NCBI RefSeq assembly: GCF_024227435.1
Contig: NZ_CP100445.1
Coordinates: 2,229,369 to 2,293,368, forward strand
Origin: Natrinema caseinilyticum
GTDB lineage: Archaea > Halobacteriota > Halobacteria > Halobacteriales > Natrialbaceae
Direction: 5' to 3'
DNA: 64,000 nt
Shown here: one piece after another, positions 1 to 64,000 of the stretch
Position numbering within the stretch: position 1 is the first letter of the stretch
Layout of the letters: every line of letters begins with the position of its first letter
The notes under the pieces: model-generated
What the model was told of the DNA's origin: nothing
What the model saw: the letters and a program-made list of their open reading frames with translations, nothing else
Databases searched by the model: none
Translations under genes and position numbers: made by a program

Positions 1-152
1 CCCATCGGTCCGGCGACGTGTAAACGCGGCCATAGAGACGATACGGACAGCGGGCCCTTGGGCGTTCCCGTCCGGTGCGCCCGGTTCGGCCCGCCGCGTT
101 CGATCTCGGTGCCATCCCGTCCGCGGCCCCGGACAGTCTGTCTCGGTGCCGT
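1..152. other. Window edge, no gene seen
   Basis: High-GC sequence downstream of the stop codon of the giant sensor gene that starts the annotated region. No convincing reading frame, repeat or RNA fold was seen here; it may belong to the intergenic space or to a gene outside the window. Confidence 0.4.
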
Positions 153-3100
153 TCAGTCCGCGGGCGTCGGCTGTTCGGTCTCGAACAATTGCGCCAACAG
201 CCGCTGCTGTCCGACTCGCAGGTGGCGATTGACCGTCGGCTGAGTCACCTCGAGCATGTCGGCGATCTCCTCGCCGGTGCTCTCGCGTGGCCAGTCGAAA
301 AACCCGGCGAAGTAGGCCGTCCGCAGCACCTCGAGTTGTCGATCGGTCAGCACGTCGAACAGCGACGTCACGAGTTCGCTTCGGGTCCCCATGGACCGTT
401 CGACGTGGCGGCGGGCCTGCAACTCGACGGACGCGTACTGCTCTCGGAGCATCTCGACGAACTCGCGGACGTCGGTCCCCGTGGGGACGTCGACGGCGAC
501 CTCCAGTCGCTCGCCGTCGGCGTGCATCGAACGCGGACTGCCGCCGTGACGGACCAGCCGCGAAGCGATCGTATCGCCCGCGACGGTCGCCTCGAAGCGG
601 CAGTCGCCGTCGGCATCGCTGATCAGTCTGTACTCCGTGACGGAAACGATATCGTCGAGGGCGGTGCGGACGTCCTCGGACGGGACGCCGCTGGTTTCGA
701 AGAACAGCAGCGTCTCGTCGCCGGTGTGGGTTCCGAGGCCGTCGTACGTGACGCGAGCGCCGGTCTTCGACGCGATTCGGGAGAGCAAGTCGGCCGAGCC
801 GTCGATTCGAAGCGTCAGTTCGAGCAGGGTCTCCGCGTGTAGCGCTTCGCGCGTTTTCACCTCCGTAATCGCGTTCGCAATCCCCTCCCCGAGTTCCGTC
901 ACGACGGTCTGCTCGAGGTCGGCGAACGCGTCCGGATCGTCGGCGTACACGGTGAGCACGCCGTAGGAGTACTCGGCGTGCGAGAGCGGGACGCTGATGA
1001 CGGACTGGAACCCCCGATCAAGCGCGTCGCGCCGCCAGGGATCGTTCTGCAGGCCCTCGACGACGTTCGAAACGACCGTCGGCGTTTCCGTTCGTGCGGT
1101 CCGGACGGCCGGCTCGGACGACGCGTCGTACGACAGCGAGACGTCGCCCAGGTACTCCTGGCCGTCGCCGGCCCAGGTGCGAGGCTCGAGTTGCGTGCCG
1201 CTCGCGTCGAGCGAGCCGATCCAGGCGAACGCGATGTCGTCGGCCTCGACCAGCCGTTCGGGAACCGTGCGTTCGATCTCCTCCCGGTTGTCGGCACCGA
1301 TGAGCAACTGGTCGATCCGCCTGATGAGCTCCGTGGTCGCGATCTGGCGGTTGAGACGGCGGTTTCGTTCCTCGAGTTCGACTTCCCGTTCGCGGAGGCT
1401 GGCCTCGCTTTCGAGGCGGTCGAGCGCGGCTTCCGTCGTCGCGACGAGCGTCTCGATCAGCCGCCTGGCCTCGGCGCCGATCGGTCCCCTCCCCGACGCG
1501 ACCGTGAAGACGCCGTGATCGCCGATCGGGACGACGACGCCGCTTTCGACGTCGGAACCAAACACTCGCGAACGGTCGAACGACGCCGGTTCGTCGACCA
1601 CCGTCCCCGCCCCCGTCACGTAGGTGTTCCAGAGGACCGAATCGGCGTCGCCGACGGCGACCGACGGCGCACCGTCACTGAGGGTCTCGAACCCGTCGGT
1701 GTACGCGACCGGATCCAGCCGGTTTACGTCCGAATCGAGCCGGTAGACGGCGACGCCCGACGCCTCGAGAATGTCGGTCGCGGTTTCGACGACCAGTTCC
1801 GCGACCTCTCGTTCGGAGTCGGAGCCGAGCAGATCCCGCGCGACGCGGTGGAGCGTCTCGAGTGCCAGTTCGCGTTCCTTGTGCGCGGTGATATCCTGAA
1901 CCGTCCCGCGTATTCCGACGACTTCGTCGGTACCTGAGGACGTCCGGCTACACGGGAGGCGCCGGCCCTCGTCGTCCAGTACGAGGGGCTCACCGATGGA
2001 TCTCACCCACCGCTCGTCACCCCGTGTCGTCCGCAAACGGTGTTCAATCTCGTAGCTCTCGCCGTCCTCCAGGGCCGATTCGACGACCTCGTGGACGGCC
2101 GGTTGGTCGTCGGGGTGGGTAAGCGAGAACGCCCGATCGAAATCGACGTCCTCGTCCGGCCCAAATTCGAACAGCCGACGCAACCCGTCCGTCAACGTCA
2201 CGGTTCGCGAGTCGCCGCTTTCGTCGAGTTCCCAGCCGCCCATGCCGGCGAGGCGTTCTGCCTGCCTGAGCAATTCGGTCGTCCGCTCGAGATCGCGTTC
2301 GTGTTCCTTGCGCTGGCTGATGTCGTTGTTGATCCCCACCATCCGCCTGCCTCCGTCGGCGTCGACGACCCGACCGCGGGCCCCGACCCAGACCCAGTGC
2401 CCGTCTTCGTGTCGCAACCGGAACTCCGTCTGGAACAGTTCGTCGTTCTCGATGTTCCGGGTGACCGTTTCCACCACGCGGGAGACGTCGTCCGGATGGA
2501 CCCGGCTTTTGAAAGCCTCCCACGTTCCGCCGAACGACCCGGGGTCGAGCCCCAGCAGCCCCTCGTACGTCTCGTTCCAGGTGACCGCGTCGGTCTCTAG
2601 ATCCCACTCCCAGACGCCGGTGTTCGTCCCTTCCAGTGCCAGTTCGAGACGGCGTTTCGTCTCGCGGAGGTCGCGCTCGCGTTCTTTCCGCTCCGTGATG
2701 TCGCGGCTGATCGCGATGAAGCGGTTTTCGTTCTCGAGTTCGATACAGATCAGGTGGATTTCGACTGGAAACGTCGACCCGTCGCGACGCTGATACGTAC
2801 CCTCGAATTTCCGCCGGTCGCCGACCGACAGGTCCTCGAGCATGGCCAGCACCTCATCGGCGTCGAACAGGGTGTCGTATTCCCAGATGCTCGTCCCGAC
2901 CAGTTCGTCCGCAGCGTATCCCAGTTCGTCCGCCAGTCGGCGGTTCGCGTCGACGATCGTTCCCTCGGTATCGAGGACGTCGATCATATCGGGGGAGTTT
3001 TCGAACAGCGCCTCGAGCCGTGCGCTCGTCGTTTTCAGTCGGCGTTCGCGCTCCTTGCGCTCGGTAACGTTGCGAGCGACGCCCGCAGTCCCGGTGAATT

Positions 3101-5552
3101 CGCCGTTTGCCGACGGCAACACCGCCATGTGATTTTCCACGTCGATCACCGTGCCATCCTCGGTCTCGATCACCATCTCGAACGTCTCCGAGGGGACGTC
3201 GGCGCGGAGTAACTCTCGAATCCGGTCCTGGGCGGTCTCGATGTCGTCCTGGACCATGACCTTGGAGACGTGTTCGCCGATCAGTTCCTCGGGTTCGTAG
3301 CCCACGACTGACGTGACCGCGTCGTTCAGGAAGGTGAAGCAGCCGTCAGCGTCTATCGTGTACACGAGTTCGTCGAGCGTCTGAATGATCGTCTCGGCGC
3401 GCTCGAGTTCGCGTTCGCGCTCCTTGCGCTCCGTGATGTCCTGAAACGCCCCGCACAGTCTGACGGTCTCTCCGTCGTCGGACGGTTCGTGACCTCCCTC
3501 GCCGCCCTCACAGAGCGGTTCGCCGATGGTCCGAATCCATCGCAGATCGCCGTCGGTCGTGACGATGCGCAGTTCCAGATCGAACGGCTCACCGTCCTCG
3601 AGCCCGCGTTCGACTGCCTCGCGGACCGTCGGACGGTCGTCCGGATGGTAGAACTCGATCGCCCGTTCGACGTCGATCTCTTCGTCGGGCGAGACGCCGT
3701 GGATCCGCCGGACCTCGTCGGACCACCGGAGGTCGGACGGCTCCTCGGACACGTCGAGTTCCCAGGCGCCGACCTTCGCCAACCGCTGGGCTTGCTCGAA
3801 CATGGTCTTCGTCCGCGCGAGGTGCGTCTCGCGCTCGCGGAGGCGGCGTTGTTTCTCCTTGCGTTCCGTGATGTCCCGACCGATCCCGACTTCGACCGGA
3901 TTCTCGTCCGGATCCTCGAGGACCGACGCGATGAACTCGTAGGGAATCCGGTCGCCCGATTTCGTTCGCAACTTCGCTTCGACGCGGGTATCGCCGGTCT
4001 CGAAGGCATCCTCGAACGAATCACGGATCGCCGGTCTGGTTTCCTCGTCGAAGAACTCGAGTGCGCGCATCGACTCGATCTCCGCGTCCGTATACCCCGA
4101 CACATCGACCAGCGTCTCGTTCCAGCGCTGGAAGTACCCGTCGTCGTCGATGATGTAGAACACGTCGTCCACCGCATCCAGTACGTCGTTCGTAAACGCC
4201 TCGTAGCGCTCGAGGCGCCGCTCTTTCGCCTGCTGTTCGCTGACGTCCCGGCCGACGCCGGCGATGACCCGATCTCCGGCCGGCGTCTCGAGAGACGACC
4301 CGAAGAACTGGTAGGGAATCCGCTCGCCGTCGCTGGTGACGAGCGGGACGTCGATGTGCGCGTCTCCGGTCTCGAAAACCTCGGTGATCGCGTCCATCAC
4401 CCGTTCGTGCTCCGGCTCGTCGAAGAAATCCAGGGCGTGCATCGACTCGACTTCGTCGTCGGTGTACCCGGTCGCCTCACACAGGCTCTCGTTCCAGCGA
4501 CACACCTCGCCGGTTTCGTCGAGCAGGTACACGACGTCGTCGACGGCGTCTAACATATCGTCGGTGAACGCGTGGGCGCGCTCGAGTCGGCGCTCCCGTT
4601 CGCGTATTCGCTCGACGTGAGCGTGCCGTTCGCAGGTCTGGCTTATGCAGCGGCTCATCAGGTCGACGAACGCCGTTTCGTCCGGCGTGAACGGCTCGTC
4701 TCGCGGTCGGTGGCTCACGAAACAGAGCGTCCCGTAGGGATCGCCTTCGACGAGGATCTTCCCGCCGACGTAACTGCGGACGTCGAACTCGACGTCGGAA
4801 AACTGGTCGTCAGTGCCCGGGTCCCCGACGTCGGAGACCGCCAGTACGTCGTCCGACGTGACGACCTCCTGGCAATGGATGTGCGACAGGTCCATCGTCG
4901 TTCCCTCCAGATCGGCGTGGCGCCCGACGGCCGCCTCGACTTCGGCGCGCTCGGCCGAGTCGTCGATCCGAGAAACGATCCCGGTGTCGGCCCCCAGTCG
5001 ATCACGGCCGAGCTCGAGCAGCCGGCGGATCTTCGTCTCGGTCTGCAGCGTCGGATCGGTCGTAATTCGGTGCAGGTCCCGCCGATAGCGCTCGTTCCGT
5101 GCCCGCCGGCAGTCGCGTTCGCGCACGGCGTCCGCCAGATCGTCGACCACCTCCGACAGCTGGCCGACCTCGTCGTCCCGATCGATGGTGAAGTCGATCG
5201 GTTCCTCGACGTCGGCGCGTCGGTCGCCGTCAGCCGGCGACTCGGCGGTTTCTGGTGCGGGTATCGGAGCATCTCCGCGGACCCGATCCACGAACCGTCG
5301 AAGGTCGCCGGTGAGCGCCTCGATATCGTTCGCTCGACCGGACCCGCTTCGGGCGGCGAGGCCGAGCAGGATCACTTCGGCTCCCGGTTTCGACGCCTCC
5401 CCCGCAGCAGCGATGCGCTCGAGTAGCACTTCACCGACGATTTCGAGCGGGCCGGCGAGTGCACTCAGGAGCCCGACCGCACTCGAGAGGATGGCGACAG
5501 TCTCAGCTGTGGCACCTGCGAGCGGTATTGCGTGGGCCACGGCAGTGAACAT
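153..5552 (-). CDS. Giant multi-PAS/GAF regulator with bacterio-opsin activator HTH_10 output
   Basis: A 1799-residue one-component sensor-regulator. From the N-terminus I see one hydrophobic segment (about residues 1-30), a HAMP-like stretch (near 140), a GAF domain (about 160-330), seven PAS/PAC units (about 350-1240) joined by ITERKERERxL-type linkers, two more GAF-like domains (about 1255-1575), a bacterio-opsin-activator (BAT) domain and a C-terminal HTH_10 (LTDRQLEVLRTAYFAGFFDW, then a recognition helix around QPTVNRHL). No histidine-kinase core is present, so signals probably reach DNA directly. The start is placed at the Met of MFTAVAHAIPL; 30 upstream residues in frame are Arg/His/Cys-rich and look non-coding. 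Ligands and targets are unknown. The nearby HalOD1 and PAS proteins make this a signalling cluster. Confidence 0.9.
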   Translation of the reverse strand: MFTAVAHAIPLAGATAETVAILSSAVGLLSALAGPLEIVGEVLLERIAAAGEASKPGAEVILLGLAARSGSGRANDIEALTGDLRRFVDRVRGDAPIPAPETAESPADGDRRADVEEPIDFTIDRDDEVGQLSEVVDDLADAVRERDCRRARNERYRRDLHRITTDPTLQTETKIRRLLELGRDRLGADTGIVSRIDDSAERAEVEAAVGRHADLEGTTMDLSHIHCQEVVTSDDVLAVSDVGDPGTDDQFSDVEFDVRSYVGGKILVEGDPYGTLCFVSHRPRDEPFTPDETAFVDLMSRCISQTCERHAHVERIRERERRLERAHAFTDDMLDAVDDVVYLLDETGEVCRWNESLCEATGYTDDEVESMHALDFFDEPEHERVMDAITEVFETGDAHIDVPLVTSDGERIPYQFFGSSLETPAGDRVIAGVGRDVSEQQAKERRLERYEAFTNDVLDAVDDVFYIIDDDGYFQRWNETLVDVSGYTDAEIESMRALEFFDEETRPAIRDSFEDAFETGDTRVEAKLRTKSGDRIPYEFIASVLEDPDENPVEVGIGRDITERKEKQRRLRERETHLARTKTMFEQAQRLAKVGAWELDVSEEPSDLRWSDEVRRIHGVSPDEEIDVERAIEFYHPDDRPTVREAVERGLEDGEPFDLELRIVTTDGDLRWIRTIGEPLCEGGEGGHEPSDDGETVRLCGAFQDITERKERERELERAETIIQTLDELVYTIDADGCFTFLNDAVTSVVGYEPEELIGEHVSKVMVQDDIETAQDRIRELLRADVPSETFEMVIETEDGTVIDVENHMAVLPSANGEFTGTAGVARNVTERKERERRLKTTSARLEALFENSPDMIDVLDTEGTIVDANRRLADELGYAADELVGTSIWEYDTLFDADEVLAMLEDLSVGDRRKFEGTYQRRDGSTFPVEIHLICIELENENRFIAISRDITERKERERDLRETKRRLELALEGTNTGVWEWDLETDAVTWNETYEGLLGLDPGSFGGTWEAFKSRVHPDDVSRVVETVTRNIENDELFQTEFRLRHEDGHWVWVGARGRVVDADGGRRMVGINNDISQRKEHERDLERTTELLRQAERLAGMGGWELDESGDSRTVTLTDGLRRLFEFGPDEDVDFDRAFSLTHPDDQPAVHEVVESALEDGESYEIEHRLRTTRGDERWVRSIGEPLVLDDEGRRLPCSRTSSGTDEVVGIRGTVQDITAHKERELALETLHRVARDLLGSDSEREVAELVVETATDILEASGVAVYRLDSDVNRLDPVAYTDGFETLSDGAPSVAVGDADSVLWNTYVTGAGTVVDEPASFDRSRVFGSDVESGVVVPIGDHGVFTVASGRGPIGAEARRLIETLVATTEAALDRLESEASLREREVELEERNRRLNRQIATTELIRRIDQLLIGADNREEIERTVPERLVEADDIAFAWIGSLDASGTQLEPRTWAGDGQEYLGDVSLSYDASSEPAVRTARTETPTVVSNVVEGLQNDPWRRDALDRGFQSVISVPLSHAEYSYGVLTVYADDPDAFADLEQTVVTELGEGIANAITEVKTREALHAETLLELTLRIDGSADLLSRIASKTGARVTYDGLGTHTGDETLLFFETSGVPSEDVRTALDDIVSVTEYRLISDADGDCRFEATVAGDTIASRLVRHGGSPRSMHADGERLEVAVDVPTGTDVREFVEMLREQYASVELQARRHVERSMGTRSELVTSLFDVLTDRQLEVLRTAYFAGFFDWPRESTGEEIADMLEVTQPTVNRHLRVGQQRLLAQLFETEQPTPAD

Positions 5553-5722
5553 AGCCCCCGTACGAACCGAGCGGCAATGATACGTGTGGTTATGTTCTAG
5601 ACACGGTCCGTGGAAGTCACGCTCGTTTCGACCGCCCCTCACGAACCGAGATTCGAGGCCACGAGTTCGGTACCGGCCAGTCCCGAACCGACCAGGACGG
5701 ACGCGGGCTCTCGGTTTCGGAA

Positions 5723-5742
5723 GACACTATACACGTAGTGTC
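5723..5742. promoter_or_regulatory. Inverted repeat GACACTA-N6-TAGTGTC in a divergent promoter region
   Basis: A perfect 7-bp inverted repeat lies between the divergent giant sensor gene and the HalOD1 gene. An 11-bp direct repeat GAACCGAGATT (5643-5653 and 5750-5760) flanks it, and a TATA-like CATATAA follows near 5763. It is a possible operator for the HTH_10 regulator or another factor; this is inference from position and symmetry. Confidence 0.35.
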
Positions 5743-5811
5743 GCCACGTGAACCGAGATTACGCATATAACGGGTAGGCCGATACCGTCCGGTCACTTCG
5801 GACCAACTAGC

Positions 5812-6069
5812 ATGACCAGCACCACACTAGATTACCACCACGATTCGATCAGTCTCCGGGTTATCGACGCTATCGCGAACGCGACGAATACCGACCCACA
5901 CGAGCTCGATCCGCTGTACTACGTCGTTGACCCCGAAGCGCTCGATCAACTGTTTCAGTCCGACACGAGCACCTCCGTTCGCGTCGAATTCGAGTACGAC
6001 GGCAGGCTGGTCGAAGTTCGAAGTGACGGCACCGTCGCGGTCGATGGAACGGTCCACGGACGAGCGTAA
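5812..6069 (+). CDS. HalOD1 (halobacterial output domain 1) protein
   Basis: An 85-residue single-domain protein matching the HalOD1 pattern: a helical VIDAIANATNTDPHELDPL segment, then DPEALDQLF, then the terminal strands VRVEFEYDGRLVEVRSDGTV. HalOD1 is a small haloarchaeal domain found alone or at the end of signalling proteins; its biochemical output is not established. It is divergent from the giant PAS/GAF regulator and followed by a receiver-like/PAS protein, so a role in the same signalling module is plausible. The ATG is preceded by a TATA-like CATATAA about 45 nt upstream. Confidence 0.8.
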   Translation: MTSTTLDYHHDSISLRVIDAIANATNTDPHELDPLYYVVDPEALDQLFQSDTSTSVRVEFEYDGRLVEVRSDGTVAVDGTVHGRA

Positions 6070-6198
6070 GCGACGAGCACTCGAAACGCGTTCAGTTCCG
6101 ACCGCTCTCGCAGTCCGCAAACGCCACGTCAGCCCCGCCCGCCTCGAGCGTCACCGAGGTCATCGAACGACAGCGATCCGAACCCGATACTGGCCCCT

Positions 6199-7044
6199 AT
6201 GCTGATCCCGCCACCGGCGTCGACACGGACAGAACGGACACCACCTGCGGAACTCCGCCTCCTCGCAGTCGCGACCGGACGGCGTCGCGACCACCTCGAA
6301 ACCACACTCGAGGACGCCGGTTTCGGGGACGACGACTCCCCTCGATCCCTCGAGACGACGGCGACCCTGGCGGACGCACGAACTCGATTCGGAGAGATCG
6401 ACTGTCTCGTCGTTGCACCGCCGACGGCGCCGATCGACGAAGACGCGCCCGAAGCCGAGTCGGCCTCCCGAGACGAGCGGGGAGACGGCGACGAACCCGT
6501 CGCGGAGCTCCTCGAGAGCATCAGGGCGAGCGCCCCCGATCTTCCGATTATCGTCCTCGCGAACGAACGGAGCCCCGAACTCGCGGACGCGGTTCGATCT
6601 CACGACTTGACCGCCGTTCTCGAACGCGACGACGTCTCCGACCACCTCGAGCGCCGCGCACGGGATCTCGTCGAACACCGCCGGTTGGCCGCGCTGACGC
6701 GGCGGACGCTCGCTGGCCTCGAGTTCACGGGCGGCGCGATCGCCATCGTCGGGCCCGACGGCCGGATCCAGTTCGCGAGTCGCGTGTTCGCGATGCAATT
6801 TGGCTACGATCGGGACTCGCTCCCCGGGCTGCCCTGGCGAGATCTGTTCACGGACGCGGCCGTCGCCCACCTCGAATCGACGGCGATCCCGACCGTCGCG
6901 GAGGGGTGGCGATGGACCGGCAACAGCACGGGCCGTCGAAAAACGGGGTCGACGTTTCCCGCCCAGCTCAGCGTCGACGGGCTGGAAGACGGAAGCCTCA
7001 TTTTCGTCGTCACCGAGTCGGCCGGTGACGACAGCGAACGCTGA
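6199..7044 (+). CDS. Receiver-like plus PAS domain protein
   Basis: A 281-residue acidic protein. The N-terminal half (about 20-150) has a receiver-like alternation of strands and helices (LRLLAVATG, EIDCLVVAPP, DLPIIVLANERS), but I see no clear phospho-acceptor aspartate in the usual place, so it may be a pseudo-receiver. Residues about 160-275 form a PAS domain (GGAIAIVGPDGRIQFASRVF, then a PAC-like TGRRKTGSTFPAQLSVDGL). No kinase or DNA-binding output follows, so it probably acts through partners, perhaps the adjacent signalling proteins. The start is the ATG of MLIPPPAS; no better in-frame choice exists. Confidence 0.7.
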   Translation: MLIPPPASTRTERTPPAELRLLAVATGRRRDHLETTLEDAGFGDDDSPRSLETTATLADARTRFGEIDCLVVAPPTAPIDEDAPEAESASRDERGDGDEPVAELLESIRASAPDLPIIVLANERSPELADAVRSHDLTAVLERDDVSDHLERRARDLVEHRRLAALTRRTLAGLEFTGGAIAIVGPDGRIQFASRVFAMQFGYDRDSLPGLPWRDLFTDAAVAHLESTAIPTVAEGWRWTGNSTGRRKTGSTFPAQLSVDGLEDGSLIFVVTESAGDDSER

Positions 7045-7082
7045 CCGTCGTCGGGTTCGGGACCCGTGGCCTCGGCGTCGGT

Positions 7083-8372
7083 CTAGGTCCCGTGGTCCCA
7101 GCTTCCCATGTAGTCGCGCTGGGCGTCGGTCAGCGAATCGAAGTCGACGCCCTCGGCCTCGAGTTTGATCTCGGCGATCTCTTTGTCGAGTTCGTCGGGG
7201 ACGTCGTAGACGCCCGACTCGTAGATGTCGCCGTTTTCGAGCAGTTCACGGACGCAGACGGCCTGGACGCCGAAGGACTGGTCCATCACCTCGACCGGGT
7301 GACCGAGCGAGACGGGGGCGGCCAGATTGACGAGTCTGCCTTCGGCGATGACGTTCAAGCGGCGACCGTCCGCCAGTTCGTAGGCCTCGACGCCCTCGCG
7401 GGCCTCGTAGCGGTCCACGGCGAGGTCGTCGAGCGCCTCGAGATCGATTTCGATGTCGAAGTGACCGGCGTTCGCCAGCAGGACGCCGTCTTTCATCTTC
7501 TCGAAGTGCTCCGCGACGATGACGTCGCGGTTGCCCGTCGTCGTCAGGAACACGTCGCCGATCTCGGCGGCCTCGTCCATCGGCATGACGTCGTAGCCCT
7601 CCATGTGTGCCTCGAGCGCGCGACGGGGCTCGACTTCGGTGACGACGACGTTCGCGTTCTGGCCCGCCGCCTTCTTCGCGACGCCTTTCCCGCAGTAGCC
7701 GTAGCCGGCGACGACGACGTTCTTCCCGGCCCACGACAGATTCGTCGTCATGGCGATCGACGCCAGCGACGACTCGCCGGTGCCGTGGACGTTGTCGAAC
7801 AGGCGTTTCATCGGGGTGTCGTTGACCGCGAAGACGGGGTACTCGAGCGCGCCGTCGTCGTCCATCGCGCGCAGGCGGTGGACGCCGGTAGTCGTCTCCT
7901 CCGCACCGCCGATGATACCGTCGATCAACTCGGGATAGTCCTCGTGGATCGCGGCCACGAGGTCCATCCCGTCGTCGACGGTGATCGTGGGCTCGTGGGC
8001 GATGACGGTCTCGATGGCGTCGTAGTACTCCTCGTCGTCGACGCCGCGTCTGGCGTAGCTGGTGATGTTCTCGTGTGCGTCGAGCGCCGCCGAGACGTCG
8101 TCGTGCGTCGACAGCGGGTTACAGCCGGTGACGGCGACCTCCGCGCCGCCCTCAGCGAGTGCCTCGACGAGTATCGCCGTCTTGGCCTCGACGTGCATCG
8201 CCATCCCGATTCGTTCGCCAGCGAGCGGCTTGTCGGCGACGAACTCCTCGCGTACGTGTTCCATGATCGGCATGTGCTGTGCGGCCCAGTCCATCTTCCG
8301 GCGTCCCTCCTCGCGAGCGGACGCGACGTCGTCCAGTTGCTCGCTGATCGGAGGATACTCGGTGTCGGTCAT
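7083..8372 (-). CDS. ahcY: Adenosylhomocysteinase (S-adenosylhomocysteine hydrolase)
   Basis: A 429-residue cytosolic enzyme that splits S-adenosylhomocysteine into adenosine and homocysteine, clearing the by-product of methylation. Seen in sequence: substrate-domain segments (ALAEGGAEVAVTGCNPLSTH near 70-90, FAVNDTPMKRLFDN near 180), the NAD-binding glycine motif GYGYCGKGVAKKAAG (near 215), and the C-terminal region with HPVEVMDQSFGVQA. Length fits archaeal members. The ATG of MTDTEYPPISEQ is preferred to an upstream Met nine codons earlier because it matches the usual haloarchaeal N-terminus. A deaminase acting on SAH/MTA lies about 1 kb away on the same strand, suggesting a local methyl-cycle grouping without a tight operon. 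Confidence 0.95.
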   Translation of the reverse strand: MTDTEYPPISEQLDDVASAREEGRRKMDWAAQHMPIMEHVREEFVADKPLAGERIGMAMHVEAKTAILVEALAEGGAEVAVTGCNPLSTHDDVSAALDAHENITSYARRGVDDEEYYDAIETVIAHEPTITVDDGMDLVAAIHEDYPELIDGIIGGAEETTTGVHRLRAMDDDGALEYPVFAVNDTPMKRLFDNVHGTGESSLASIAMTTNLSWAGKNVVVAGYGYCGKGVAKKAAGQNANVVVTEVEPRRALEAHMEGYDVMPMDEAAEIGDVFLTTTGNRDVIVAEHFEKMKDGVLLANAGHFDIEIDLEALDDLAVDRYEAREGVEAYELADGRRLNVIAEGRLVNLAAPVSLGHPVEVMDQSFGVQAVCVRELLENGDIYESGVYDVPDELDKEIAEIKLEAEGVDFDSLTDAQRDYMGSWDHGT

Positions 8373-8516
8373 GGGTCGACTGAGAGGGACCGAGGCCAAA
8401 ACGCTACCGAACCGTTCCGGAGAGCGGCCTCGAGCGGTGAAAACGGGTGACGAAACAGGGCGGCAAAACGGTGGTGGGTGGAAACTACGTGTCTGATCGA
8501 ACGCGGTCGTGTCGCG

Positions 8517-9200
8517 TTACTCGTCGGTCTCGTCGTCGGTCCCGTCAGTATCGTCTCCGCCCGACGGGCCGGCGTAGCTCGGCGGGCCGCCGGACCCGTC
8601 GTCGCCTTCGTCACTCGGTCCGCCGGCGTGATTCGGCGGGCCACCCGATTCCGCGCCGGGCCGATCGCCGCCCTCGTCCGGCGGACCCGCGTGTCCCGGC
8701 GGTGAACCCGGATTGTGCTCGAGAACGAAATTCGCGATCGAGAGGCTGATCGACTCGGTGGTAGCGTTCTGCTGGCTCGAGGCGAACTCGGAGACGAACG
8801 TGCCGAAGATCAGGCCGTCCCCGGGTTCGGTTTCGTTCGTCACCTCGTCACCGGCGGCGGTCAGCGTCGCCGTCGTCGTCGCCGTCTCGTTTCCGGCCGA
8901 CGCGGTGGCCGAAACCGTGACTCGCTTTGCCGGTGCGGGGAGAGTGACCGTCCCGTTCCCGTCGGTCATGTACGTACCTGTACCCGCATACGTCGCGTTG
9001 TCGTCGGTCGTCGTTACGTCGACCGTCGCATCGGCGACCGCCGTGCCGTTCGACGTTACCGTGACGACGGAACTCTCGACGTCCACCGACAGCTCCCCGT
9101 CGGCATCCCCATCCTGTGCCAATGCCGCGCCGGCCAACGCGAACGCGGACAGGACGACTGCAGCGACCATCGCGATCGTGAGTAGTCGTCGATCCCTCAT
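8517..9200 (-). CDS. Secreted Ser/Thr-rich protein with Gly/Pro-rich C-terminal repeats
   Basis: A 227-residue protein with a Sec-type signal peptide (RR, then a hydrophobic stretch ending ALAQ near residue 29). Residues 35-110 resemble an immunoglobulin-like fold (strand-rich, with TVTSNGTAVADATVDVTTTD). The C-terminal 80 residues are low-complexity, with repeats around GPPDEGGD and HAGGPSDEG, and a very acidic end. It is probably extracellular. No catalytic motif, lipobox or PGF-CTERM anchor is visible. Function unknown. Confidence 0.7.
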   Translation of the reverse strand: MRDRRLLTIAMVAAVVLSAFALAGAALAQDGDADGELSVDVESSVVTVTSNGTAVADATVDVTTTDDNATYAGTGTYMTDGNGTVTLPAPAKRVTVSATASAGNETATTTATLTAAGDEVTNETEPGDGLIFGTFVSEFASSQQNATTESISLSIANFVLEHNPGSPPGHAGPPDEGGDRPGAESGGPPNHAGGPSDEGDDGSGGPPSYAGPSGGDDTDGTDDETDE

Positions 9201-9362
9201 CCAGTCGTGACTATCACGGTTTCCTACGTAAATCCGGCCGGCAGTTCTCGGCGTTCACCTCGCTACGAAACCGATCGAGATTCGTTTTGGGAGTTTATCG
9301 CGGACTCTGAGCGTTTATTTTTGTTTTTGGAGTGTCGACACGTCGACGGCCCGAGTCCGCGT

Positions 9363-10661
9363 CTACTCGTCGACGCGAGCGGAAAGCGCCTCGGCCGCCT
9401 CGGTCGCTCGCTCCCGCACTGCCGTTTCGTCGAGCGTGAGAACGTCGCGGTCTCGCATGAGGACCCGACCGTCGCAGACGGTGTGGCGGACGTCGGCCGC
9501 CGCCGCCGCGTACGCGAGGTGACTGACGAGGTCGTGCTGTGGAGTCAGGTGGGGTCGCTCGAGGTCGATCACCGCGAGATCGGCCGGCGCACCCACCTCG
9601 AGACGACCGGACTCGAGGCCGATCGCTGCCGCGCTGCCCCCGGTCAGCATGTCGACGGCGGCCTCGGCGGGCACCGCGCTGGCGTCGTCGGCGGCGAGTT
9701 TTCCGAGCATGGCCGCGTCGCGGGCCTCGTCGAGCATCGAGAGGTCGTTGTTCGACGCCGCGCCGTCGGTTCCGAGGCCCACGGTGACGCCGGCCTCGAT
9801 CATGCGTTGGACGGGTGCCATCCCGCTGGCGAGTTTCATGTTCGACGCCGGGCAGTGAACCACGCCGGTCCCGGCCTCGGCGAGCAGTTCGATTTCGGCG
9901 TCGTCGAAGTGGACCCCGTGCGCGACGAAATCCTCCGGTTCGAGCATCCCCAGTTCGGCCGCGTACTCGAGCGGCCGAACCCCGTGCTCGTCGACGATCG
10001 GCACGACCTCGGCTTCGGTCTCGTTCGCGTGGTAGTGGACCGGCAGGCCCGCCGCTCGCGCTTCGGGCACGAACTCGCGGAGGTAGTCGCTCCCGACGGT
10101 CGTCAGCGAGTGGGGCATGAACGCCGTCGAAATCCGGCCGTCGGCCGCACCGTCGTACTCGCGAGCGATCTCGAGGCTCGTCAGGGCGTCCTCGCGGGCC
10201 GCGTCGCCGTCCTTCCCGACGGTGACGATCCCGTGACCCAGGCGGGCGCGGAGGCCGGCCGTCTCGACCGCCGCGACGATCTCGGGGATGTGGAAGTACA
10301 TGTCCGCGAACGCGGTCGTCCCGGATTTGATCATCTCGAGCAGCCCCAGTTCGGCACCGGCGCGGGCGTCTTCCGGCGTGAGTTCGCCCTCCGCGGGCCA
10401 GATGTCCTCCTGTAGCCACGCGTCGAGCGGCTTGTCGTCGGCGTACCCCCGCAGGAGCGTCATCGCGACGTGACAGTGACCGTTGACGAATCCGGGCGTG
10501 ACCAGCGCGTTCGCGGCCTCGAGCGTCTCGTCGGCGTCGGCCGCGAGTTCGGGGCCGATATCGACGATCTCGCCGCGGGTCCGGTCGACCAGCACGTCAG
10601 CAGTCGTCACCGTCAGATCGGGTCCGAGGATCCGCCCCCCGGTGATCGCAAGCGTCGTCAT
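9363..10661 (-). CDS. mtaD: 5'-methylthioadenosine/S-adenosylhomocysteine deaminase (amidohydrolase)
   Basis: A 432-residue metal-dependent amidohydrolase. Metal-binding signatures are in order: NGHCHVAM (about 65-72), HYHANETEAE (near 220), HGVHFDD (near 250) and GTDGAASNNDLSM (near 305). The family deaminates MTA, SAH or 5'-deoxyadenosine to inosine derivatives; the exact substrate cannot be told from sequence. The ATG of MTTLAITGG was chosen because the open frame continuing 174 codons upstream overlaps the divergent SpoIIM-like gene and its promoter. AhcY on the same strand nearby supports a role in recycling SAM-derived nucleosides. Confidence 0.88.
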   Translation of the reverse strand: MTTLAITGGRILGPDLTVTTADVLVDRTRGEIVDIGPELAADADETLEAANALVTPGFVNGHCHVAMTLLRGYADDKPLDAWLQEDIWPAEGELTPEDARAGAELGLLEMIKSGTTAFADMYFHIPEIVAAVETAGLRARLGHGIVTVGKDGDAAREDALTSLEIAREYDGAADGRISTAFMPHSLTTVGSDYLREFVPEARAAGLPVHYHANETEAEVVPIVDEHGVRPLEYAAELGMLEPEDFVAHGVHFDDAEIELLAEAGTGVVHCPASNMKLASGMAPVQRMIEAGVTVGLGTDGAASNNDLSMLDEARDAAMLGKLAADDASAVPAEAAVDMLTGGSAAAIGLESGRLEVGAPADLAVIDLERPHLTPQHDLVSHLAYAAAAADVRHTVCDGRVLMRDRDVLTLDETAVRERATEAAEALSARVDE

Positions 10662-10725
10662 GAACGCAGGGTTCTTCTCCGGCGGCCTTAGCCTGTCGAT
10701 ACCCTGTGGGGGACGAGCCACGGGG

Positions 10726-10731
10726 TTTAAG
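10726..10731 (+). promoter_or_regulatory. TATA-like box TTTAAG for SpoIIM-like gene
   Basis: TTTAAG is centred about 27 nt before the ATG at 10755, the spacing expected when transcription starts at or just before the start codon. This makes the mRNA leaderless and argues for that ATG over an upstream TTG at 10734. Confidence 0.5.
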
Positions 10732-10754
10732 GGTTGTTTCGCCAACATGAGCAC

Positions 10755-11426
10755 ATGGACAATCGGACCGAGGGCGAGGGAGCGCTGACCGGCGACGGGG
10801 GCGGATATCCCCCGCGAGAGGCGCTCGAGGACGCGTGGACCGAACACAGCCGCTACGTCGGATTCGCCGCGGGCCTGTTCGCGGTCGGGATCGTCGTCGG
10901 AATCGCCCTCATGGCCGCCGGGTACAACTTGCTCGAGATCATCGAAGAGGCGGTCGGAGAGCCGCTGTTCCCGGATATCAGCGGGCAGAGCAAACTCGAA
11001 CTCGCGCGCTTTCTGCTCGTGAACAACTCGCGGGCGTTCGTCCTCTCGATACTCGGCGTCCTCACCCTCGGGCTGCTCACGGCCTGGGCGATGCTCTTCA
11101 ACGGGGTTATCGTCGGCAATATCGGCGCGTTCGTCGCCACGGACGCGGGGATCGGCTACATCCTCGTCGGCTTGCTCCCGCACGGAATCTTCGAACTCCC
11201 CGCGCTCTTCGTCGCCGCCGGCGTCGGATTCCGGCTTCTCTACCGCGTCGGGCAGCGAGTTCGTGGCAGCCGCGACGCCGTCTTCTCGAAATCCTACCTC
11301 TACCGGACCGGCATCCTCCTCGTCGCCGGCTGGCTGTTGCTCGTCGTCGCCGCCTTCGTCGAGGCGTTCGTCACGCCCGTCTTGCTCGAGACCCTGTTCG
11401 CCGAGCAGGTGCAGGCGGCCTCCTGA
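10755..11426 (+). CDS. SpoIIM-like (DUF95/stage II sporulation protein M family) membrane protein
   Basis: A 223-residue integral membrane protein. After an acidic N-terminal tail with EALEDAWTEHSRYVGFA, about five hydrophobic segments follow; the NNSRAFVLSILGVLTLGL and ILVGLLPHGIFELPA motifs are typical of the SpoIIM/DUF95 family (HGIFELPA is the hallmark). Archaeal members are uncharacterised envelope proteins with no link to sporulation. It is divergent from the deaminase gene and followed after about 100 bp by a lipoprotein gene. Confidence 0.85.
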   Translation: MDNRTEGEGALTGDGGGYPPREALEDAWTEHSRYVGFAAGLFAVGIVVGIALMAAGYNLLEIIEEAVGEPLFPDISGQSKLELARFLLVNNSRAFVLSILGVLTLGLLTAWAMLFNGVIVGNIGAFVATDAGIGYILVGLLPHGIFELPALFVAAGVGFRLLYRVGQRVRGSRDAVFSKSYLYRTGILLVAGWLLLVVAAFVEAFVTPVLLETLFAEQVQAAS

Positions 11427-11533
11427 TCCGAGAACGGTCGAGAGACAGTTTCGAACAGTTCACGTTCCTGAACGGTTTGAAACGGCGTGGATAGTCGCAC
11501 CCTTTTTGATCGATCGACTGACTGTCATCGGGT

Positions 11534-12505
11534 ATGAACAGACGTGCGATTCAACTGATACTCGTCGCGGCGCTCGTCGCGATCGCCGGCTGCGCCGGCG
11601 GAATGGGCGGGAAACCAGCGGATGATCCGACGACTGACGACGCACCGGAGACGATCGACTCGAGTGGCGCAACGGGAACGGCCGCGTTCTACGTCAGTGA
11701 CGAACCGAGCCAGATCGACAACTTCAGACACCTCAACGTGACGATCACGAAGGTCGGCTTCAAGAAGACCGGGAGCGCCGACGTGAGCGGTGAATCCGGC
11801 GAGAACGAGTCGGACGATGGGACGGAAGACGAGGACGAATCGGCCGACGGTGCCGAATCGGCGAACGAAACGTCCGCCGACGAGACGGAGACCGACGACG
11901 GGACGGGTACCGAAACCGAGTCCGAGGCGGGTGAGGAAACCGACTCGGACGGAGAACGGACCGACGAGGAAGAAAAGGAGGGCGAAACGGACGCCGACGG
12001 TGACGGCGGCGCGTCCGAGGAGCGCTGGGTCGAATACGACGTCGACGAACGGACGGTCGACCTCACCGAACTGAAAGGCGCGAACGCGTCCATGATCGAC
12101 GAGTTCGACCTGCCGGCCGGCGAATACGAGACGGTCTTCATCTACGTCGACGACACGAACGGCGTTCTGACCGACGGGAGCGAGACGAACGTGAAGCTCC
12201 CGAGCAACAAACTGCAACTGCAGACGACGTTCACCATCGGGGACGACGAGTCGGTCGACTTCGTCTACGACATCGCCCCCCACAAAGCCGGGAGGAGTGG
12301 ACAGTACATCCTCAAGCCGGTGATCAGTCAGAGCGGCACGGGCGACGACGTCGAGATCCGCGACATCGACGAAGAGAACGAAGCCGGCGAGAAAGGAGCG
12401 AAAACGGGCGAGAAACGAACCGACGAAGAGACGGAAGACGGCGAGACCGACGACGCCGACGGTAACGGAGACGCGAAACCCGAAGAAAAGCCGACGCAGA
12501 ACTGA
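11534..12505 (+). CDS. DUF4382-type lipoprotein with long acidic insert
   Basis: A 323-residue lipoprotein: the signal peptide ends in the lipobox AIAGC (Cys near residue 20). A DUF4382-like domain (GTAAFYVSDEPSQI, LNVTITKVGFKK, then VDLTELKGANASMIDEFDLP, YILKPVISQSG) is split by an insert of about 75 residues made almost only of Glu, Asp, Ser, Thr and Gly (about 90-165). A second acidic tail with DEETEDGETDDADGNGD closes the protein. DUF4382 proteins are cell-surface beta-rich domains of unknown role. The insert resembles a halophilic surface-charge linker. Confidence 0.8.
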   Translation: MNRRAIQLILVAALVAIAGCAGGMGGKPADDPTTDDAPETIDSSGATGTAAFYVSDEPSQIDNFRHLNVTITKVGFKKTGSADVSGESGENESDDGTEDEDESADGAESANETSADETETDDGTGTETESEAGEETDSDGERTDEEEKEGETDADGDGGASEERWVEYDVDERTVDLTELKGANASMIDEFDLPAGEYETVFIYVDDTNGVLTDGSETNVKLPSNKLQLQTTFTIGDDESVDFVYDIAPHKAGRSGQYILKPVISQSGTGDDVEIRDIDEENEAGEKGAKTGEKRTDEETEDGETDDADGNGDAKPEEKPTQN

Positions 12506-12514
12506 CGCTGACTG

Positions 12515-12520
12515 TTTTTT
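12515..12520 (+). terminator. T-tract after DUF4382 lipoprotein gene
   Basis: A run of six T follows the stop codon by 9 nt. Archaeal termination commonly needs only a T-tract on the non-template strand. The converging copA gene begins its 3' end about 100 bp downstream. Confidence 0.35.
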
Positions 12521-12625
12521 GGCGTGCGCATCCGTCGGGCGGCCGGACTCGAGTGCGTCCAGCCTCGAGTCGGGTGCTCGTTTTTTCGAGTGCAGTTCGG
12601 CGAGTGTGGCCCTGCGCCGTCGTGA

Positions 12626-15250
12626 TTACGGCCGGAGACGACCGAGCAGCCGGTACTCCCGGTCCGGCGAGTAGCGCCGGAAGATCAGGCTGTTCGAGAG
12701 GACCGACACCGACGACAGCGCCATCGCGCCGGCCGCGAGGACGGGCTGGAGCAGGCCGAGCGAGGCGAGCGGAATCATCGCGGTGTTGTATCCCAGCGCC
12801 CAGACCAGGTTCTGCTTGATCTTCTGCAGCGTCGCATCGGAGATGCGGATCGCTTTCACCACGTCGAGCGGATCGTCGCGCATCAGCGTCACGTCCGCCG
12901 CCTCGATGGCCACGTCCGTCCCGGAGCCGATCGCCGTGCCGACGTACGCGATCGCGAGCGCGGGCGCGTCGTTGACGCCGTCACCGACCATCATCGCCCG
13001 GCGGCCCGACGACTGAATGTCCTCGACGGCGTCGGCTTTGTCCTCCGGCAGAACGCCGGCACGGACGTCGTCCGGGTCGATCCCGACCCGCTCGGCGACG
13101 GCGCGAGCCGTCCGCTCGTTGTCGCCGGTGATCATCATCACGTCGACGCCGCGGTCTCGCAGGGCGGCGACCGCTTCGGCAGACCGTTCCTTTACCGTGT
13201 CGGCGTCAGCGACCACGCCCGCGACCGCCCCGTCGACCGCGACCAGCATCGCCGTCTTGCCCTCGTGCTCGAGCCGTTCCATCGCCGCTTCGGCGGGCGA
13301 CGGGTCGACGCCCGCGGCCTCGAGCAGCCGCCGGTTGCCGACCAGTACCTCGCGGTCGTCGACGGTCGCCCGGACGCCCTGTCCGGGGACGTTCTCGAAC
13401 GAACCGGCCTCGAGTAGCTCGAGGTCGCGCTCCGCTGCACCATCGACGATAGCCTGCGCGAGTGGGTGTTCGCTGTTGCGTTCCGCGCTTGCCGCGAGAC
13501 GAAGGACCGCGTCCTGATCGGGGGCCGGACGTGAAGCCAGCGTCCCGCCGTCGACAGCGGCGTCGCCACCGTCAGCAGCGGTCCCGTCGCCACCGTCAGC
13601 GGCCATTTCACCGTCGACCTCGAGTGCGACCACGTCGGTCAGCGTCATCTCGCCGGTCGTCAACGTGCCGGTCTTGTCGAAGACGACGGTGTCGACGTCC
13701 TTCGCTCGCTCGAGGATGTCGCCGCCTTTGAACAGGACGCCGTTTTTCGCACCCAGCGTGCTCCCGACCATCGTCGCGGCGGGTGTCGCGAGGCCCAGCG
13801 CGCAGGGACAGGCGATCAGCACCGCGGAGGCGAAGACGACGACGGCGAACTCGAACGTCGAGAGCGCGGCCGGACCCCCGCCGACCAGCCCCCATAGCGG
13901 AAGCGCGCGGACGAAGCCGGCCAACGCCTCGGGGAAGAAGAACCAGACGAGTCCCCAGACCGTCGCGTTCAGGATGACCGCCGGGACGAAGTACGCCGAG
14001 ATTCGGTCCGCGAGGTTCTGGATCTCCGGCTGGCGCGCCTGGGCCTCCTTGACGGTCTGTACGATCTGCTGGAGCGCCGTGTCCGAACCGACCTTCGTCG
14101 CCTCGACGACCAGCACGCCGTTCTCGTTGACCGTCGAACCGACCACCTCGTCGCCCATCTCCTTCTCGACGGGAACCGATTCGCCGGTCACCATCGACTC
14201 GTCGACCGCGGACTGACCGTCGACGACGACGCCGTCGGTCGGCACCTTCTCGCCCGGTCGGACCTTCATCCGGTCGCCGACGGTGACGTTCTCTAGGGGG
14301 ACCTCGCGTTCGCTCCCGTCGTCGTCGATCAGCGTGGCGGTCTCGGCTTCCATCTCGAGGAGTTTCCGCAGCGCGTCGCTGGCCTGGCCCTTCGAGCGGG
14401 CCTCGAGGTAGTTACCCAGCGTGATGAACACGAGGATCAGCGCCGCGGTGTCGAAGTAGAGACTCCCCGCGAGCAGGTCCAACAGGACGACGAGGCTGTA
14501 CACGTAGGCCGTCGAGGAACCGAGCGCGATCAGCACGTCCATGTTGGCGGTCCGGTTCCTGACGAGCGCCGTGTACGAGTTCACGAAGAACTCGCGGCCG
14601 AGGACGACGTAAACCGGCGTCGCGAGCAGGAACTCGACCCAGCCGAACTCGACGCCAAAGACGGTCTCCGGCACGAACGCCCCGCCGAGCAGGAATTTGT
14701 CCGCGAGGAACAACAGGAAGGGAGCCGACAGGACCGCGCCGAAGATCGTCAGCCGACGCTGTCTGCGGATCTCGGCCGTCCGGGCCGCGTCGCGACGTTC
14801 CCGGTCCGACGCCTCGCCGTCACCGCCCTCGTCGCGCACGGGCGTGTAGCCGGCGTTCTCGATCGCGTCGTAGAGGTCCGCGAGCGAAGCGTCGGCCGGG
14901 TTGTACTCGACGGACGCCTCGTCGGTCGCGTAGTTGACCTCGACGTCGACGACGCCGGGGACGGACTCGAGCGCCGATTCGTTGGCCTCGGCGCAGTTGG
15001 CACAGCTCATGTCGGTGATGCCGATCGACCGACGCGCCCGCTCGGCTCCGTAGCCGGCGTCCTCGATCGTGTCGTAAATCTCGGCGAGTGACACCGTCTC
15101 GGGATCGTACTCGACGGTCCCCTCGTCCGTGGCGAAGTTGGCGTTCGCCTCGACGACGCCGTCGAGCGATTCCAGGGACTCGTCGATCGTTTGCGAACAG
15201 TTCGCACAGCTCATCCCGTGGATGTCCAGGTGCGCGGTCCGGGTGCTCAT
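12626..15250 (-). CDS. copA: Copper-exporting P1B-type ATPase with two HMA domains
   Basis: An 874-residue membrane pump expected to expel Cu(I). Two N-terminal heavy-metal domains carry GMSCANC (about 12-18) and DMSCANC (about 80-86). Then come TM helices, the phosphatase TGE ([12 protein letters not shown]), the metal-site [11 protein letters not shown] (near 480), the phosphorylation site DKTGTLT (near 523), the hinge MITGDN and [12 protein letters not shown] (near 755), and a final TM pair. CPC with paired HMA domains is the CopA (P1B-1) pattern. A small Gly/Asp/Ala-rich insert (near 550) in the P-domain looks like a halophilic linker. The gene lies 84 bp after the Lrp/TRASH regulator on the same strand, with a palindrome in the gap. 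Confidence 0.95.
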
Positions 15251-15320
15251 CGAAAATTGATAGGAGATCCTGCCTTACCCACTTTGCTGAACGAAATCCA
15301 AAGCAAATCGGGCCGGGAAC

Positions 15321-15332
15321 TTCGGAGCCGAA
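15321..15332. promoter_or_regulatory. Palindrome TTCGG-AG-CCGAA upstream of copA
   Basis: The two half-sites are perfect inverted 5-mers. The site lies about 70 bp upstream of the copA start and just past the stop codon of the regulator gene. The same half-sites and spacing recur before the regulator gene (15936-15947). A candidate operator for the Lrp/TRASH regulator. Confidence 0.5.
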
Positions 15333-15334
15333 AG

Positions 15335-15925
15335 TCAAACTCCCTCCTCGAGTCGCTCGTATCGCCCTTCGAACCGGCTCGAACAGGAGGGACAGCAGAA
15401 GTGGTACACCTCGCCGTCGATGCGGGTCGACTCTCCCTCGCTGTCGACGGTGTTGCCACACTCCGCGCAGGTCAACGCGAACGACGTTCCGGCGAGCGAC
15501 GGCGTCCACTCGGCCTCGTCGATCAACGTCACCTCGTACTCGACGCCGTCGTCGACGGGGAGGAGTCCCTCGAGCCACTCGCGGACCTGCTGAACCTGTG
15601 CGCGGGCATAGAACAGGATTTCGCCGTCCGCGGTCAGGAACACGTGTTCGACCGCATCGGCGGCCGCGATAGCCGCTCTGGCGTCGTCGACCTCGCTCGC
15701 GGGGACGGTCGCCCGAACGAACACCGGGACCCCCGCTCGGAGCTGCGACTGGTTGACGTCGACGGTGAAGCCGTCGATGACTCCCGCTTCCTCCAGACGT
15801 TTGACGCGGTCCGAGACGGCCGGTCCGGAGAGGCCGACCTCCTCGGCGATGTCGCTGTACGGCCGGCGAGCGTCGTCGCCCAGGAGCTGCAAGATTTCCA
15901 TGTCGGTCTCGTCGAGGTCGCGCAT
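15335..15925 (-). CDS. Lrp/AsnC-family regulator with C-terminal TRASH metal-binding domain
   Basis: A 196-residue regulator. Residues 1-50 form an Lrp-type winged HTH (DMEILQLLGDDARRPYSDIA, then SGPAVSDRVKRLEEAGVI). A RAM-like middle domain spans about 60-135. The end has a TRASH motif: CAECG (near 158) then YHFCCPSC (near 180), a treble-clef metal site. Haloarchaeal proteins of this layout control copper ATPase genes in response to Cu; I infer the same here because copA follows 84 bp downstream and an HMA chaperone gene is divergent. Palindromes in front of this gene and copA may be its binding sites, suggesting autoregulation. Confidence 0.85.
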   Translation of the reverse strand: MRDLDETDMEILQLLGDDARRPYSDIAEEVGLSGPAVSDRVKRLEEAGVIDGFTVDVNQSQLRAGVPVFVRATVPASEVDDARAAIAAADAVEHVFLTADGEILFYARAQVQQVREWLEGLLPVDDGVEYEVTLIDEAEWTPSLAGTSFALTCAECGNTVDSEGESTRIDGEVYHFCCPSCSSRFEGRYERLEEGV

Positions 15926-15935
15926 GCCGTGTCCG

Positions 15936-15947
15936 TTCGGGCCCGAA
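15936..15947. promoter_or_regulatory. Perfect 12-bp palindrome TTCGGGCCCGAA before the copper regulator
   Basis: A perfect palindrome ending 11 bp upstream of the regulator start codon, in the space shared with the divergent HMA gene. It matches the copA-proximal site at all ten half-site positions, so it is a candidate autoregulatory operator. Confidence 0.55.
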
Positions 15948-15974
15948 AGGAAAGAAACTGACGACTATCGCTTT

Positions 15975-15994
15975 CGATTCTTAAGCCAGAATCG
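15975..15994. promoter_or_regulatory. Inverted repeat CGATTCT-N6-AGAATCG in HMA gene promoter region
   Basis: A perfect 7-bp inverted repeat whose spacer contains TAAG, so the symmetric site overlaps a TATA-like TTCTTAAG. It lies about 60-80 bp before the HMA chaperone start. A regulator bound here could block TBP; this is inference. Confidence 0.35.
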
Positions 15995-16053
15995 ACCGAT
16001 CCTTATCAGCCGGAACAGTAATGCACAAAGAACGCCACCTCGTACATCGGCAC

Positions 16054-16254
16054 ATGAATCAGACCATCACCGTCGAAGGCATGTCCTGTGAACACTGCGA
16101 GCAAGCCGTCGAAGACGCGCTCGAGGACGTCGACGGCGTGACGTCGGCGGAGGCCGATCGGGAGACAGAACGCGCGGTCGTCGACGGGGATGCGGATCCA
16201 CAGGCGCTGGTCGGGGCGGTCGACGAGGCGGGGTACGACGCGGCAGCGGAGTGA
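16054..16254 (+). CDS. HMA-domain copper chaperone
   Basis: A 66-residue soluble heavy-metal-associated domain with the metal-binding motif GMSCEHC (Cys at about 11 and 14) and the rest of the ferredoxin-like fold (AVEDALEDVDGVTSAEAD). CopZ-like proteins carry Cu(I) to CopA. It is divergent from the Lrp/TRASH regulator and near copA. The ATG of MNQTITVEGM was chosen over one 11 codons upstream, because HMA chaperones begin right at the first strand. Confidence 0.9.
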   Translation: MNQTITVEGMSCEHCEQAVEDALEDVDGVTSAEADRETERAVVDGDADPQALVGAVDEAGYDAAAE

Positions 16255-16401
16255 ACTCCCCCTCGCCCGCACGGAGAAGCGCGACGAGTCGTCTCCGGAG
16301 CTTCGGTTCTGACGCGTGACGGCCGGCTTCGGTGGCGTCTACGCGCATCAGCGCCCGGGAGCGTCTCGTGACCTGGAACGACGGAGCCGTCGAGAGCCGC
16401 T

Positions 16402-17799
16402 TTAGTGGTGATCGTGAGCCGCTTCGGAATCCGAATCGGACGAAGACTGCCGCGCGAATTCCGCGGGCGCATCTTCGAACGTCCGCTTGCAGGCGGTCGA
16501 GCAGAAATAGTACGTCTCGCCCCCGTGAGCGGCGTTCGGACCGCGATCGTCGGTTCGCATGCCACACACTGGATCGCGATACTGGCCGGGTGCACCGAGT
16601 CCGCGACGGTAGACGTACAGGAGGAACACGGAAAGGGCGAACGCGACGAGGTTGAGGTAGAAGGTATAGTCGAGCTGGAAGTACGTCTCCTCGGTGGCCG
16701 TCTCGCCGCCGGCCAGGTCCGGGACGATTCCGAGCGCGTCGAAGAGCAGTTCCATGAGAAATCCGGTGAACGCCATCGTTACGAAGAAGACGCCGAGGAT
16801 GTACAGCATGACCGCCCAGCCGTAGTACTTCCGGTAGACGTTCAACACCGGGATGGTGATGAGGTCGGCGTAGACGAACGCGATGACGCCCGCGAAGCTG
16901 ATCCCACCGCCCCAGAGTGCGACCGCGAACGGGACGTTACCCATGCTTCCGACGAAGCTGACAACGGCGATCGCGACGCCCACGATCGCGTTCTCGGCGA
17001 TCACTAACAGCCCATCGCCCTGGACGAACAGCGCGTTCCAGACCCGCTGCGGGACGAACACGATGACGAACCCCGAGACGAGAAACCCCGCGACGACGTC
17101 CGTCCAGATCATCGACCACTCTTTCCGGTACTGGTTGCCGAGTTTGTACCACCCGCCCCAGGAACGGAGTTCCTCGCGCCACCCACCGCCGCCCGCCGTC
17201 TGCTGGCGATAGGTCTCGAGACACCCCTCCGAACAGAATTTCAGCCGCTCGCCGCCGTCGGTCACGATGGCGTGTTCGTCCGTTCCCTCCATACCACACG
17301 TCGGGTCCGTCGTAACGCCGCGCTCGTGGTCTCGCCGATCGAGTTCCGCCCGGACCTCGTCGAATAGCGCCTTCGGGAGCGTCACCCGGACGATGAGGGC
17401 CATGACGGCGATGAGAACGACCCCGCCGAGGAGTTCCGCGACGAGAAACTCCCACCCCAGGAGGAGCAGGATCATCAATCCGAGTTCGACGATCAGGTTC
17501 GTCGAGGCGAACATGAACGCGAGAACGTTCACCACGTGAGCCCCCTTGGTGAAGAGCCCCTTCGCGATGGCGACTGCACCGAAGCTGCAACCGCTGCTCG
17601 CGGCGCCGAACGCCGTCGCCTTCGTGAGGCTCGCGAGGTCGCTCTCCCCGAGTACCCGCGCCATTCGCTCCTTCGACACGTACACCTGTACGAGACTCGT
17701 GATCGTGAGCCCCATGATGATCGCCCACGCCGCCGTCCAGAGGAACCCGAGACCAATCCGGAGCGACTCGAGAACCCCCTCGAGAAGGGGCGGTTCCAT
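16402..17799 (-). CDS. Permease (DUF318/ArsP-like) with two YHS/TRASH-like metal modules
   Basis: A 465-residue membrane protein. Two permease halves are visible: residues 15-150 with AASSGCSFGAVAIAKGLF and FASTNLIVELGLMILLLLGW, and about 230-400 with AVVSFVGSMGNVPFAVALWG. Between the halves sits a cysteine module, DPTCGM ... LKFCSEGCLETY (about 170-205); another, DPVCGM ... YYFCSTACKRTF, lies near the C-terminus (about 410-450), before a His-rich AHDHH end. Such permeases export metals or metalloids. The copper context and the Cys/His modules suggest a Cu or related thiophilic-metal role, not proven. A palindrome related to the copA operator lies about 70 bp upstream. Confidence 0.85.
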   Translation of the reverse strand: MEPPLLEGVLESLRIGLGFLWTAAWAIIMGLTITSLVQVYVSKERMARVLGESDLASLTKATAFGAASSGCSFGAVAIAKGLFTKGAHVVNVLAFMFASTNLIVELGLMILLLLGWEFLVAELLGGVVLIAVMALIVRVTLPKALFDEVRAELDRRDHERGVTTDPTCGMEGTDEHAIVTDGGERLKFCSEGCLETYRQQTAGGGGWREELRSWGGWYKLGNQYRKEWSMIWTDVVAGFLVSGFVIVFVPQRVWNALFVQGDGLLVIAENAIVGVAIAVVSFVGSMGNVPFAVALWGGGISFAGVIAFVYADLITIPVLNVYRKYYGWAVMLYILGVFFVTMAFTGFLMELLFDALGIVPDLAGGETATEETYFQLDYTFYLNLVAFALSVFLLYVYRRGLGAPGQYRDPVCGMRTDDRGPNAAHGGETYYFCSTACKRTFEDAPAEFARQSSSDSDSEAAHDHH

Positions 17800-17868
17800 G
17801 CGTAGTCCATCGGTGTATTCGGCTATTGCGGTTGCCCTTCGGAAAACGGGTTCTCCACCGTCGAAGAA

Positions 17869-17880
17869 TACGGATCCGAA
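17869..17880. promoter_or_regulatory. Near-palindrome TACGG-AT-CCGAA upstream of permease gene
   Basis: It matches TTCGG-NN-CCGAA at nine of ten half-site positions and lies about 70 bp upstream of the permease start. A possible third member of the copper operator set. Confidence 0.4.
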
Positions 17881-18200
17881 AGTGATCGACGGTATTCGGT
17901 TACGGTTTCGAGCGTCGAGCGGTCACATCGCGCGCTCGTGGCACAGCGTCGGTCCCGATTGCAGCATCGACCGTTCGCCCGGATTCTTCAATTGAATTAT
18001 GTTGAAACGGTCAGGGCCGTTGACATTCACGTCGATACTCTCGATCGCCCGGTTCCGACTCATTTCGGATCGAACAGGTCTGTCCAAGAATGCCCGACGT
18101 CGGATCGCGATGGCCTCCCGTCTCGGAGATTAGATTCGAAAGGAGAACTGCATTGAGTACGGGACGCATATCTTTGCCTGAAGACGGAACGTCCGTCGTC

Positions 18201-18206
18201 GGAGGA
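18201..18206 (+). promoter_or_regulatory. Strong Shine-Dalgarno GGAGGA for SHOCT gene
   Basis: GGAGGA ends 5 nt before the ATG at 18212. Most genes in the window have no such site, so this transcript is probably leadered. The site fixes the start codon. Confidence 0.6.
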
Positions 18207-18211
18207 ATATC

Positions 18212-18577
18212 ATGGCAACTGAAACAACTGACACCAAACTCGTCACGATCGTCCTCGTTACTCTCGGCATCCTCGTGGTTCTCCCCGTCCTGTTCATGGG
18301 GTTCGGGATGATGGGGTTCGGACCCATGATGGGCGGAACGTGGGGTCACGGCATGTGGGGTGGCGGGACGGCACCCGGTTGGATGGCGCTCGTCGCCGTC
18401 CTGATGCAACTCCTGTTCGTCGCCGTCATCGTCGGGGCCGGATACGCCCTCTATCGGGCGCTCGCGGGCGGTGACGACACCGATCGTGCGCTCGAGGAAC
18501 TTCGCCTCGCGTACGCTCGCGGCGACCTGAGCGACGAGGAGTACGAGCAACGACGAAACGCACTCGAGCGGGATTGA
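18212..18577 (+). CDS. SHOCT-domain small membrane protein
   Basis: A 121-residue protein with two hydrophobic segments (about 12-32 and 60-85) separated by a Gly/Met-rich loop (GMMGFGPMMGGTWGHGMWGG). The C-terminal SHOCT helix pair reads LEELRLAYARGDLSDEEYEQR (split here as in the family). The Met/His-rich loop could bind Cu(I), which fits the surrounding copper island, but that is inference. Role unknown. Confidence 0.8.
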   Translation: MATETTDTKLVTIVLVTLGILVVLPVLFMGFGMMGFGPMMGGTWGHGMWGGGTAPGWMALVAVLMQLLFVAVIVGAGYALYRALAGGDDTDRALEELRLAYARGDLSDEEYEQRRNALERD

Positions 18578-18620
18578 GAGGACGAACGCCGGAAAGCGAG
18601 CCCACGCGAGACGGCACACT

Positions 18621-19286
18621 ATGTCGAGTGAGATCACGACAGCAGTCGGTTCGAATCGAGTCGCGATGCCGACCTGGCTCGAGCGGTATACGACGGCCGG
18701 ACGCTACGGACTCGTCGTCGGAACCGGGCTTTGTCTGGCTGCTCTCCTGACGAACCCGGTTCCTGACCCCTCTTTCCCCTGGATGACCCTTCCGCCGTCG
18801 CTGCGGCTACCGATCAGTCAGCCGCGAATCGAACACTGGCCGGTCACGTACACCATCGGCATCTGGTTGTGGATCGCCTGTTTTCCGGCGCTGTTTCTGG
18901 CCGGGTTCAAACGGTACCGCTCGCGACTCCGGTTCGGTTCCGAACTGTGGCTCGCCGGCCTCCCGACGCTCGCGATGCTCGGCTGGACGACGTACTGCCG
19001 ATTCCTCTGGCCGAAGTTAGAGCCGCCGACGTGGAACGCGCCCTCCTACACGGCCGTCTGTTGGCTATACTGTTCCTCGTACGAGACGTTCTGGAGCAAT
19101 GCCGCGTACGCAGTCGCGCTGCTGGGTGTCTGTGCCACGATGCTTGCCCACCACCGGTCTCGAACGCGACTAGCGCCGTCCCTTCTCGCCGCGTTCGGGG
19201 TGCTCGCGTTCCCGCTCGGCGTTCCGGCGCTGTACGCGGCGGCCCGTCGCTTCCGGGCGGGCGCCGACGACCACGCCACCGGCTGA
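18621..19286 (+). CDS. Predicted membrane protein, unknown family
   Basis: A 221-residue protein with about five hydrophobic segments (near 28-48, 78-97, 110-128, 140-170 and 185-210). It contains a Cys/Trp-rich stretch (CWLYCSSYETFWSN). No known domain was recognised. The gene starts 43 bp after the SHOCT gene stop on the same strand, so the two may be co-transcribed within the copper island. Confidence 0.6.
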   Translation: MSSEITTAVGSNRVAMPTWLERYTTAGRYGLVVGTGLCLAALLTNPVPDPSFPWMTLPPSLRLPISQPRIEHWPVTYTIGIWLWIACFPALFLAGFKRYRSRLRFGSELWLAGLPTLAMLGWTTYCRFLWPKLEPPTWNAPSYTAVCWLYCSSYETFWSNAAYAVALLGVCATMLAHHRSRTRLAPSLLAAFGVLAFPLGVPALYAAARRFRAGADDHATG

Positions 19287-19312
19287 CCCGCCGGTCACGA
19301 TCGAACCGTCGT

Positions 19313-21441
19313 TCAATCGGCTGGCTGCGGTTCCCGCGACGCGGAGACGCCCGGCAAATTCGGCACGGACAGGTCGATGCGGCGGAGGAACTGTGCGTTG
19401 ATCGCGACGGTCACCGTGCTGAGGGACATGAGCAACGCACCGACGGCCGGCGAGAGCAAGATACCGATCGGCGCGAGGATGCCGGCCGCCAGCGGGAGCG
19501 CGAACACGTTGTACCCCGCGGCCCAGACGAGATTCTGTTGCATCTTCCGGTAGCTCGCGCGGCTGAGCGTCACGAGTCTGACGACGTCCATCGGATTGTT
19601 CTGGACGAGGATGATGTCCGCCGACTGGACGGCGACGTCCGTCCCGCTCCCGATCGCGATGCCGATGTCCGCGCGAGTGAGCGCCGGCGCGTCGTTGACG
19701 CCGTCGCCGACCATCGCGACCATATCACCGCGCTCTCGGAGTTCCGTCACCTTCGCGTCCTTATCCTCGGGTAACACCTCTGCGAAGACCGTATCGATAC
19801 CGAGATCGTCCGCGACCGCCCGAGCCACGTCTTCGGAATCGCCGGTCAACATCGCCACCTCGAGTCCGAGTTCGTGGAGCGCGTCGACGACCCGGTAGCT
19901 CTCCTCGCGGACGTGATCCGCGAGCGCGAACGCGGCGATCGGGTCGTCCCCCCTGAGTAAATAGACGACCGTCTGCGCCTCGTCACCCGCCCGATCGGCG
20001 AACCGCTCGAGTTTTACCGGGACGTCCCCCTCGAGTTCCGAGATGAGGTTCGGGCCGCCGACGTAGATCCGCTCGCCATCTTGCGACGATGAGTCGCGAG
20101 ACAGTCCGGCGGCGCGGAGCGCCGCCCCGTCGACGGTCGCGCGAACGCCGCGCCCTTTTAGCGCCTCGAAGTTCGACGCGCGCCGCCTCGAGACGCCGCG
20201 GTCGTCGGCCGCCTCGCGGATCGCCCGTGCGATCATGTGTTCGGAGTCGGCTTCGACGGCGGCTGCGAGCTCGAGCGCCGTCGACGGTCTCGATATCGAC
20301 GACGCCCTGTTCGCCCTCGGTGAGCGTCCCCGTCTTGTCGAAGACGACGGTATCGAGGTTGCGGGCCTGTTCCATGGCGATGCGGTCCCTGACGAGCATT
20401 CCGTTCCGGGCGGCGAGGGAGGTGTTGATCGCGATGACCAGCGGAATCGCCAGCCCGAGCGCGTGGCGACAGGCGATGACGAGGACGGTGACGACGCGTT
20501 CGATCACCGCCGAATCGAATCCCTCCGCGATCGTCCACGCCACGGCCGTGACGACGGCCGCGCCGAGGGCGACGTAGAACAGCCAGCCCGCCGCGCGATT
20601 CGCGAGCGCCTGCGTTCGGGATTCGCTCTCCTGGGCCTCCTCGACGAGTCGCATGATACCGGCCAGCGTCGTCTCCTCGCCCGTCGCGCTGATCCGGACG
20701 CGGAGGCTCCCGTCGCCGTTTACGCTCCCGCCGATCACCTCGTCGCCGGGGTCCTTCGAGACCGGCGTCGACTCGCCGGTGATCATCGACTCGTTGACGT
20801 TCGAGTCACCCGCCTCGACGACGCCGTCGGCGGGAACGCTCGCGCCGGGCCGGACGAGCACGAGATCCCCCTCCTCGAGTTCGGTCGCGGGAACCTCCTC
20901 GATCTCACCGGGCTGCTCTCGATCGTCCGCGCGCTCGCCGTCCTCGACGATCCGCTCGGCCGTATCGGGCATGAGTTTCGCCAGTTCGTCCAGCGCGCTC
21001 GAGGCCCGCCGGACGCTTCGCATCTCGATCCAGTGGCCGAGCAGCATGACGTCGATGAGCGTGACGAGTTCCCAGAAGAACGCCGACTCGGTCGGGACGA
21101 CGACGCGGGACGACGACGCTCGCGAGGCTGTAGACGAACGCGACGCTGATCGCCATCGAGATGAGCGTCATCATTCCCGGCGCGCGATCTCGTAGTTCCG
21201 GGACGGCCATCCGGAGGAACGGAACCCCGCCGTACGCGAAGACGATCACCGCGAAGACCGGGTTGATCCACTCGCTGCCGGGAAACGCGGGCACCGAGAA
21301 GCCGAGCCACTCCTGAAGCGTTTCGCTGTACAGGAGGACGGGAATCGAGAGCAGCGTCGAGACGAAAAAGCGTCGCCGAAACATATGGTTTCGTGACCGG
21401 CGTGCATCCCGTCGCCGTGGTCGGCGGTCGGAGTCGTCCAT
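19313..21441 (-). pseudogene. copB: Decayed CopB-type P1B ATPase
   Basis: Read 5' to 3' on the minus strand, the pieces lie in different frames. A His/Met-rich N-terminus ([10 protein letters not shown]) is in one frame, [19 protein letters not shown] to about 21105 in a second, [11 protein letters not shown] through DKTGTLT to about 20285 in a third, and [13 protein letters not shown] through [12 protein letters not shown] to the stop at 19313 in another. The lesion near 21105 is a 13-bp tandem duplication; removing one copy restores [13 protein letters not shown]. The family's invariant CPH metal motif reads CRH (Arg codon at 20466-20468). With several frame breaks and a lost metal ligand site, a functional pump is unlikely. 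The remaining protein matches CopB (P1B-3-like) pumps. Confidence 0.85.
21093..21118. repeat. 13-bp perfect tandem duplication disrupting copB
   Basis: The 13-mer CGGGACGACGACG (plus strand) occurs twice back to back (21093-21105 and 21106-21118). Since 13 is not a multiple of three it shifts the frame, and deleting one unit restores a continuous family-like protein. Its structure suggests slipped-strand replication. Confidence 0.9.
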
Positions 21442-21606
21442 GGGTCGGCTCTCGCTCGGGAGTACGCGGCCACGAAACAAGGAACTGCGGGTGGCAATAT
21501 CAGTTCGCGGAGTCACGATCCGGCTCACACGAGCGGGGATTCGACCCGAGCCGGCCGCTCGCGCGGATGAAAAGACAATTCCCCGCTGACGCCCAACACT
21601 GGCCAC

Positions 21607-22491
21607 ATGCGAATCGCCGTTCCCAACAAGGGCCGCCTGCACGAGCCGACGATCGACCTCCTGGAGCGGGCGGGGCTCCACCTCGAGAACGGGGCCGATC
21701 GGAAACTCTACGCCGATACCGTCGATCCCGACGTCACCGTGCTGTTCGCCCGCGCGGCCGACATCCCGGAGTACGTCGCCGACGGCGCGGCCGACCTCGG
21801 GATCACCGGCTTCGATCAGGTCCAGGAGGCCCGCGTCGACACCGTCGACGAGTTGCTCGATCTCGAGTTCGGACGCTGTCGGCTCGTGCTGGCGGCACCC
21901 GAAGACGGGAACATCGAGTCCGTCGACGACCTGGCCGGCAAGATCGTCGCGACGGAGTTTCCGAACATCACCGCCGATTTCTTCGCGGAGACCGGGGTCG
22001 AACCCGACATCGTGGAGGTCACGGGCGCGACGGAACTCACACCGCACGTCGAGATGGCCGACGCCATCGTCGACATCACGAGCACCGGAACCACGCTCAA
22101 AATGAATCGCCTGGCCGTCGTCGACGAGGTCCTCTCGAGTTCGGTTCGGTTGTTCGGCCGCGAAGACGTCGTCGACGACCCGAAGGTCGAGGAAGTCAGG
22201 ACCGCCCTCTCCTCGGTGAAACACGCCGAGGGGAAGCGGTATCTGATGATGAACGTTCCCCGGGAACGACTCGCGGACGTTCGAGCGGTCATTCCGGGCC
22301 TGGGCGGACCGACGGTCATGGATATCGCCGACGAGCGGGGATCGGCCGACGCAGATACCGACACCGGTGACGGAAAAGTCGCGGTCCACGCCGTCGTCGA
22401 CGAACAGGACGTCTTCGAGACGATCACCGACGTCAAAAACGCCGGCGCGAGCGATATTTTAGTGACCGAGATCGAGCGTCTCGTCGAATAG
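21607..22491 (+). CDS. hisG: ATP phosphoribosyltransferase
   Basis: A 294-residue enzyme for the first step of histidine synthesis, joining PRPP to ATP. Seen: the N-terminal [20 protein letters not shown], the periplasmic-binding-like region [14 protein letters not shown] (near 60), the PRPP-binding stretch [16 protein letters not shown] (near 155), and a C-terminal ferredoxin-like regulatory domain (about 210-294, [20 protein letters not shown]). The length indicates the long form with its own histidine feedback domain, so no HisZ partner is needed. The second his gene of the window, hisI, is 29 kb away, as usual for dispersed haloarchaeal his genes. Confidence 0.95.
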
Positions 22492-22513
22492 TCGCGGCCG
22501 AGTCGGGGAACCG

Positions 22514-22933
22514 TTACCCCAGCCGGCCGGCGATCGGCCGCTCGAGCGATTGGTACTCGAGTTCGGATTCGAACGCATCGAGGCTCGGGCCCGGCCCGAC
22601 GAGGCTTCGAATCCGGTCGTACGTTACGATATCGTGGTCCTCGAGCAACGGGAGGTGGGTCCGACACAGGGAAACGTGGATCCGCTGGCGAAGTTGGTGA
22701 ATCGTCGTCTCGAGGGTCGCATCGTCCTCGGCGTCGGCGATGCGACCGACGAGCGTCCGGACCTCGACCGGCCCGTCCGCAGCGAGGACACAGCGAAGCA
22801 CCTCGCTCCGGCGGTCGCTGTCCAAGACGCGGTTGATCGTCTCGCGCGGGAGCGACCGACGACCGACCACGCCGCCGCTCGCGGACGGATACCGATCCGA
22901 AACGGTCGTCGTTCGGTCTGAGTGGATCGTCAT
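22514..22933 (-). CDS. DUF7344-type winged-helix-like protein
   Basis: A 139-residue protein with the haloarchaeal pattern of a small winged-helix regulator: VLDSDRRSEVLRCVLAADGP (near 33), TLETTIHQLRQRIHVSL and LPLLEDHDIVTYDRIRSLVG (near 90-110). Such DUF7344-like proteins are abundant in haloarchaea; they probably bind DNA, but targets are unknown. It converges with hisG, and the stop codons are about 20 bp apart. Confidence 0.75.
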   Translation of the reverse strand: MTIHSDRTTTVSDRYPSASGGVVGRRSLPRETINRVLDSDRRSEVLRCVLAADGPVEVRTLVGRIADAEDDATLETTIHQLRQRIHVSLCRTHLPLLEDHDIVTYDRIRSLVGPGPSLDAFESELEYQSLERPIAGRLG

Positions 22934-23293
22934 GGGCGCGTGAGACTCGGCGATGTATCGGGGAATAAACGCAGCCGGTCGTTTCGGCGACTCACCCCCA
23001 ATTCACTCGACTCGGGCCCGGAAGGCCGTGATTGAACGATCGACAATCCGACCCAACCGACGCGAAGTATCGGAACGAACGATAGTCCATCGGAGATAGC
23101 GGTTGGCTATTTCCATCACTTTCAGAAGTCGTTCAAGAGCGGTCGGAATCGGAGCCCGTCGTTCGAAAGCGGGTGCGATCTGAGACACGACGGCCGAAGA
23201 TGCACGACGACCGAAACGAGCGACGAGAGCGCCCGCCGGAACGAGTCGGGGAGTCAACGGACGGTCGAACGACCGGCGAAAACGTCGACGGTC
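22934..23293. other. Intergenic region upstream of DUF7344 gene and downstream of tbp
   Basis: About 360 bp. An open frame of 84 codons on the minus strand (23003-23257) is Arg/Ala/Val-rich without recognisable family features, and I do not count it as a gene. No repeat or RNA fold was noticed. Confidence 0.4.
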
Positions 23294-23854
23294 TTATTCG
23301 AGCAGTCCCAGGTCCTCGAGTCGGGAGACGATCTTGTCGACGGCGTGTTCGGCGTCCTCGGGTTTCTTGCCGCCAGTGATGACGAGTTTGCCGGAGCCAA
23401 AGAGGAGCGCGACGACCTCCGGTTCGTCGAGCCGGTACACGAGTCCGGGGAACTGTTCGGGTTCGTACTCGATGTTCTCCAGTCCCAATCCGATCGCGAT
23501 CGCGTTCAGGTTGAGATTTCGACCGAGGTCGGCCGAGGTGACGATGTTCTGGACGACGATTTCCGGATCTTCGTTGACCTGAATCTGGAGTTCGCGGAGT
23601 TTATCGAAGACGATGCGAAGACTTTCGTGGACGTCGTCGGTGCTTTTCGCGCCGGTACAGACGATCTTCCCGGACCGGAAGATCAGGGCGGCGGACTTTG
23701 GATTCTGGGTGCGGTAAACGAGACCGGGGAACTGTTCGGGGTCGTAATCGGCCCCCTCGAGGTCCATCGCAACGCTCTGGAGGTCGAGTTCCTGCCCGAT
23801 GCCGGTCGACGCCACCACGTTTTCGATGTTGATGGTGTCCTTCGGATCCGTCAT
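23294..23854 (-). CDS. tbp: TATA-box-binding protein
   Basis: A 186-residue general transcription factor. The two direct repeats of the saddle fold are plain: FPGLVYRTQNPKSAALIFRS then GKIVCTGAK (about 43-75), and FPGLVYRLDEPEVVALLFGS then GKLVITGGK (about 134-165). It recruits TFB and RNA polymerase at archaeal promoters. Haloarchaea often carry several tbp genes; from this window I cannot say whether this is the main one, but its full length and strongly conserved repeats argue it is functional. Confidence 0.97.
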   Translation of the reverse strand: MTDPKDTINIENVVASTGIGQELDLQSVAMDLEGADYDPEQFPGLVYRTQNPKSAALIFRSGKIVCTGAKSTDDVHESLRIVFDKLRELQIQVNEDPEIVVQNIVTSADLGRNLNLNAIAIGLGLENIEYEPEQFPGLVYRLDEPEVVALLFGSGKLVITGGKKPEDAEHAVDKIVSRLEDLGLLE

Positions 23855-23872
23855 TAGTCGCTTAAAAAGACG

Positions 23873-23879
23873 TATTTAA
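23873..23879 (-). promoter_or_regulatory. TATA box TTAAATA of tbp
   Basis: On the minus strand TTAAATA is centred about 23 nt before the tbp ATG, predicting a leaderless transcript. A second AT-rich TTTATAAA lies a further 10 bp upstream, so the promoter has tandem TATA-like elements; self-control by TBP is conceivable. Confidence 0.55.
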
Positions 23880-24075
23880 GGTTTATAAAGGTTGGTGCCG
23901 CCACCTGATATATCCGGTATATACGACCTGCATCAGTTTCGGACCGTCATCTGCGTGGGTATCCGACCAGCAGTGTCGCCGTTTGACGGGCCCTCACGAC
24001 ACAAACCGCGAACGCGGTCACCGGCCGACCCGAAGAAACGCCAGTCTCATACTCGAGCAGCGGCGACACTTCACC

Positions 24076-25224
24076 GTGTATCTGCTCGAGTTGGGCGGCG
24101 AGGACGACGCGTTCGCGGCCCGGGAAGCCCGAAGCGCGGCGACCGGCGTCGATCGAATCGCACCCGGCCTCGCCGTCGCGCGCGGAATCGATCCGGAGCG
24201 CGTCCGCGGCCTCGCCTACACGCACCGCGCGAGCGAACTCCTCGGACGGGGCGACGCCGATCTCGCGAGCGCCCGCGCCGTCCTCGAAGCCGCTGCGATC
24301 GACCGAACCGGATCGGTCGCGGTGCGCGCGACCGACGTCCACGGCTCGAGTGACGTACGCACCGAGCGTGCGGAACGCGAACTGGGCCAGCTTCTGGTCG
24401 ATCGCGGCTTCGCCGTCGACCTCGAGGAACCGGATCACCTCCTGCGGGTCGTCTTCTCGGAGGGCACGGTCGGAGACGAGGAGCGAAGTACGGGGTCCGA
24501 CGCGCTCGAGCGAGTCGAGAATGAGACGGCCGCGGGTGAGCACGCCTCCGTCTGCGCTCTCGGCTGGCTCGCAGCCGAGAGCGTCCGCGATTTCGGGACT
24601 CGAGCGCCGACGGACAAACCGTTCTTCCAGCCCGGGAGTATGGACCCACTGCTCGCGCGGGCCGTCGCGAACGTCGCCGGTGCTCGGCCGGGGGCGACGA
24701 TTCTGGACCCGATGTGTGGAACCGGCGGCGTGCTCGTCGAGGCCGGCCTCGTCGGCGCTGACGTGATCGGCACCGACGCGCAGGCGAAGATGGCCGCCGG
24801 CGCACGCGAGAATCTGGCGCATTTCCTCGGGACCGACGACCCGTCGCCGACCGGCGTCTCGCGGGGCTCGTGGCACGTCGGTCGCGGCGACGCGACGCGG
24901 CTGGCGCTGGTGGACGACGCCGTCGACGGCGTCGTCTTCGACGCGCCCTACGGCCGACAGTCGAAAATCGACACCCACCGACTCGAGGACCTCGTCGCCG
25001 GTGCCCTCGCCGAGGCCCACCGGATCGCGCCGCGGGCGGTCGTGATCGCGGATCGGTCGTGGCGCGAGGAAGCGCGAGCGGCCGGCTGGCAACTCGAGTC
25101 GGCGTTCGAGCGCCGCGTGCATCGATCGCTGACGCGGTACGTGATGGTGCTCGAGCGGCGAGCGGGAGGATCCGATCGTCTCGGACCCGACCGACGAGAC
25201 GCGCTCACGAGCGGGTCGGAATAG
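24076..25224 (+). CDS. tRNA (guanine(10)-N2)-dimethyltransferase, Trm-G10 type
   Basis: A 382-residue SAM-dependent enzyme expected to methylate G10 of tRNAs. The N-terminal THUMP-type region covers about 1-150. The methyltransferase domain shows the SAM site ILDPMCGTGGVLVEAGLVGA (near 215), GTDAQAKMAAGARENL and the catalytic DAPYGRQS (near 295), an N-methyltransferase DPPY variant. I chose the GTG start giving VYLLELGGEDD because family members start there; the frame is open 31 codons further upstream, but that part is basic and unlike the family. The gene has its own promoter region opposite tbp. Confidence 0.88.
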   Translation: MYLLELGGEDDAFAAREARSAATGVDRIAPGLAVARGIDPERVRGLAYTHRASELLGRGDADLASARAVLEAAAIDRTGSVAVRATDVHGSSDVRTERAERELGQLLVDRGFAVDLEEPDHLLRVVFSEGTVGDEERSTGSDALERVENETAAGEHASVCALGWLAAESVRDFGTRAPTDKPFFQPGSMDPLLARAVANVAGARPGATILDPMCGTGGVLVEAGLVGADVIGTDAQAKMAAGARENLAHFLGTDDPSPTGVSRGSWHVGRGDATRLALVDDAVDGVVFDAPYGRQSKIDTHRLEDLVAGALAEAHRIAPRAVVIADRSWREEARAAGWQLESAFERRVHRSLTRYVMVLERRAGGSDRLGPDRRDALTSGSE

Positions 25225-25276
25225 GGAGGAGAAGCGTTCCGCGACGCGGGAGACGCGACTTTTGGAGGGCGGTGAA

Positions 25277-25435
25277 ATGGGATCGAAACGGATTCGACCG
25301 GACCTGAACGCGCTCTCGATCCGACTCGTCGACGATCGTCCCGATCATCCGTACGTCGCAACGGAGTTCGTGCCGGCGCTGACGAGCAGCGATTCGCTCG
25401 TCGTCTTCGGCCAGCTACCGCTCCGGGTTCGGTGA
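25277..25435 (+). CDS. Possible small protein, 52 residues
   Basis: An ATG-to-TGA frame in the gap between the tRNA methyltransferase and the converging RFC gene. It encodes a 52-residue peptide starting MGSKRIRPDLNAL with an internal TEFVPALTSSDSLVVFGQLP. No family is recognised. It may be a short gene just downstream of the methyltransferase or chance. Confidence 0.3.
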   Translation: MGSKRIRPDLNALSIRLVDDRPDHPYVATEFVPALTSSDSLVVFGQLPLRVR

Positions 25436-25519
25436 GTTCTCGAGGGTCTCGACTTCGGGCCGAATCAACCGGACGGACGAAAATGGACGCTCAGACCGTG
25501 CGATTCGGCGGTGAGTGAC

Positions 25520-26524
25520 TCAGGCCTCGCGGCCGAGTTCCGCCAGCAAGTGCGAGACGTGAATCCGGTCGCTCGTCCCTTCGGTCATCTCGAATTCGAC
25601 GTCCGCGGCCAACCGGTGGATCCGTGCGAGGCGCCGACCCTGGTAGCGCTTGCGCCCGATGCGCAAGATCGCATCGAGGATCTCCTCACCGTCCAACCCC
25701 TCGTCGACGAGCAGATCGTCAAGCGTCTTGCGAGCGTCGGTGAACGCGCCGGCCTCGGCGTCGTCTAGCATCGACTCGATCTCGTCGTCCAGGCCGACCT
25801 CGCCGATCGTTTCGTAGGCCGCGCTCATCGTCAGTTCACCCGCGTCCTCGACCGTCGTTTGCGCCGCGAGGATCGCCTGCCTGAGGTTGCCGTCGGCGTA
25901 GCCCGCCACGAACTCGAGGCCGTCCGCGTCGTAATCGACGGCTTCTTTCTCGACGATTCGCTCGAGGACGGCCACGGTCTCTTCGCTGGTCGGCGCGCGA
26001 AACGAGACGGGGAAACACCGCGAGCGAATCGGCGGGATGAGCTTGGTCGGCTGGCGCGTGGCGACGATGAACTGCGTCGTTCGGTGGTGTTGCTCCATGA
26101 TTCGCCGCAGAGCCTGCTGGAAGTCCTCCCGGACGTCCTCGGCGTTGTCCAGTAAGATCGTGGTGTATCCCCCTGAAACGGGCGCGTAGCTCGCGGATTC
26201 CTTGAGGACGTGGTTGATCATGTCCCGTTTCGACATCGAGGAGCGACCCGTGAGAAAGTGTTCGAAGCGGGGGTCGTTCGTGATCTCGGTCTTGGTCCGC
26301 CCGAAGAAGTCGGCGACGTTGATCTCGACGTAATCGTTGTCCGGGTCGTCGTGAGCGGCCCGGGCCAACGCGCGCGCCGCCGCCGTCTTTCCGCTCCCGG
26401 GTGGACCCTGTAAGAGGAGATTGATCGGCTCCTCGACCGCTCGCTGTAGGTACTCGCGAGCGTCGTCCTGTGGCAACTCGGCCAGTTCGGGCGCGTGGGT
26501 TTCGGTCCACAGCGGCGCGTCCAT
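25520..26524 (-). CDS. rfcC: Replication factor C small subunit (second type, RfcC-like)
   Basis: A 334-residue clamp-loader AAA+ ATPase. Seen: Walker A GPPGSGKTAAARAL (near 40), Walker B ILLDNAEDV (near 125, with DNAE in place of DEAD), the sensor-1 stretch TTQFIVATRQPTKLIPPIRS (near 150) containing the RFC box, and a C-terminal helical collar. RFC loads the PCNA sliding clamp onto primed DNA. The altered Walker B and the start at MDAPLWTETHAPELAEL fit the divergent second small subunit of haloarchaea rather than RfcA; this choice is from memory. Confidence 0.88.
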   Translation of the reverse strand: MDAPLWTETHAPELAELPQDDAREYLQRAVEEPINLLLQGPPGSGKTAAARALARAAHDDPDNDYVEINVADFFGRTKTEITNDPRFEHFLTGRSSMSKRDMINHVLKESASYAPVSGGYTTILLDNAEDVREDFQQALRRIMEQHHRTTQFIVATRQPTKLIPPIRSRCFPVSFRAPTSEETVAVLERIVEKEAVDYDADGLEFVAGYADGNLRQAILAAQTTVEDAGELTMSAAYETIGEVGLDDEIESMLDDAEAGAFTDARKTLDDLLVDEGLDGEEILDAILRIGRKRYQGRRLARIHRLAADVEFEMTEGTSDRIHVSHLLAELGREA

Positions 26525-26619
26525 CGCCGTGAGCTAGGGGAAGGACGGGTAAGTATCGGTCGGTTACTCGCCGGGCGGGCCACGCTCGAGCAGTCGCCGA
26601 CCGGCCGACCGTCCGCCGA

Positions 26620-27774
26620 CTACCCGCCGTTCGAACCGTTCCCCGATCCGGAGCCACCGTCTCCGGATTCGTCGCCGGACGCCTCGGCGATCGTAAACGT
26701 CGTTCGCACGGGCTCGCCGCCGAACACGATCGGCGAGGCCGCGTCGACGGCCCCGGGTGACCCCGCGTAGAGCGTCGCCGTCAACTCGTCGGTCTCCGCG
26801 ACCGAGGCGTCCGCCGGCACGTCGACGGTGACGTTTTCGTGCTCGCCGGGATCGAGTTCGTCGCTCGTGGCGAGGACGGTCCCGTTTCGCTCGAGCGCGA
26901 CGAACCCGCGTTCCGGAATCGCAGCCGACACGGTCACGCTCTCGTTGCTCGCGTCGGTGATCGCGACGCTCGGATCGGTGTGGAACTCGAGGTCGATCCA
27001 CGCGACTGCGCCGTCGTTTTCGGTGTAGACACCGATCGTCCGGTTGCCCGGTGGCGCGCCGTTCGTATCCGTCTGGAAGGTCACGTTGCGCGCCTCGCCG
27101 CCGTCGAGTTCCAGCACCTGTCGCTCGATGACGGCACCGTCGATGCGGACTTCGACCGGTTGCTGCGTCTGGAACTCGGTCGGGTTCCGGATCCGTGCGT
27201 TCACCTCGATCGTCTCGTTGGTCGTCGCCGCCGCGGGTGCGTCGATCGATTCGACGAGGAACGAGTTGCCGAGCGCGGTCTCGCCGGACGTCGTCACCGT
27301 CGCGGTGTCGCTGACCGGGAACCCGTCGTCGAGATACGGCTGGTCTTCCTCACCGTCGCTCGACTCGTAGGCGTAGTCCTCGCCGTCGGACGTATCCTGG
27401 TGGACCGTCGCCGTCAACTGACCGATCAGCTCGCGCGACACGTCGTCCACTCGATCGATAGTGACGTTTTCGTGGGTTCCCGCCTCGAGACGCTCGGAGA
27501 CGGCCAGGGGTTCGTCGCCGCCGTCGGTGACGACCACGTAGCCACCGTCAGAGAGGGAGACCTCCCGAATCGTGACGGAAGAGCCGTTGCCCTGCTGGTC
27601 TTCGAACGTGATCGAGGCCTCCGGTTCCTCCTCGACGCCGAAGATTTCCGGCGCCTGGCCGACGACGATACCGGCAGCGGCGACGATTACGACCGCAATC
27701 AGGATCGCGCCGAGTCGCTTGACCGTGCCGAACGTCTGTCTCGAACTCATTGAGGGTGTCGTCGTTTCCGTCAT
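26620..27774 (-). CDS. Secreted DUF7282-type repeat protein with N-terminal membrane anchor
   Basis: A 384-residue protein. Residues about 20-42 form a transmembrane or signal segment (LGAILIAVVIVAAAGIVVGQ). The outside part has two similar beta-rich units (about 52-150 and 275-370), each with the pattern GGYVVV/RGFVAL, then E.L..G.HENVT, then LTATL/LTATV: DUF7282-like domains. Between them is a CARDB-like domain (about 170-270). The end is a Gly/Ser/Asp-rich tail with GSGSGNGSN. It probably sits on the cell surface; function unknown. Confidence 0.75.
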   Translation of the reverse strand: MTETTTPSMSSRQTFGTVKRLGAILIAVVIVAAAGIVVGQAPEIFGVEEEPEASITFEDQQGNGSSVTIREVSLSDGGYVVVTDGGDEPLAVSERLEAGTHENVTIDRVDDVSRELIGQLTATVHQDTSDGEDYAYESSDGEEDQPYLDDGFPVSDTATVTTSGETALGNSFLVESIDAPAAATTNETIEVNARIRNPTEFQTQQPVEVRIDGAVIERQVLELDGGEARNVTFQTDTNGAPPGNRTIGVYTENDGAVAWIDLEFHTDPSVAITDASNESVTVSAAIPERGFVALERNGTVLATSDELDPGEHENVTVDVPADASVAETDELTATLYAGSPGAVDAASPIVFGGEPVRTTFTIAEASGDESGDGGSGSGNGSNGG

Positions 27775-28125
27775 CGGGTTCGACGGACGTAAAATGCGCA
27801 GTTCGTTCGCGATCCGGCCGCTCGGTTCGGGACAGCTTACCTGAATAATCGCCGATTACGACGGTTCGGACCGGGTGTCCGTCCGCAGAAACGGACGAAA
27901 TCGAGAGGTGAACCGAGCGGCGGGCCGAACAGTAGGCGCCCCCAACCCATCGTTTGGGAACCCGTACCCAGTCGGATCGATCCGGAGGAGGCGGCCAGGC
28001 TGCTTCGAACGGCCGATCCGGCACCCGACTGTCGCGGTTCCGACCGGGAGGATCCGGGGCGAGATCGAGTTGCGGGCTCGAGCGATCCGAAGCGGGTTTA
28101 GCCGCGGCCCGTCGAACGTATACCG
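27775..28125. other. Divergent promoter region, secreted protein / RNase Z
   Basis: About 350 bp between divergent genes. AT-richer patches occur near 27790 (GTAAAATGC) and 27845 (GAATAATCG); the TTTAG of GGGTTTAGCC near 28096 lies about 28 nt before the RNase Z start. No further gene was seen. Confidence 0.45.
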
Positions 28126-29052
28126 ATGCCACTGCGCGTGACGTTTCTGGGGACGGCCGGCGCGATTCCGACGACGGAGCGGAACCCGAGCAGCGTCTTC
28201 GTCGCTCGCGAGGGCGAGGAGCTGCTGTTCGACGCCGGGGAAGGGACCCAGCGCCAGATGATGCGGTTCGGAACGGGGTTTTCCGTCTCGCAGTTGTTCG
28301 TCACGCACTTACACGGCGATCACGTCCTCGGAATTCCGGGCTTGCTCCAGACGATGGATTTCAACGATCGCGAGGAGCCGCTTTCGATTCACACCCCACA
28401 CGGCACGCGTCGGCAGCTCAAATCGCTCGTTACCACCCTCGGAAACCGCCCGTCGTTTCCGGTCCGAATCGACGAAGTCGGCGACGGGGACGTCGCGTAC
28501 CGCGCCGAGGAATACGAGGTTCGCGCGTTCGAGACCGACCACGACACCCGCTCGGTCGGCTACGCCCTCGTCGAGGACGAGCGCAAGGGCCGGTTCGACC
28601 GCGAACGCGCCGAGGAACTCGGCGTTCCGGTCGGCCCGGAATTCTCGACGCTCCACGAGGGCGATCCGGTCGAACTCGAGGACGGCACGGTCGTCCGTCC
28701 CGAACAGGTCGTCGGAGACCCCCGTCCCGGTCGGTCGATCGTCTACACCGGCGATACCCGCCCCTCCGAGGCGACGGTCGACGTCGTCGACGACCCGGAC
28801 CTGGTGATCCACGACGCGACGTTCGCCGACGACCGCGCCGATCGGGCAACCGCGACCGCCCACTCGACGGCCCGACAGGCGGCCGAGATCGCGACCCGCG
28901 CCGGCGCCGATCGGCTCGCATTACTGCACCTGTCCTCGCGGTACGCGGGCTACACCGCGGATCACGAACGCCAGGCTCGCGAGGTCTTCGAGAGCGCGGC
29001 GTTCGTCCCCGACGACGGCGACCAACTCGAGATTCCGTATCCCGACGGGTGA
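28126..29052 (+). CDS. rnz: Ribonuclease Z
   Basis: A 308-residue metallo-beta-lactamase-fold endonuclease that removes the 3' trailer of pre-tRNAs. Hallmarks: FLGTAGAIPTTERNPS at the N-terminus, the zinc motif THLHGDHVLGIPGL (HxHxDH, near 62), YTGDTRPSEA (near 206), DLVIHDATFAD and the AxxT-type LLHLSSRYAG (near 267). Length matches tRNase Z short forms. It stands alone; the nearest downstream gene on this strand starts about 300 bp later. Confidence 0.95.
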   Translation: MPLRVTFLGTAGAIPTTERNPSSVFVAREGEELLFDAGEGTQRQMMRFGTGFSVSQLFVTHLHGDHVLGIPGLLQTMDFNDREEPLSIHTPHGTRRQLKSLVTTLGNRPSFPVRIDEVGDGDVAYRAEEYEVRAFETDHDTRSVGYALVEDERKGRFDRERAEELGVPVGPEFSTLHEGDPVELEDGTVVRPEQVVGDPRPGRSIVYTGDTRPSEATVDVVDDPDLVIHDATFADDRADRATATAHSTARQAAEIATRAGADRLALLHLSSRYAGYTADHERQAREVFESAAFVPDDGDQLEIPYPDG

Positions 29053-29317
29053 TCGACGGGGCGGGAGACGATCTGCACACGACGGGACGGCGCCGATCAT
29101 CGGAACCGGCGATTTTCTACGACATGTATCTCTGGCCGGCACGGAAATCGTCCCCGTCGAGAGGCAACGTCCGTTACTCGACACACGAGCGACCACCGGC
29201 GTCTTCGGGCCGTGATTTTCGCCCGGTGTCGACGGGGTCCGCTGCTCGAAGCGGTGAGCCGTTACATCGGGGTCGACCATCGTGTCAGAACGTGCTCACT
29301 GGCCGAATGCCCGCGCC

Positions 29318-29325
29318 GGATTTAT
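29318..29325 (+). promoter_or_regulatory. TATA box ATTTATAG of the DUF460 gene
   Basis: ATTTATAG is centred about 30 nt upstream of the GTG start at 29351, as for a transcript with a very short leader. It supports the GTG choice. Confidence 0.5.
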
Positions 29326-29350
29326 AGCCGACTCGTTCCTATGACGACCT

Positions 29351-31327
29351 GTGAGTACGCGAACGAGTGCGCTCGATGCGGTCGTCTTCGGTGTCGACAT
29401 TCAGAGCGGTGACGTGCGTGGCGATGCACCATCGTACGCACTGGCGGTCTACGACGGCGACGACGTCGCGCGTGACGTCGTCTCCCACCGAAAACTCAGA
29501 CGGTTGATCGACGACGAAGTGCCGGCGATCGTCGCGACGGACAACATGTACGAACTGGCGGCCGACAAGGATCAACTCATCCACTTCCTCGGGTCGCTGC
29601 CCGCGGACACCCGTCTCGTCCAGGTGACCGGCGCCGAACAACCCGAACCGCTCTCTCGCGTCGCGAAACGGCACGGAATTCCCTACGGAAAGGATCCGAT
29701 GAAAGAGGCCGAGGCCGCCGCCCGGCTCGCCGCCCACAACGTCGGCCACGAGGTCTCCGCGTTCACCGACACCACGGAAGTCAAGGTTTCACGCGGCCGC
29801 TCGACCGGGAGCGGCGGCTGGAGCGAGGACCGCTTTACCCGACGCATCCACGGCTCCGTCAAGCGCCGCTCCCGCGAAGTCGAATCCGAACTCGAGGATG
29901 CGAACCTCGAGTACGAAAAGGACGTTCGCGAATCCTACGGCGGCTACGCAAACGCCGTCTTCACCGTCCAGGCCCGGCCCAGCGACATCCCAGTCTCGCG
30001 CAATCGATCGGGCGACGTCCGCGTCGAAATCGAACGGGAACGTCGCGACGGCATCGAATTCCGCCCGCTCGCCAAGCGCCGCGACCACGTCGTCGTCGGG
30101 ATCGATCCCGGGACGACGACCGCCGTCGCAATCGTCGGCCTCGAGGGGAAGGTGCTCGACGTCTGGAGTTCGCGCACGAGCGACACCGCCGAGGTGATCG
30201 AGTGGATCGTCGAACGCGGCCGGCCGATCATCGTCGCGGCCGACGTCACACCGATCCCCGAGACCGTCGAGAAATTCCGCCGGAGCTTCGACGCCGCGGG
30301 CTGGACGCCCGACCGGGACCTGCCGATCGACGAGAAACAGCACCGAACCCGCGACCATCCCTACGACAACGACCACCAGCGCGACGCGATGGCCGCCGCG
30401 CTGTACGCCGTCGACGCCCACGCCGATCAGTTCGAGCGGATCGCCGACAAACTCCCGCCGGGCATCGATCGCGGCGAGGTCACCGCCCGCGTCGTCGCCG
30501 GCGAAGAGAGCGTCGAAGCAGTTCTGCGGGACCTGACCGACGACGATTCCGGGGGCGACGACGAGTCCACCCACCACGAACCGCGCGAACTCACCGCGGA
30601 AGAAAAGCGGATCAAGGACCTCGAGCGTCAGGTCGAGCGCCTCCAGTCGCACGTCGAGCGACTCGAGGGCCGCATCGAAGACCGCGACGATCGCATCGAC
30701 GAACTCGAGACCGAACTCAGTACCGCCCGCCGACAAGAGCGAACGGAGGTCCGTCGGGATCGCGAGGTGAGCCGCCTCGAGCGGAAGGCAAACCGGCTCG
30801 AGCGCGAGCGCGACGACGCCCGGGACGAGGTCGAAACCCTGGAAAAGAAAGTCGAGCGGATGAAGGCGCTCTGGAAGCTCGATCACTCGAACTTCAGCGA
30901 CGTCTCGGCGAAGAAGGAAGGGCTGGTTCCGGTCAAAGTCGTCGAGAAATTCACCAAGGGCGCCATCCGCGAGGCGGACGAACAGTACGGCATCGCCGCC
31001 GGCGACGTCGTCTACATACGGGATGCGAGCGGCGCGGGTCGGTCGACAGCCGAGCTCGTGGCGGAGTTCGACCCCCGCGTCATCCTGAAGGACGGCGGCC
31101 TCTCGGAGATCGCCGACGAAATCCTCTTCGACGCCGAAATCCCGGTCGGTCCCGCAGACGACGTCGCCATGCAAGAAGTGGACGAACTCGCCGTCGCTCG
31201 AGAGGACGACGTCGACGCGGTCGTCGACGACTGGCACGAGCGCGCGCGAGATCGAAAACTGGACCGCAAAGCCGCGATGGTCGACCAGCTCATCAGCGAA
31301 CACCGGGCGGGCGACAACGAGGTGTAG
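29351..31327 (+). CDS. DUF460 (RNase H-like) protein with long coiled coil
   Basis: A 658-residue protein starting with GTG. The N-terminal two-thirds hold DUF460-type RNase H-fold blocks: DAVVFGVDIQSGD (near 8), VVVGIDPGTTTAVAIVGLEG (near 255) and IIVAADVTPIPETVEKFRRS (near 295), with QHRTRDHPYDNDHQRDAMAA (near 330). Residues about 415-510 are a strongly charged coiled coil (repeated RLE/RVER). The C-terminal part (about 520-650) is conserved-looking but unnamed. Similar archaeal proteins are uncharacterised, presumably nucleic-acid-associated nucleases. Confidence 0.85.
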   Translation: MSTRTSALDAVVFGVDIQSGDVRGDAPSYALAVYDGDDVARDVVSHRKLRRLIDDEVPAIVATDNMYELAADKDQLIHFLGSLPADTRLVQVTGAEQPEPLSRVAKRHGIPYGKDPMKEAEAAARLAAHNVGHEVSAFTDTTEVKVSRGRSTGSGGWSEDRFTRRIHGSVKRRSREVESELEDANLEYEKDVRESYGGYANAVFTVQARPSDIPVSRNRSGDVRVEIERERRDGIEFRPLAKRRDHVVVGIDPGTTTAVAIVGLEGKVLDVWSSRTSDTAEVIEWIVERGRPIIVAADVTPIPETVEKFRRSFDAAGWTPDRDLPIDEKQHRTRDHPYDNDHQRDAMAAALYAVDAHADQFERIADKLPPGIDRGEVTARVVAGEESVEAVLRDLTDDDSGGDDESTHHEPRELTAEEKRIKDLERQVERLQSHVERLEGRIEDRDDRIDELETELSTARRQERTEVRRDREVSRLERKANRLERERDDARDEVETLEKKVERMKALWKLDHSNFSDVSAKKEGLVPVKVVEKFTKGAIREADEQYGIAAGDVVYIRDASGAGRSTAELVAEFDPRVILKDGGLSEIADEILFDAEIPVGPADDVAMQEVDELAVAREDDVDAVVDDWHERARDRKLDRKAAMVDQLISEHRAGDNEV

Positions 31328-31427
31328 TCTGCGACCGTCGCTACGTAACGGTTGGAGTGACGGACGCACGAAGTATCGACCCGCATACCGAGGTCGTATT
31401 TCGCCGTCTATTCGTCGACTCGAGAGC

Positions 31428-31692
31428 CTACGTCACCGAGCCGGTTTCTAACGGCGACAGCACCGTCGGCACCTCCTCGATGGCGACCTCCTCGGTCAGA
31501 TCGTCGGTGTCGTCGACCGGTCCGTTGACGTTGATGTACAGCGCGTGGGCGACGAACCCGATCGCGACCGCTCCGAATCCGACGATTGCGGCCGGTGACG
31601 GGATGGACGTCACGAGGCCGACCAGGGCCCCGATTCCCAGGCTCGCGCCGATACCCCCAGATGAGATCGTAGTACTGGAGCGTGTATCCCAT
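31428..31692 (-). pseudogene. Frameshifted small membrane protein
   Basis: The first codons read MGYTLQYYDLIW in one frame, while the rest, GIGASLGIGALVGLV followed by TSIPSPAAIVGFGAVAIGF and AHALYINVNGPVDDTDDLTE, lies in another. The break falls near 31657 in a run of G (TCTGGGGGTAT). A restored protein would be about 87 residues with two membrane segments and an acidic tail, like small haloarchaeal membrane proteins beginning MGYTLQYYDL. The gene is either broken, or the second frame starts internally at 31613. Confidence 0.6.
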
Positions 31693-31764
31693 ACGTCAGA
31701 TGCGCGGTCCAGGAGCCAAACGCTCGAGCCGTCGTAATTGGGAGTTCCCCTCCGCTCCGTGAGT

Positions 31765-31944
31765 TCAGAACATCCCGAAATTCCGGAGCATCCCGGAGAT
31801 CAACGATCTGACCAGCAGGCCGAGCCCGGCGACGATGAGCGCCATCCCGATGGCGATCAACAGGCTCTGGGATGCGATGAGGGCGATACCGGCGAGCAGA
31901 ACGACGATACCGGCGACGCCGAGCGCGTCGAGCGATTGCAACAT
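31765..31944 (-). CDS. Small conserved membrane protein (DUF7470-like)
   Basis: A 59-residue protein of two hydrophobic helices (AGIVVLLAGIALIASQSLL and IGMALIVAGLGLLVRSLI) ending in GMLRNFGMF. It resembles a short haloarchaeal membrane-protein family (recalled as DUF7470). The start is the ATG of MLQSLDALGV; a much longer open frame extends upstream but crosses the divergent eIF1A gene and is not real. Confidence 0.7.
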   Translation of the reverse strand: MLQSLDALGVAGIVVLLAGIALIASQSLLIAIGMALIVAGLGLLVRSLISGMLRNFGMF

Positions 31945-32074
31945 ATACGCAGGGCTCGAGAGGCGAGCGGAATAAACGACGCGGTTTTTCGCCCGTGGAG
32001 TGCCCAGGCCGACGACGAGGACTGGCGCGAAAGAACGATAAAGGATTAAACCGCTCGACCGCCAACCGACGGCC

Positions 32075-32365
32075 ATGAGCGACGACGGGAACGGCGGTCG
32101 GAAGAACCTCCGGATGCCCGAGGACGACGAGGTCTTCGCGACCGTCACCAACATGCTCGGGGCGAATCGGGTGACAGTACGCTGTGCCGACGGCAAAGAA
32201 CGCACCGCGCGGATCCCCGGCAAGATGCAAAAACGCATCTGGATCCGCGAGGACGACGTCGTCCTCGTCGAACCCTGGGACTGGCAGGACGAAAAGGCCG
32301 ATATCACCTGGCGCTACGAGAAGAGCGACGCCGACCAACTCCGGCGCGAAGGCCATATCCAGTAA
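32075..32365 (+). CDS. eif1A: Translation initiation factor eIF-1A (aIF1A)
   Basis: A 96-residue S1-like OB-fold factor. Recognisable: [39 protein letters not shown] and [18 protein letters not shown], ending in a basic/polar tail. It binds the small ribosomal subunit A site and helps start-codon selection. Length and motifs fit archaeal aIF1A. The TATA-like GGATTAAACC lies about 25 nt before the ATG. Confidence 0.96.
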
Positions 32366-32923
32366 CACGAAATTTTTCGCTGCGGTCTGCGACGGCACAC
32401 GGCAGCGATGCTGCCGGCGCCGTCGCGTCCCTCGGTAAAATTTCGATCAAAAGCACTCCTCTTTCCCCTCCATTCACTGCGTTCATTCCGGGTCAGTCGT
32501 CGGCCCGCTCGCGCCTCCGGCGCTCGCGGTGAACGCGTCGCTCTCGGGACACTCCGTTCCCCGACGCGTTCTAGCGGTTCGAAGCGAGCGCAGGGAGCGA
32601 GAACCGCTCACTCCTCGGTTCTTCGAACCGCTCGTTCGCCGACGCTCGAGCGAGTTTCCATGGCACGTTTCGATATTGCCACTCGGCTCTGTCGAACCAA
32701 TCAGTAGATGACACGAGTTGCCTGGTGAATACTGAGGATTGGGTCACCGTACAGCTCTGTATAAAGGCGGTCAAATCGGACGTTGAATACGATGTCGACG
32801 AGGACCGAGGCTCAGAGATAGATTCCTCCTGCTAATCACTGCATCGAGGGCGCGTACGGGAACCCTGTCAGTCATAGATATACGAAAAACCGTCCTGGTC
32901 GGTCCACCAATAGCAAGTCTCGA
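32366..32923. other. Intergenic region with GC-rich inverted repeats
   Basis: About 560 bp with no convincing gene. The first 280 bp are GC-rich and repetitive (CGCTCGCG, GACGCG motifs and an 11-bp inverted repeat). The part from about 32700 on is AT-richer; a short frame there contains EYDVDEDRGSEIDSSC before a stop and may be a remnant of an unknown gene. Confidence 0.45.
32573..32632. repeat. 11-bp perfect inverted repeat AGCGGTTCGAA / TTCGAACCGCT
   Basis: The arms lie at 32573-32583 and 32622-32632 with a 38-nt spacer that itself contains GAACCGCTC, a direct copy of part of the right arm. It could form a stem-loop. Its relation to the upstream eIF1A gene (a terminator or an extragenic repeat) is unclear. 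Confidence 0.5.
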
Positions 32924-34307
32924 TCAGACGTCGGACCAGACGTGTCGGTACTTTCCACTCGTAGGATCTCGAGCCGGTAGTTCGGCCGCTAGCTCGACGG
33001 TCAGGTCTCGGACCTCGTGTGCATCAAAGAAGGCCACGAGAGCTGAATTGACCCTCTCCCACACTGCCGCTTCGTCGGCATCGTCCTCGACCTCGAGGCG
33101 AACGGTGACCGTCTCTGGGGCGGTCTTGACGATCTGAGATCGATGGACGCCGGGGACCTCCTCTACGACGCTCGTGAGTGCGAGCGGGAAGATCGGTATC
33201 TGCTCGCCAGATACTGCTTCGAAGTGTAGGATATCGCCCTGCCGGCCCTCAACCTCGATTACCGGGAAGGCGCTCCCACAGGGGCAGCGTTCCTCGTACA
33301 TGGTGATGCTATCGCCGAGATCGTATCGGACAATGGGCTGGATTCGGTTCGCCAGGTTCGTCAGGAGAACCGTCTCGGATGGTTCCCCGAACTCGACGAT
33401 AGTCCGCGTCGACCGGTTCGAGAACGATCCAGTCAGTATTGGCGTGCAAGTTCCCGTGATCACACTCGACAGCGATGCTATAGAACTCCGTCGCACCGTA
33501 CACCTCGCGGACGGTACAATCAAATGTCTTGCGGAGGCGGGCCTTCTGGGCTTCCGTAATCGGCTCGCCGCTGGGTACGATGAACGCTGGCGAGAGGTTC
33601 AATTGCCCGGCCCGCTGCTCTCGCTCGAGTTCCATGAGGACAGTCGAGTACCCAACCAAGATCACTGGCTGAAACTCGTCGAGTTCCTGTACGATCTCCG
33701 AGAGCGGCCGGTCCGGGGAGACGAGGCGCATCCGGTCGCGAAGAAACTGATTCTCCCTCCGAAACATTTCGACGCCCGAAGCGGCGGCGAAGTGCCCGCC
33801 ACCGACGGCAATCTCGGCGGTCCGTGCGTTGTGTGTGACGAGTCGTTTGATCGTCTCACCGTCGATGAAGGCAGGGGCCGACCATCGGTCGCCTACCGAG
33901 TCCGTGGCCAGCAACGACCACTCGTCCTGTAGAAAGGTGCCGGGTTCGCCGGTCGTTCCCGAGGTCAACCACACCGGGTAACGACCCAGAAACCGTTGGC
34001 CAATGGTCGCTGCTTCGCTCGTGAATGCCGCCACGTCCGCGAATTCGACCGCTGTATCGGTCACCACCGAATCAAAATGCTCCATCAACTGGGATTTGGT
34101 CACCGGCGGAAGCGATCGCAGATCGGTGATCGGCCGCTCGACGTCTGCATACAGGTGTTTGTAGAATCTGGATTCGCGGACGACGAATTCGAGGTGGTTC
34201 TGGAGACGTTGGTTCTGTCTCGCCTGGATCTCTTCGCGTGATGCGCCTTTCATCCGGTAGGCGCCGATACGCGCGCGAATTTTCTCGAACGCCGAGGGCT
34301 GTTCCAT
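32924..34307 (-). pseudogene. Frameshifted phenylacetate-CoA ligase/F390 synthetase-like adenylating enzyme
   Basis: The N-terminal part (from 34307) carries the AMP-binding motif LTSGTTGEPGTFLQDEW, the region EVYGATEFYSIAVECDHG and ends sensibly at DWIVLEPVDADYR near 33400. The C-terminal part, VEFGEPSETVLLTNLANRI onward with QPIVRYDLGDS and RQGDIL, continues in another frame to the stop at 32924. Joined, they form one full adenylating enzyme of about 460 residues of the phenylacetate-CoA ligase family. The single break (near 33397) suggests a recent frameshift. Substrate unknown; gene neighbours are accessory. Confidence 0.75.
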
Positions 34308-34507
34308 CGTCTAATTCTTCGTCGATGAGCGAAATAAAGCTCACAACCCGATAAGCCCCGGTTCCACTCGCTGCTGACGACGCGCCCTGTATCCAGCACT
34401 GTTACTGAGATTTGGGACCGATTGAGGGCTCCAACGACCCCCTCCGCTCCACTGCTCGAGGAACACCGCAGTACCCCCACAATTGCTTATTGCAACAGCT
34501 ATCAGTA

Positions 34508-34516
34508 ATTATATTA
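34508..34516 (+). promoter_or_regulatory. TATA-like ATTATATTA upstream of the structured RNA, copy 1
   Basis: Centred 28 nt before the first helix of the structured element at 34540, matching the archaeal TATA-to-start distance. Copy 2 has a TATA-like box at the same distance. This suggests transcription begins at the 5' end of the element. Confidence 0.45.
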
Positions 34517-34539
34517 TGCTTCATGTCGACTGTCACGAT

Positions 34540-34686
34540 GGAAGCCGCGCGCTCCGAAAACGGACGCGGGGGCATGCGTACGAAATGCCCCGGGTGCTGT
34601 AACACCCGAGACGGGTGGCTTCCAAGCGCACACTTGGTTGCCATGTTTCACTTACTGCCACCGAGACAAAAAGGTCTCGCACGACG
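34540..34686 (+). ncRNA. Candidate structured RNA (leader) element, copy 1
   Basis: Likely helices: P1 GGAAGCC 34540-34546 with GGCTTCC 34617-34623; P2 TCCG/CGGA 34553-34564 with an AAAA loop; P3 GGGGCAT 34569-34575 with ATGCCCC 34585-34591; P4 GGGTG 34592-34596 with CACCC 34603-34607; P5 CCAAG 34622-34626 with CTTGG 34633-34637; P6 CGAGAC 34662-34667 with GTCTCG 34674-34679, then CACGAC. The element recurs at 56322-56468 (minus) with helices kept but bases and loop lengths changed. It ends about 64 nt before the ATG at 34751 of a zinc-ribbon gene. No Rfam family was recognised. It could be a leader or an independent sRNA. Confidence 0.65.
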
Positions 34687-34750
34687 ATCCAATACAGCCT
34701 TCGATCAGCATTCGGCTCCGGATTGGGGCTCATCTCCCCAGAATCTCGCC

Positions 34751-35164
34751 GATGATCGATCTCCTGGAGAGCAACCCAACGGAGAAAACGTCTCCGGACA
34801 GCAATTCCGGAGAGAGAAATCCAGCAGTCGCCGGTCCTGCGCTCGAGCGTCCCTGCGGTCGAGACCCGCTGAGGAGACGACGGCGAATTCTCCGACCGAC
34901 GCGATCGAGACACGAAGCACCGACCGGCCGCAAGCCGACAGCTGCGATCGCTGTGGCGAGCCGGTGCGCGACGACCGGGTGATCCGCATCTCGAGCGAGC
35001 CGTGTCCCGAACTTGCCGACCGATATCGGAGCACGAGTCGGGCATACTGTCCCGACTGTGTGGCGAGTATCGGATTGCTCGCGCTCGCGACCGAATCCAC
35101 GGATCTCGTTCCACAAGACCGGAGTGAGAGTCACCGAGGTGACGAAGTGGTGGCGCGAGACTAG
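34751..35164 (+). pseudogene. Small zinc-ribbon protein gene, probably frameshifted
   Basis: From the ATG at 34751 one frame gives MIDLLESNPTEKTSPDSNSG and continues about 30 residues in haloarchaeal style before turning Arg-rich. From about 34870 the sensible reading lies in another frame: an acidic linker, then CDRCGEPVRDDRVIRISSEP, a further Cys, and YCPDCVASIGLLAL, ending at 35164. The two CxxC pairs would bind Zn. That second frame has no start codon between the RNA element and the CxxC part, so a frameshift near 34850-34870 is likely. The leader-to-ATG distance matches that of the intact zinc-ribbon gene at 56250. Confidence 0.5.
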
Positions 35165-35193
35165 TACTGCAAAATCGGTTCACTGGCCAAGTT

Positions 35194-35225
35194 CCGGGAC
35201 CGTCGTTCGTCCCGGCGTTATTTTC
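35194..35225 (+). terminator. Hairpin plus T-rich tail after the zinc-ribbon gene
   Basis: CCGGGAC (35194-35200) pairs with GTCCCGG (35209-35215) around an 8-nt loop and is followed by CGTTATTTTCT. It lies 30 bp after the stop codon and looks like an intrinsic-type terminator. Confidence 0.5.
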
Positions 35226-35365
35226 TGGCGAGAATCACTACACGTGCGACCGTGACGCTGTTGTTGCTATCAGCGTCCGGTGGTGTTGGAGGAGCCGTGC
35301 TGAATACGAAACACGAACATTGTACATGCGGAAACCCAGGTCAGCTATCGGAGCGATCTGTCCAG

Positions 35366-35890
35366 TTAATCCCGCTTCCATCTTGCTCGTCGGGCTACCC
35401 AATAGAGCATGCCGAATATGAGAAGGAACGGCGGCGGCCTCTCGTCTAATAAGTATGCTTCTCGGTCCGGTGCCGGTGGAGCCCGATGTCGAGTTCCACT
35501 AGAAGGACCGCCTCTCCTTGGGGGAGAGGGCAAGATCCATGCCCTGATAGGTCTCAATTGTGATAATGCGACCCTTAGAGCCTCTGTATTATCACAGGGT
35601 CCCTTCGGGTCCAGTTTGTCTTCAAAACATTTATCCACGTTTTCATGTATATATTCGCTAGGCCTAGTATAATATGCTTCTTTCCATTTATATTGGATGC
35701 CGTCTTCGCATCCCGTGAATTCACGGCTGAAATAATTTCTCTTCTCGATAAGGAATTGGAAGAAGTAGCACCAACCGTCTACTTCTACCCATTTCTTTTT
35801 TGGCCGACCTGGTACACCCCAGACGAAAACCATCCACCAATCCCACGACCATACCCATTTATTCTTCCAGAATTTTTGCTTCCTGGGCAT
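35366..35890 (-). CDS. Orphan Trp/Lys-rich ORF in a low-GC island
   Basis: From the ATG of MPRKQKFWKNKWVW the frame encodes about 174 residues. The first 100 are basic and extremely Trp-rich (8 Trp in about 30 residues), followed by a plausible soluble stretch (EYIHENVDKCFEDKLDPKG). From about residue 105 on the sequence turns Pro/Arg-rich and GC-rich, as if the real gene were truncated or fused at the island edge. Composition is unlike the acidic haloarchaeal neighbours, suggesting foreign (viral or plasmid) origin. A 96-codon frame on the opposite strand overlaps it; the minus strand looks more protein-like. No family recognised. Confidence 0.4.
   Translation of the reverse strand: MPRKQKFWKNKWVWSWDWWMVFVWGVPGRPKKKWVEVDGWCYFFQFLIEKRNYFSREFTGCEDGIQYKWKEAYYTRPSEYIHENVDKCFEDKLDPKGPCDNTEALRVALSQLRPIRAWILPSPPRRGGPSSGTRHRAPPAPDREAYLLDERPPPFLLIFGMLYWVARRARWKRD
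35511..35610. other. Cluster of hairpins at the edge of the low-GC island
   Basis: Consecutive inverted repeats: CCTCTCC/GGAGAGG (35511-35529), GGGCA/TGCCC (35528-35544), the 9-bp TGTGATAAT/ATTATCACA (35559-35567 and 35588-35596, 20-nt spacer) and GGGTCC-type pairs around 35597-35612. They could be a structured RNA, a mobile-element end or a terminator block. They overlap the doubtful C-terminal half of the Trp-rich ORF. Confidence 0.4.
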
Positions 35891-36386
35891 ATCCGTATGA
35901 CATCCCGATCGCATATGTATTTTAGCACCCATTGATGTGGTGAAATATCCCTCTTCAACGAATATTTCAATTTTTTACCATTCAGCAATATGCAATCAAC
36001 AGTAAGCCATTCAGAATAGTACTCGATGATGCATCCCCTGGGATGGGAGTGATTTGCTGTCGGTCGCGTTCATACTACCGGACCGGATAGAAGAGAATGC
36101 CGTTCACTACGTCGTCCGTCGATAACGCGCTACTGCATAGATCCTCTCCGTTCAGCAGACCGATTTGACACCATCTGGAGCTACTCCGGCAATCATGGTA
36201 TCGAGCCGATATGTCCGCATCGCTGAATGGTACGAACTACTTCCTCGGAGATACTTTCAGCGGTCGCGTTCGGACGGGTGCCCGGCCAGCACCCACCCTC
36301 GAGTCGGGACGCGACGATTTCACCGGGGAAACGGCGAAAGGAGTACAGCGTCGGCGAAAAATACGAGCCGCGTCCTCGAGCCCCGA
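35891..36386. other. Low-GC to normal-GC transition without a clear gene
   Basis: About 500 bp. The first 150 bp are AT-rich (TTTCAATTTTTTACC near 35970) and could hold the promoter of the Trp-rich ORF. The remainder returns to high GC toward the aminotransferase 3' end. No gene, repeat or tRNA-like fold was recognised. Confidence 0.4.
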
Positions 36387-37508
36387 TTACAACCCGGCGA
36401 CGTCTTCGATCGCATCGGTCAGTTCCCGGATCGACTCGACGTCGTGTTCGCCCATGTGACCGATGCGGAACGTCTGCTCGCCGAGCGCCGATCCGTACCC
36501 GTTCGAGAAGACCATGTCGTACTCCTCGGAGACGGCGTCGATGGTTTCCGCGACGTCGATGCCCTGCGTGTTCTCGATACAGCTGACCGTCTGCGATTCG
36601 TAGCCCTCCTCGGGGAACATGTCGAAGTGCTCGCGTGCCCACTCGCGCGTGTACTCGGCCATCTCCCGGTGGCGCTGATCGCGCGCATCGTGGCCCTCGG
36701 AGAGCATGTGTTTCATCTGTGTGCGGTAGGCGAGCATGATCGGAATCGCCGGCGTGGAGTGGGTCTGGCCCTTCCGCTCGTAGTAGTCGATCGTCCGCTG
36801 GAACCCGCCGTACCACGACGCCGAGTCGCTCTCGAGTTCGCGCTCGTAGGCGTCCTCGCTGACGACGCAGACCGCCAGTCCCGGCGGCATGGCGAAGGCC
36901 TTCTGCACCGAGGTGAAGATGACGTCGATGCCGTGGGCGTCGATGTCGACGTAGTCCCCGCCCAGCGAGGAGACGGCGTCGACGACGAAGTACGTGTCCG
37001 GATAGTCGGCGACGACGTCGCCGATCTCCTCGACGGGGTTCCGGACGCCGGTCGAACTCTCGTTCATCACGCAGGTGACGGCGTCGTAGTCGGTATCGCT
37101 TTCGTCCAGTGCCTCCCGCACGTCCTCGGGTTTGACCGCCCGCCCCCACTCGTACTCGAGGGTGTCGACGGATTTGCCGAGCCGTTCGGCGACGTTGGCC
37201 TGGCGCTCGCTGAAGCTGCCGCAGGTGGTACAGAGGACGTTCTCGTCGACGAGGTTGAGGATCGAACTCTCCATGAACTCGGTCCCCGACCCCGTGAGGA
37301 TCACGACGTCGTTGTCGGTCTCGAGGAACTCCTTCGTGTCCTCGACGATGGTCGTGTACAGGTCCGTCATCCGGTCCATCCGGTGGCCGAACATCGGCTC
37401 GCACATCGACTCGATGACGTCCTCGCGCACCTCGGTCGGGCCCGGAATGTACAGCGTCTTGTCGGGGTAGTCGCCTTTATATTCGTGTTTCGTGGTCACG
37501 GAATTCAC
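36387..37508 (-). CDS. Class V PLP aminotransferase (alanine-glyoxylate/serine-pyruvate type)
   Basis: A 373-residue fold-type I PLP enzyme. Signatures: LYIPGPTEVREDVIESM (near 20), ILTGSGTEFMESSILNL (near 70), YFVVDAVSSLGGDYVDID (near 170) and the lysine-bearing IDVIFTSVQKAFAMPPGLAV (Lys near 195). It would transfer amino groups among alanine, glyoxylate, serine or pyruvate; the substrate is uncertain. The frame opens with GTG at 37508 (MNSVTTKHEYK), with another GTG three codons later; either may start. serA and serB are in the same window but not adjacent, so a serine link is only suggestive. Confidence 0.88.
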   Translation of the reverse strand: MNSVTTKHEYKGDYPDKTLYIPGPTEVREDVIESMCEPMFGHRMDRMTDLYTTIVEDTKEFLETDNDVVILTGSGTEFMESSILNLVDENVLCTTCGSFSERQANVAERLGKSVDTLEYEWGRAVKPEDVREALDESDTDYDAVTCVMNESSTGVRNPVEEIGDVVADYPDTYFVVDAVSSLGGDYVDIDAHGIDVIFTSVQKAFAMPPGLAVCVVSEDAYERELESDSASWYGGFQRTIDYYERKGQTHSTPAIPIMLAYRTQMKHMLSEGHDARDQRHREMAEYTREWAREHFDMFPEEGYESQTVSCIENTQGIDVAETIDAVSEEYDMVFSNGYGSALGEQTFRIGHMGEHDVESIRELTDAIEDVAGL

Positions 37509-37913
37509 CTGAGTACGGCGTACTGGGTCGCGGAAGGGTATGGTACTTTTGATGCCGCATCGGACACGGGGCGACTCAGTACGCTGGCCCGTTTATTCCC
37601 GATTTCTTCTCGCGGCACGACTGCCCGTCCAGATGGTTCGCCGACCGTCGCTGCGAATGGACTTCGAGTCGTTCGGAAATAAAACGCCTCGACGTGACAA
37701 CCGCGCGAGTACACTGTCCAGGCGAACGTCTCTCCGCAACGAGGAGACGCACAGGAGGGCGAATCGGCCTCGCCTCGCGACGAGGAAGCCGTCGGTCTCG
37801 TGTCGGCCACGGGAAAACGAACTCACAGAAAATTGTGACGAATTCGCCACAGAAGGGAGGTCAGATGACGGCGTCAATCGTCAGACGTGTTGCCGTCGTC
37901 GTTGGTGCGATTG
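37509..37913. other. Intergenic region upstream of aminotransferase
   Basis: About 400 bp between two minus-strand genes. It should hold the aminotransferase promoter near 37530-37550 (GGTACTTTTGATG on +) and the halocyanin 3' flank (GTTATTCGACTTG near 37912). Overlapping open frames on both strands are Arg-rich and look like noise. Confidence 0.4.
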
Positions 37914-38423
37914 TTATTCGACTTGAATGCTGCCTTTCATTCCCTGAGTACGGTGGGGAATACAGGCGTATTCGACCACGCCACTCGAGGCGGTGAACTC
38001 GAGAATCTGGTCCTCACCAGGTTCCGAGACTACGTCCGTCGGACCCGCGACCTGTTCGTCGCTGTCGTTAAAGATCGCGATGTTGTGGGCCACGGAGCCG
38101 CCGTTTTCGTCCCAGCCGATTTCGTAGGTTTCGCCCTCGGTGAGCTTGAGCGTCGGGTTCACCTGGCCTTCGATTCCGGACGGCGACTTGCCCTCCCACT
38201 TGTTGGCCGAAGTGGCCTTGAACATGATCTTCGCACCGGCTTCGATTGCGACGGGTTCACTGCCGCTACCGTTGCCGTTTCCGTTGCCGTTTCCGTTCCC
38301 GTTGCCGTTGCCGTTTCCGTTGCCGTTGCCACCACTGCTACAGCCGGCGACGAGCGCGGTCGACGCGGCCGCGCCCGTCAGCTTCAGTGCTGTCCGCCGT
38401 GAAACTGCGTTGTCTCGTGCCAT
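37914..38423 (-). CDS. Halocyanin-like blue copper lipoprotein
   Basis: A 169-residue secreted electron carrier. The N-terminus has a Tat motif and lipobox (VSRRTALKLTGAAAS, ALVAGC), followed by a Gly-Asn repeat of about 25 residues and a plastocyanin-type domain. Copper ligands are visible: His in SVAHNIAIF, Cys and His in YACIPHRTQGM, with Met in the same motif. Type 1 copper proteins like this shuttle electrons at the membrane surface. The (GN)n linker probably tethers the domain to the lipid anchor. Start at the second Met (MARDNAVSRR); one Met directly precedes it. Confidence 0.92.
   Translation of the reverse strand: MARDNAVSRRTALKLTGAAASTALVAGCSSGGNGNGNGNGNGNGNGNGNGNGSGSEPVAIEAGAKIMFKATSANKWEGKSPSGIEGQVNPTLKLTEGETYEIGWDENGGSVAHNIAIFNDSDEQVAGPTDVVSEPGEDQILEFTASSGVVEYACIPHRTQGMKGSIQVE
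38269..38330. repeat. Hexamer repeats encoding (Gly-Asn)n in halocyanin
   Basis: Roughly ten imperfect tandem copies of CCGTTG/CCGTTT/CCGTTC units on the plus strand, encoding alternating Asn and Gly on the minus strand. Such repeats can change copy number in frame and alter linker length. Confidence 0.8.
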
Positions 38424-38544
38424 CATCGGGGGTTGGGTGTGTGAACATAAAAATTGATACCTTCCACCCCTACGATGTTATGAGAATACATACCACAAAA
38501 TAAGATCCTCGCACGTGAGTACCAGTCGTCGCGCCCGCCCGCGG

Positions 38545-39777
38545 TCACACATCGCCGCCGTCGCCCGTCTGTAACCGGTCTGGTCCCCCTAGCGACAGTC
38601 GCAGGAACACGGGCACGGTGACGACTGCGATCGCGATCTCGAGGCCGCCGACGACGAGGAAGGCCAGTTCGTACCCGTACCTGCCGGCGACGGTTCCGCC
38701 GAGGAGGAAGCCGCCGATGAAGCCGAGGCTGCCGGCGATGTTGAAGCCGGCCATGGCGAGCCCGCGCTCGCGGTCCTCGGCGAGGTCGGAAACTAACGCC
38801 ATCGTGGCCGGGGCGACCAGCGCGCCGAGAACGCCGACGCCAACCATCGCCAGCGCAGCGGTCGCGACCGACGGAGCGGCCCCGACGGCGAGAATGCCCG
38901 CACCGTAACAGACCGACCCGACGACGATCGGAACCGTGCGGCCGATTCGATCCGAGAGCGCCCCCATCGGATACTGTAACAGGGCGAACGGAGCGAAAAA
39001 GCACGCCAGCATGAGGCCCGTCGTCCCGGCCTCGAGCCCGAACGCCTCCTGAAAGTAGAGGGTCCCGACGAGCGCGAAAAAGCCGGCCGTGAGCCGATCC
39101 ACGAACCCGAACGCGTACGGAATCGACAGCGTGGGTCGTCGACGGACGCCCTCGACGAGGGCTCGAGCCGTCCGGCGTTCGTCGGGCGCGCGCTCCCCGA
39201 CGAACGAGACGAGCGCGCCGACGCTGACGAGCAACGCGGCGGCGACCAGCAGCGGCGCGACCGGCGCGAGTTCCGTCAACTGTCCGCCGACCGGTGCGCC
39301 CAGGGCGGCGCCGAGTCCGATGGCGATCCCGGCCGCCCCCATGTTTCGACCGTGACCGCCCTCGAGGTCCATCAGCATGGTCATCGTCAGGGAGAACGCG
39401 CCGATGGTCATCGCGCCCTGAAAGACCCGCAGGAGGAGGACGCCCGCGAAGGGAATCGCCCCGAAGACGGGGACCGCGGCGAGGGCGGCGTACCCGACGG
39501 CTCCCGTCAGCGCACCGGCGACGATGAAGGGGCGTCGGCGACCGGTCGCATCGCTGGCCAGGCCCCAGACACCGACGAACGCGACGTAGGCAGCGAACTC
39601 GGCGACCAGGAACCACATGCTAGCGTCGAGCGCGGTCGCCGCGAACGCCGATGTCGCGCCGTCGGCACCCAGCGTCTGCACGAGTGTGGCGACGCCCGGA
39701 TAGAGCAACACCTGCGAGAACAACACCGCGAATACGAGGGCGGCGAGGACGATCCGATCGCGATCACTCGAGGACAC
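38545..39777 (-). CDS. Major facilitator superfamily transporter
   Basis: A 410-residue membrane transporter with about twelve hydrophobic segments. MFS signatures: ASDATGRRRPFIVAGAL after helix 2-3 (DxxGRR/K-type), LVDR-like YAFGFVDRLTAGFFALVG in the central region and GALSDRIGRTVPIVVGSV (GxLxDRxGRR, second half). The chosen GTG start gives VSSSDRDRIVLAALVFAVLF; the frame is open for 40 codons upstream with basic, non-membrane sequence overlapping the promoter of the divergent lipoprotein gene. Substrate unknown; a drug or solute efflux role is typical. Confidence 0.82.
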   Translation of the reverse strand: MSSSDRDRIVLAALVFAVLFSQVLLYPGVATLVQTLGADGATSAFAATALDASMWFLVAEFAAYVAFVGVWGLASDATGRRRPFIVAGALTGAVGYAALAAVPVFGAIPFAGVLLLRVFQGAMTIGAFSLTMTMLMDLEGGHGRNMGAAGIAIGLGAALGAPVGGQLTELAPVAPLLVAAALLVSVGALVSFVGERAPDERRTARALVEGVRRRPTLSIPYAFGFVDRLTAGFFALVGTLYFQEAFGLEAGTTGLMLACFFAPFALLQYPMGALSDRIGRTVPIVVGSVCYGAGILAVGAAPSVATAALAMVGVGVLGALVAPATMALVSDLAEDRERGLAMAGFNIAGSLGFIGGFLLGGTVAGRYGYELAFLVVGGLEIAIAVVTVPVFLRLSLGGPDRLQTGDGGDV

Positions 39778-39941
39778 GGCCGCTGCTTGGCGCTCCGAGC
39801 GTATGAAGTCATCCGATTCGGCACGACCGAGCCACCGCGCCGGCCGCGAGGTCGGCGCCGAGATGCGGTCCGATCTCACGCACGCCGACCGGCGCAACCG
39901 AAACCGATGTGTTTTCGTCCAGTCGCGCCCCGGTACTATCG

Positions 39942-40598
39942 ATGACAGTCACGCGTCGACAGCTCCTCGCCGCGGGAGCGACTGCCGGGACGGCGACCGT
40001 CGCCGGCTGCACCGGATTCCTACGAGATTCACTTTCGTCGACGGCGGCGACCGTCCCCGGAGCGGCACTCGAGGACACCGGCTACAGCGAACACACCGTC
40101 GACGAGGTCGTCATCGAGCGGACCGTCGGTCGGTTCGGGATCGATCGGTCCGTCGAGGTCCGAAACTGGTACGCCGAATACGATCGGTCGATAGCGCTCG
40201 ATGCGCTCGGATTGACGCGCGTGCAAGCGGCGGTCGTCGCCGCCTTCACGACGCCACAGGTGTCGTTCCTCGGGAAGACGTTCAATCCCGTCGGGAACTA
40301 CTCGACGGACGACCTCGTCGAACTGATCCAGGACCGGTACGACCGGCTCGAGGACGTCCAGTACGTCGACGAGGAACCGATTTCGATTCTGGGCACCGAA
40401 ACGGCCCTCGTCCGGTACGAGGCGCGCGCCCGCCTGCTGTCCGCCGAAACCACGCTCGACGTCTACCTCCAACTGAGCGAGCCGGTCGCCCACGAGAACG
40501 ACTTCGTGATCGGTGTCGCGGCCTATCCGCAGGTCCGGGGCATAGAGACCGAGTCCGACGCCGTCCGATCGCTACTCGAGTCGCTCGAACACGGGTGA
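39942..40598 (+). CDS. Tat lipoprotein, DUF6517-like
   Basis: A 218-residue exported lipoprotein: TRRQLLAAGATAGTATVAGC is a Tat signal with a lipobox. The mature part has a Ser/Thr-rich linker, then a mixed alpha/beta domain with VVIERTVGRFGIDRSVEVRN, VSFLGKTFNPVGNYS and IRGIETE-type stretches, recalled as DUF6517. Anchored outside the cell, function unknown. The ATG of MTVTRRQLL is placed just before the Tat motif; an ATG 11 codons upstream is less likely. Confidence 0.72.
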   Translation: MTVTRRQLLAAGATAGTATVAGCTGFLRDSLSSTAATVPGAALEDTGYSEHTVDEVVIERTVGRFGIDRSVEVRNWYAEYDRSIALDALGLTRVQAAVVAAFTTPQVSFLGKTFNPVGNYSTDDLVELIQDRYDRLEDVQYVDEEPISILGTETALVRYEARARLLSAETTLDVYLQLSEPVAHENDFVIGVAAYPQVRGIETESDAVRSLLESLEHG

Positions 40599-40774
40599 GC
40601 GGACGCGCATCGAGGGAGAGAGAGTCAGGAATTGGTGACATTCGAATCGTCGTGGAATGATCCGTGACGAACGTGTAGCCCGCGATAACTGAATCTCCGA
40701 GGCGACGCACCGACGGTCGATTTTCGTAAACCTGCCTATACTAAAATTGGCTTCTCGTGTACGAACGGGCTCAG

Positions 40775-41500
40775 ATGAAACGAAGACGCGTCGTGCAAAT
40801 CGTGTCACTGGGAGGCCTCACACTCCCACTCGCCGGCTGTACGAACGATGCGGCCGAGGACGGGACCGAAAGCGATGATGGCGGAGAAGGAAGTGGCGGC
40901 GGTGATGGCGGAGAGGGCGACGATGGCACCGGAAACGAATCGGACGACGAGATAACCATCACGGCCGGATCGGGCCAGCAGGGGTTCTCCGGGAACGGCG
41001 ACGCGCTCACCGACGACTTCGATATCGGAGGTGGTCTCACCGTCGTCGAGGCCGCCCACGACGGTGACGGCGAGTTCGGAGTCCGACTCATGCCGGTGGA
41101 CGACAGAAATGGGACGCTATTCGCCGACTCGACGGGCTCCTACGACGGGCGGACCGCCTGGCATTTGCCCGGTGGATCGTACCGCCTCAGCGTCGTCGCC
41201 GGGGGCGACTGGGAAGTGCTCGTTCAACAACCGCGCGACGAGAGCGGAGAAAGCCCGCCGTTCTCGTTCAGCGGCAACGGAAACGATGTTCACGGCCCGT
41301 TCGAATTCGACGGGACGTACCGGCCGTCCGGCGACTACGGCGGGGATCGATTCATCGTCCACTTCCTCTCGGCGACGGGCGACACCCGCGAATTCCTGTT
41401 CCACGACGGCAGCATCGGCAATCCGCCGTCGTTCGAGTTCCACGACGTCGGGTACATAGAGGTCAAATCCGACGGCGAGTGGTCGGTCGAGGTCGACTGA
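40775..41500 (+). CDS. Lipoprotein with Gly/Asp-rich linker and beta-rich domain
   Basis: A 241-residue lipoprotein starting MKRRRVVQIVSLGG with a lipobox (PLAGC). After an acidic Gly-rich linker (GGEGSGGGDGGEGDDGTGN) comes a strand-rich domain (about 70-241) with aromatic and Gly repeats such as WHLPGGSYRLSVVAGGDWEV. It resembles carbohydrate- or protein-binding beta-sandwiches; no firm family. The ATG at 40775 is preferred to a GTG six codons upstream because the basic KRRR signal n-region starts there. Confidence 0.65.
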   Translation: MKRRRVVQIVSLGGLTLPLAGCTNDAAEDGTESDDGGEGSGGGDGGEGDDGTGNESDDEITITAGSGQQGFSGNGDALTDDFDIGGGLTVVEAAHDGDGEFGVRLMPVDDRNGTLFADSTGSYDGRTAWHLPGGSYRLSVVAGGDWEVLVQQPRDESGESPPFSFSGNGNDVHGPFEFDGTYRPSGDYGGDRFIVHFLSATGDTREFLFHDGSIGNPPSFEFHDVGYIEVKSDGEWSVEVD

Positions 41501-41748
41501 CCACGTTCGGTGGATATTTTCGGACGCGTTTCCTCGAGTTCGGCTCGACTACGCGATCTGTACGTCCCGTCGAACATTCGGACGTGACCGATAGCGTTCA
41601 CATATCACGGGTAACGATGCTCAAAGAGATCGAGCGAAGCGTTCGACGAGGCCGCGTTCGTGTACTCGGGCGCAGAGCCCCGGCCGTCGGACCGCCGGCC
41701 CCATCCATGTCAGACATTCTCTAGCCTGCTGTTTTTGCCGTTACTACC

Positions 41749-41776
41749 ATGCATATGAACGTGGAGAAGTATGCAT
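41749..41776. promoter_or_regulatory. Paired ATGCAT palindromes before metY
   Basis: ATGCATA at 41749-41755 and TATGCAT at 41770-41776 form an inverted repeat whose centres are 22 bp (two helical turns) apart; the second lies in a perfect 10-bp palindrome GTATGCATAC (41769-41778). It ends 8 bp before the metY ATG, where it could sterically block transcription initiation. Candidate operator for methionine genes. Confidence 0.45.
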
Positions 41777-41783
41777 ACTAAAC

Positions 41784-43124
41784 ATGAGCGACGACGCGAG
41801 CGACGGGCGCGACGCCGACCGCGACGAATGCGGGTTCGGTACGCGCAGCGTCCACGCCGGCCAATCACCCGATCCCGAGACCGGCGCGATGGCACCGCCG
41901 ATCTACCAGACGACCTCGTACGTGTTCGAGGACGCCGACACGGCCGCCGCCCGCTACGCCCTCGAGGACGACGGCTACATCTACTCTCGCATCGCCAACC
42001 CGACGGTCGTGACCCTCGAGGACCGCCTCGCCTCGCTCGAGGGCGGAGCCGGTGCGGTCGCGACGGGAAGCGGCATGGCCGCGCTGGATTCCGCGGTGTT
42101 GATTCTCGCGGAGGCGGGCGACAACGTGGTCTGCTCGACCGACACCTACGGCGGGACGACCGCGTACTTCTCGAAGACCGCGACCCGGCGGAATATCGAA
42201 CCCCGGTTCGTCCCCACCATCGAGTACGACGAGTACGAGGCCGCGATCGACGAGGACACGGCCTTCGTCCACGTCGAAACGATCGGCAACCCGTCGCTGG
42301 TCACGCCCGACTTCGAGCGCGTCGCCGAGATCGCCCACGACAACGGCGTCCCGCTCGTGGTCGACAACACGTTCGCGACGCCCGCCCTCTGTCGCCCGCT
42401 CGAGCACGGGGCCGACGTCGTCTGGGAGTCGACGACGAAGTGGCTCCACGGCTCCGGGACGACCGTCGGCGGGGTCCTCGTCGACGGCGGCTCGTTCCCC
42501 TGGGGCGAGCACGGCTACGACGAGATCGCGGGCGAAAACCACGCCTACCACGACGTCGACTTCTCGCGGGACTTTCCGGCGGCCCCCTTCGCCGCGACGG
42601 CACGGTACCGTTCGCTGCGCAGCCTCGGCAACCAGCAGTCACCGTTCGACGCCTGGCAGACCCTCCAGGGCCTCGAGTCGTTACCCCTCCGCGTCGCGAA
42701 ACACTGCGAAAACGCGTCGATCGTCGCGGACTACCTCGACGACCACGAGGACGTCGCCTGGGTCACGCATCCGGGGCTCGAAGACCACCCGACCCACGAC
42801 AACGCCGAGCGGTACCTCGAAGATTACGGCGGAATGATCGCGTTCGGGCTGGAGGGCGGATTTCAGGCGGGCAAGGCCTTTTGCGAGAACGTCGAACTCG
42901 CCCAGTTCCTCGCGAACATCGGCGACGCGAAGACGCTGGTGATCCACCCCGCCAGCACGACTCACGGCCAGCTCACCCCCGACGAACGGGAGGACGCGGG
43001 CGTCACCGCCGACCTGATTCGGATGTCGGTCGGGATCGAAGACCCGGCGGACATCCTGGCGGACCTCGAAAGAGCCATCGACGTCGCGTCGAAAGCCTCT
43101 CGAGAGGAAGGTGAGCGACGATGA
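41784..43124 (+). CDS. metY: O-acetylhomoserine sulfhydrylase (Cys/Met metabolism PLP enzyme)
   Basis: A 446-residue PLP enzyme converting O-acetylhomoserine and sulfide to homocysteine. Motifs: [18 protein letters not shown] (N-terminus), [20 protein letters not shown] (near 65), [20 protein letters not shown] (near 195), the PLP-lysine region [19 protein letters not shown] (near 215) and [10 protein letters not shown] (near 390). Size fits the O-acetylhomoserine aminocarboxypropyltransferase group rather than cystathionine gamma-synthase. It overlaps metX by 4 bp (ATGA), so both form an operon of the direct-sulfhydrylation route. Leaderless start is likely. Confidence 0.92.
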
Positions 43125-44326
43125 CGACGAAAGAGACGATCGACCTCGGTGAGTTCCGATTCGAATCCGGGGAGTCGATCCCGAACCTCGAAGTGGGCTA
43201 CGAGACCTACGGCGAGTTTACGGGCGACAACGCGGTGCTGGTCTGTCACGCGCTGACCGGCAGCGCCCACGTCGCCCGTCGGCCGGACGCGGGCGGCGAG
43301 ACGGCGGGGCAGGCCCGGGCCTGGTGGGGCGACGTCGTCGGGCCCGGGAAAGCGATCGATACGACGGAGTACTACGTGGTCTGTGCGAACGCGCCCGGTT
43401 CCTGTTACGGGACGACCGGCCCCGCGAGCGAGAACCCGGAGACGGGCGAGCCCTACGGCACCGACTTCCCGCCGGTCACGGTCGGAGACTGGACGCGAGC
43501 CCAACGCGAGTTGCTGGACGCACTCGGCGTCGGTCGAATCCACGCCGTCGTCGGCGGCAGCGTCGGCGGTATGAACGTCCTCGACTGGCTGCGACGGTTC
43601 CCGGACGACGTCGAACGCGCCTGTGCGGTGGCCGCGGCCGCCCGACTCGACGCGCAGTGTCTGGCGCTCGACACCGTCGCCCGGCGGGCGATCACGTCCG
43701 ATCCGAACTGGAACGGCGGCCACTACTACGGCGGCGAGCCACCCGAGGCCGGACTGGCTCGAGCCCGACAGATCGGCCACATCATGTACCTCTCGAAGGC
43801 CTCGATGGCCCGCAAGTTCGGCCGCCGCTCGGCGGGCCGGGAGACGGTCCGCGAAGAGCCGCCGGACGCGGCGGCCGCCTTCTTCCCCTACCGCGAGGTC
43901 GAGTCGTATCTCGATTATCAGGCCGACAAGTTCACCGACCGGTTCGACGCGAACAGCTATCTCTACATGACGCGCGCGATGGACGACTTCGACCTGTCGG
44001 CGGGCTACGAGTCCGACGCCGACGCGCTGGCCGCGTTCGAGGGGGAACTCCTGGTCCTCTCGTTTACCGGGGACTGGCACTTCACCGTCGAACAGGCGGA
44101 AGCGCTGGCCGACGCCCGTCGCGAAACGGGCGTCGACGTCTCCCACCACGTGATCGAGTCCGACCACGGTCACGACGCCTTCCTCGTCGAGCCGGAGAAG
44201 GTCGGTCCGCCGCTTTCGGACCTGCTCGAGGATGGACTCGCCGGCCGTGCGATTACCGATACGAGACAGGAATCCGATAATTCCGGGGACTTCGCCCCGG
44301 TTCACACGAGCCTATTTTCCGAGTGA
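43121..44326 (+). CDS. metX: Homoserine O-acetyltransferase
   Basis: A 401-residue alpha/beta-hydrolase that acetylates homoserine, feeding MetY. Signatures: [16 protein letters not shown] (near 40), the nucleophile elbow [15 protein letters not shown] (Ser near 147), [16 protein letters not shown] (near 88), and late [18 protein letters not shown] and [14 protein letters not shown] (catalytic Asp and His). Start ATG overlaps the metY stop (ATGA), and GGAAGGTGAG about 8 nt upstream can serve as a Shine-Dalgarno site, consistent with translational coupling. Confidence 0.94.
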
Positions 44327-44463
44327 TCCGAAGGCGAGACCAAATCTTGATAGCTGTTTTTGGCTCGAGAGTGCAGAATAAAGGGCCTATTTCGGTGAAT
44401 TATACTAGCGAAGGGACGGTTGTGACACAACGTTATAATATCAGCAAATCTGATCTGTTAGCG

Positions 44464-45225
44464 ACGTCAGATGGGAAGCAACTGGGATACGAGGAGGAAT
44501 CGGAGGTTCGACAGCAGGTACCGAGGACGAGGGGAAGCGAACTACCGATCAAGGAGGGAGCCGTGTTCGGTAGTATCGGGGTAGTCGTCACGTATCTGAT
44601 GCACCTCTATCTGTCGATGGTGGCGTCTGCATAGGCGACGCCCGTTATAAACACCAACGGAGAGACACCGGTGGCGACCGATCTGGTGAGTTCGTGGGTC
44701 GCAGCAGGGTGGAGTTACCTCAGCACGTTCGGCGTCGGGTTCGAAGTAAACGGTGAGGCGGCAACGCTCGGACAGGCGCCGAACAACGTCGCGGCGATCA
44801 GTAACTCGCCGTTCGTTCTCGCCACCACGGTCCTGTTTGCAGTCACGGTCGGAACGGTGATCGCAGCCGGGTACGGAATCGCCCGATACACTGACGCCGA
44901 TGACCCGGTCGAAGCGGCGAAAGTCGGTCTGACGGTCGTTCCACCGTATCTGGTGTTTGCCGCCCTCGCCGCGTTCGTGATGACCCACACCTACTCCGAT
45001 CTGGTGACCGTAAGCCAGCTCGCCGGGAGCGTCCCGATGCTACAACCGAGTACGTTCATCAACGAGGGATCCGTCGCGATGAAACCGACTTTCGGTGCGT
45101 CGACGACTGACGCGATTCTCTTCGCGGGTATCGTCTTCCCGACCATCTTCGGGGTCGCTGGAGCACTCATCAGTCAGGGGAACGGCGTCGTCGATGCCGC
45201 GATCGCCAAAGTAAACGAGCGGTAG
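44464..45225 (+). pseudogene. DUF7978-like membrane protein with in-frame amber and no start codon
   Basis: Reading one frame through 44464-45225 gives TSDGKQLGYEEESEVRQQVP, a first membrane helix VVVTYLMHLYLSMVASA, a TAG at 44632-44634, and then ATPVINTNGETPVATDLVSS with four more helices. A paralogue of the same layout is intact at 46735. The stop sits where a glutamine (CAG) would fit, and the expected ATG (M before SDGKQ) reads ACG. A TATA-like GTTATAATATC near 44435 lies at the right distance for that start. Two point changes therefore disrupt an otherwise continuous reading frame. Family name is recalled, not checked. Confidence 0.65.
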
Positions 45226-45362
45226 CGGAGCGGTTCCGCGAGTCGTCGCCGGACGACACGACGAAGCACTGTTTTTGCGACCGGGCCGGGAGACGAGTTT
45301 CGATCGACTGTCCACGTGCGCAATTGCCGAACGGCATTTCGCGAGGAGACCAGTCCCAGAGT

Positions 45363-45752
45363 CTAGCGCTCGTGACCCTGCCCGTGGGCCCGAACGTGAT
45401 CGAACACGACGTACTGCTCGGCGTGCGGTCGATCGGATCGCCGGCGGTCGATCCAGTACCGCAGGTCGGAGACGAACAGCGCGAGATTGTCGTGGGCAAA
45501 GAGCGTCATCGAAACGCCCTGCGGAGAACGGAACGTGGCGATCAGCGACCACATCGAACCGGCCGCGAACGCGCCGGCAGCGGAGAACCGCATCCCGAGC
45601 GTAAAGAAGGTCATCGCGTAGACGAACCCGATTCCCATCGACGGCAGACTCGTGCCCAGCGGAACCCGCGCGCTGGCATCGCGCAGCGTCGGCGCGAGAA
45701 AAACGATCGAGAGGGCGCTTCCGAACGTGAATACCAGGTCTTGCCACATCAT
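45363..45752 (-). CDS. Small predicted membrane protein
   Basis: A 129-residue protein with about three hydrophobic stretches (LVFTFGSALSIVFLAPTL, GIGFVYAMTFFTLGMRF, AFAAGSMWSLIATF), followed by a soluble end with basic and aromatic residues. It resembles uncharacterised haloarchaeal membrane proteins. The gene starts with two ATGs in a row (MMWQD). The AT-rich stretch ATTTTATCC just before the start may include its TATA box. Confidence 0.62.
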   Translation of the reverse strand: MMWQDLVFTFGSALSIVFLAPTLRDASARVPLGTSLPSMGIGFVYAMTFFTLGMRFSAAGAFAAGSMWSLIATFRSPQGVSMTLFAHDNLALFVSDLRYWIDRRRSDRPHAEQYVVFDHVRAHGQGHER

Positions 45753-45967
45753 CGGATAAAATTACTCGCCCTCGAGTTAATAACTCCCTCGGTGCCGAAA
45801 TCGGCCGTTGTCCGTGACGGTCTCCGAGCCACGAACGATAGGATAACACGACGATCGGAGGTGCGGAGGCGTCGAATCCGGAACCCGGACGAAAACGGCG
45901 GGACCGCACCGAGCAGGAACCGGACGGTGCGAGGGCGCGGAGCGAACCGGTGGTGTTCGAGTTCCCG

Positions 45968-46612
45968 TCAGCGCTCGAGTACGGCGGTTTCCTCGAGTAA
46001 CGTCTCGCGGGCCTCGGCCATCGACGTGACGACGACGTCACAGTGGGGTTCGACCGCCGGTTTGGGCTCGAAACCGATCGCGAGTCCGGCGACCTGGAGC
46101 ATCGGCAGGTCGTTCGCGCCGTCTCCGACGGCGATGGTCTCTGCTACGTCGACGCCGACGTCGTCGGCGAGATCCGCGAGCGCGTCGTCTTTGGTGCCTT
46201 CGATCAGCGGGCCCTCGACCGCGCCGGTGAGTTCATCCGCCCGCATCGGGAGTCGGTTCGAAACGATGTGGTCGACCGAGACGTCCTCTCGCTCGAGGGC
46301 GGCCGCGACGCCGCGTTCGAAGCCCCCCGTAAGAATGGCGGTCGTGACGCCGGCGGCGTTCAATTCCGCGATGAGGTCGGCGGCCCCCTCCCGAAGGACG
46401 ACTTCGTCGAATGCGGCCTCGGCCTCGGCCCGGGGAAGACCTTCGAGCAGGGCCGCGCGTTTGCGGAGGCTTTCCGCGTAGCCTATCTCGTCGTTCATTG
46501 CACGCTCGGTGATGTCCGCCATGTCCGCGGCGACGTCGCGGCGATCGCCGAGCAGTACGGTCATCTCGGAGTCGGAAAGCGTCCCGTCGAAGTCGAAGGC
46601 GACGACTGTCAT
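45968..46612 (-). CDS. serB: Phosphoserine phosphatase
   Basis: A 214-residue HAD-family hydrolase for the last step of serine synthesis. Motif I is FDFDGTLSDSEM (catalytic Asp near residue 7), motif II TAILTGGFERGV, motif III the lysine in IEGTKDDALADLAD, and motif IV GDGANDLPMLQVAGLAIGF. The ATG of MTVVAFDFDGTL is chosen; a 20-codon upstream extension would overlap the divergent promoter. serA, the first enzyme of the pathway, lies about 1 kb further on, so both may be co-regulated. Confidence 0.9.
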   Translation of the reverse strand: MTVVAFDFDGTLSDSEMTVLLGDRRDVAADMADITERAMNDEIGYAESLRKRAALLEGLPRAEAEAAFDEVVLREGAADLIAELNAAGVTTAILTGGFERGVAAALEREDVSVDHIVSNRLPMRADELTGAVEGPLIEGTKDDALADLADDVGVDVAETIAVGDGANDLPMLQVAGLAIGFEPKPAVEPHCDVVVTSMAEARETLLEETAVLER

Positions 46613-46734
46613 CGCTCCCCGATTGTCGGTCCGCGGATAAACCAGTTCAGGTTTCTTCGTGGACTCGATCACGGCCTGATTTCGGCCCCGTCCCTACCGA
46701 AATATATTATCGACGCGTTCACGTTGACGAGCAT

Positions 46735-47430
46735 ATGTCGTCCGAACGACGATTCGAGTACGAGAAGGGGCCGCGCCTCGAGGACGAACGAGAGACCGAC
46801 GAAAGCGATAGCGAAGCCGTCGGCGACGACGGATCGGACGACGGACCGCATCGAGAGCGCCATCAACTCGTCGTCCGGCCCTGGAAAGCCGGCGCTGTCG
46901 CGGGCGTCGGAGCCTTCACCGTCGTCTTCGCGGTACTCTACCAGTTGGCCGGAGCGATGGTCGCAGGGGGAGCGTTCGGCGGATCGCAGGACCGGCCGAG
47001 TCGCTGGGTGATGACGGGGTTGATAACCCTGGGAAATCACGGGGTGACGATCGAACACGGCGGCGAGACGATACGAGGTGGGTTCGGATACGTTCGCGGA
47101 CTGACCAGCCACGTCGGTGCCCTCGTACCGATCGCCGTGTTGCTCGCCGCCGGCTACCTCCTCGTTCGGTACGTCCGCCTCGAGACGCGCCGGGAAGCCG
47201 GCCTGGCAATCGGCTCTCTGATCGGTAGTTACATCATCTTGGTGACTGGACTCTCGACGATCGCCAGGTGGACGCCCCCACAGGCCCTCGAGACCACCGA
47301 GGAAGTTCAGACGGTCGCTGCGGGGACCGATCTCGGCACGATCGTCTCGGTCGGTACCACTGCGATCGTGTTCGTCACGATCGGGGCCGCCGTGGCCGCC
47401 CTTCCGCAACTGGTGGCGGCCAGGCAGTGA
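46735..47430 (+). CDS. DUF7978-like polytopic membrane protein
   Basis: A 231-residue protein with an acidic soluble N-terminus (about 1-45) and roughly five membrane helices: AGAVAGVGAFTVVFAVLYQ, the HVGALVPIAVLLAAGYLLVR region, LAIGSLIGSYIILVTGL, and a C-terminal TTAIVFVTIGAAVAALPQ. The layout parallels the disrupted gene at 44464. Divergent from serB. A TATA-like AATATATTAT lies about 30-40 bp before the ATG. Function unknown; family recalled as DUF7978. Confidence 0.65.
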   Translation: MSSERRFEYEKGPRLEDERETDESDSEAVGDDGSDDGPHRERHQLVVRPWKAGAVAGVGAFTVVFAVLYQLAGAMVAGGAFGGSQDRPSRWVMTGLITLGNHGVTIEHGGETIRGGFGYVRGLTSHVGALVPIAVLLAAGYLLVRYVRLETRREAGLAIGSLIGSYIILVTGLSTIARWTPPQALETTEEVQTVAAGTDLGTIVSVGTTAIVFVTIGAAVAALPQLVAARQ

Positions 47431-47658
47431 GTTCCGTACTCGAGGTCTTCGAACGGAAAGACGTCCTCGCCGACCCCGCGAATCACCGCCGTGGCCGTCC
47501 CCGGACGGCCCGGTCCCGGCACTGACTGACGTCGAGATTCGGCCCGTCGATCGAACCGGCGGTGGGGACCGCCCCCGTTTCAGTCCACGACCGAGGTAGT
47601 TTTTGCCGACGACCTCGACAACGGAAGGGTTTACCTGTTCCGACCGGTTGTCTCGCGC

Positions 47659-49242
47659 ATGAAGGTTCTCGTCACGGACCCGATCGCAGACGCGGGTCTG
47701 GACGTACTCAGAGACGCCGGCCACGAGGTCGAAACGAACTACGACGTCGACGGTGACGACCTCCTCGAGGCGATCTCGGACGCCAACGGATTGATCGTTC
47801 GGTCCGGCACCGAGGTCACGGACGAGGTCCTCGAAGCCGCCGACGAGCTGGTCATCGTCGGTCGGGCGGGTATCGGCGTCGACAACATCGACATCGACGC
47901 GGCGACGGACCACGGGGTCATCGTCGCCAACGCTCCGGAAGGCAACGTCCGTGCCGCCGCCGAACACACCGTCGGGATGACGTTCGCGGCCGCTCGTTCG
48001 ATCCCGCAGGCTCACATCCGCCTGAAGAACGGCGAGTGGGCCAAAAGCGACTACCTCGGCGCCGAACTCGACAGTAAGACGCTCGGCGTCGTCGGCCTGG
48101 GCCGCGTCGGCCAGGAAGTGGCGAAGAAACTCGACTCCCTCGGGATGGATATCGTCGCCTACGACCCCTACATCAGCGAAGAGCGGGCCCAGCGTATCGG
48201 GGCAGAACTCGTCGACATCGAGACGTGCCTCGAGCGGGCCGACTTCCTGACCGTTCACACCCCGCTCACGCCGGAGACGGAAGGGCTGATCAGCACGGAC
48301 GAACTCGAACTGCTCGGAGACGGCTACCTGATCAACTGCGCTCGCGGCGGCGTCGTCGACGAGGACGCGCTGGCCGCCAAAGTCGAAGACGGAACGGTGG
48401 CCGGCGCGGCGCTGGACGTCTTCGCCGAGGAACCGCTCTCGCCGGACTCGCCGCTGCTCGAGCACGACGATATCATCGTCACGCCCCACCTCGGGGCGTC
48501 GACGGAAGCCGCCCAGGAGAACGTCGCCACCTCGACCGCCGCGCAGGTCAACGCGGCGCTCACCGGCGAACCCGTCGCAAACGCCTTGAACGCGCCCTCG
48601 ATCGACGAGAGCGCGTTCCCCCGCGTCGAGCCCTACATCGAACTCGCGGAGACAGCCGGGAAAGTCGCGACCCAGTTGCTCCACGGCCGCATCGAGGACG
48701 TCGAAGTCACCTACGAGGGAGACATCGCCGGCGAGGACGTCGAGTTCGTCACCGCGTCGGCGCTCAAGGGCGTCTTCGAACCCCTCGAGTGGCAGGTCAA
48801 CGCCGTCAACGCACCGCAGATCGCCGAGGACCGCGGCGTCGACGTCACCGAATCCAAGACCCGTCAGGCCGAGGACTTCCAGAGCCTGATCACCGTCACC
48901 GTCAGCAACGACGACGATCAGGTGTCGGTCGACGGCACCCTGTTCGCCGGCGACGATCCGCGGATCGTCCGCATCGACGGCTACCGGGTCGACGCCATCC
49001 CGCACGGCCGAATGGTCATCACGCGAAACACCGACGAACCCGGCGTCATCGGCCTGATCGGCACGGTCATGGGCAACCACGGCGTCAACATCGCCGGCAT
49101 GTTCAACGCCCGCGAGGCCATCGGCGGCGAAGCCCTGACCGTCTACAACGTCGACAACGACGTCCCCGCCGAAGCGAAAGCCGAACTCGAGGACGACTCG
49201 CGGATCATCGGTGTCAGCGACATCACGCTGAACGGCCAGTAA
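47659..49242 (+). CDS. serA: D-3-phosphoglycerate dehydrogenase
   Basis: A 527-residue enzyme oxidising 3-phosphoglycerate in the first step of serine synthesis. The catalytic/NAD domains show GRAGIGVDNIDIDAATDHGV (near 72), the dinucleotide motif VVGLGRVGQEVAKKL (near 145), INCARGGVVDEDALAAK (Arg/Glu catalytic region, near 230) and TPHLGASTEAAQ. An intervening substrate-binding domain (about 315-450) and a C-terminal ACT domain (ITRNTDEPGVIGLIGTVMGN, near 455) indicate the long, serine-regulated type. Its TATA-like GGTTTACC lies about 28 nt before the ATG. Confidence 0.96.
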   Translation: MKVLVTDPIADAGLDVLRDAGHEVETNYDVDGDDLLEAISDANGLIVRSGTEVTDEVLEAADELVIVGRAGIGVDNIDIDAATDHGVIVANAPEGNVRAAAEHTVGMTFAAARSIPQAHIRLKNGEWAKSDYLGAELDSKTLGVVGLGRVGQEVAKKLDSLGMDIVAYDPYISEERAQRIGAELVDIETCLERADFLTVHTPLTPETEGLISTDELELLGDGYLINCARGGVVDEDALAAKVEDGTVAGAALDVFAEEPLSPDSPLLEHDDIIVTPHLGASTEAAQENVATSTAAQVNAALTGEPVANALNAPSIDESAFPRVEPYIELAETAGKVATQLLHGRIEDVEVTYEGDIAGEDVEFVTASALKGVFEPLEWQVNAVNAPQIAEDRGVDVTESKTRQAEDFQSLITVTVSNDDDQVSVDGTLFAGDDPRIVRIDGYRVDAIPHGRMVITRNTDEPGVIGLIGTVMGNHGVNIAGMFNAREAIGGEALTVYNVDNDVPAEAKAELEDDSRIIGVSDITLNGQ

Positions 49243-49329
49243 CCGATCTCGCTCGCGGAATCGGTCCCGGCGCAGCGAATAGGACGTCACGAGACTATCT
49301 ATCGACTTATTTTGGGCTCGAGAGTCGGT

Positions 49330-49770
49330 CTACACGCCGTGATCGCGAAATCGCTCGCAGGACACCTCGAGCGGGAGATCGTCGAAATCGTCGTCGCCCC
49401 CGACGAGGAGCGTGGCGTCTCGTTCGGATGCGAGCGCGACGGCGGCCGCATCGGCCAGCGAAACGTGGCCGTCGGCTTTGACCGTTCCGGTGAGTCGCCA
49501 GTCGGCAGACGCAACGGCGAGCCCCTGTCGTTCTATCGCGCGGAGGTCCCGGTCAGCAATTCGAAACGAGTCGGGGGTCGAGACCTCCGCGTTCGTCCCT
49601 TCGAAACGAGCGACGAGAGAGAATACTTCGCTGGCGTTCAGTTCCGCGAGAAAGCCATCAGCGTCCCCGGCAAAAACGGCAGTGAGGACCTCCGCAACGA
49701 AGTCGTGACCGGGTTCGCCGTAGAGATACGCGATGATCGCTTCGGTGTCGAACACGTAGCGGTCGCTCAT
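49330..49770 (-). CDS. vapC: VapC-type PIN-domain toxin
   Basis: A 146-residue PIN nuclease. Acidic catalytic residues are present: Asp in YVFDTEAIIAYLYGE (near 8), Glu in LNASEVFSLVARFEG (near 48), Asp in GHVSLADAAAVALASE (near 105) and Asp in LLVGGDDDFDDLP (near 126). VapC toxins cut tRNA or rRNA unless held by the antitoxin. It follows the AbrB-type gene with a 4-bp overlap and is the second gene of that pair. Confidence 0.88.
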   Translation of the reverse strand: MSDRYVFDTEAIIAYLYGEPGHDFVAEVLTAVFAGDADGFLAELNASEVFSLVARFEGTNAEVSTPDSFRIADRDLRAIERQGLAVASADWRLTGTVKADGHVSLADAAAVALASERDATLLVGGDDDFDDLPLEVSCERFRDHGV

Positions 49771-50063
49771 TCGTCAGACGCCGGGCGGAGTCGATCGAGC
49801 GACCCATCTTCGCGATGGTGGTCGGCCTCTCTGAGTTCGCGAACCCGTCTGGTGACGGACCCCGGTTCGTGTTCGCCGGCGTGGATTCCGTGGAGTTCGT
49901 CGGGCGATGGAACGGGCTCGATAACGATCCGCTCGTCCTCCTCGTACACGAACACCTCTCCCGGCGTCTCGATGCCGAACTTTTCCCGTAGTGCTTTCGG
50001 GATCGTCGCCTGTCCCTTCTGAGAAACGCGTACGACTCGAGGCTTGTTCGTACTACTACTCAT
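49767..50063 (-). CDS. vapB: AbrB/SpoVT-type antitoxin VapB
   Basis: A 98-residue swapped-hairpin DNA-binding protein: VRVSQKGQATIPKALREKFG then IETPGEVFVYEEDERIVIEP. The C-terminal half is charged and likely flexible and binds the toxin. It overlaps vapC by 4 bp, so the pair is co-translated. The complex typically represses its own promoter, probably in the region just upstream (CTACTACTCATTAGTAG near 50055 contains a short palindrome). Confidence 0.9.
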   Translation of the reverse strand: MSSSTNKPRVVRVSQKGQATIPKALREKFGIETPGEVFVYEEDERIVIEPVPSPDELHGIHAGEHEPGSVTRRVRELREADHHREDGSLDRLRPASDE

Positions 50064-50541
50064 TAGTAGTTGTACCTACAGCCCCGAGTGTTACTAGAGG
50101 TATCGCCGGTTCTGGCTTGACCGTACGTTCCGACTGGCTGTTCTCACGGGCCACTTCCAGAACCGAGAAAGGTTCACGAACCGGAGAGTCCGTCCCGACG
50201 CGGACCCGGTCCGTTACCGTTGGTAGCCCCTCCCGGATGGGGGTACGGGACGTGCCAGGTCCGTACGGCGGTCCCGGAACACCAGCCGACCTCGGGCGCT
50301 CGAGGACGGCGCAGAAACGAGGCCAACGTCCGCTCGGGGACCGACGTCGCGAACGCGCTCGTCGCCCTCACGAACGGGTGTATAGAACGGAAGAGATGCG
50401 GGAAGCGCGACGGCACCGGTCGCGGGACGCGGTCGCCAGACTCGAACGACAGCCGCGTGTCCGCGACGGAATTCGCGCGCCGATTCTCGGAGACCTGGCC
50501 GCGGCAAAAGACCTATCGCCCGGACGAACGACGTCTCGAGT
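50064..50541. other. Intergenic region between vapB and hisI
   Basis: About 480 bp. The vapB promoter lies at the left (ATTAGTAGTTGTACC), and hisI is preceded by GCAAAAGACC about 25-30 bp before its start. Overlapping Arg-rich frames on both strands show no family features. No RNA or repeat recognised. Confidence 0.4.
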
Positions 50542-50910
50542 ATGGACGACGACGTTTCGGTCGACTTCGGCGAGGACGGACTCGTCCCCGCCGTGGCACA
50601 GGACGCCGATACCGGCGAGGTGTTGATGCTGGCGTACGTCTCTCCGGAGGCCCTCGAGCGAACGCGCGAGACGGGACGGGCCCACTACTACTCCCGGAGT
50701 CGGGACGAACTCTGGGAGAAAGGCGCGACGAGCGGCCACGTCCAGGCGGTCGAGGAGGTCCGAGTCGACTGCGACGCCGACACGCTCCTCTATCTGGTCG
50801 ACCAGGAGGGCGGGGCGTGTCACACCGGCCACCGGTCGTGTTTCTACCGGACGATCGACGGAGAAATCGTCGGCGACGAAGTGTTCGACCCGAACGCCGT
50901 CTACGAATAG
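50542..50910 (+). CDS. hisI: Phosphoribosyl-AMP cyclohydrolase
   Basis: A 122-residue enzyme for the third step of histidine synthesis. Motifs are typical: [20 protein letters not shown] (near 11), [19 protein letters not shown] (near 50) and the zinc/magnesium site [20 protein letters not shown] followed by HRSCFYR. No HisE domain is fused, as in other archaea. A coiled-coil gene begins 1 bp after its stop, so they are probably co-transcribed. Confidence 0.95.
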
Positions 50911-50911
50911 G

Positions 50912-52090
50912 ATGAGCGATCGTGCCCACCCGACGGACGTCGGCTCCGACAGCGGGGCCGAGACCGACGGGACTCCCACCCCGCTCGAATCACTCGAGGC
51001 CGCACGACGGCGCCTCGAGACGGCCAAACGGCGGATCGAGGATCACGGCGACGGGTCGGTCGAGGAAGCCGCCAGCGCCTACCGCGACGCGACGAGGCTG
51101 TTAGAGGAGTACGTCGACCGCGCGACCGGGACCGGCCGAGAGAACTTCCAGGCCTACGTCGAACTCGAGGGACGGTTCGAAACGCTCGTCTCGAACCTGT
51201 CCGACGACCTCGTCGAGTACGAGGCGTTCGAAGACGCGCTGGACGCGATCGACAAGCGCCGGCTCAGCGAGTCCGACTTCGACCGAGCCCGCGAGGCCCT
51301 CGAGCCCGCGGCACGGTGTGCGGACCTGCTCGACGAACGCGACGCCGCTCGCGAGGACCTGGCGGACGCACGGAAAGCCGCGAACAAGCGCCTCCGGACG
51401 ATAGCGGACGAAATCTCCGAGCGCGAGCGGCTGCTCGAACTCGCGAACGCCGACCTCGACGCGCCGGTCGAACGCCTTCGAGAACCCGTCGAAACCTACA
51501 ACGACGCGATCCGCGACGCGTTCCAATCGTACCGGCTCGAGGCCTCCGCACGTGAGGTGTTCGACCTGCTCGAGCGGAGCCGATGGTACCCGTTCGTGAC
51601 CTACGAACTGCCGCCGGACGACCTCGAACGGTACGTCCGGACCAATTCGGCGGGCGAATACACGATCCCGGAACTGCTCGAGTACGCCGAGTACTCCCGA
51701 TCGAAGCTCTCCCACTACGTGGACAGCGCGGACGAACTCAAGCGCAACGTCGCGACCCAGCGGACGTTTCTCGACGGCATCGGCCCCGAGCCGCTGACGA
51801 TCGACTGGCCGCCGGAACCCGCCGGCGCGCTCCGCTGCCGGGCGCGGGAGTATCGCCCGTTCGTCGAGCGCGTCGCCGACGAGGACACCGTCGCGGCGCT
51901 GCGCGACGTTCGATTGCTCACCGCCGACCCCGAGTACGACCGCCTGCAGACAGCAGCACAGGCCATCGATCAACTTACGCCCGCCGAACGCGAGCGATTG
52001 ACAGACGGCCGCGTCGAAGCCGAACTCGAGGAATTACGGACGGAGCGCGCGCGACTCGAAGACGCGCTCGCGGTCGAGGACCCGATCTGA
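50912..52090 (+). CDS. Coiled-coil protein (DUF7118-like)
   Basis: A 392-residue acidic, largely helical protein. Heptad-like regions occur near 25-60, 95-190 and 350-385 with a central region RSRWYPFVTYELPPDDLERY and SNSAGEYTIPELLEYAEYS-type sequence. It resembles uncharacterised haloarchaeal coiled-coil proteins (recalled as DUF7118). No membrane segment or catalytic motif. Start is 1 bp after the hisI stop, giving strong translational coupling; a link to histidine synthesis is not implied by sequence. Confidence 0.68.
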   Translation: MSDRAHPTDVGSDSGAETDGTPTPLESLEAARRRLETAKRRIEDHGDGSVEEAASAYRDATRLLEEYVDRATGTGRENFQAYVELEGRFETLVSNLSDDLVEYEAFEDALDAIDKRRLSESDFDRAREALEPAARCADLLDERDAAREDLADARKAANKRLRTIADEISERERLLELANADLDAPVERLREPVETYNDAIRDAFQSYRLEASAREVFDLLERSRWYPFVTYELPPDDLERYVRTNSAGEYTIPELLEYAEYSRSKLSHYVDSADELKRNVATQRTFLDGIGPEPLTIDWPPEPAGALRCRAREYRPFVERVADEDTVAALRDVRLLTADPEYDRLQTAAQAIDQLTPAERERLTDGRVEAELEELRTERARLEDALAVEDPI

Positions 52091-52140
52091 ACGACGGTCG
52101 GCGTCTCGACGGAAACCGACGTCGGGCCACCGGCCCCGCG

Positions 52141-52251
52141 CTTTACTCACTGGGGAGCGAAGGCAAGGCCGGCGTCTCGCGGGTGTTACTCGGAAGCGTC
52201 GCGAAGGGTGTCTCGCGACGGGCGTCGGTTCCGGTAACGGTCGTGGCGTGA
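52141..52251 (+). pseudogene. Universal stress protein (UspA) C-terminal remnant
   Basis: The last 36 codons read SLGSEGKAGVSRVLLGSVAK, GVSRRASVPVTVVA and stop, the typical UspA ATP-binding and terminal motif (GS.GK.G..R.LLGSVA..V...PV.VV). The preceding 50 bp are the tail of the coiled-coil gene, so the rest of the protein is missing. A relic left by a deletion. Confidence 0.7.
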
Positions 52252-52306
52252 CGGCGGTCGGTACTCGACCCGAAGTTTCATTTCGTTTCAGTGAGATATG
52301 CTGGGC

Positions 52307-52753
52307 ATGTCAATTTCGCCCTCCAGACGTACCGTTCTCGGACTGATCGCCGCGAGTGGAATCGGCGGGCTCGCAGGGTGTAGCGCCGTCAATGCGTCAG
52401 GGAAACCCGCACACACGGTGAGCGTGTATCTCGGCGACCGCGAGGCCGTCCGTGAGACGACAGTGACGGTCGAAGGGGAAGACGGAACGGTCGTCTTCGA
52501 ACGGGAGTATACCCTCTCTGACGACAACGAAGCCCACGAGGACGCGACGTTTCCAGCGTCGACCGACCCGCGGGACGTGATCGTAACGGTCGACGGGAAC
52601 CGGTTCGAACGTCCGTGGCCGGAATTCAGTAGTCCGAACGACGCGTGTTCCGACGGGAACTGGGAAGGAATCGAAGTGTGGATCGAAGGCGGGCCGGACG
52701 AGTCCCCGACCGTCCGAGTGCAAGGCAACTGTCAGCACGTCACGCTCGACTGA
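52307..52753 (+). CDS. Tat lipoprotein, unknown function
   Basis: A 148-residue exported protein: SRRTVLGLIAASGIGGLAGC is a Tat signal with a lipobox. The mature domain (about 35-148) is strand-rich with HTVSVYLGDREAVRETTVTV, DPRDVIVTVDGNRFERPWPE and terminal NCQHVTLD. Two extra Cys in the mature part (near 110 and 143) could form a disulfide. The ATG at 52307 is used; an ATG three codons earlier is equally possible. Confidence 0.65.
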   Translation: MSISPSRRTVLGLIAASGIGGLAGCSAVNASGKPAHTVSVYLGDREAVRETTVTVEGEDGTVVFEREYTLSDDNEAHEDATFPASTDPRDVIVTVDGNRFERPWPEFSSPNDACSDGNWEGIEVWIEGGPDESPTVRVQGNCQHVTLD

Positions 52754-52968
52754 TCTCCTCCCCGTCTGTAGTCCTCGAGTCGCGCTGCCGAACCGAATTC
52801 TCGCCAGTTCGTCCCGACGCGCGTCGGACGGGAGTGCGAGCAGGGCGCCGAGAGACGCGTGAGTGTGACGACGTCGATGCGGGCCGAGAGGGAATCCGAC
52901 CGCAGCGGTACCGAACGGGGACCGAGTACCGACTCGGTACCGGACCGGAAACCGTCGCCGTGGTACCC

Positions 52969-54288
52969 CTACCGTTCGTTCCAGTTCGGCGTCGGATAGA
53001 TGGGGTCAGACTCGCTGACCCCCTCCGGCCAGACGATCCGTTTGCCCGCGTCCGGTTGCCACTGGTAAAGGACCATATCCCGCGGAATGACGCCGTCGTC
53101 GCCGAACTGGATCGGGCCGTAGAGACATTCGAACTGGACGGTTCGAACGGCGTCGCGCACGGCCTCCGGTCTCAGCTCGTCGACCCGAGTGAACGCGCGC
53201 TGGAACGTCTGGACGACGGCGCTTCCGGCCGCACTGTGATAGTCGGGGTCGTATCCGTACTCGCTTTCGACGGCCGAGATGAACTCGCTCGTCGACCCGA
53301 AGACGGCGTCCTCGTAATCGACGGTGGTCGCCCACGGCGACGGCCCGTACCAGTAATCCCCGTTCGGCCCCGTCCGCTCCTTGAAGGAATCGGTGAGGGA
53401 CCCGACCGTGGCCATCGCCATGTCGACGTCGACGTTCTGACGCGCCATCCCCTCCGCCGCGACGATCGCGTACTCCTCGTGTGCGTTCAAGACGAGGACG
53501 TCCGCGTCGCTCTCCTGAACCCGCTCGAGGAGCGCCGAGAGGTCAGACGTTTCGCTGGAGAACGTTTCGTCGACGACGATGTCGATCCCCGCCGACCGGA
53601 GCTTCCGGCGGGCACCCTCCGTACTGCTCCGGCTGAAGAGATCGGTTCCGGCCAGAACTGCCGCTGACGACGGCGGCTCCGACTGCGCCATCGCCATGTC
53701 GATACCCGAATTGGAGTACGTGTCCGCGAGCGGTAGCAAGCTGACGATCCACTCGTTTCCCCGGCCGTATATCTCCTGACTCGCGCCGCCGCCCGCGACC
53801 ATCGGTCGTTGGGCCTCCGCCGCAACCTCGCTCGCCGGTAACGTCACCGAACTCGCGTACGGCCCCAGGAGGTAGTCGATGTCCTCCTCGGCAACGAGGT
53901 TCCGGTAGATCGCCTCGCTCCTCGAGGGATCGCTCTCGTCGTCCCGCAGGACCACGTCCAGCGCGTAGGTGGTTCCGTCGCCCGCGTCGACGCCACCAGC
54001 CTCGTTGATGCGGTCGATAGTCAACTCGTACGCGTCCCGGTACAACACGCCGAGGTCGGAATTTTCACCGGAGAGACTCATCGAACCGCCGAGCGTGATC
54101 GTGCTTCCGGCGGGCGACCGTTCCCTGTCATCGTTCACACTGTCGAGGATTTCCGTCTCCGTGGGAGGTTCATCCATTCCGCTCGCGAGACAGCCCACAA
54201 GGCCGGGCACACCGGACGCTCCGGCCGCTTTCAGGAACCGGCGACGGTTGGCGCGTCGGTCCGGGTCGTCTGTAATCGTCGGTGTCAT
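52969..54288 (-). CDS. Branched-chain amino-acid-type ABC substrate-binding protein
   Basis: A 439-residue Tat-exported lipoprotein (RRRFLKAAGASGVPGLVGC) with a type I periplasmic-binding fold: ITLGGSMSLSGENSDLGVLY (near 70), DIDYLLGPYASSVTLPASEV (near 140) and DVLVLNAHEEYAIVAAEGMA (near 270). It resembles LivJ/amide-urea binding proteins. No permease or ATPase genes are next to it in the window, so it is an orphan. The Met before TPTITDDPDRR is preferred; an earlier Met gives a non-signal N-terminus. Confidence 0.85.
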   Translation of the reverse strand: MTPTITDDPDRRANRRRFLKAAGASGVPGLVGCLASGMDEPPTETEILDSVNDDRERSPAGSTITLGGSMSLSGENSDLGVLYRDAYELTIDRINEAGGVDAGDGTTYALDVVLRDDESDPSRSEAIYRNLVAEEDIDYLLGPYASSVTLPASEVAAEAQRPMVAGGGASQEIYGRGNEWIVSLLPLADTYSNSGIDMAMAQSEPPSSAAVLAGTDLFSRSSTEGARRKLRSAGIDIVVDETFSSETSDLSALLERVQESDADVLVLNAHEEYAIVAAEGMARQNVDVDMAMATVGSLTDSFKERTGPNGDYWYGPSPWATTVDYEDAVFGSTSEFISAVESEYGYDPDYHSAAGSAVVQTFQRAFTRVDELRPEAVRDAVRTVQFECLYGPIQFGDDGVIPRDMVLYQWQPDAGKRIVWPEGVSESDPIYPTPNWNER

Positions 54289-54507
54289 GGTAAACGACCG
54301 TCCGGAAGAATTCCCCACGAGAGTCGAAAAGTAGCTTTCCGGTGGTTGTGATGAGTGTAATCGGTCGAGAACTGTGTTCGGAGACGGGACCGTCTCGCGT
54401 GACGCAGGGACGAACGGGGCACCACTCGCAGAACGGGACAGTCAGCGCACGGCGGAACGATGGTTGCAAGGCGGAGGTTAATAGGGACCGACGAGGCCAC
54501 CCCACAC

Positions 54508-54816
54508 ATGTCCAGACTGGGAACGCACGCGGTCGTCATCGAGTCGATCGATCAGCAGCTCCTCGAGCGCCTCGAGAATCGGCTGGAAGAGGAGTTCGAA
54601 GACGATATCGAAACCATCGAAATCAAGACGTCGTTCGACGAGGCGATCGAGCCGATCGGGGTCGCGCTCGAGCTCAGCTTCGCCACACCGCTCTCCGACG
54701 CGGTCGGGGCCCGAACCGACGACGTGATCGCCCAGGAAATCGACGATCGGTACAGCGACCGAGCCGACGCGAAGGCGGGGGTGAAGGTGACGGAAACGAA
54801 GGTCGCAGTAGAATAA
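54508..54816 (+). CDS. Conserved small acidic protein, unknown function
   Basis: A 102-residue soluble protein: MSRLGTHAVVIESIDQQLLE, acidic helix RLENRLEEEFEDDIETIEIK, then strand-rich FDEAIEPIGVALELSFATPL and VKVTETKVAVE. No domain recognised. The ATG at 54508 was chosen because GGTTAATAGGGACC about 30 nt upstream suits an archaeal promoter and the preceding 16 codons are not protein-like. Common in haloarchaea to my recollection. Confidence 0.6.
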   Translation: MSRLGTHAVVIESIDQQLLERLENRLEEEFEDDIETIEIKTSFDEAIEPIGVALELSFATPLSDAVGARTDDVIAQEIDDRYSDRADAKAGVKVTETKVAVE

Positions 54817-55019
54817 GCGGGGTGTGGGTTGACGGCCAGCGGGGTGTGCGTTGACGGCCGATCACGTCGCACTCTCGGCTCGCGGATCGCCCGCTCGGTC
54901 GAATGGGACGACCGCGGAATCACTCGAGCGGGACGACTGCGCAGTGGTCGTCACCAGCGGGGGTCGCGGGCGGCAGTCCGGGAGGCTCGCGGACGGCAGC
55001 GCGCGGACAACCCACGCGG

Positions 55020-55352
55020 TCACGAATCGTCGCCGTCGATTTTCTGGCCCCAGTAGCCCGGGTGCTTCCGAACGACGAGGTCGTCCTCGACCTGGAGCTG
55101 ACAGGAGAGCCGGAGTCCGGACTCGAGACTGTGCGGTGGGAGTTTGAGACGGCGGCGCTCCTGACCCGTCGGTTCGTCGATCTCGCCCGACACGATTTCG
55201 ACGGCGCACGTGCCGCAGATTCCGTTCCCGTGGCAGTTCGTGTACTGAGCCGCCCCGTTGTGAGGCGAGAGCCCGGCGTCGAGAAGCGTTCGACGGAGGT
55301 TGTCACCGGTATCGGCTTCGATCGTTTCACCCTCGAATTCGACTGTGGGCAT
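55020..55352 (-). CDS. 2Fe-2S ferredoxin
   Basis: A 110-residue plant/vertebrate-type ferredoxin. Cluster ligands: CHGNGICGTC (three Cys) and SCQLQVEDDLVV (fourth), framed by VEFEGETIEADTGDNLRRTL and a C-terminal VRKHPGYWGQK. It would carry one electron for an oxidoreductase not visible here. The ATG of MPTVEFEGETI matches the family; an ATG nine codons upstream is less likely. Confidence 0.9.
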   Translation of the reverse strand: MPTVEFEGETIEADTGDNLRRTLLDAGLSPHNGAAQYTNCHGNGICGTCAVEIVSGEIDEPTGQERRRLKLPPHSLESGLRLSCQLQVEDDLVVRKHPGYWGQKIDGDDS

Positions 55353-55600
55353 GCGGGAGGCTGCCACCCCCACGCACAAATACGTTCGACCGCGCAGCAG
55401 CGGTTATTCGGCGTCGGTTGACGGCAGCTCGAAACGGAATCCAACCATTCTGTACGGGTCAGACGGATAACGCTCGCGCGATTATCCGTCGATGAATGGT
55501 AGCTTCTCGCGTCTCTCAGTCGAGATCGGGGTGCCGTCGTTCGCGTCTTCGTCGTTGCAAGTCACCTCGGTCGGGAGAGAAGCAGTGATCGGCGCCGCCC

Positions 55601-55891
55601 TTATCGATCCATCGGCCCGAAGAGCGTTTCTCCGGCATCGGTCGGTGTCGTATTCTCCCAGTCATCTCGACCTGCCGTCGCTGTCGCCAGTTTCGAACTC
55701 GGTTTCGGGTCGAGTTCGAGAACGGACCCGACGAGGGTCGCGAGAATCTCATCGTTCGGTTCGATTCCCAATCGGTTCCGAACCTCTTTCGGGAGGGTCA
55801 CCCGCCCTCTCACATCCACCGTGAGGGTGAATTTCTCTCTGTGGTTCCCTTCGAGCGACGTTCGTCCCATTTCTGATCGTCTGGTTTTCAC
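55601..55891 (-). CDS. Orphan AbrB/SpoVT-domain protein (VapB-like)
   Basis: A 96-residue protein with the swapped-hairpin motif FTLTVDVRGRVTLPKEVRNR then LGIEPNDEILATLVGSVLEL. The C-terminal tail (TTPTDAGETLFGPMDR) resembles VapB antitoxins, but no PIN-domain gene follows: the 120 bp downstream code for nothing recognisable. It may be an orphan antitoxin or a regulator. A start at the eighth codon (MGRTSLEG) is equally good. Confidence 0.75.
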   Translation of the reverse strand: MKTRRSEMGRTSLEGNHREKFTLTVDVRGRVTLPKEVRNRLGIEPNDEILATLVGSVLELDPKPSSKLATATAGRDDWENTTPTDAGETLFGPMDR

Positions 55892-56049
55892 TCCAGTACC
55901 GACAAACTATCTGGGTCAGTCGGAACCGTCTTTCGACCGATTGCGGACTCTTCGTCGAGTTCGCTCGCGAACAGGCGCGATGCACCGAGGTTTACCCCGA
56001 ACGGCCGTCTCGAGGGAGAACCGCACTCGAGGACGAGCGGTGAGTGTCT

Positions 56050-56250
56050 CTACTCGCCGTCGCGCTTCAGGGCACCCGGGAGAACCGCACAGCCACAGGG
56101 GCGGACGGACCCGGAGAGGGGACCCCTCGTGATCGTCCGGAACACGCGAGCGCCACAGCGCGGGCACGTGGGTGGCGACGACTCGAGGTCGTCGATCGCT
56201 GCGCCGTCGGCGTCGGTGGCGGTGTCCTCATCGGAGACCTCGTCCGTCAT
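56050..56250 (-). CDS. Small CxxC zinc-ribbon protein
   Basis: A 66-residue protein: acidic Asp/Ala-rich N-terminus (MTDEVSDEDTATDADG), then a zinc ribbon CPRCGARVFRTITRGPLSG with the second pair CGC before VLPGALKRDGE. Many haloarchaeal microproteins of this kind exist; their role (RNA or protein binding, regulation) is open. The start is the Met of MTDEVS. Upstream at 56322-56468 lies the structured RNA element, with about 70 nt between its end and this ATG, the same arrangement as at 34540. Confidence 0.8.
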   Translation of the reverse strand: MTDEVSDEDTATDADGAAIDDLESSPPTCPRCGARVFRTITRGPLSGSVRPCGCAVLPGALKRDGE

Positions 56251-56321
56251 GCCGACCACCGCGCGTCGCGTCCGGTGAGCCGGGAAATCGGCGCAGTCGC
56301 TGGTTCGAGCGGTCGATTCGT

Positions 56322-56468
56322 CGGTCGTGCGGGATGTTTATATCCCGCCAGAATATACGGAATCATGCAACCAAATCCGTGAGGGTTTGGAAGCATCGTC
56401 TCGGGTGTCTCTACCACCCGGGGCATTTCGTACCGCGCGTGCCCCCTCACATTCGGAAACGAGCTTCC
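56322..56468 (-). ncRNA. Candidate structured RNA (leader) element, copy 2
   Basis: Helices (plus coordinates, read on minus): P1 GGAAGC/GCTTCC from 56463-56468 with 56389-56394; P3 GGGGCA 56440-56445 with TGCCCC 56420-56425; P4 GGGTG 56415-56419 with CACCC 56403-56407 (7-nt loop); P5 CCAAA 56386-56390 with TTTGG 56371-56375; P6 GCGGGAT 56342-56348 with ATCCCGC 56329-56335. Compared with copy 1, P5 changes G-C to A-T and P6 is different but still paired, while TACGAAATGCCCCGGGTG, ACACCCGAGACG, TTGGTTGC and GCACGAC are kept. Upstream of the zinc-ribbon gene at 56250. Confidence 0.65.
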
Positions 56469-56492
56469 GGTTCGATTGTTTACCCATGGTGA

Positions 56493-56500
56493 CTTATATC
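56493..56500 (-). promoter_or_regulatory. TATA-like GATATAAG upstream of structured RNA, copy 2
   Basis: Centred about 28 nt before the first nucleotide of P1, the same distance as the TATA-like box of copy 1. It predicts transcription starting at the 5' end of the element. A further AT-rich stretch (ATTAAATACG) lies upstream. Confidence 0.45.
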
Positions 56501-56654
56501 TACTGCTAATAATTCGTATTTAATCGCAGATCCGGACAGAAATTGTGGTGGATTTCGGCTATACGACTTCCCCGAACGTGTCGAGACATCGCTCGAGATG
56601 CCGAACGTATCCGGCCCGGGATTTAGGAGGCTGAGAGGGATACGAGTTCGTGCC

Positions 56655-57128
56655 ATGGTTTCGACAGGCGACAGCGCACCGACGTTCACGGCGACGTACA
56701 AGGGCAGCGACCACGAGCCGTTCGACCTCGAGAACCACCTCGGCGACGGCCCGGTCGTGCTCGCGTTCTTTCCGGGGGCGTTCACGCCGCCCTGTACGAA
56801 CGAGATGGTCGCCCTGCAGGACAATCACGAGCGGTTCGCGGACGCCGATGCGACCGTCTTCGGCGTCAGCGCCGACTCGCCGTTTTCCCAGGGGGCGTTC
56901 GCGTCCGAGTACGACCTCGAGTTCGACCTCGTCAGCGACATGGACGGCGACACGATCGAGGCGTACGATCTCTCGGTCGACATCCCCGACCTGGGCCTGT
57001 ACGGGGCCGCCAACAGGGCGGTGTACGTCCTCGACGAGGAGGGGACCGTGACGTACACGTGGGAAGCCGACGACCCGACGAACGAACCGGACTACGACGA
57101 ACTGAGCGAGGCCGTCCGGGACGCCTGA
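56655..57128 (+). CDS. Peroxiredoxin (AhpC/TSA family, one-Cys type)
   Basis: A 157-residue thioredoxin-fold peroxidase: STGDSAPTFTATYKGSDHEP, the peroxidatic site VVLAFFPGAFTPPCTNEMVA (Cys near 50, with Pro and Thr of PxxxT-type context), FGVSADSPFSQGAFASEY and ANRAVYVLDEEGTVTYTW. Only one Cys is present, so it acts as a one-Cys peroxiredoxin and needs an external thiol. The ATG of MVSTGDSAP is used, since 19 upstream codons do not resemble the family. It removes peroxides in the cytosol. Confidence 0.92.
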   Translation: MVSTGDSAPTFTATYKGSDHEPFDLENHLGDGPVVLAFFPGAFTPPCTNEMVALQDNHERFADADATVFGVSADSPFSQGAFASEYDLEFDLVSDMDGDTIEAYDLSVDIPDLGLYGAANRAVYVLDEEGTVTYTWEADDPTNEPDYDELSEAVRDA

Positions 57129-57484
57129 GACGGACGGCCGACACGGATCGATCCGTTCCGATGCGGCAGCTCTGTTGCGGTTTTCACCCGGTAATCGGGT
57201 GCACCGAACGTGCAGACGCCCACGTACTGATTCGGGCACAGGTTCGACAGGCACGGACAACTCGAGGAACTGCTGGACTCGACCGCCGTCCACCTCTGTC
57301 TTCTCGGCGAGTCCGTCTCGCCGGTCGTCTCTGCATCCGAACGACTCGCCTCACTGTGGCCGAAATCGCGTGCTAACTACGAATCGCGAATACCGGAAAT
57401 CGGCCCCCGAAAATCACACAGTGACATCGACCGTGAAACCCTCCGTGCAAAATAGATATCGATATCCGACATCGCCATCGGTCG
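57129..57484. other. Intergenic region between peroxiredoxin and DUF1059 genes
   Basis: About 355 bp where the two genes converge. AT-rich GCAAAATAGATATCGATATCC occurs near 57450 and may be a termination region or hold an unseen site. No reading frame with haloarchaeal character and no tRNA-like fold was found. Confidence 0.4.
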
Positions 57485-57658
57485 CTAGACGACTTGCAGA
57501 TGTTCCTGCCGAAGTTCGTCGCCCGAGTACTCCTGGCCGTGAACCTCCTTCATGTGTTTCTGAGCCAACTCGACCGCTTCTTCCTCGTCTTCCGATTGGA
57601 TGATGAAACGGCACGTATCCGATACCGATTCACAATCGAGTTTGTGAGCGCTTGCCAT
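57485..57658 (-). CDS. DUF1059 small protein
   Basis: A 57-residue protein: MASAHKLDCESVSDTCRFII, then EDEEEAVELAQKHMKEVHGQ and a polar tail ending LQVV. It has the two Cys and the KHMKEVHG motif of DUF1059, a widespread family of short proteins of unknown function. The start is supported by GGGGGAG 11 nt upstream as a Shine-Dalgarno site. Confidence 0.8.
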   Translation of the reverse strand: MASAHKLDCESVSDTCRFIIQSEDEEEAVELAQKHMKEVHGQEYSGDELRQEHLQVV

Positions 57659-58051
57659 GGTATTTCTCCCCCGTTCCGCTGTTGTGCCCGGTGTCCAGTA
57701 CTACGTTCACTGTTACCAAGCACCATTCAATATACCACAGTTGATTATTTATGCATTTTTATCAGAATATATTTGGAAACCGAACGGAGAATCGTTCCTC
57801 CGATCCAATCGGGTCACGACAGACAGGATTGTCAAAACCGAGCAAATCGATAGCATCGTCGCCACTCGAGACGGAATCCGTCCGTCCCAGGTGAACCATT
57901 TTCAGTGTCCGTGGTGGCGTAAACGTCGATTTCGTCCCCGGTTCGTCCGGAGAAGCGTCGTCTCGATCCGGACAAAGAGAGAAAAATGACAGTCCAACAC
58001 GCTGGACCGTTTCCTGTGTAAATCGCTCGAGTGGAGGACCGAAATACCGAC
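57659..58051. other. AT-rich intergenic region before DUF1059 gene
   Basis: About 390 bp with a distinctly AT-rich core (57720-57790, including TTTATGCATTTTTATCAG). It should contain the DUF1059 promoter; a TATA-like GGTATATTG (minus) lies about 75 bp upstream of its ATG. The glmM gene ends on the other side. No gene or clear fold seen. Confidence 0.45.
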
Positions 58052-59428
58052 TCAGGCGTCGGCTTTCGCGTCGGCGAGCGCCGTGTACATATCGTCGGCG
58101 AGGTCCGTGGCCCGGTCGCCGTCGCGGGCTTCGGCGTAGATCCGGACGAGCGGTTCGGTGCCGGAGGGGCGGGCGAGCACCCAGGCATCGCCGTAATCCA
58201 GCCGGTAGCCGTCGCGGGTGTTGAGTTCCGCCTCGGCGATCTGGGCCTGGTTGGCCGCCGCGTCGAGCATCGCGTCGCGTTCGGCCGTCGACTCGTACTC
58301 GACGTTTCGTCGAACGTTGACGTAGCCGTCGAACGGCGCGACGATCTCGCTGACCGGCCGCTCGGCGACCAATTCGAGGAAGCTCGCGGCCGTGAAGGCC
58401 CCGTCGCGCGAGAGCCGATAGCTCGGGAAGAAGATACCCCCGTTGCCCTCGCCCGCGATCGGCACCCGTTCGCCGCTGGCCTCGAGTTCCCGGATGCGCG
58501 TGATGATGTTGGTCGAGCCGATGGGAGTCAACTCGAGGTCGGCGCCGACGTCGGTGACGACGTCGACGAGCCGCTGGGAGACGTTGACCGCGGAGACGGT
58601 GGTGTCGCCGGCCTCGAGTTCGGCGGCGGCGAGCGCGGCGAGGGTCGCGTCGCCTTCGACGTACTCGCCGTGTTCGTCGAAGAAGATGGCGCGGTCGGCG
58701 TCGCCGTCGTGGGCGATGCCGACGTCGGCGTCGGTCGCGCGGACGAGTCGGCCCAGGTCGGCGAGGTTATCGGGGACGGGTTCGGGATCGCGACCGGGGA
58801 AGTGGCCGTCGGGCTGGCCGTTGACGGTGACGACGCGACAGCCGAGTTTGCGGAAGAACGTGGGGCTGGTCAGCGATCCCGCGCCGTGGCCCGGATCGAG
58901 CGCCACGGTGAGATCGGCGTCGGCGATCGCCGCCCGGTCCGTGGCGGCGAGAAGTTCGTCGACGTATTCGCGCCCCGCACTCTCGATATCGTGGACGCGG
59001 CCCGTCTCGTCCCAGGACGCGACGGCGAACGACTCGGCGAGGAGGGTTTCTTCGATCGCCTCGAGCGCCGAGACCGAGAGTTCCACGCCGTCGCTGCCGA
59101 CGAGTTTGACCCCGTTGTACTGCGGCGGGTTGTGCGAGGCCGTGATGACGACGACGGGGACCCCTTCCCGTTCGGCGTAGGCCTGTGCCCCTGGCGTGGG
59201 GATGATTCCGAGACGGTCGACGTCGGCACCCGTACTCGCCAGTCCGCTGGCAGCCGCGTCGGCCAGCATCCGTCCGGTGTGGCGAGTGTCGCGGGCGATC
59301 GCGACCCGATTCCCACCGCGATCGCCGTCCCAGGTCGTCCCGGCCGCTTTCGCGACGCGCAGGACGAACGCGGGCGTCAGTTCCTCGTTGGCGACGCCTC
59401 GCGTCCCACTCGATCCGAAGACTTGCAT
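58052..59428 (-). CDS. glmM: Phosphohexomutase, phosphoglucosamine mutase-like
   Basis: A 458-residue alpha-D-phosphohexomutase. Hallmarks: MQVFGSSGTRGVANEEL at the start, the phosphoserine loop VVITASHNPPQYNGVKL (Ser near 95), the metal loop AHDGDADRAIFF (near 235), the sugar-binding GEGNGGIFFP (near 320) and the phosphate-binding RPSGTEPLVRIYAEA (near 420). It interconverts glucosamine-6-phosphate and -1-phosphate, or mannose/glucose phosphates, for surface glycans; which one cannot be decided here. The ATG is preferred to a GTG one codon earlier. Confidence 0.92.
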   Translation of the reverse strand: MQVFGSSGTRGVANEELTPAFVLRVAKAAGTTWDGDRGGNRVAIARDTRHTGRMLADAAASGLASTGADVDRLGIIPTPGAQAYAEREGVPVVVITASHNPPQYNGVKLVGSDGVELSVSALEAIEETLLAESFAVASWDETGRVHDIESAGREYVDELLAATDRAAIADADLTVALDPGHGAGSLTSPTFFRKLGCRVVTVNGQPDGHFPGRDPEPVPDNLADLGRLVRATDADVGIAHDGDADRAIFFDEHGEYVEGDATLAALAAAELEAGDTTVSAVNVSQRLVDVVTDVGADLELTPIGSTNIITRIRELEASGERVPIAGEGNGGIFFPSYRLSRDGAFTAASFLELVAERPVSEIVAPFDGYVNVRRNVEYESTAERDAMLDAAANQAQIAEAELNTRDGYRLDYGDAWVLARPSGTEPLVRIYAEARDGDRATDLADDMYTALADAKADA

Positions 59429-59521
59429 CACTCCCTAGTCTGTCCGGATTCCCCAAAGGGATTCCGAAGCGCCGTCCCCGCAGGACGGAACGTTTTCGGG
59501 CCGCCCCCGCGACGATCACGT

Positions 59522-60424
59522 ATGGACTCGATCGAGGAGAAACGCGTCTTCGGCGACCGCGAGGGGGCGATCACCGCCTACGTCGCGAGCGCGATCGGCG
59601 TCGTTCGCGTCCGCGTCGCAGGCGACACCGTCGGCGAGTTTGGCCTCTGCGAGCGCTGTGCTGCCAGGGACGTCGCAGCGACCCGTCGCCGCATCGCCGT
59701 CGCGACCGACGAGGACGTCCGGATGGTCGAACTCGAGGACGGACCCGACGCCGACGCGCCGGGCGCGGGTGGCGACGAGACGTTCGCCGAAACGGGGTTC
59801 GGCCCGGCCGTCGCCGTCGGCTTCGACGGCGACGAGCTGCTCGCGGCCGGTCCGGACGGCCGTCTCGCACGCCTGCCGGCCGATGCCGACGAGTGGACGA
59901 CCCTCGAGTCGGACACCGGGGCGGCGGTGCGAGCGATCGACGGCGGCCTGGTCGGCACGGACGCCGGCGTCTACCGCGTCCACGGCGGCGGACTCGATCA
60001 CGCCGGACTGACGGACGTCCGAGACGTCTCGGCAGCCGGCGTTCCGCTGGCTGCCACGGGGAACGGGCTCTACAAACTCGGTAACGGCTGGATGACCGCG
60101 ATCGAGGGCGCCTTCGAGACGGTCGCGGCGGATCCGCGCTCGCCGCGTGGCAAACTCGAGCGTGCCCACGCCGTCTCGGGCGACGAGATCTACGAGTACG
60201 AAATCGACGGCGAGTGGACGGCTCGGAAGGGGGTCCACGGTGGGGACGACCGGGTCGTCGGGTTCGGGTACGGCGACACCGTCTACGCCGTCACGGAACG
60301 AGGAACGTTTCTGTCCGCGGTCGACGACGACTGGCGGACGCGAACGCTCGGCGTCACGGACGTCACCGGGGTGGCGATTCCCGCGACGGCAGCCCCGACG
60401 GGAGACGGCCACGAACTCGACTGA
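59522..60424 (+). CDS. HVO_0234-family beta-propeller-like protein
   Basis: A 300-residue protein with repeated strand-rich segments (AVAVGFDGDELLAAGPDGRL, GGLVGTDAGVYRVHGG, LAATGNGLYKLGNGWMTA, VYAVTERGTFLSAVDDDW) spaced by about 40-50 residues, like a propeller. It matches the haloarchaeal HVO_0234 family as recalled. No signal peptide or metal motif. A much longer upstream open frame is the antisense shadow of glmM; the ATG of MDSIEEKRVFGDREG starts the real protein. Confidence 0.75.
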   Translation: MDSIEEKRVFGDREGAITAYVASAIGVVRVRVAGDTVGEFGLCERCAARDVAATRRRIAVATDEDVRMVELEDGPDADAPGAGGDETFAETGFGPAVAVGFDGDELLAAGPDGRLARLPADADEWTTLESDTGAAVRAIDGGLVGTDAGVYRVHGGGLDHAGLTDVRDVSAAGVPLAATGNGLYKLGNGWMTAIEGAFETVAADPRSPRGKLERAHAVSGDEIYEYEIDGEWTARKGVHGGDDRVVGFGYGDTVYAVTERGTFLSAVDDDWRTRTLGVTDVTGVAIPATAAPTGDGHELD

Positions 60425-60538
60425 GCCTACCGGACCCACCGAGTCGAGTGAGTCGATTCCGCCCGTCGCGTCGAAAATCCCGCGGCAAGCGGCCGGAAGA
60501 ACGAAAACTGGTTTAATCCCCGGGCTGTCCCACCGACT

Positions 60539-61396
60539 ATGATCGTTAGCGGATCCGCGTCGCAGGCCCTCGCCGCGGCGCTCGCGCGCGAACTCGAGGA
60601 ACCGCTCGCAGCCGTCGAGTACGACCGCTTTCCCGACGGCGAACTGCTGGCCGCCGTCCCCGGCGTCGCCGATGCCCGCCCGGAGCGAGCGGTGATCGTC
60701 GCGGCGACGGTTTCGAGCGACGCTCACCTCGAGGTGTTGCAGCTCCAGGATGCCGTCCGCGAGGCCGGCGTCGAGGAGGTCGTCACGGTGGTGCCGTACA
60801 TGGGATACGGTCGGCAGGACGAGGCGTTCGAAGCGGGCCATCCCGTGTCCGCCCGCGCGGTCGCCCGGGCGATTTCGACCGGCACGGACCGCGTGGTGAC
60901 CGTCAATCCGCACGAAGAAGCCGTCTGCGAGTACTTCGACCCGACCGCGACGGCGGTCGACGCGGCCGGTCGGCTGGCCGAACCGTTACCCGACGACCTC
61001 GCGGACCCGGTCTTTCTCTCGCCGGACGCGGGCGCGATCGACCTCGCCGAAACCGCTCGCGACGCCTACGGCGCGGGCGAAATCGACTACTTCGAGAAGA
61101 CCCGTCACTCCGGCACCGAGGTCGAGATCACCCCGAGCGGCGGCACCGTGGCCGGCCGCGACGTCGTCGTCGTCGACGACATCATCGCGACGGGGTCGAC
61201 GATGAGCGAGGCCGTCGGCGTCCTGCGGGACCGAGGCGTCGCTCGCGTCTTCGTCACCTGCGTTCACCCACTGCTCGCCCGCAACGCCGTCACGAAGCTC
61301 TCGCGCGCCGGCGTCGAGGCCATCTACGGCACGGACACGATCGAACGAGGCGTCAGCACCGTCTCGGTCGCGCCGGCGCTCGCATCGCACCTGTAA
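60539..61396 (+). CDS. prs: Ribose-phosphate diphosphokinase (PRPP synthase)
   Basis: A 285-residue enzyme making PRPP from ribose-5-phosphate and ATP, the precursor for nucleotides, His and Trp. Seen: YDRFPDGELLAAVPGV (near 23), VVPYMGYGRQDEAFEAGHPV (near 85), VTVNPHEEAVCEYFD (metal His) and the PRPP loop VVVVDDIIATGSTMSEAV (near 210). Length fits class III/archaeal PRPP synthases. Preceded by TTTAATCC about 28 nt before the ATG, a promoter for a leaderless mRNA. Confidence 0.95.
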   Translation: MIVSGSASQALAAALARELEEPLAAVEYDRFPDGELLAAVPGVADARPERAVIVAATVSSDAHLEVLQLQDAVREAGVEEVVTVVPYMGYGRQDEAFEAGHPVSARAVARAISTGTDRVVTVNPHEEAVCEYFDPTATAVDAAGRLAEPLPDDLADPVFLSPDAGAIDLAETARDAYGAGEIDYFEKTRHSGTEVEITPSGGTVAGRDVVVVDDIIATGSTMSEAVGVLRDRGVARVFVTCVHPLLARNAVTKLSRAGVEAIYGTDTIERGVSTVSVAPALASHL

Positions 61397-61493
61397 GTAA
61401 ACCATTAAGTAGTCGCCTGACACTGCCATAGTTGTTAGCGCGTCGCACGAGCGGGTAAGCGCACCAGGCGACGTGACGAGGCACCAGGACCAG

Positions 61494-62033
61494 ATGCACG
61501 GAATCGTCCACAAATCACTCAAAGAATACGTTATCGATCGCGCCGACGACGACACCTGGGAAACGGTCGTCGAGCGGTCCGGTCTCGAGCCGACGCTGTA
61601 TCTTCCCGTAACCCGGTACGGCGACAAGGAAATCGACGCCATTCTCGAAACGCTCACGGCGATGGCGACCCAGGACAGGTACACGATCGAACGGGATTTC
61701 GGCCGATCGCTCGCCCCCCAATTACTCTCGACGTTCAGCGCCCACATCCGACGCGAGTGGGACCTGGCCGCGTTCCTCGGCTCGCTCGAAGACGTGTACG
61801 AAAACGTCGACGACGCGACGGCGGAGGCAACGCTCCCCGAACTGTCCTGTACGCGGAAGTGGAACTACGCGTCCGTCACCTACGACACACACCGAGACAG
61901 GCAGTACTGCGGGCTGGCTCACGGCATCCTCGAAGGGATCGTCACGGCCTTCGACGCGAACGCGACCGTCGAGAAAACGGCCTGCGTCGACAACGGCGCC
62001 GATGCGTGCCGATTTCGCGTCGACCTCGAGTGA
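61494..62033 (+). CDS. H-NOX/heme NO-binding-like (V4R superfamily) protein
   Basis: A 179-residue protein starting MHGIVHKSLKEYVIDRADDD, the typical H-NOX/HNOB N-terminus, then LPVTRYGDKEIDAILETL. The C-terminal part has YASVTYDTHRDRQYCGLAHG and the V4R-like CVDNGADACRFRVDLE. The YxSxR heme-propionate motif of H-NOX appears as YDTHR, and I cannot identify the usual proximal His with confidence, so heme binding is uncertain. Preceded by a promoter-like TTAAGTAGTC region. It probably senses a small molecule and acts through a partner. Confidence 0.72.
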   Translation: MHGIVHKSLKEYVIDRADDDTWETVVERSGLEPTLYLPVTRYGDKEIDAILETLTAMATQDRYTIERDFGRSLAPQLLSTFSAHIRREWDLAAFLGSLEDVYENVDDATAEATLPELSCTRKWNYASVTYDTHRDRQYCGLAHGILEGIVTAFDANATVEKTACVDNGADACRFRVDLE

Positions 62034-62104
62034 ATCGGCGACGGGGCCATCGAGGGGTTTCGCCAGCGGTGTCAGACGCGAGCGGGGGCGACGGGGGACG
62101 AGAT

Positions 62105-64000
62105 TCAGCGACGGCGGGCCAACAGCGCACCGAGAAGCACCGTCGCGACGGCGGCGAGGCCCACCGGAACGCCGAACCCGGGCATCCCGTCGAGTCTCGC
62201 GGCCGGTCCGGTGGCGACCCCGACGGTCGTGGTTTCACCGGCGACTGCGACCTCGTATCGACCGGTTTCCTCGAACCGAAGGGCCGCGTCGACCGTCGCC
62301 GTCTCTCCGGCCCGAAGCGCTACCGGTCGCCTGGCGACGATACCCTCCGCCGTCCTGAACTCGAGGACGGTAGCGGCCGGTCGCTCGCCGGCGGCCTCGA
62401 CCGTCGCGCTCACCGTCACGGGTTCGCCGGGATCCGTCCGCTCGGGTTCCGCCCGTAGATCGGCGACTGTCACGCTCGAGGGAGAGCGGACGACGGCGGT
62501 CAGTCGCCGGGAGCCGACGCGAACGTCGTACTCACCGGGTCTGGCCGGCGCCCACGTCAGACGGTGGGTCGTCCGCTCGCCGGCAGGGAGCGTCCCCCCG
62601 CGATGATCGACGACCCTGCCGTCGACCTGCAGCGTCGCGTCGTACGTGCCGTCGCGATCGCCGACGTTTTCGACCGCGACCGGGATCGAAACGGATTCGT
62701 CGGCCGGAACCGCGATCACGTCGGCGGCGTCGCTGTCGATGGCCTCGATATCCGATGTACGCCAGCGAGTCCACTCCCGACCCGCCACCTCGAGCGGCTC
62801 CGACCCGAACCCGTACTCGAAGACCGCGACCGGTTGCTCGAACGCCGCCCTGTGCTGTTTCCGGGTCCACATCTCCGGCGTCACCGCCGTCTGCGTGTAC
62901 CGTTCGGCGACCGCCCGAACGTCCGCCCCGCCGGCGTCCTCGAGCGCCCCGAGGAAGTCGGCCTCGGTTATCGGTCCGCCCTGCGCGTTCAGCGTCCGAA
63001 AGACGTCCTCGAGCGTCCGGTCACCGTCCGTCGCGAGTCGGAGTCTGCGGTCGATCTCGCCGTAGACGAGCTCTCCTTTCGTATAATCCGTCTTCCGATC
63101 CTGCCACGTCGAGCGATCCGCGAGGACACCGTCGGCGGACGGCGAGCGCTCCCCCCGCTCGAGCAGGCCGCTGAAATCGTCGAAATCGGTGCGCCCGCTC
63201 TCGAAGGCGAGCAGCCCGGCGTAGTAGTCGGCCTGGGCCTCGACGAGCCAGTCCGTTTCCGGCGCCGTGGCGGTCTCCGAACTGGAAAACCGCTGGCGAA
63301 CGTGGACGTACTCGTGGAGCCAGACCGGGTTGGGGTCGTCGAGCGTGGCGTCGTCGACGACCCAGGCGTCCGATCGACCGTACTGGATTCCCCGTTTCTG
63401 TCCCCAGTCGACGCCGTTTGGCACCGCGACCACGAACACCTCCTCGCTTCGAGCGCCGACCTCGAGGCGGCCCCGTGCCGTCGCGAGAGCCGCGAGGATC
63501 GCGTCCGGCGATTCCCGGAGGGTCGCGACCTCGGGAACGACCAGCCTGATGGACCCGCCGTCGACGACCCGCTCGTACTCCGTCACCTCGCCGAAGAAGG
63601 CGATATCACCGCCCGTCGCACCGGGTCCGTCGACCGTCACGGTCTCCTCGATTCCGACCGGCTCGGTTCGTTGCAGCGAAATCGCCACGCCCGGGACCGG
63701 GACGACGCCCCAGTCGCCGGTGTCGACGAACGTGTAGCCGTCGGTCGACGAGTCGGCACCCTGCTGCTCGGTCCCCCGCCGGTCGGCCGGCATCGTATAC
63801 CGCACCGTCGGCTCGTCTGTCTCGCCGGTCCACTCGAGGGTTCGCTCGCCCGTCCGCTCGAACCCCGCCGTCGATTCGACGGTCGCGCCCGACTCGAGCG
63901 TGATCTCGAGTTCTCTGACCGAATCCGGGACGCGAAACGTCATCTCCGTCTCGAAAACGTCTGGGTCCGCCGGCCGATGTCGAAGAACCGTCGTCCGGTG
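62105..64000 (-). CDS. Membrane-anchored HExxH metalloprotease-like protein (5' end outside the window)
   Basis: The frame is open to the window edge (632 codons), so the N-terminus is missing; a Met at 63943 lies inside it. About 200 residues after that Met is LHEYVHVRQRF (HExxH, zinc-binding) followed 20-30 residues later by DWLVEAQADYYAGLLAFESG, which supplies a third acidic ligand, the gluzincin pattern. Then come CARDB-like beta domains (about 400-570) and a C-terminal helix ending GLAAVATVLLGALLARRR, anchoring it to the membrane with the domain outside. A surface peptidase is likely; its substrate is unknown. Confidence 0.8.
   Translation of the reverse strand, partial: HRTTVLRHRPADPDVFETEMTFRVPDSVRELEITLESGATVESTAGFERTGERTLEWTGETDEPTVRYTMPADRRGTEQQGADSSTDGYTFVDTGDWGVVPVPGVAISLQRTEPVGIEETVTVDGPGATGGDIAFFGEVTEYERVVDGGSIRLVVPEVATLRESPDAILAALATARGRLEVGARSEEVFVVAVPNGVDWGQKRGIQYGRSDAWVVDDATLDDPNPVWLHEYVHVRQRFSSSETATAPETDWLVEAQADYYAGLLAFESGRTDFDDFSGLLERGERSPSADGVLADRSTWQDRKTDYTKGELVYGEIDRRLRLATDGDRTLEDVFRTLNAQGGPITEADFLGALEDAGGADVRAVAERYTQTAVTPEMWTRKQHRAAFEQPVAVFEYGFGSEPLEVAGREWTRWRTSDIEAIDSDAADVIAVPADESVSIPVAVENVGDRDGTYDATLQVDGRVVDHRGGTLPAGERTTHRLTWAPARPGEYDVRVGSRRLTAVVRSPSSVTVADLRAEPERTDPGEPVTVSATVEAAGERPAATVLEFRTAEGIVARRPVALRAGETATVDAALRFEETGRYEVAVAGETTTVGVATGPAARLDGMPGFGVPVGLAAVATVLLGALLARRR

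Follow-up and report, generated by a model that had tools for sequence, protein, structure and literature searches.

A candidate bistable 5′ leader RNA upstream of small zinc-ribbon genes in haloarchaea

We describe a structured RNA element that, judged by comparison of homologous sequences, is the conserved 5′ leader of an mRNA and is predicted to have two competing folds, as a riboswitch would. The element probably acts in cis, as a bistable leader that controls translation of a two-ORF message. Comparison of homologues supports its fold, two exclusive and covarying pairings, an AUG placed in one of the competing strands (strand C), the spacing of a downstream hairpin (P6), the overlap of the two ORFs, and constraint on the second ORF. 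Two copies are present in the window, that is, the 64,000-nt stretch of the Natrinema caseinilyticum genome that was analyzed (NZ_CP100445.1, positions 2,229,369 to 2,293,368).

In the mechanism that we propose, transcription would start beside strand A, a placement that follows the spacing of the TATA box. Pairing of strands A and B (P1) would close a compact P1–P3–P4 junction and leave strand C, with its AUG, open; in the second state, pairing of B with strand C would bury the ORF1 start codon in an extended P5 hairpin. A ribosome translating ORF1 would stop at the overlap and re-initiate at the start of ORF2, and the state of the switch would thereby set how much of the ORF2 product, in most cases a small zinc-ribbon protein, is made. 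P6, whose spacing would put it near the mRNA entry of the initiating small subunit, probably helps to place the ribosome on a leader that appears to lack an obvious Shine–Dalgarno motif. The two states presumably interconvert in vivo, with regulation running in the direction given here, and a ligand or protein that binds the P1–P3–P4 junction may be the driver.

The longest string common to the two copies, the 18-mer TACGAAATGCCCCGGGTG, has exactly two occurrences within the window, one at 34579 (+) and the other at 56432 (−); the mean in dinucleotide shuffles is 0.04. The folds of copies 1 and 2 lie 3.6 and 2.3 SD, respectively, below dinucleotide shuffles (z −3.6 and −2.3), which bears out an earlier note on this DNA that had placed two copies of an RNA at these sites. 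The base changes that it listed were found in P5 (CCAAG/CTTGG versus CCAAA/TTTGG) and P6 (CGAGAC/GTCTCG versus CGGGAT/ATCCCG), and P3 (GGGGCAT/ATGCCCC) and P4 (GGGTG/CACCC) are present as drawn. The note had counted six helices, P1 to P6; P3, P4, P5, and P6 are there, but the six are not independent, and P1 cannot exist alongside the extended P5 hairpin because both use strand GTGGCTTCC. Its view of a conserved RNA rather than a protein holds for the structured element, but from the AUG onward the sequence, P6 included, belongs to the leader ORF. We rejected the possibility that the conserved 5′ half derives from protein-coding sequence, as the shared strings lie in different frames because the P4 loop differs by one base. 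The transcription start of copy 1 is predicted at about 34535-34540, and the predicted leader is about 105 to 109 nt long, up to the AUG at 34643, instead of the ∼215 nt first proposed.

Table 1. Features of the two copies of the element, in window coordinates. Helices and start sites are predicted.
Feature	Copy	Position	Strand	Remarks
TATA box TTATATTA	1	34509..34516	+	TATA consensus spacing in homologues
Strand A	1	34540..34548	+	5′ arm of P1
P2	1	34549..34567	+	optional hairpin in the P1–P3 linker
P3	1	34569..34591	+	GGGGCAT..ATGCCCC; conserved GAAA on 3′ side of loop; compensatory pairs
P4	1	34592..34607	+	GGGTG..CACCC; abuts P3 directly; variable loop sequence
Strand B	1	34615..34623	+	GTGGCTTCC; partner is strand A (P1) or strand C
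P5	1	34622..34637	+	CCAAG..CTTGG; between strands B and C
Strand C	1	34640..34645	+	GCCATG; holds leader-ORF ATG 34643-34645
ORF from putatively gated AUG	1	34643..35164	+	173 aa
P6	1	34662..34679	+	CGAGAC..GTCTCG; inside ORF, 19 nt past A of AUG
TATA box	2	56493..56499	−	ATATAAG
Strand A	2	56456..56468	−	GGAAGCTCGTTTC; 13-bp P1 with strand B
P3	2	56420..56445	−	
P4	2	56403..56419	−	
Junction and strand B	2	56389..56402	−	GAGACGATGCTTCC
P5	2	56371..56390	−	CCAAA..TTTGG
Strand C	2	56358..56370	−	GCATG altered in step with strand B (ATGC)
P6	2	56329..56348	−	GCGGGAT..ATCCCGC
Leader ORF1	2	56247..56366	−	39 aa, MIPYILAGYKHPARP..; stop overlaps ORF2 ATG (ATGA)
ORF2	2	56050..56259	−	zinc-ribbon small protein (CPRCG..PCGC)

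An exact-pattern search of 292 genomes of the class returned 12 matches in nine genomes from three genera, and these sequences aligned well. Covariance model R1 was built from the 12 sequences with an outer helix taken from RNAalifold. Under R1, the scores are 160 bits for copy 1 and 111 bits for copy 2; as both copies are among the building sequences, these values describe them rather than test them. The RNAalifold outer helix (strand A with TTTCCATT) was dropped because A:B was far better supported across 96 copies, and model R2 was built with A:B as the corrected structure. With R1, the element was found in 76/125 genomes of Natrialbaceae, reaching at least 24 copies in some of them (all copy counts per genome are lower bounds). 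The N. caseinilyticum genome holds seven good copies, each with a TATA box and a small zinc-finger ORF. R2 extended the distribution to 124/391 genomes of the class and 55/86 genera, with many copies in Natrialbaceae and mostly single, weaker matches elsewhere; the pair of copies first noted thus has many homologues in haloarchaeal genomes. Named records with the element include Natrialba, Natrinema, Halovivax, Natrarchaeobius, Halopiger, and Halostagnicola, among others. In a sample of 247 genomes of the phylum, all 10 positive genomes were Halobacteria, with no match beyond that class.

The RNA family appears to be new. In Rfam 15, nothing matched in the window, at the homologue loci up to E 5, or at the diverged loci up to E 0.1, and no family reached its gathering threshold; with no matches, a known Rfam family or a tRNA was ruled out as the identity, in keeping with the earlier description of the element as undescribed. 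A literature search, in which full text was limited to open-licence papers, found no earlier description. In a collection whose gene table is incomplete, 14 plasmid records with a match have no annotated feature under the element, and the leader was blank in the annotation of the two plasmid-record regions that were inspected.

Across the homologues, the order from 5′ to 3′ is strand A, a variable linker, P3, P4, a short junction, strand B, P5, and strand C with its AUG; P1, P3, and P4 form a three-way junction. A TATA consensus lies at −30 to −26 from strand A in >85% of 96 homologues. From this spacing, transcription would be expected to begin at strand A or immediately upstream of it, as a 5′-leader position, also proposed in the earlier note, would predict. 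P2 is missing or altered in many homologues. The P4 stem is invariant in Natrialbaceae and is built of different pairs in diverged relatives. Conserved unpaired bases are few: they comprise mainly the GAAA of P3, with P3 and P4 abutting, and the linkers and P4 loop vary. They are fewer than in typical small-molecule aptamers. The A:B helix spans 8 to 14 bp, and the B:C helix consists of TGGC/GCCA, or TGGCTT/AAGCCA in about half of the copies. Because both helices use the same bases of B (median 5 nt in Natrialbaceae and 3.5 in a diverged set), they are mutually exclusive; only 20/32 members of the diverged set have at least three bases of B in common between their longest A:B and B:C helices.

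The strand C AUG was located in 95/96 copies and opens ORF1. P6 starts exactly 19 nt past the A of this AUG in 95/95 copies, and among diverged families the 12 strong hairpins detected in the P6 zone all start at 17 to 19 nt, with differing sequences. In 27 copies, an A-U pair of P6 has become G-C, and the encoded peptide changes from PRHKRLA to PGYKRPA (R to G, L to P). Since compensatory changes in P6 alter the peptide, the comparison indicates that P6 is kept as RNA, its pairing outweighing amino acid identity. Past P6, the pN/pS of ORF1 is near 1 in most groups, whereas that of ORF2 is 0.12 to 0.28, which denotes purifying selection. The stop of ORF1 overlaps the start of ORF2 (ATGA/GTGA) in 72/95 copies, with 3 and 1 in shifted frames; this is the arrangement of a termination–reinitiation pair and is found in copy 2, where the ATG of the ATGA lies at 56250-56248 (−). 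Because ORF1 drifts yet the overlap persists, what is kept seems, from these sequences, to be the act of translating ORF1, not its peptide. In copy 1, the leader ORF continues in frame into a zinc-ribbon domain (C..C, CPDCVASIG), a fusion to which overlap coupling does not apply. The usual ORF2 product is a small zinc ribbon with the pattern CPxCG...GP...PCGC or, in a second type, CxRC...CPDC. Searches of ORF1 and ORF2 against Pfam and NCBIfam gave sub-threshold zinc-ribbon matches only.

Nearly all Natrialbaceae copies, and all seven good copies of the N. caseinilyticum genome, lie upstream of a zinc-ribbon ORF. This association would fit autogenous control, one particular form of the switch in which the zinc-ribbon protein binds the P1–P3–P4 junction of its own leader and those of its paralogues, and the sequence-invariant P4 likewise suggests specific recognition. 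We consider autogenous control unlikely, as the ORF2 proteins are diverse outside their metal ligands and the leader is not confined to one protein family. The same layout is found in diverged relatives upstream of genes for integrase, PadR, and SprT (Pfam matches) and for SWIM-like proteins (just under the Pfam cut-off); the ORF2 product is therefore unlikely to be a general trigger of the bistable leader. A common small molecule, an ion, temperature, or a host protein could be the trigger; the neighboring genes point to no particular ligand.

To examine the competing pairings, we used alignment A4; because it had been fitted to another outer helix, it carries no bias toward P1. With the P1 structure, 97.9% of the cells are paired and there are 51 double-change cells, relative to 12.6 in shuffles (0/500), and the B:C structure has 52, relative to 11.4 (0/500); the covariation suggested by the two initial copies is thus above shuffles with more members. 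Most double-change cells fall in P3 and P6, which are common to both structures, and we therefore took switch-specific support from alignment-free swap tests, in which a copy's own strands are compared with the strands of other copies. With shared ancestry uncorrected, A:B energies were −21.8 kcal/mol for own and −19.0 kcal/mol for swapped strands in 96 Natrialbaceae copies, and −20.0 versus −13.6 in 32 diverged copies (0/5000 permutations). For B:C, again uncorrected for shared ancestry, the 32 diverged copies gave −9.3 versus −6.4 (0/5000 permutations), in a set whose AUG was picked by the best B:C duplex, a choice that somewhat favors B:C. Within Natrialbaceae, the B:C difference was modest (−6.5 versus −6.3) because B and C are nearly invariant there. 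All three strands have changed in L104/L105 (A, GGAAAC; B, GGTTTC; C, AAACC), and copy 2 of the window combines B ATGCTTCC with C GCATG. The energy gap between the two folds averages 1.65 kcal/mol (SD 3.9), and 72/96 copies are within 5 kcal/mol of balance, as computed with default 37 °C parameters rather than for molar KCl. In the predicted folds, strand B takes part in both A:B and B:C, covariation is seen for each of the two, and their energies are close.

These tests bear on a constitutive initiation or stability element, in which P1–P3–P4 would cap the 5′ end, P6 would position the ribosome, and B:C would be a by-product without switching. The rigid spacing of P6 and the scarcity of conserved unpaired bases agree with such an element, and since most haloarchaeal messages are leaderless (PMC4983044), a leadered one might need help. 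However, C changes with B across distant families and B:C is retained, as in the diverged swap test; B:C uses the same B bases as P1; and a pure enhancer needs no helix that hides its own AUG. We judge a constitutive element to be quite unlikely and favor the bistable leader. The conserved block ends at GCACGAC right past P6, itself readable as a terminator-like hairpin, but an independent small RNA of ∼150 nt that acts in trans and ends at P6, with unrelated genes downstream, is highly improbable: P6 is not followed by a T-run and lies within ORF1, and 72/95 copies preserve the reading frame and its ATGA overlap with ORF2, so that the element has neither a terminator of its own nor independence from a linked reading frame.

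Eight copies in Natrinema sp. SYSU A 869 (L035, L074, L076, L077, L080, L083, L087, and L092) have in common a unit of ∼490 bp (about −80 to +410) that comprises the promoter, the leader, and both ORFs, and some of their flanks are unrelated, which suggests that the unit was recently copied. That the element is a DNA-level feature of a small dispersing unit of this kind, its hairpins serving mobility, is scarcely credible despite the multiple copies and different flanks, because the position of the promoter, the compensatory changes, the constraint on ORF2, and the placement of the AUG within strand C all indicate an expressed message. Inspection by eye showed no terminal repeats, and copying of the unit is compatible with a functional RNA.

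A broader reading of the bistable leader, which we offer tentatively and hold somewhat less probable than not, is that such leaders are natural ligand- or factor-sensing switches across Halobacteria. They would gate an AUG that lacks an evident Shine–Dalgarno sequence, place the ribosome with a hairpin 17 to 19 nt downstream, and pass the decision on to the real gene by way of a disposable leader ORF; they may have multiplied with zinc-ribbon genes in Natrialbaceae and be used by integrated and mobile elements elsewhere.

In its way of working, the element would be a variant of translational leader switches with two unusual traits, a hairpin at AUG+19 and a leader ORF that is disposable. Like translational riboswitches, it is a cis 5′ leader in which the 3′ strand of P1 is shared with an alternative helix that would hide the initiation site. 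It differs from them in belonging to no Rfam class, in its few conserved unpaired bases, in that it would hide a leader-ORF AUG instead of a Shine–Dalgarno sequence, and in its fixed hairpin at AUG+19. A downstream hairpin is said, since work by Kozak in 1990, to aid AUG recognition in eukaryotes. The hairpin here likewise stands at a fixed short distance past the AUG, but at 19 nt, in archaea, and combined with an upstream predicted switch. In Haloferax volcanii, the synthetic theophylline riboswitch E masks an AUG and works, and AUG masking thus controls translation at molar KCl, as proposed here; unlike our element, it is engineered, with a known ligand, a Shine–Dalgarno motif, and a single ORF (PMC8241225). 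ATGA coupling by termination–reinitiation has been proven at overlapping gene pairs of the same species (PMC6728339). Those pairs resemble ours in the ATGA overlap and in the likely relay from ORF1 to ORF2, but they are ordinary genes, whereas here ORF1 is nearly unconstrained and initiation is structured. The C(P)XCG zinc-finger micro-proteins of H. volcanii (PMC11241148, PMC6562870), as presented in their abstracts, are of the same general kind as the ORF2 products; the abstracts mention no structured leader, and ORF2 matches no Pfam or NCBIfam family above the cut-off.

Structured leaders have been held untypical of haloarchaea in a study of H. volcanii (PMC4983044); a family of bistable leaders that reaches at least 24 copies in some genomes would call for that view to be qualified across much of the group. 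The element offers a test of whether haloarchaea use natural riboswitches, and its AUG+19 hairpin offers a way to test how archaea pick start codons without a Shine–Dalgarno sequence. Each locus also contains two small, easily overlooked ORFs, and the element could become a native translational control part for halophile genetics.

Several further loci were noted in the searches. Pattern matches in bacteria received no support from the covariance model, and a blastn search of phage records with a diverged SWIM-type locus found nothing. On viral contigs, the core pattern was mostly chance; one of 25 contigs has a full, significant element (L233, predicted viral contig IMGVR_UViG_3300026986_000020 of IMG/VR, 8508-8616), followed by a 154-aa ORF without a Pfam match. 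The N. caseinilyticum genome has a weak diverged copy (L050, G000 C1:1418537-1418652) in which P1, P3, P4, strand C, and the AUG can be drawn and P6 is missing, with an ORF pair, MYTHTPPYERISEAE.. then MTDGHQFTRVRLEEVLGEV.., overlapping by ATGA. At L276 (1501-1592), the element precedes an ORF chain whose ORF2 is Csc2-like (CRISPR-associated) by eye, and a resemblance to TnpB was likewise noted by eye among the products of diverged relatives; Pfam matched neither. Two genomes of one other genus (G183 and G394) have 18 to 19 diverged matches each, a second expansion in another family, and at L270, L273, L287, and L290 of this expansion the downstream genes are a small zinc-finger ORF of a different kind and an ORF that begins with MTLPVFQFWDRLGES or VSLPQFSFRTTDGQ. 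At L269, L271, L277, L278, L286, L288, L292, and L294, the layout of strands A, B, and C, mostly with a P6 hairpin, occurs before integrase and PadR genes with GCGGACC/GGTCCGC-type helices in place of the junction, possibly a second type of sensor on the same output module.
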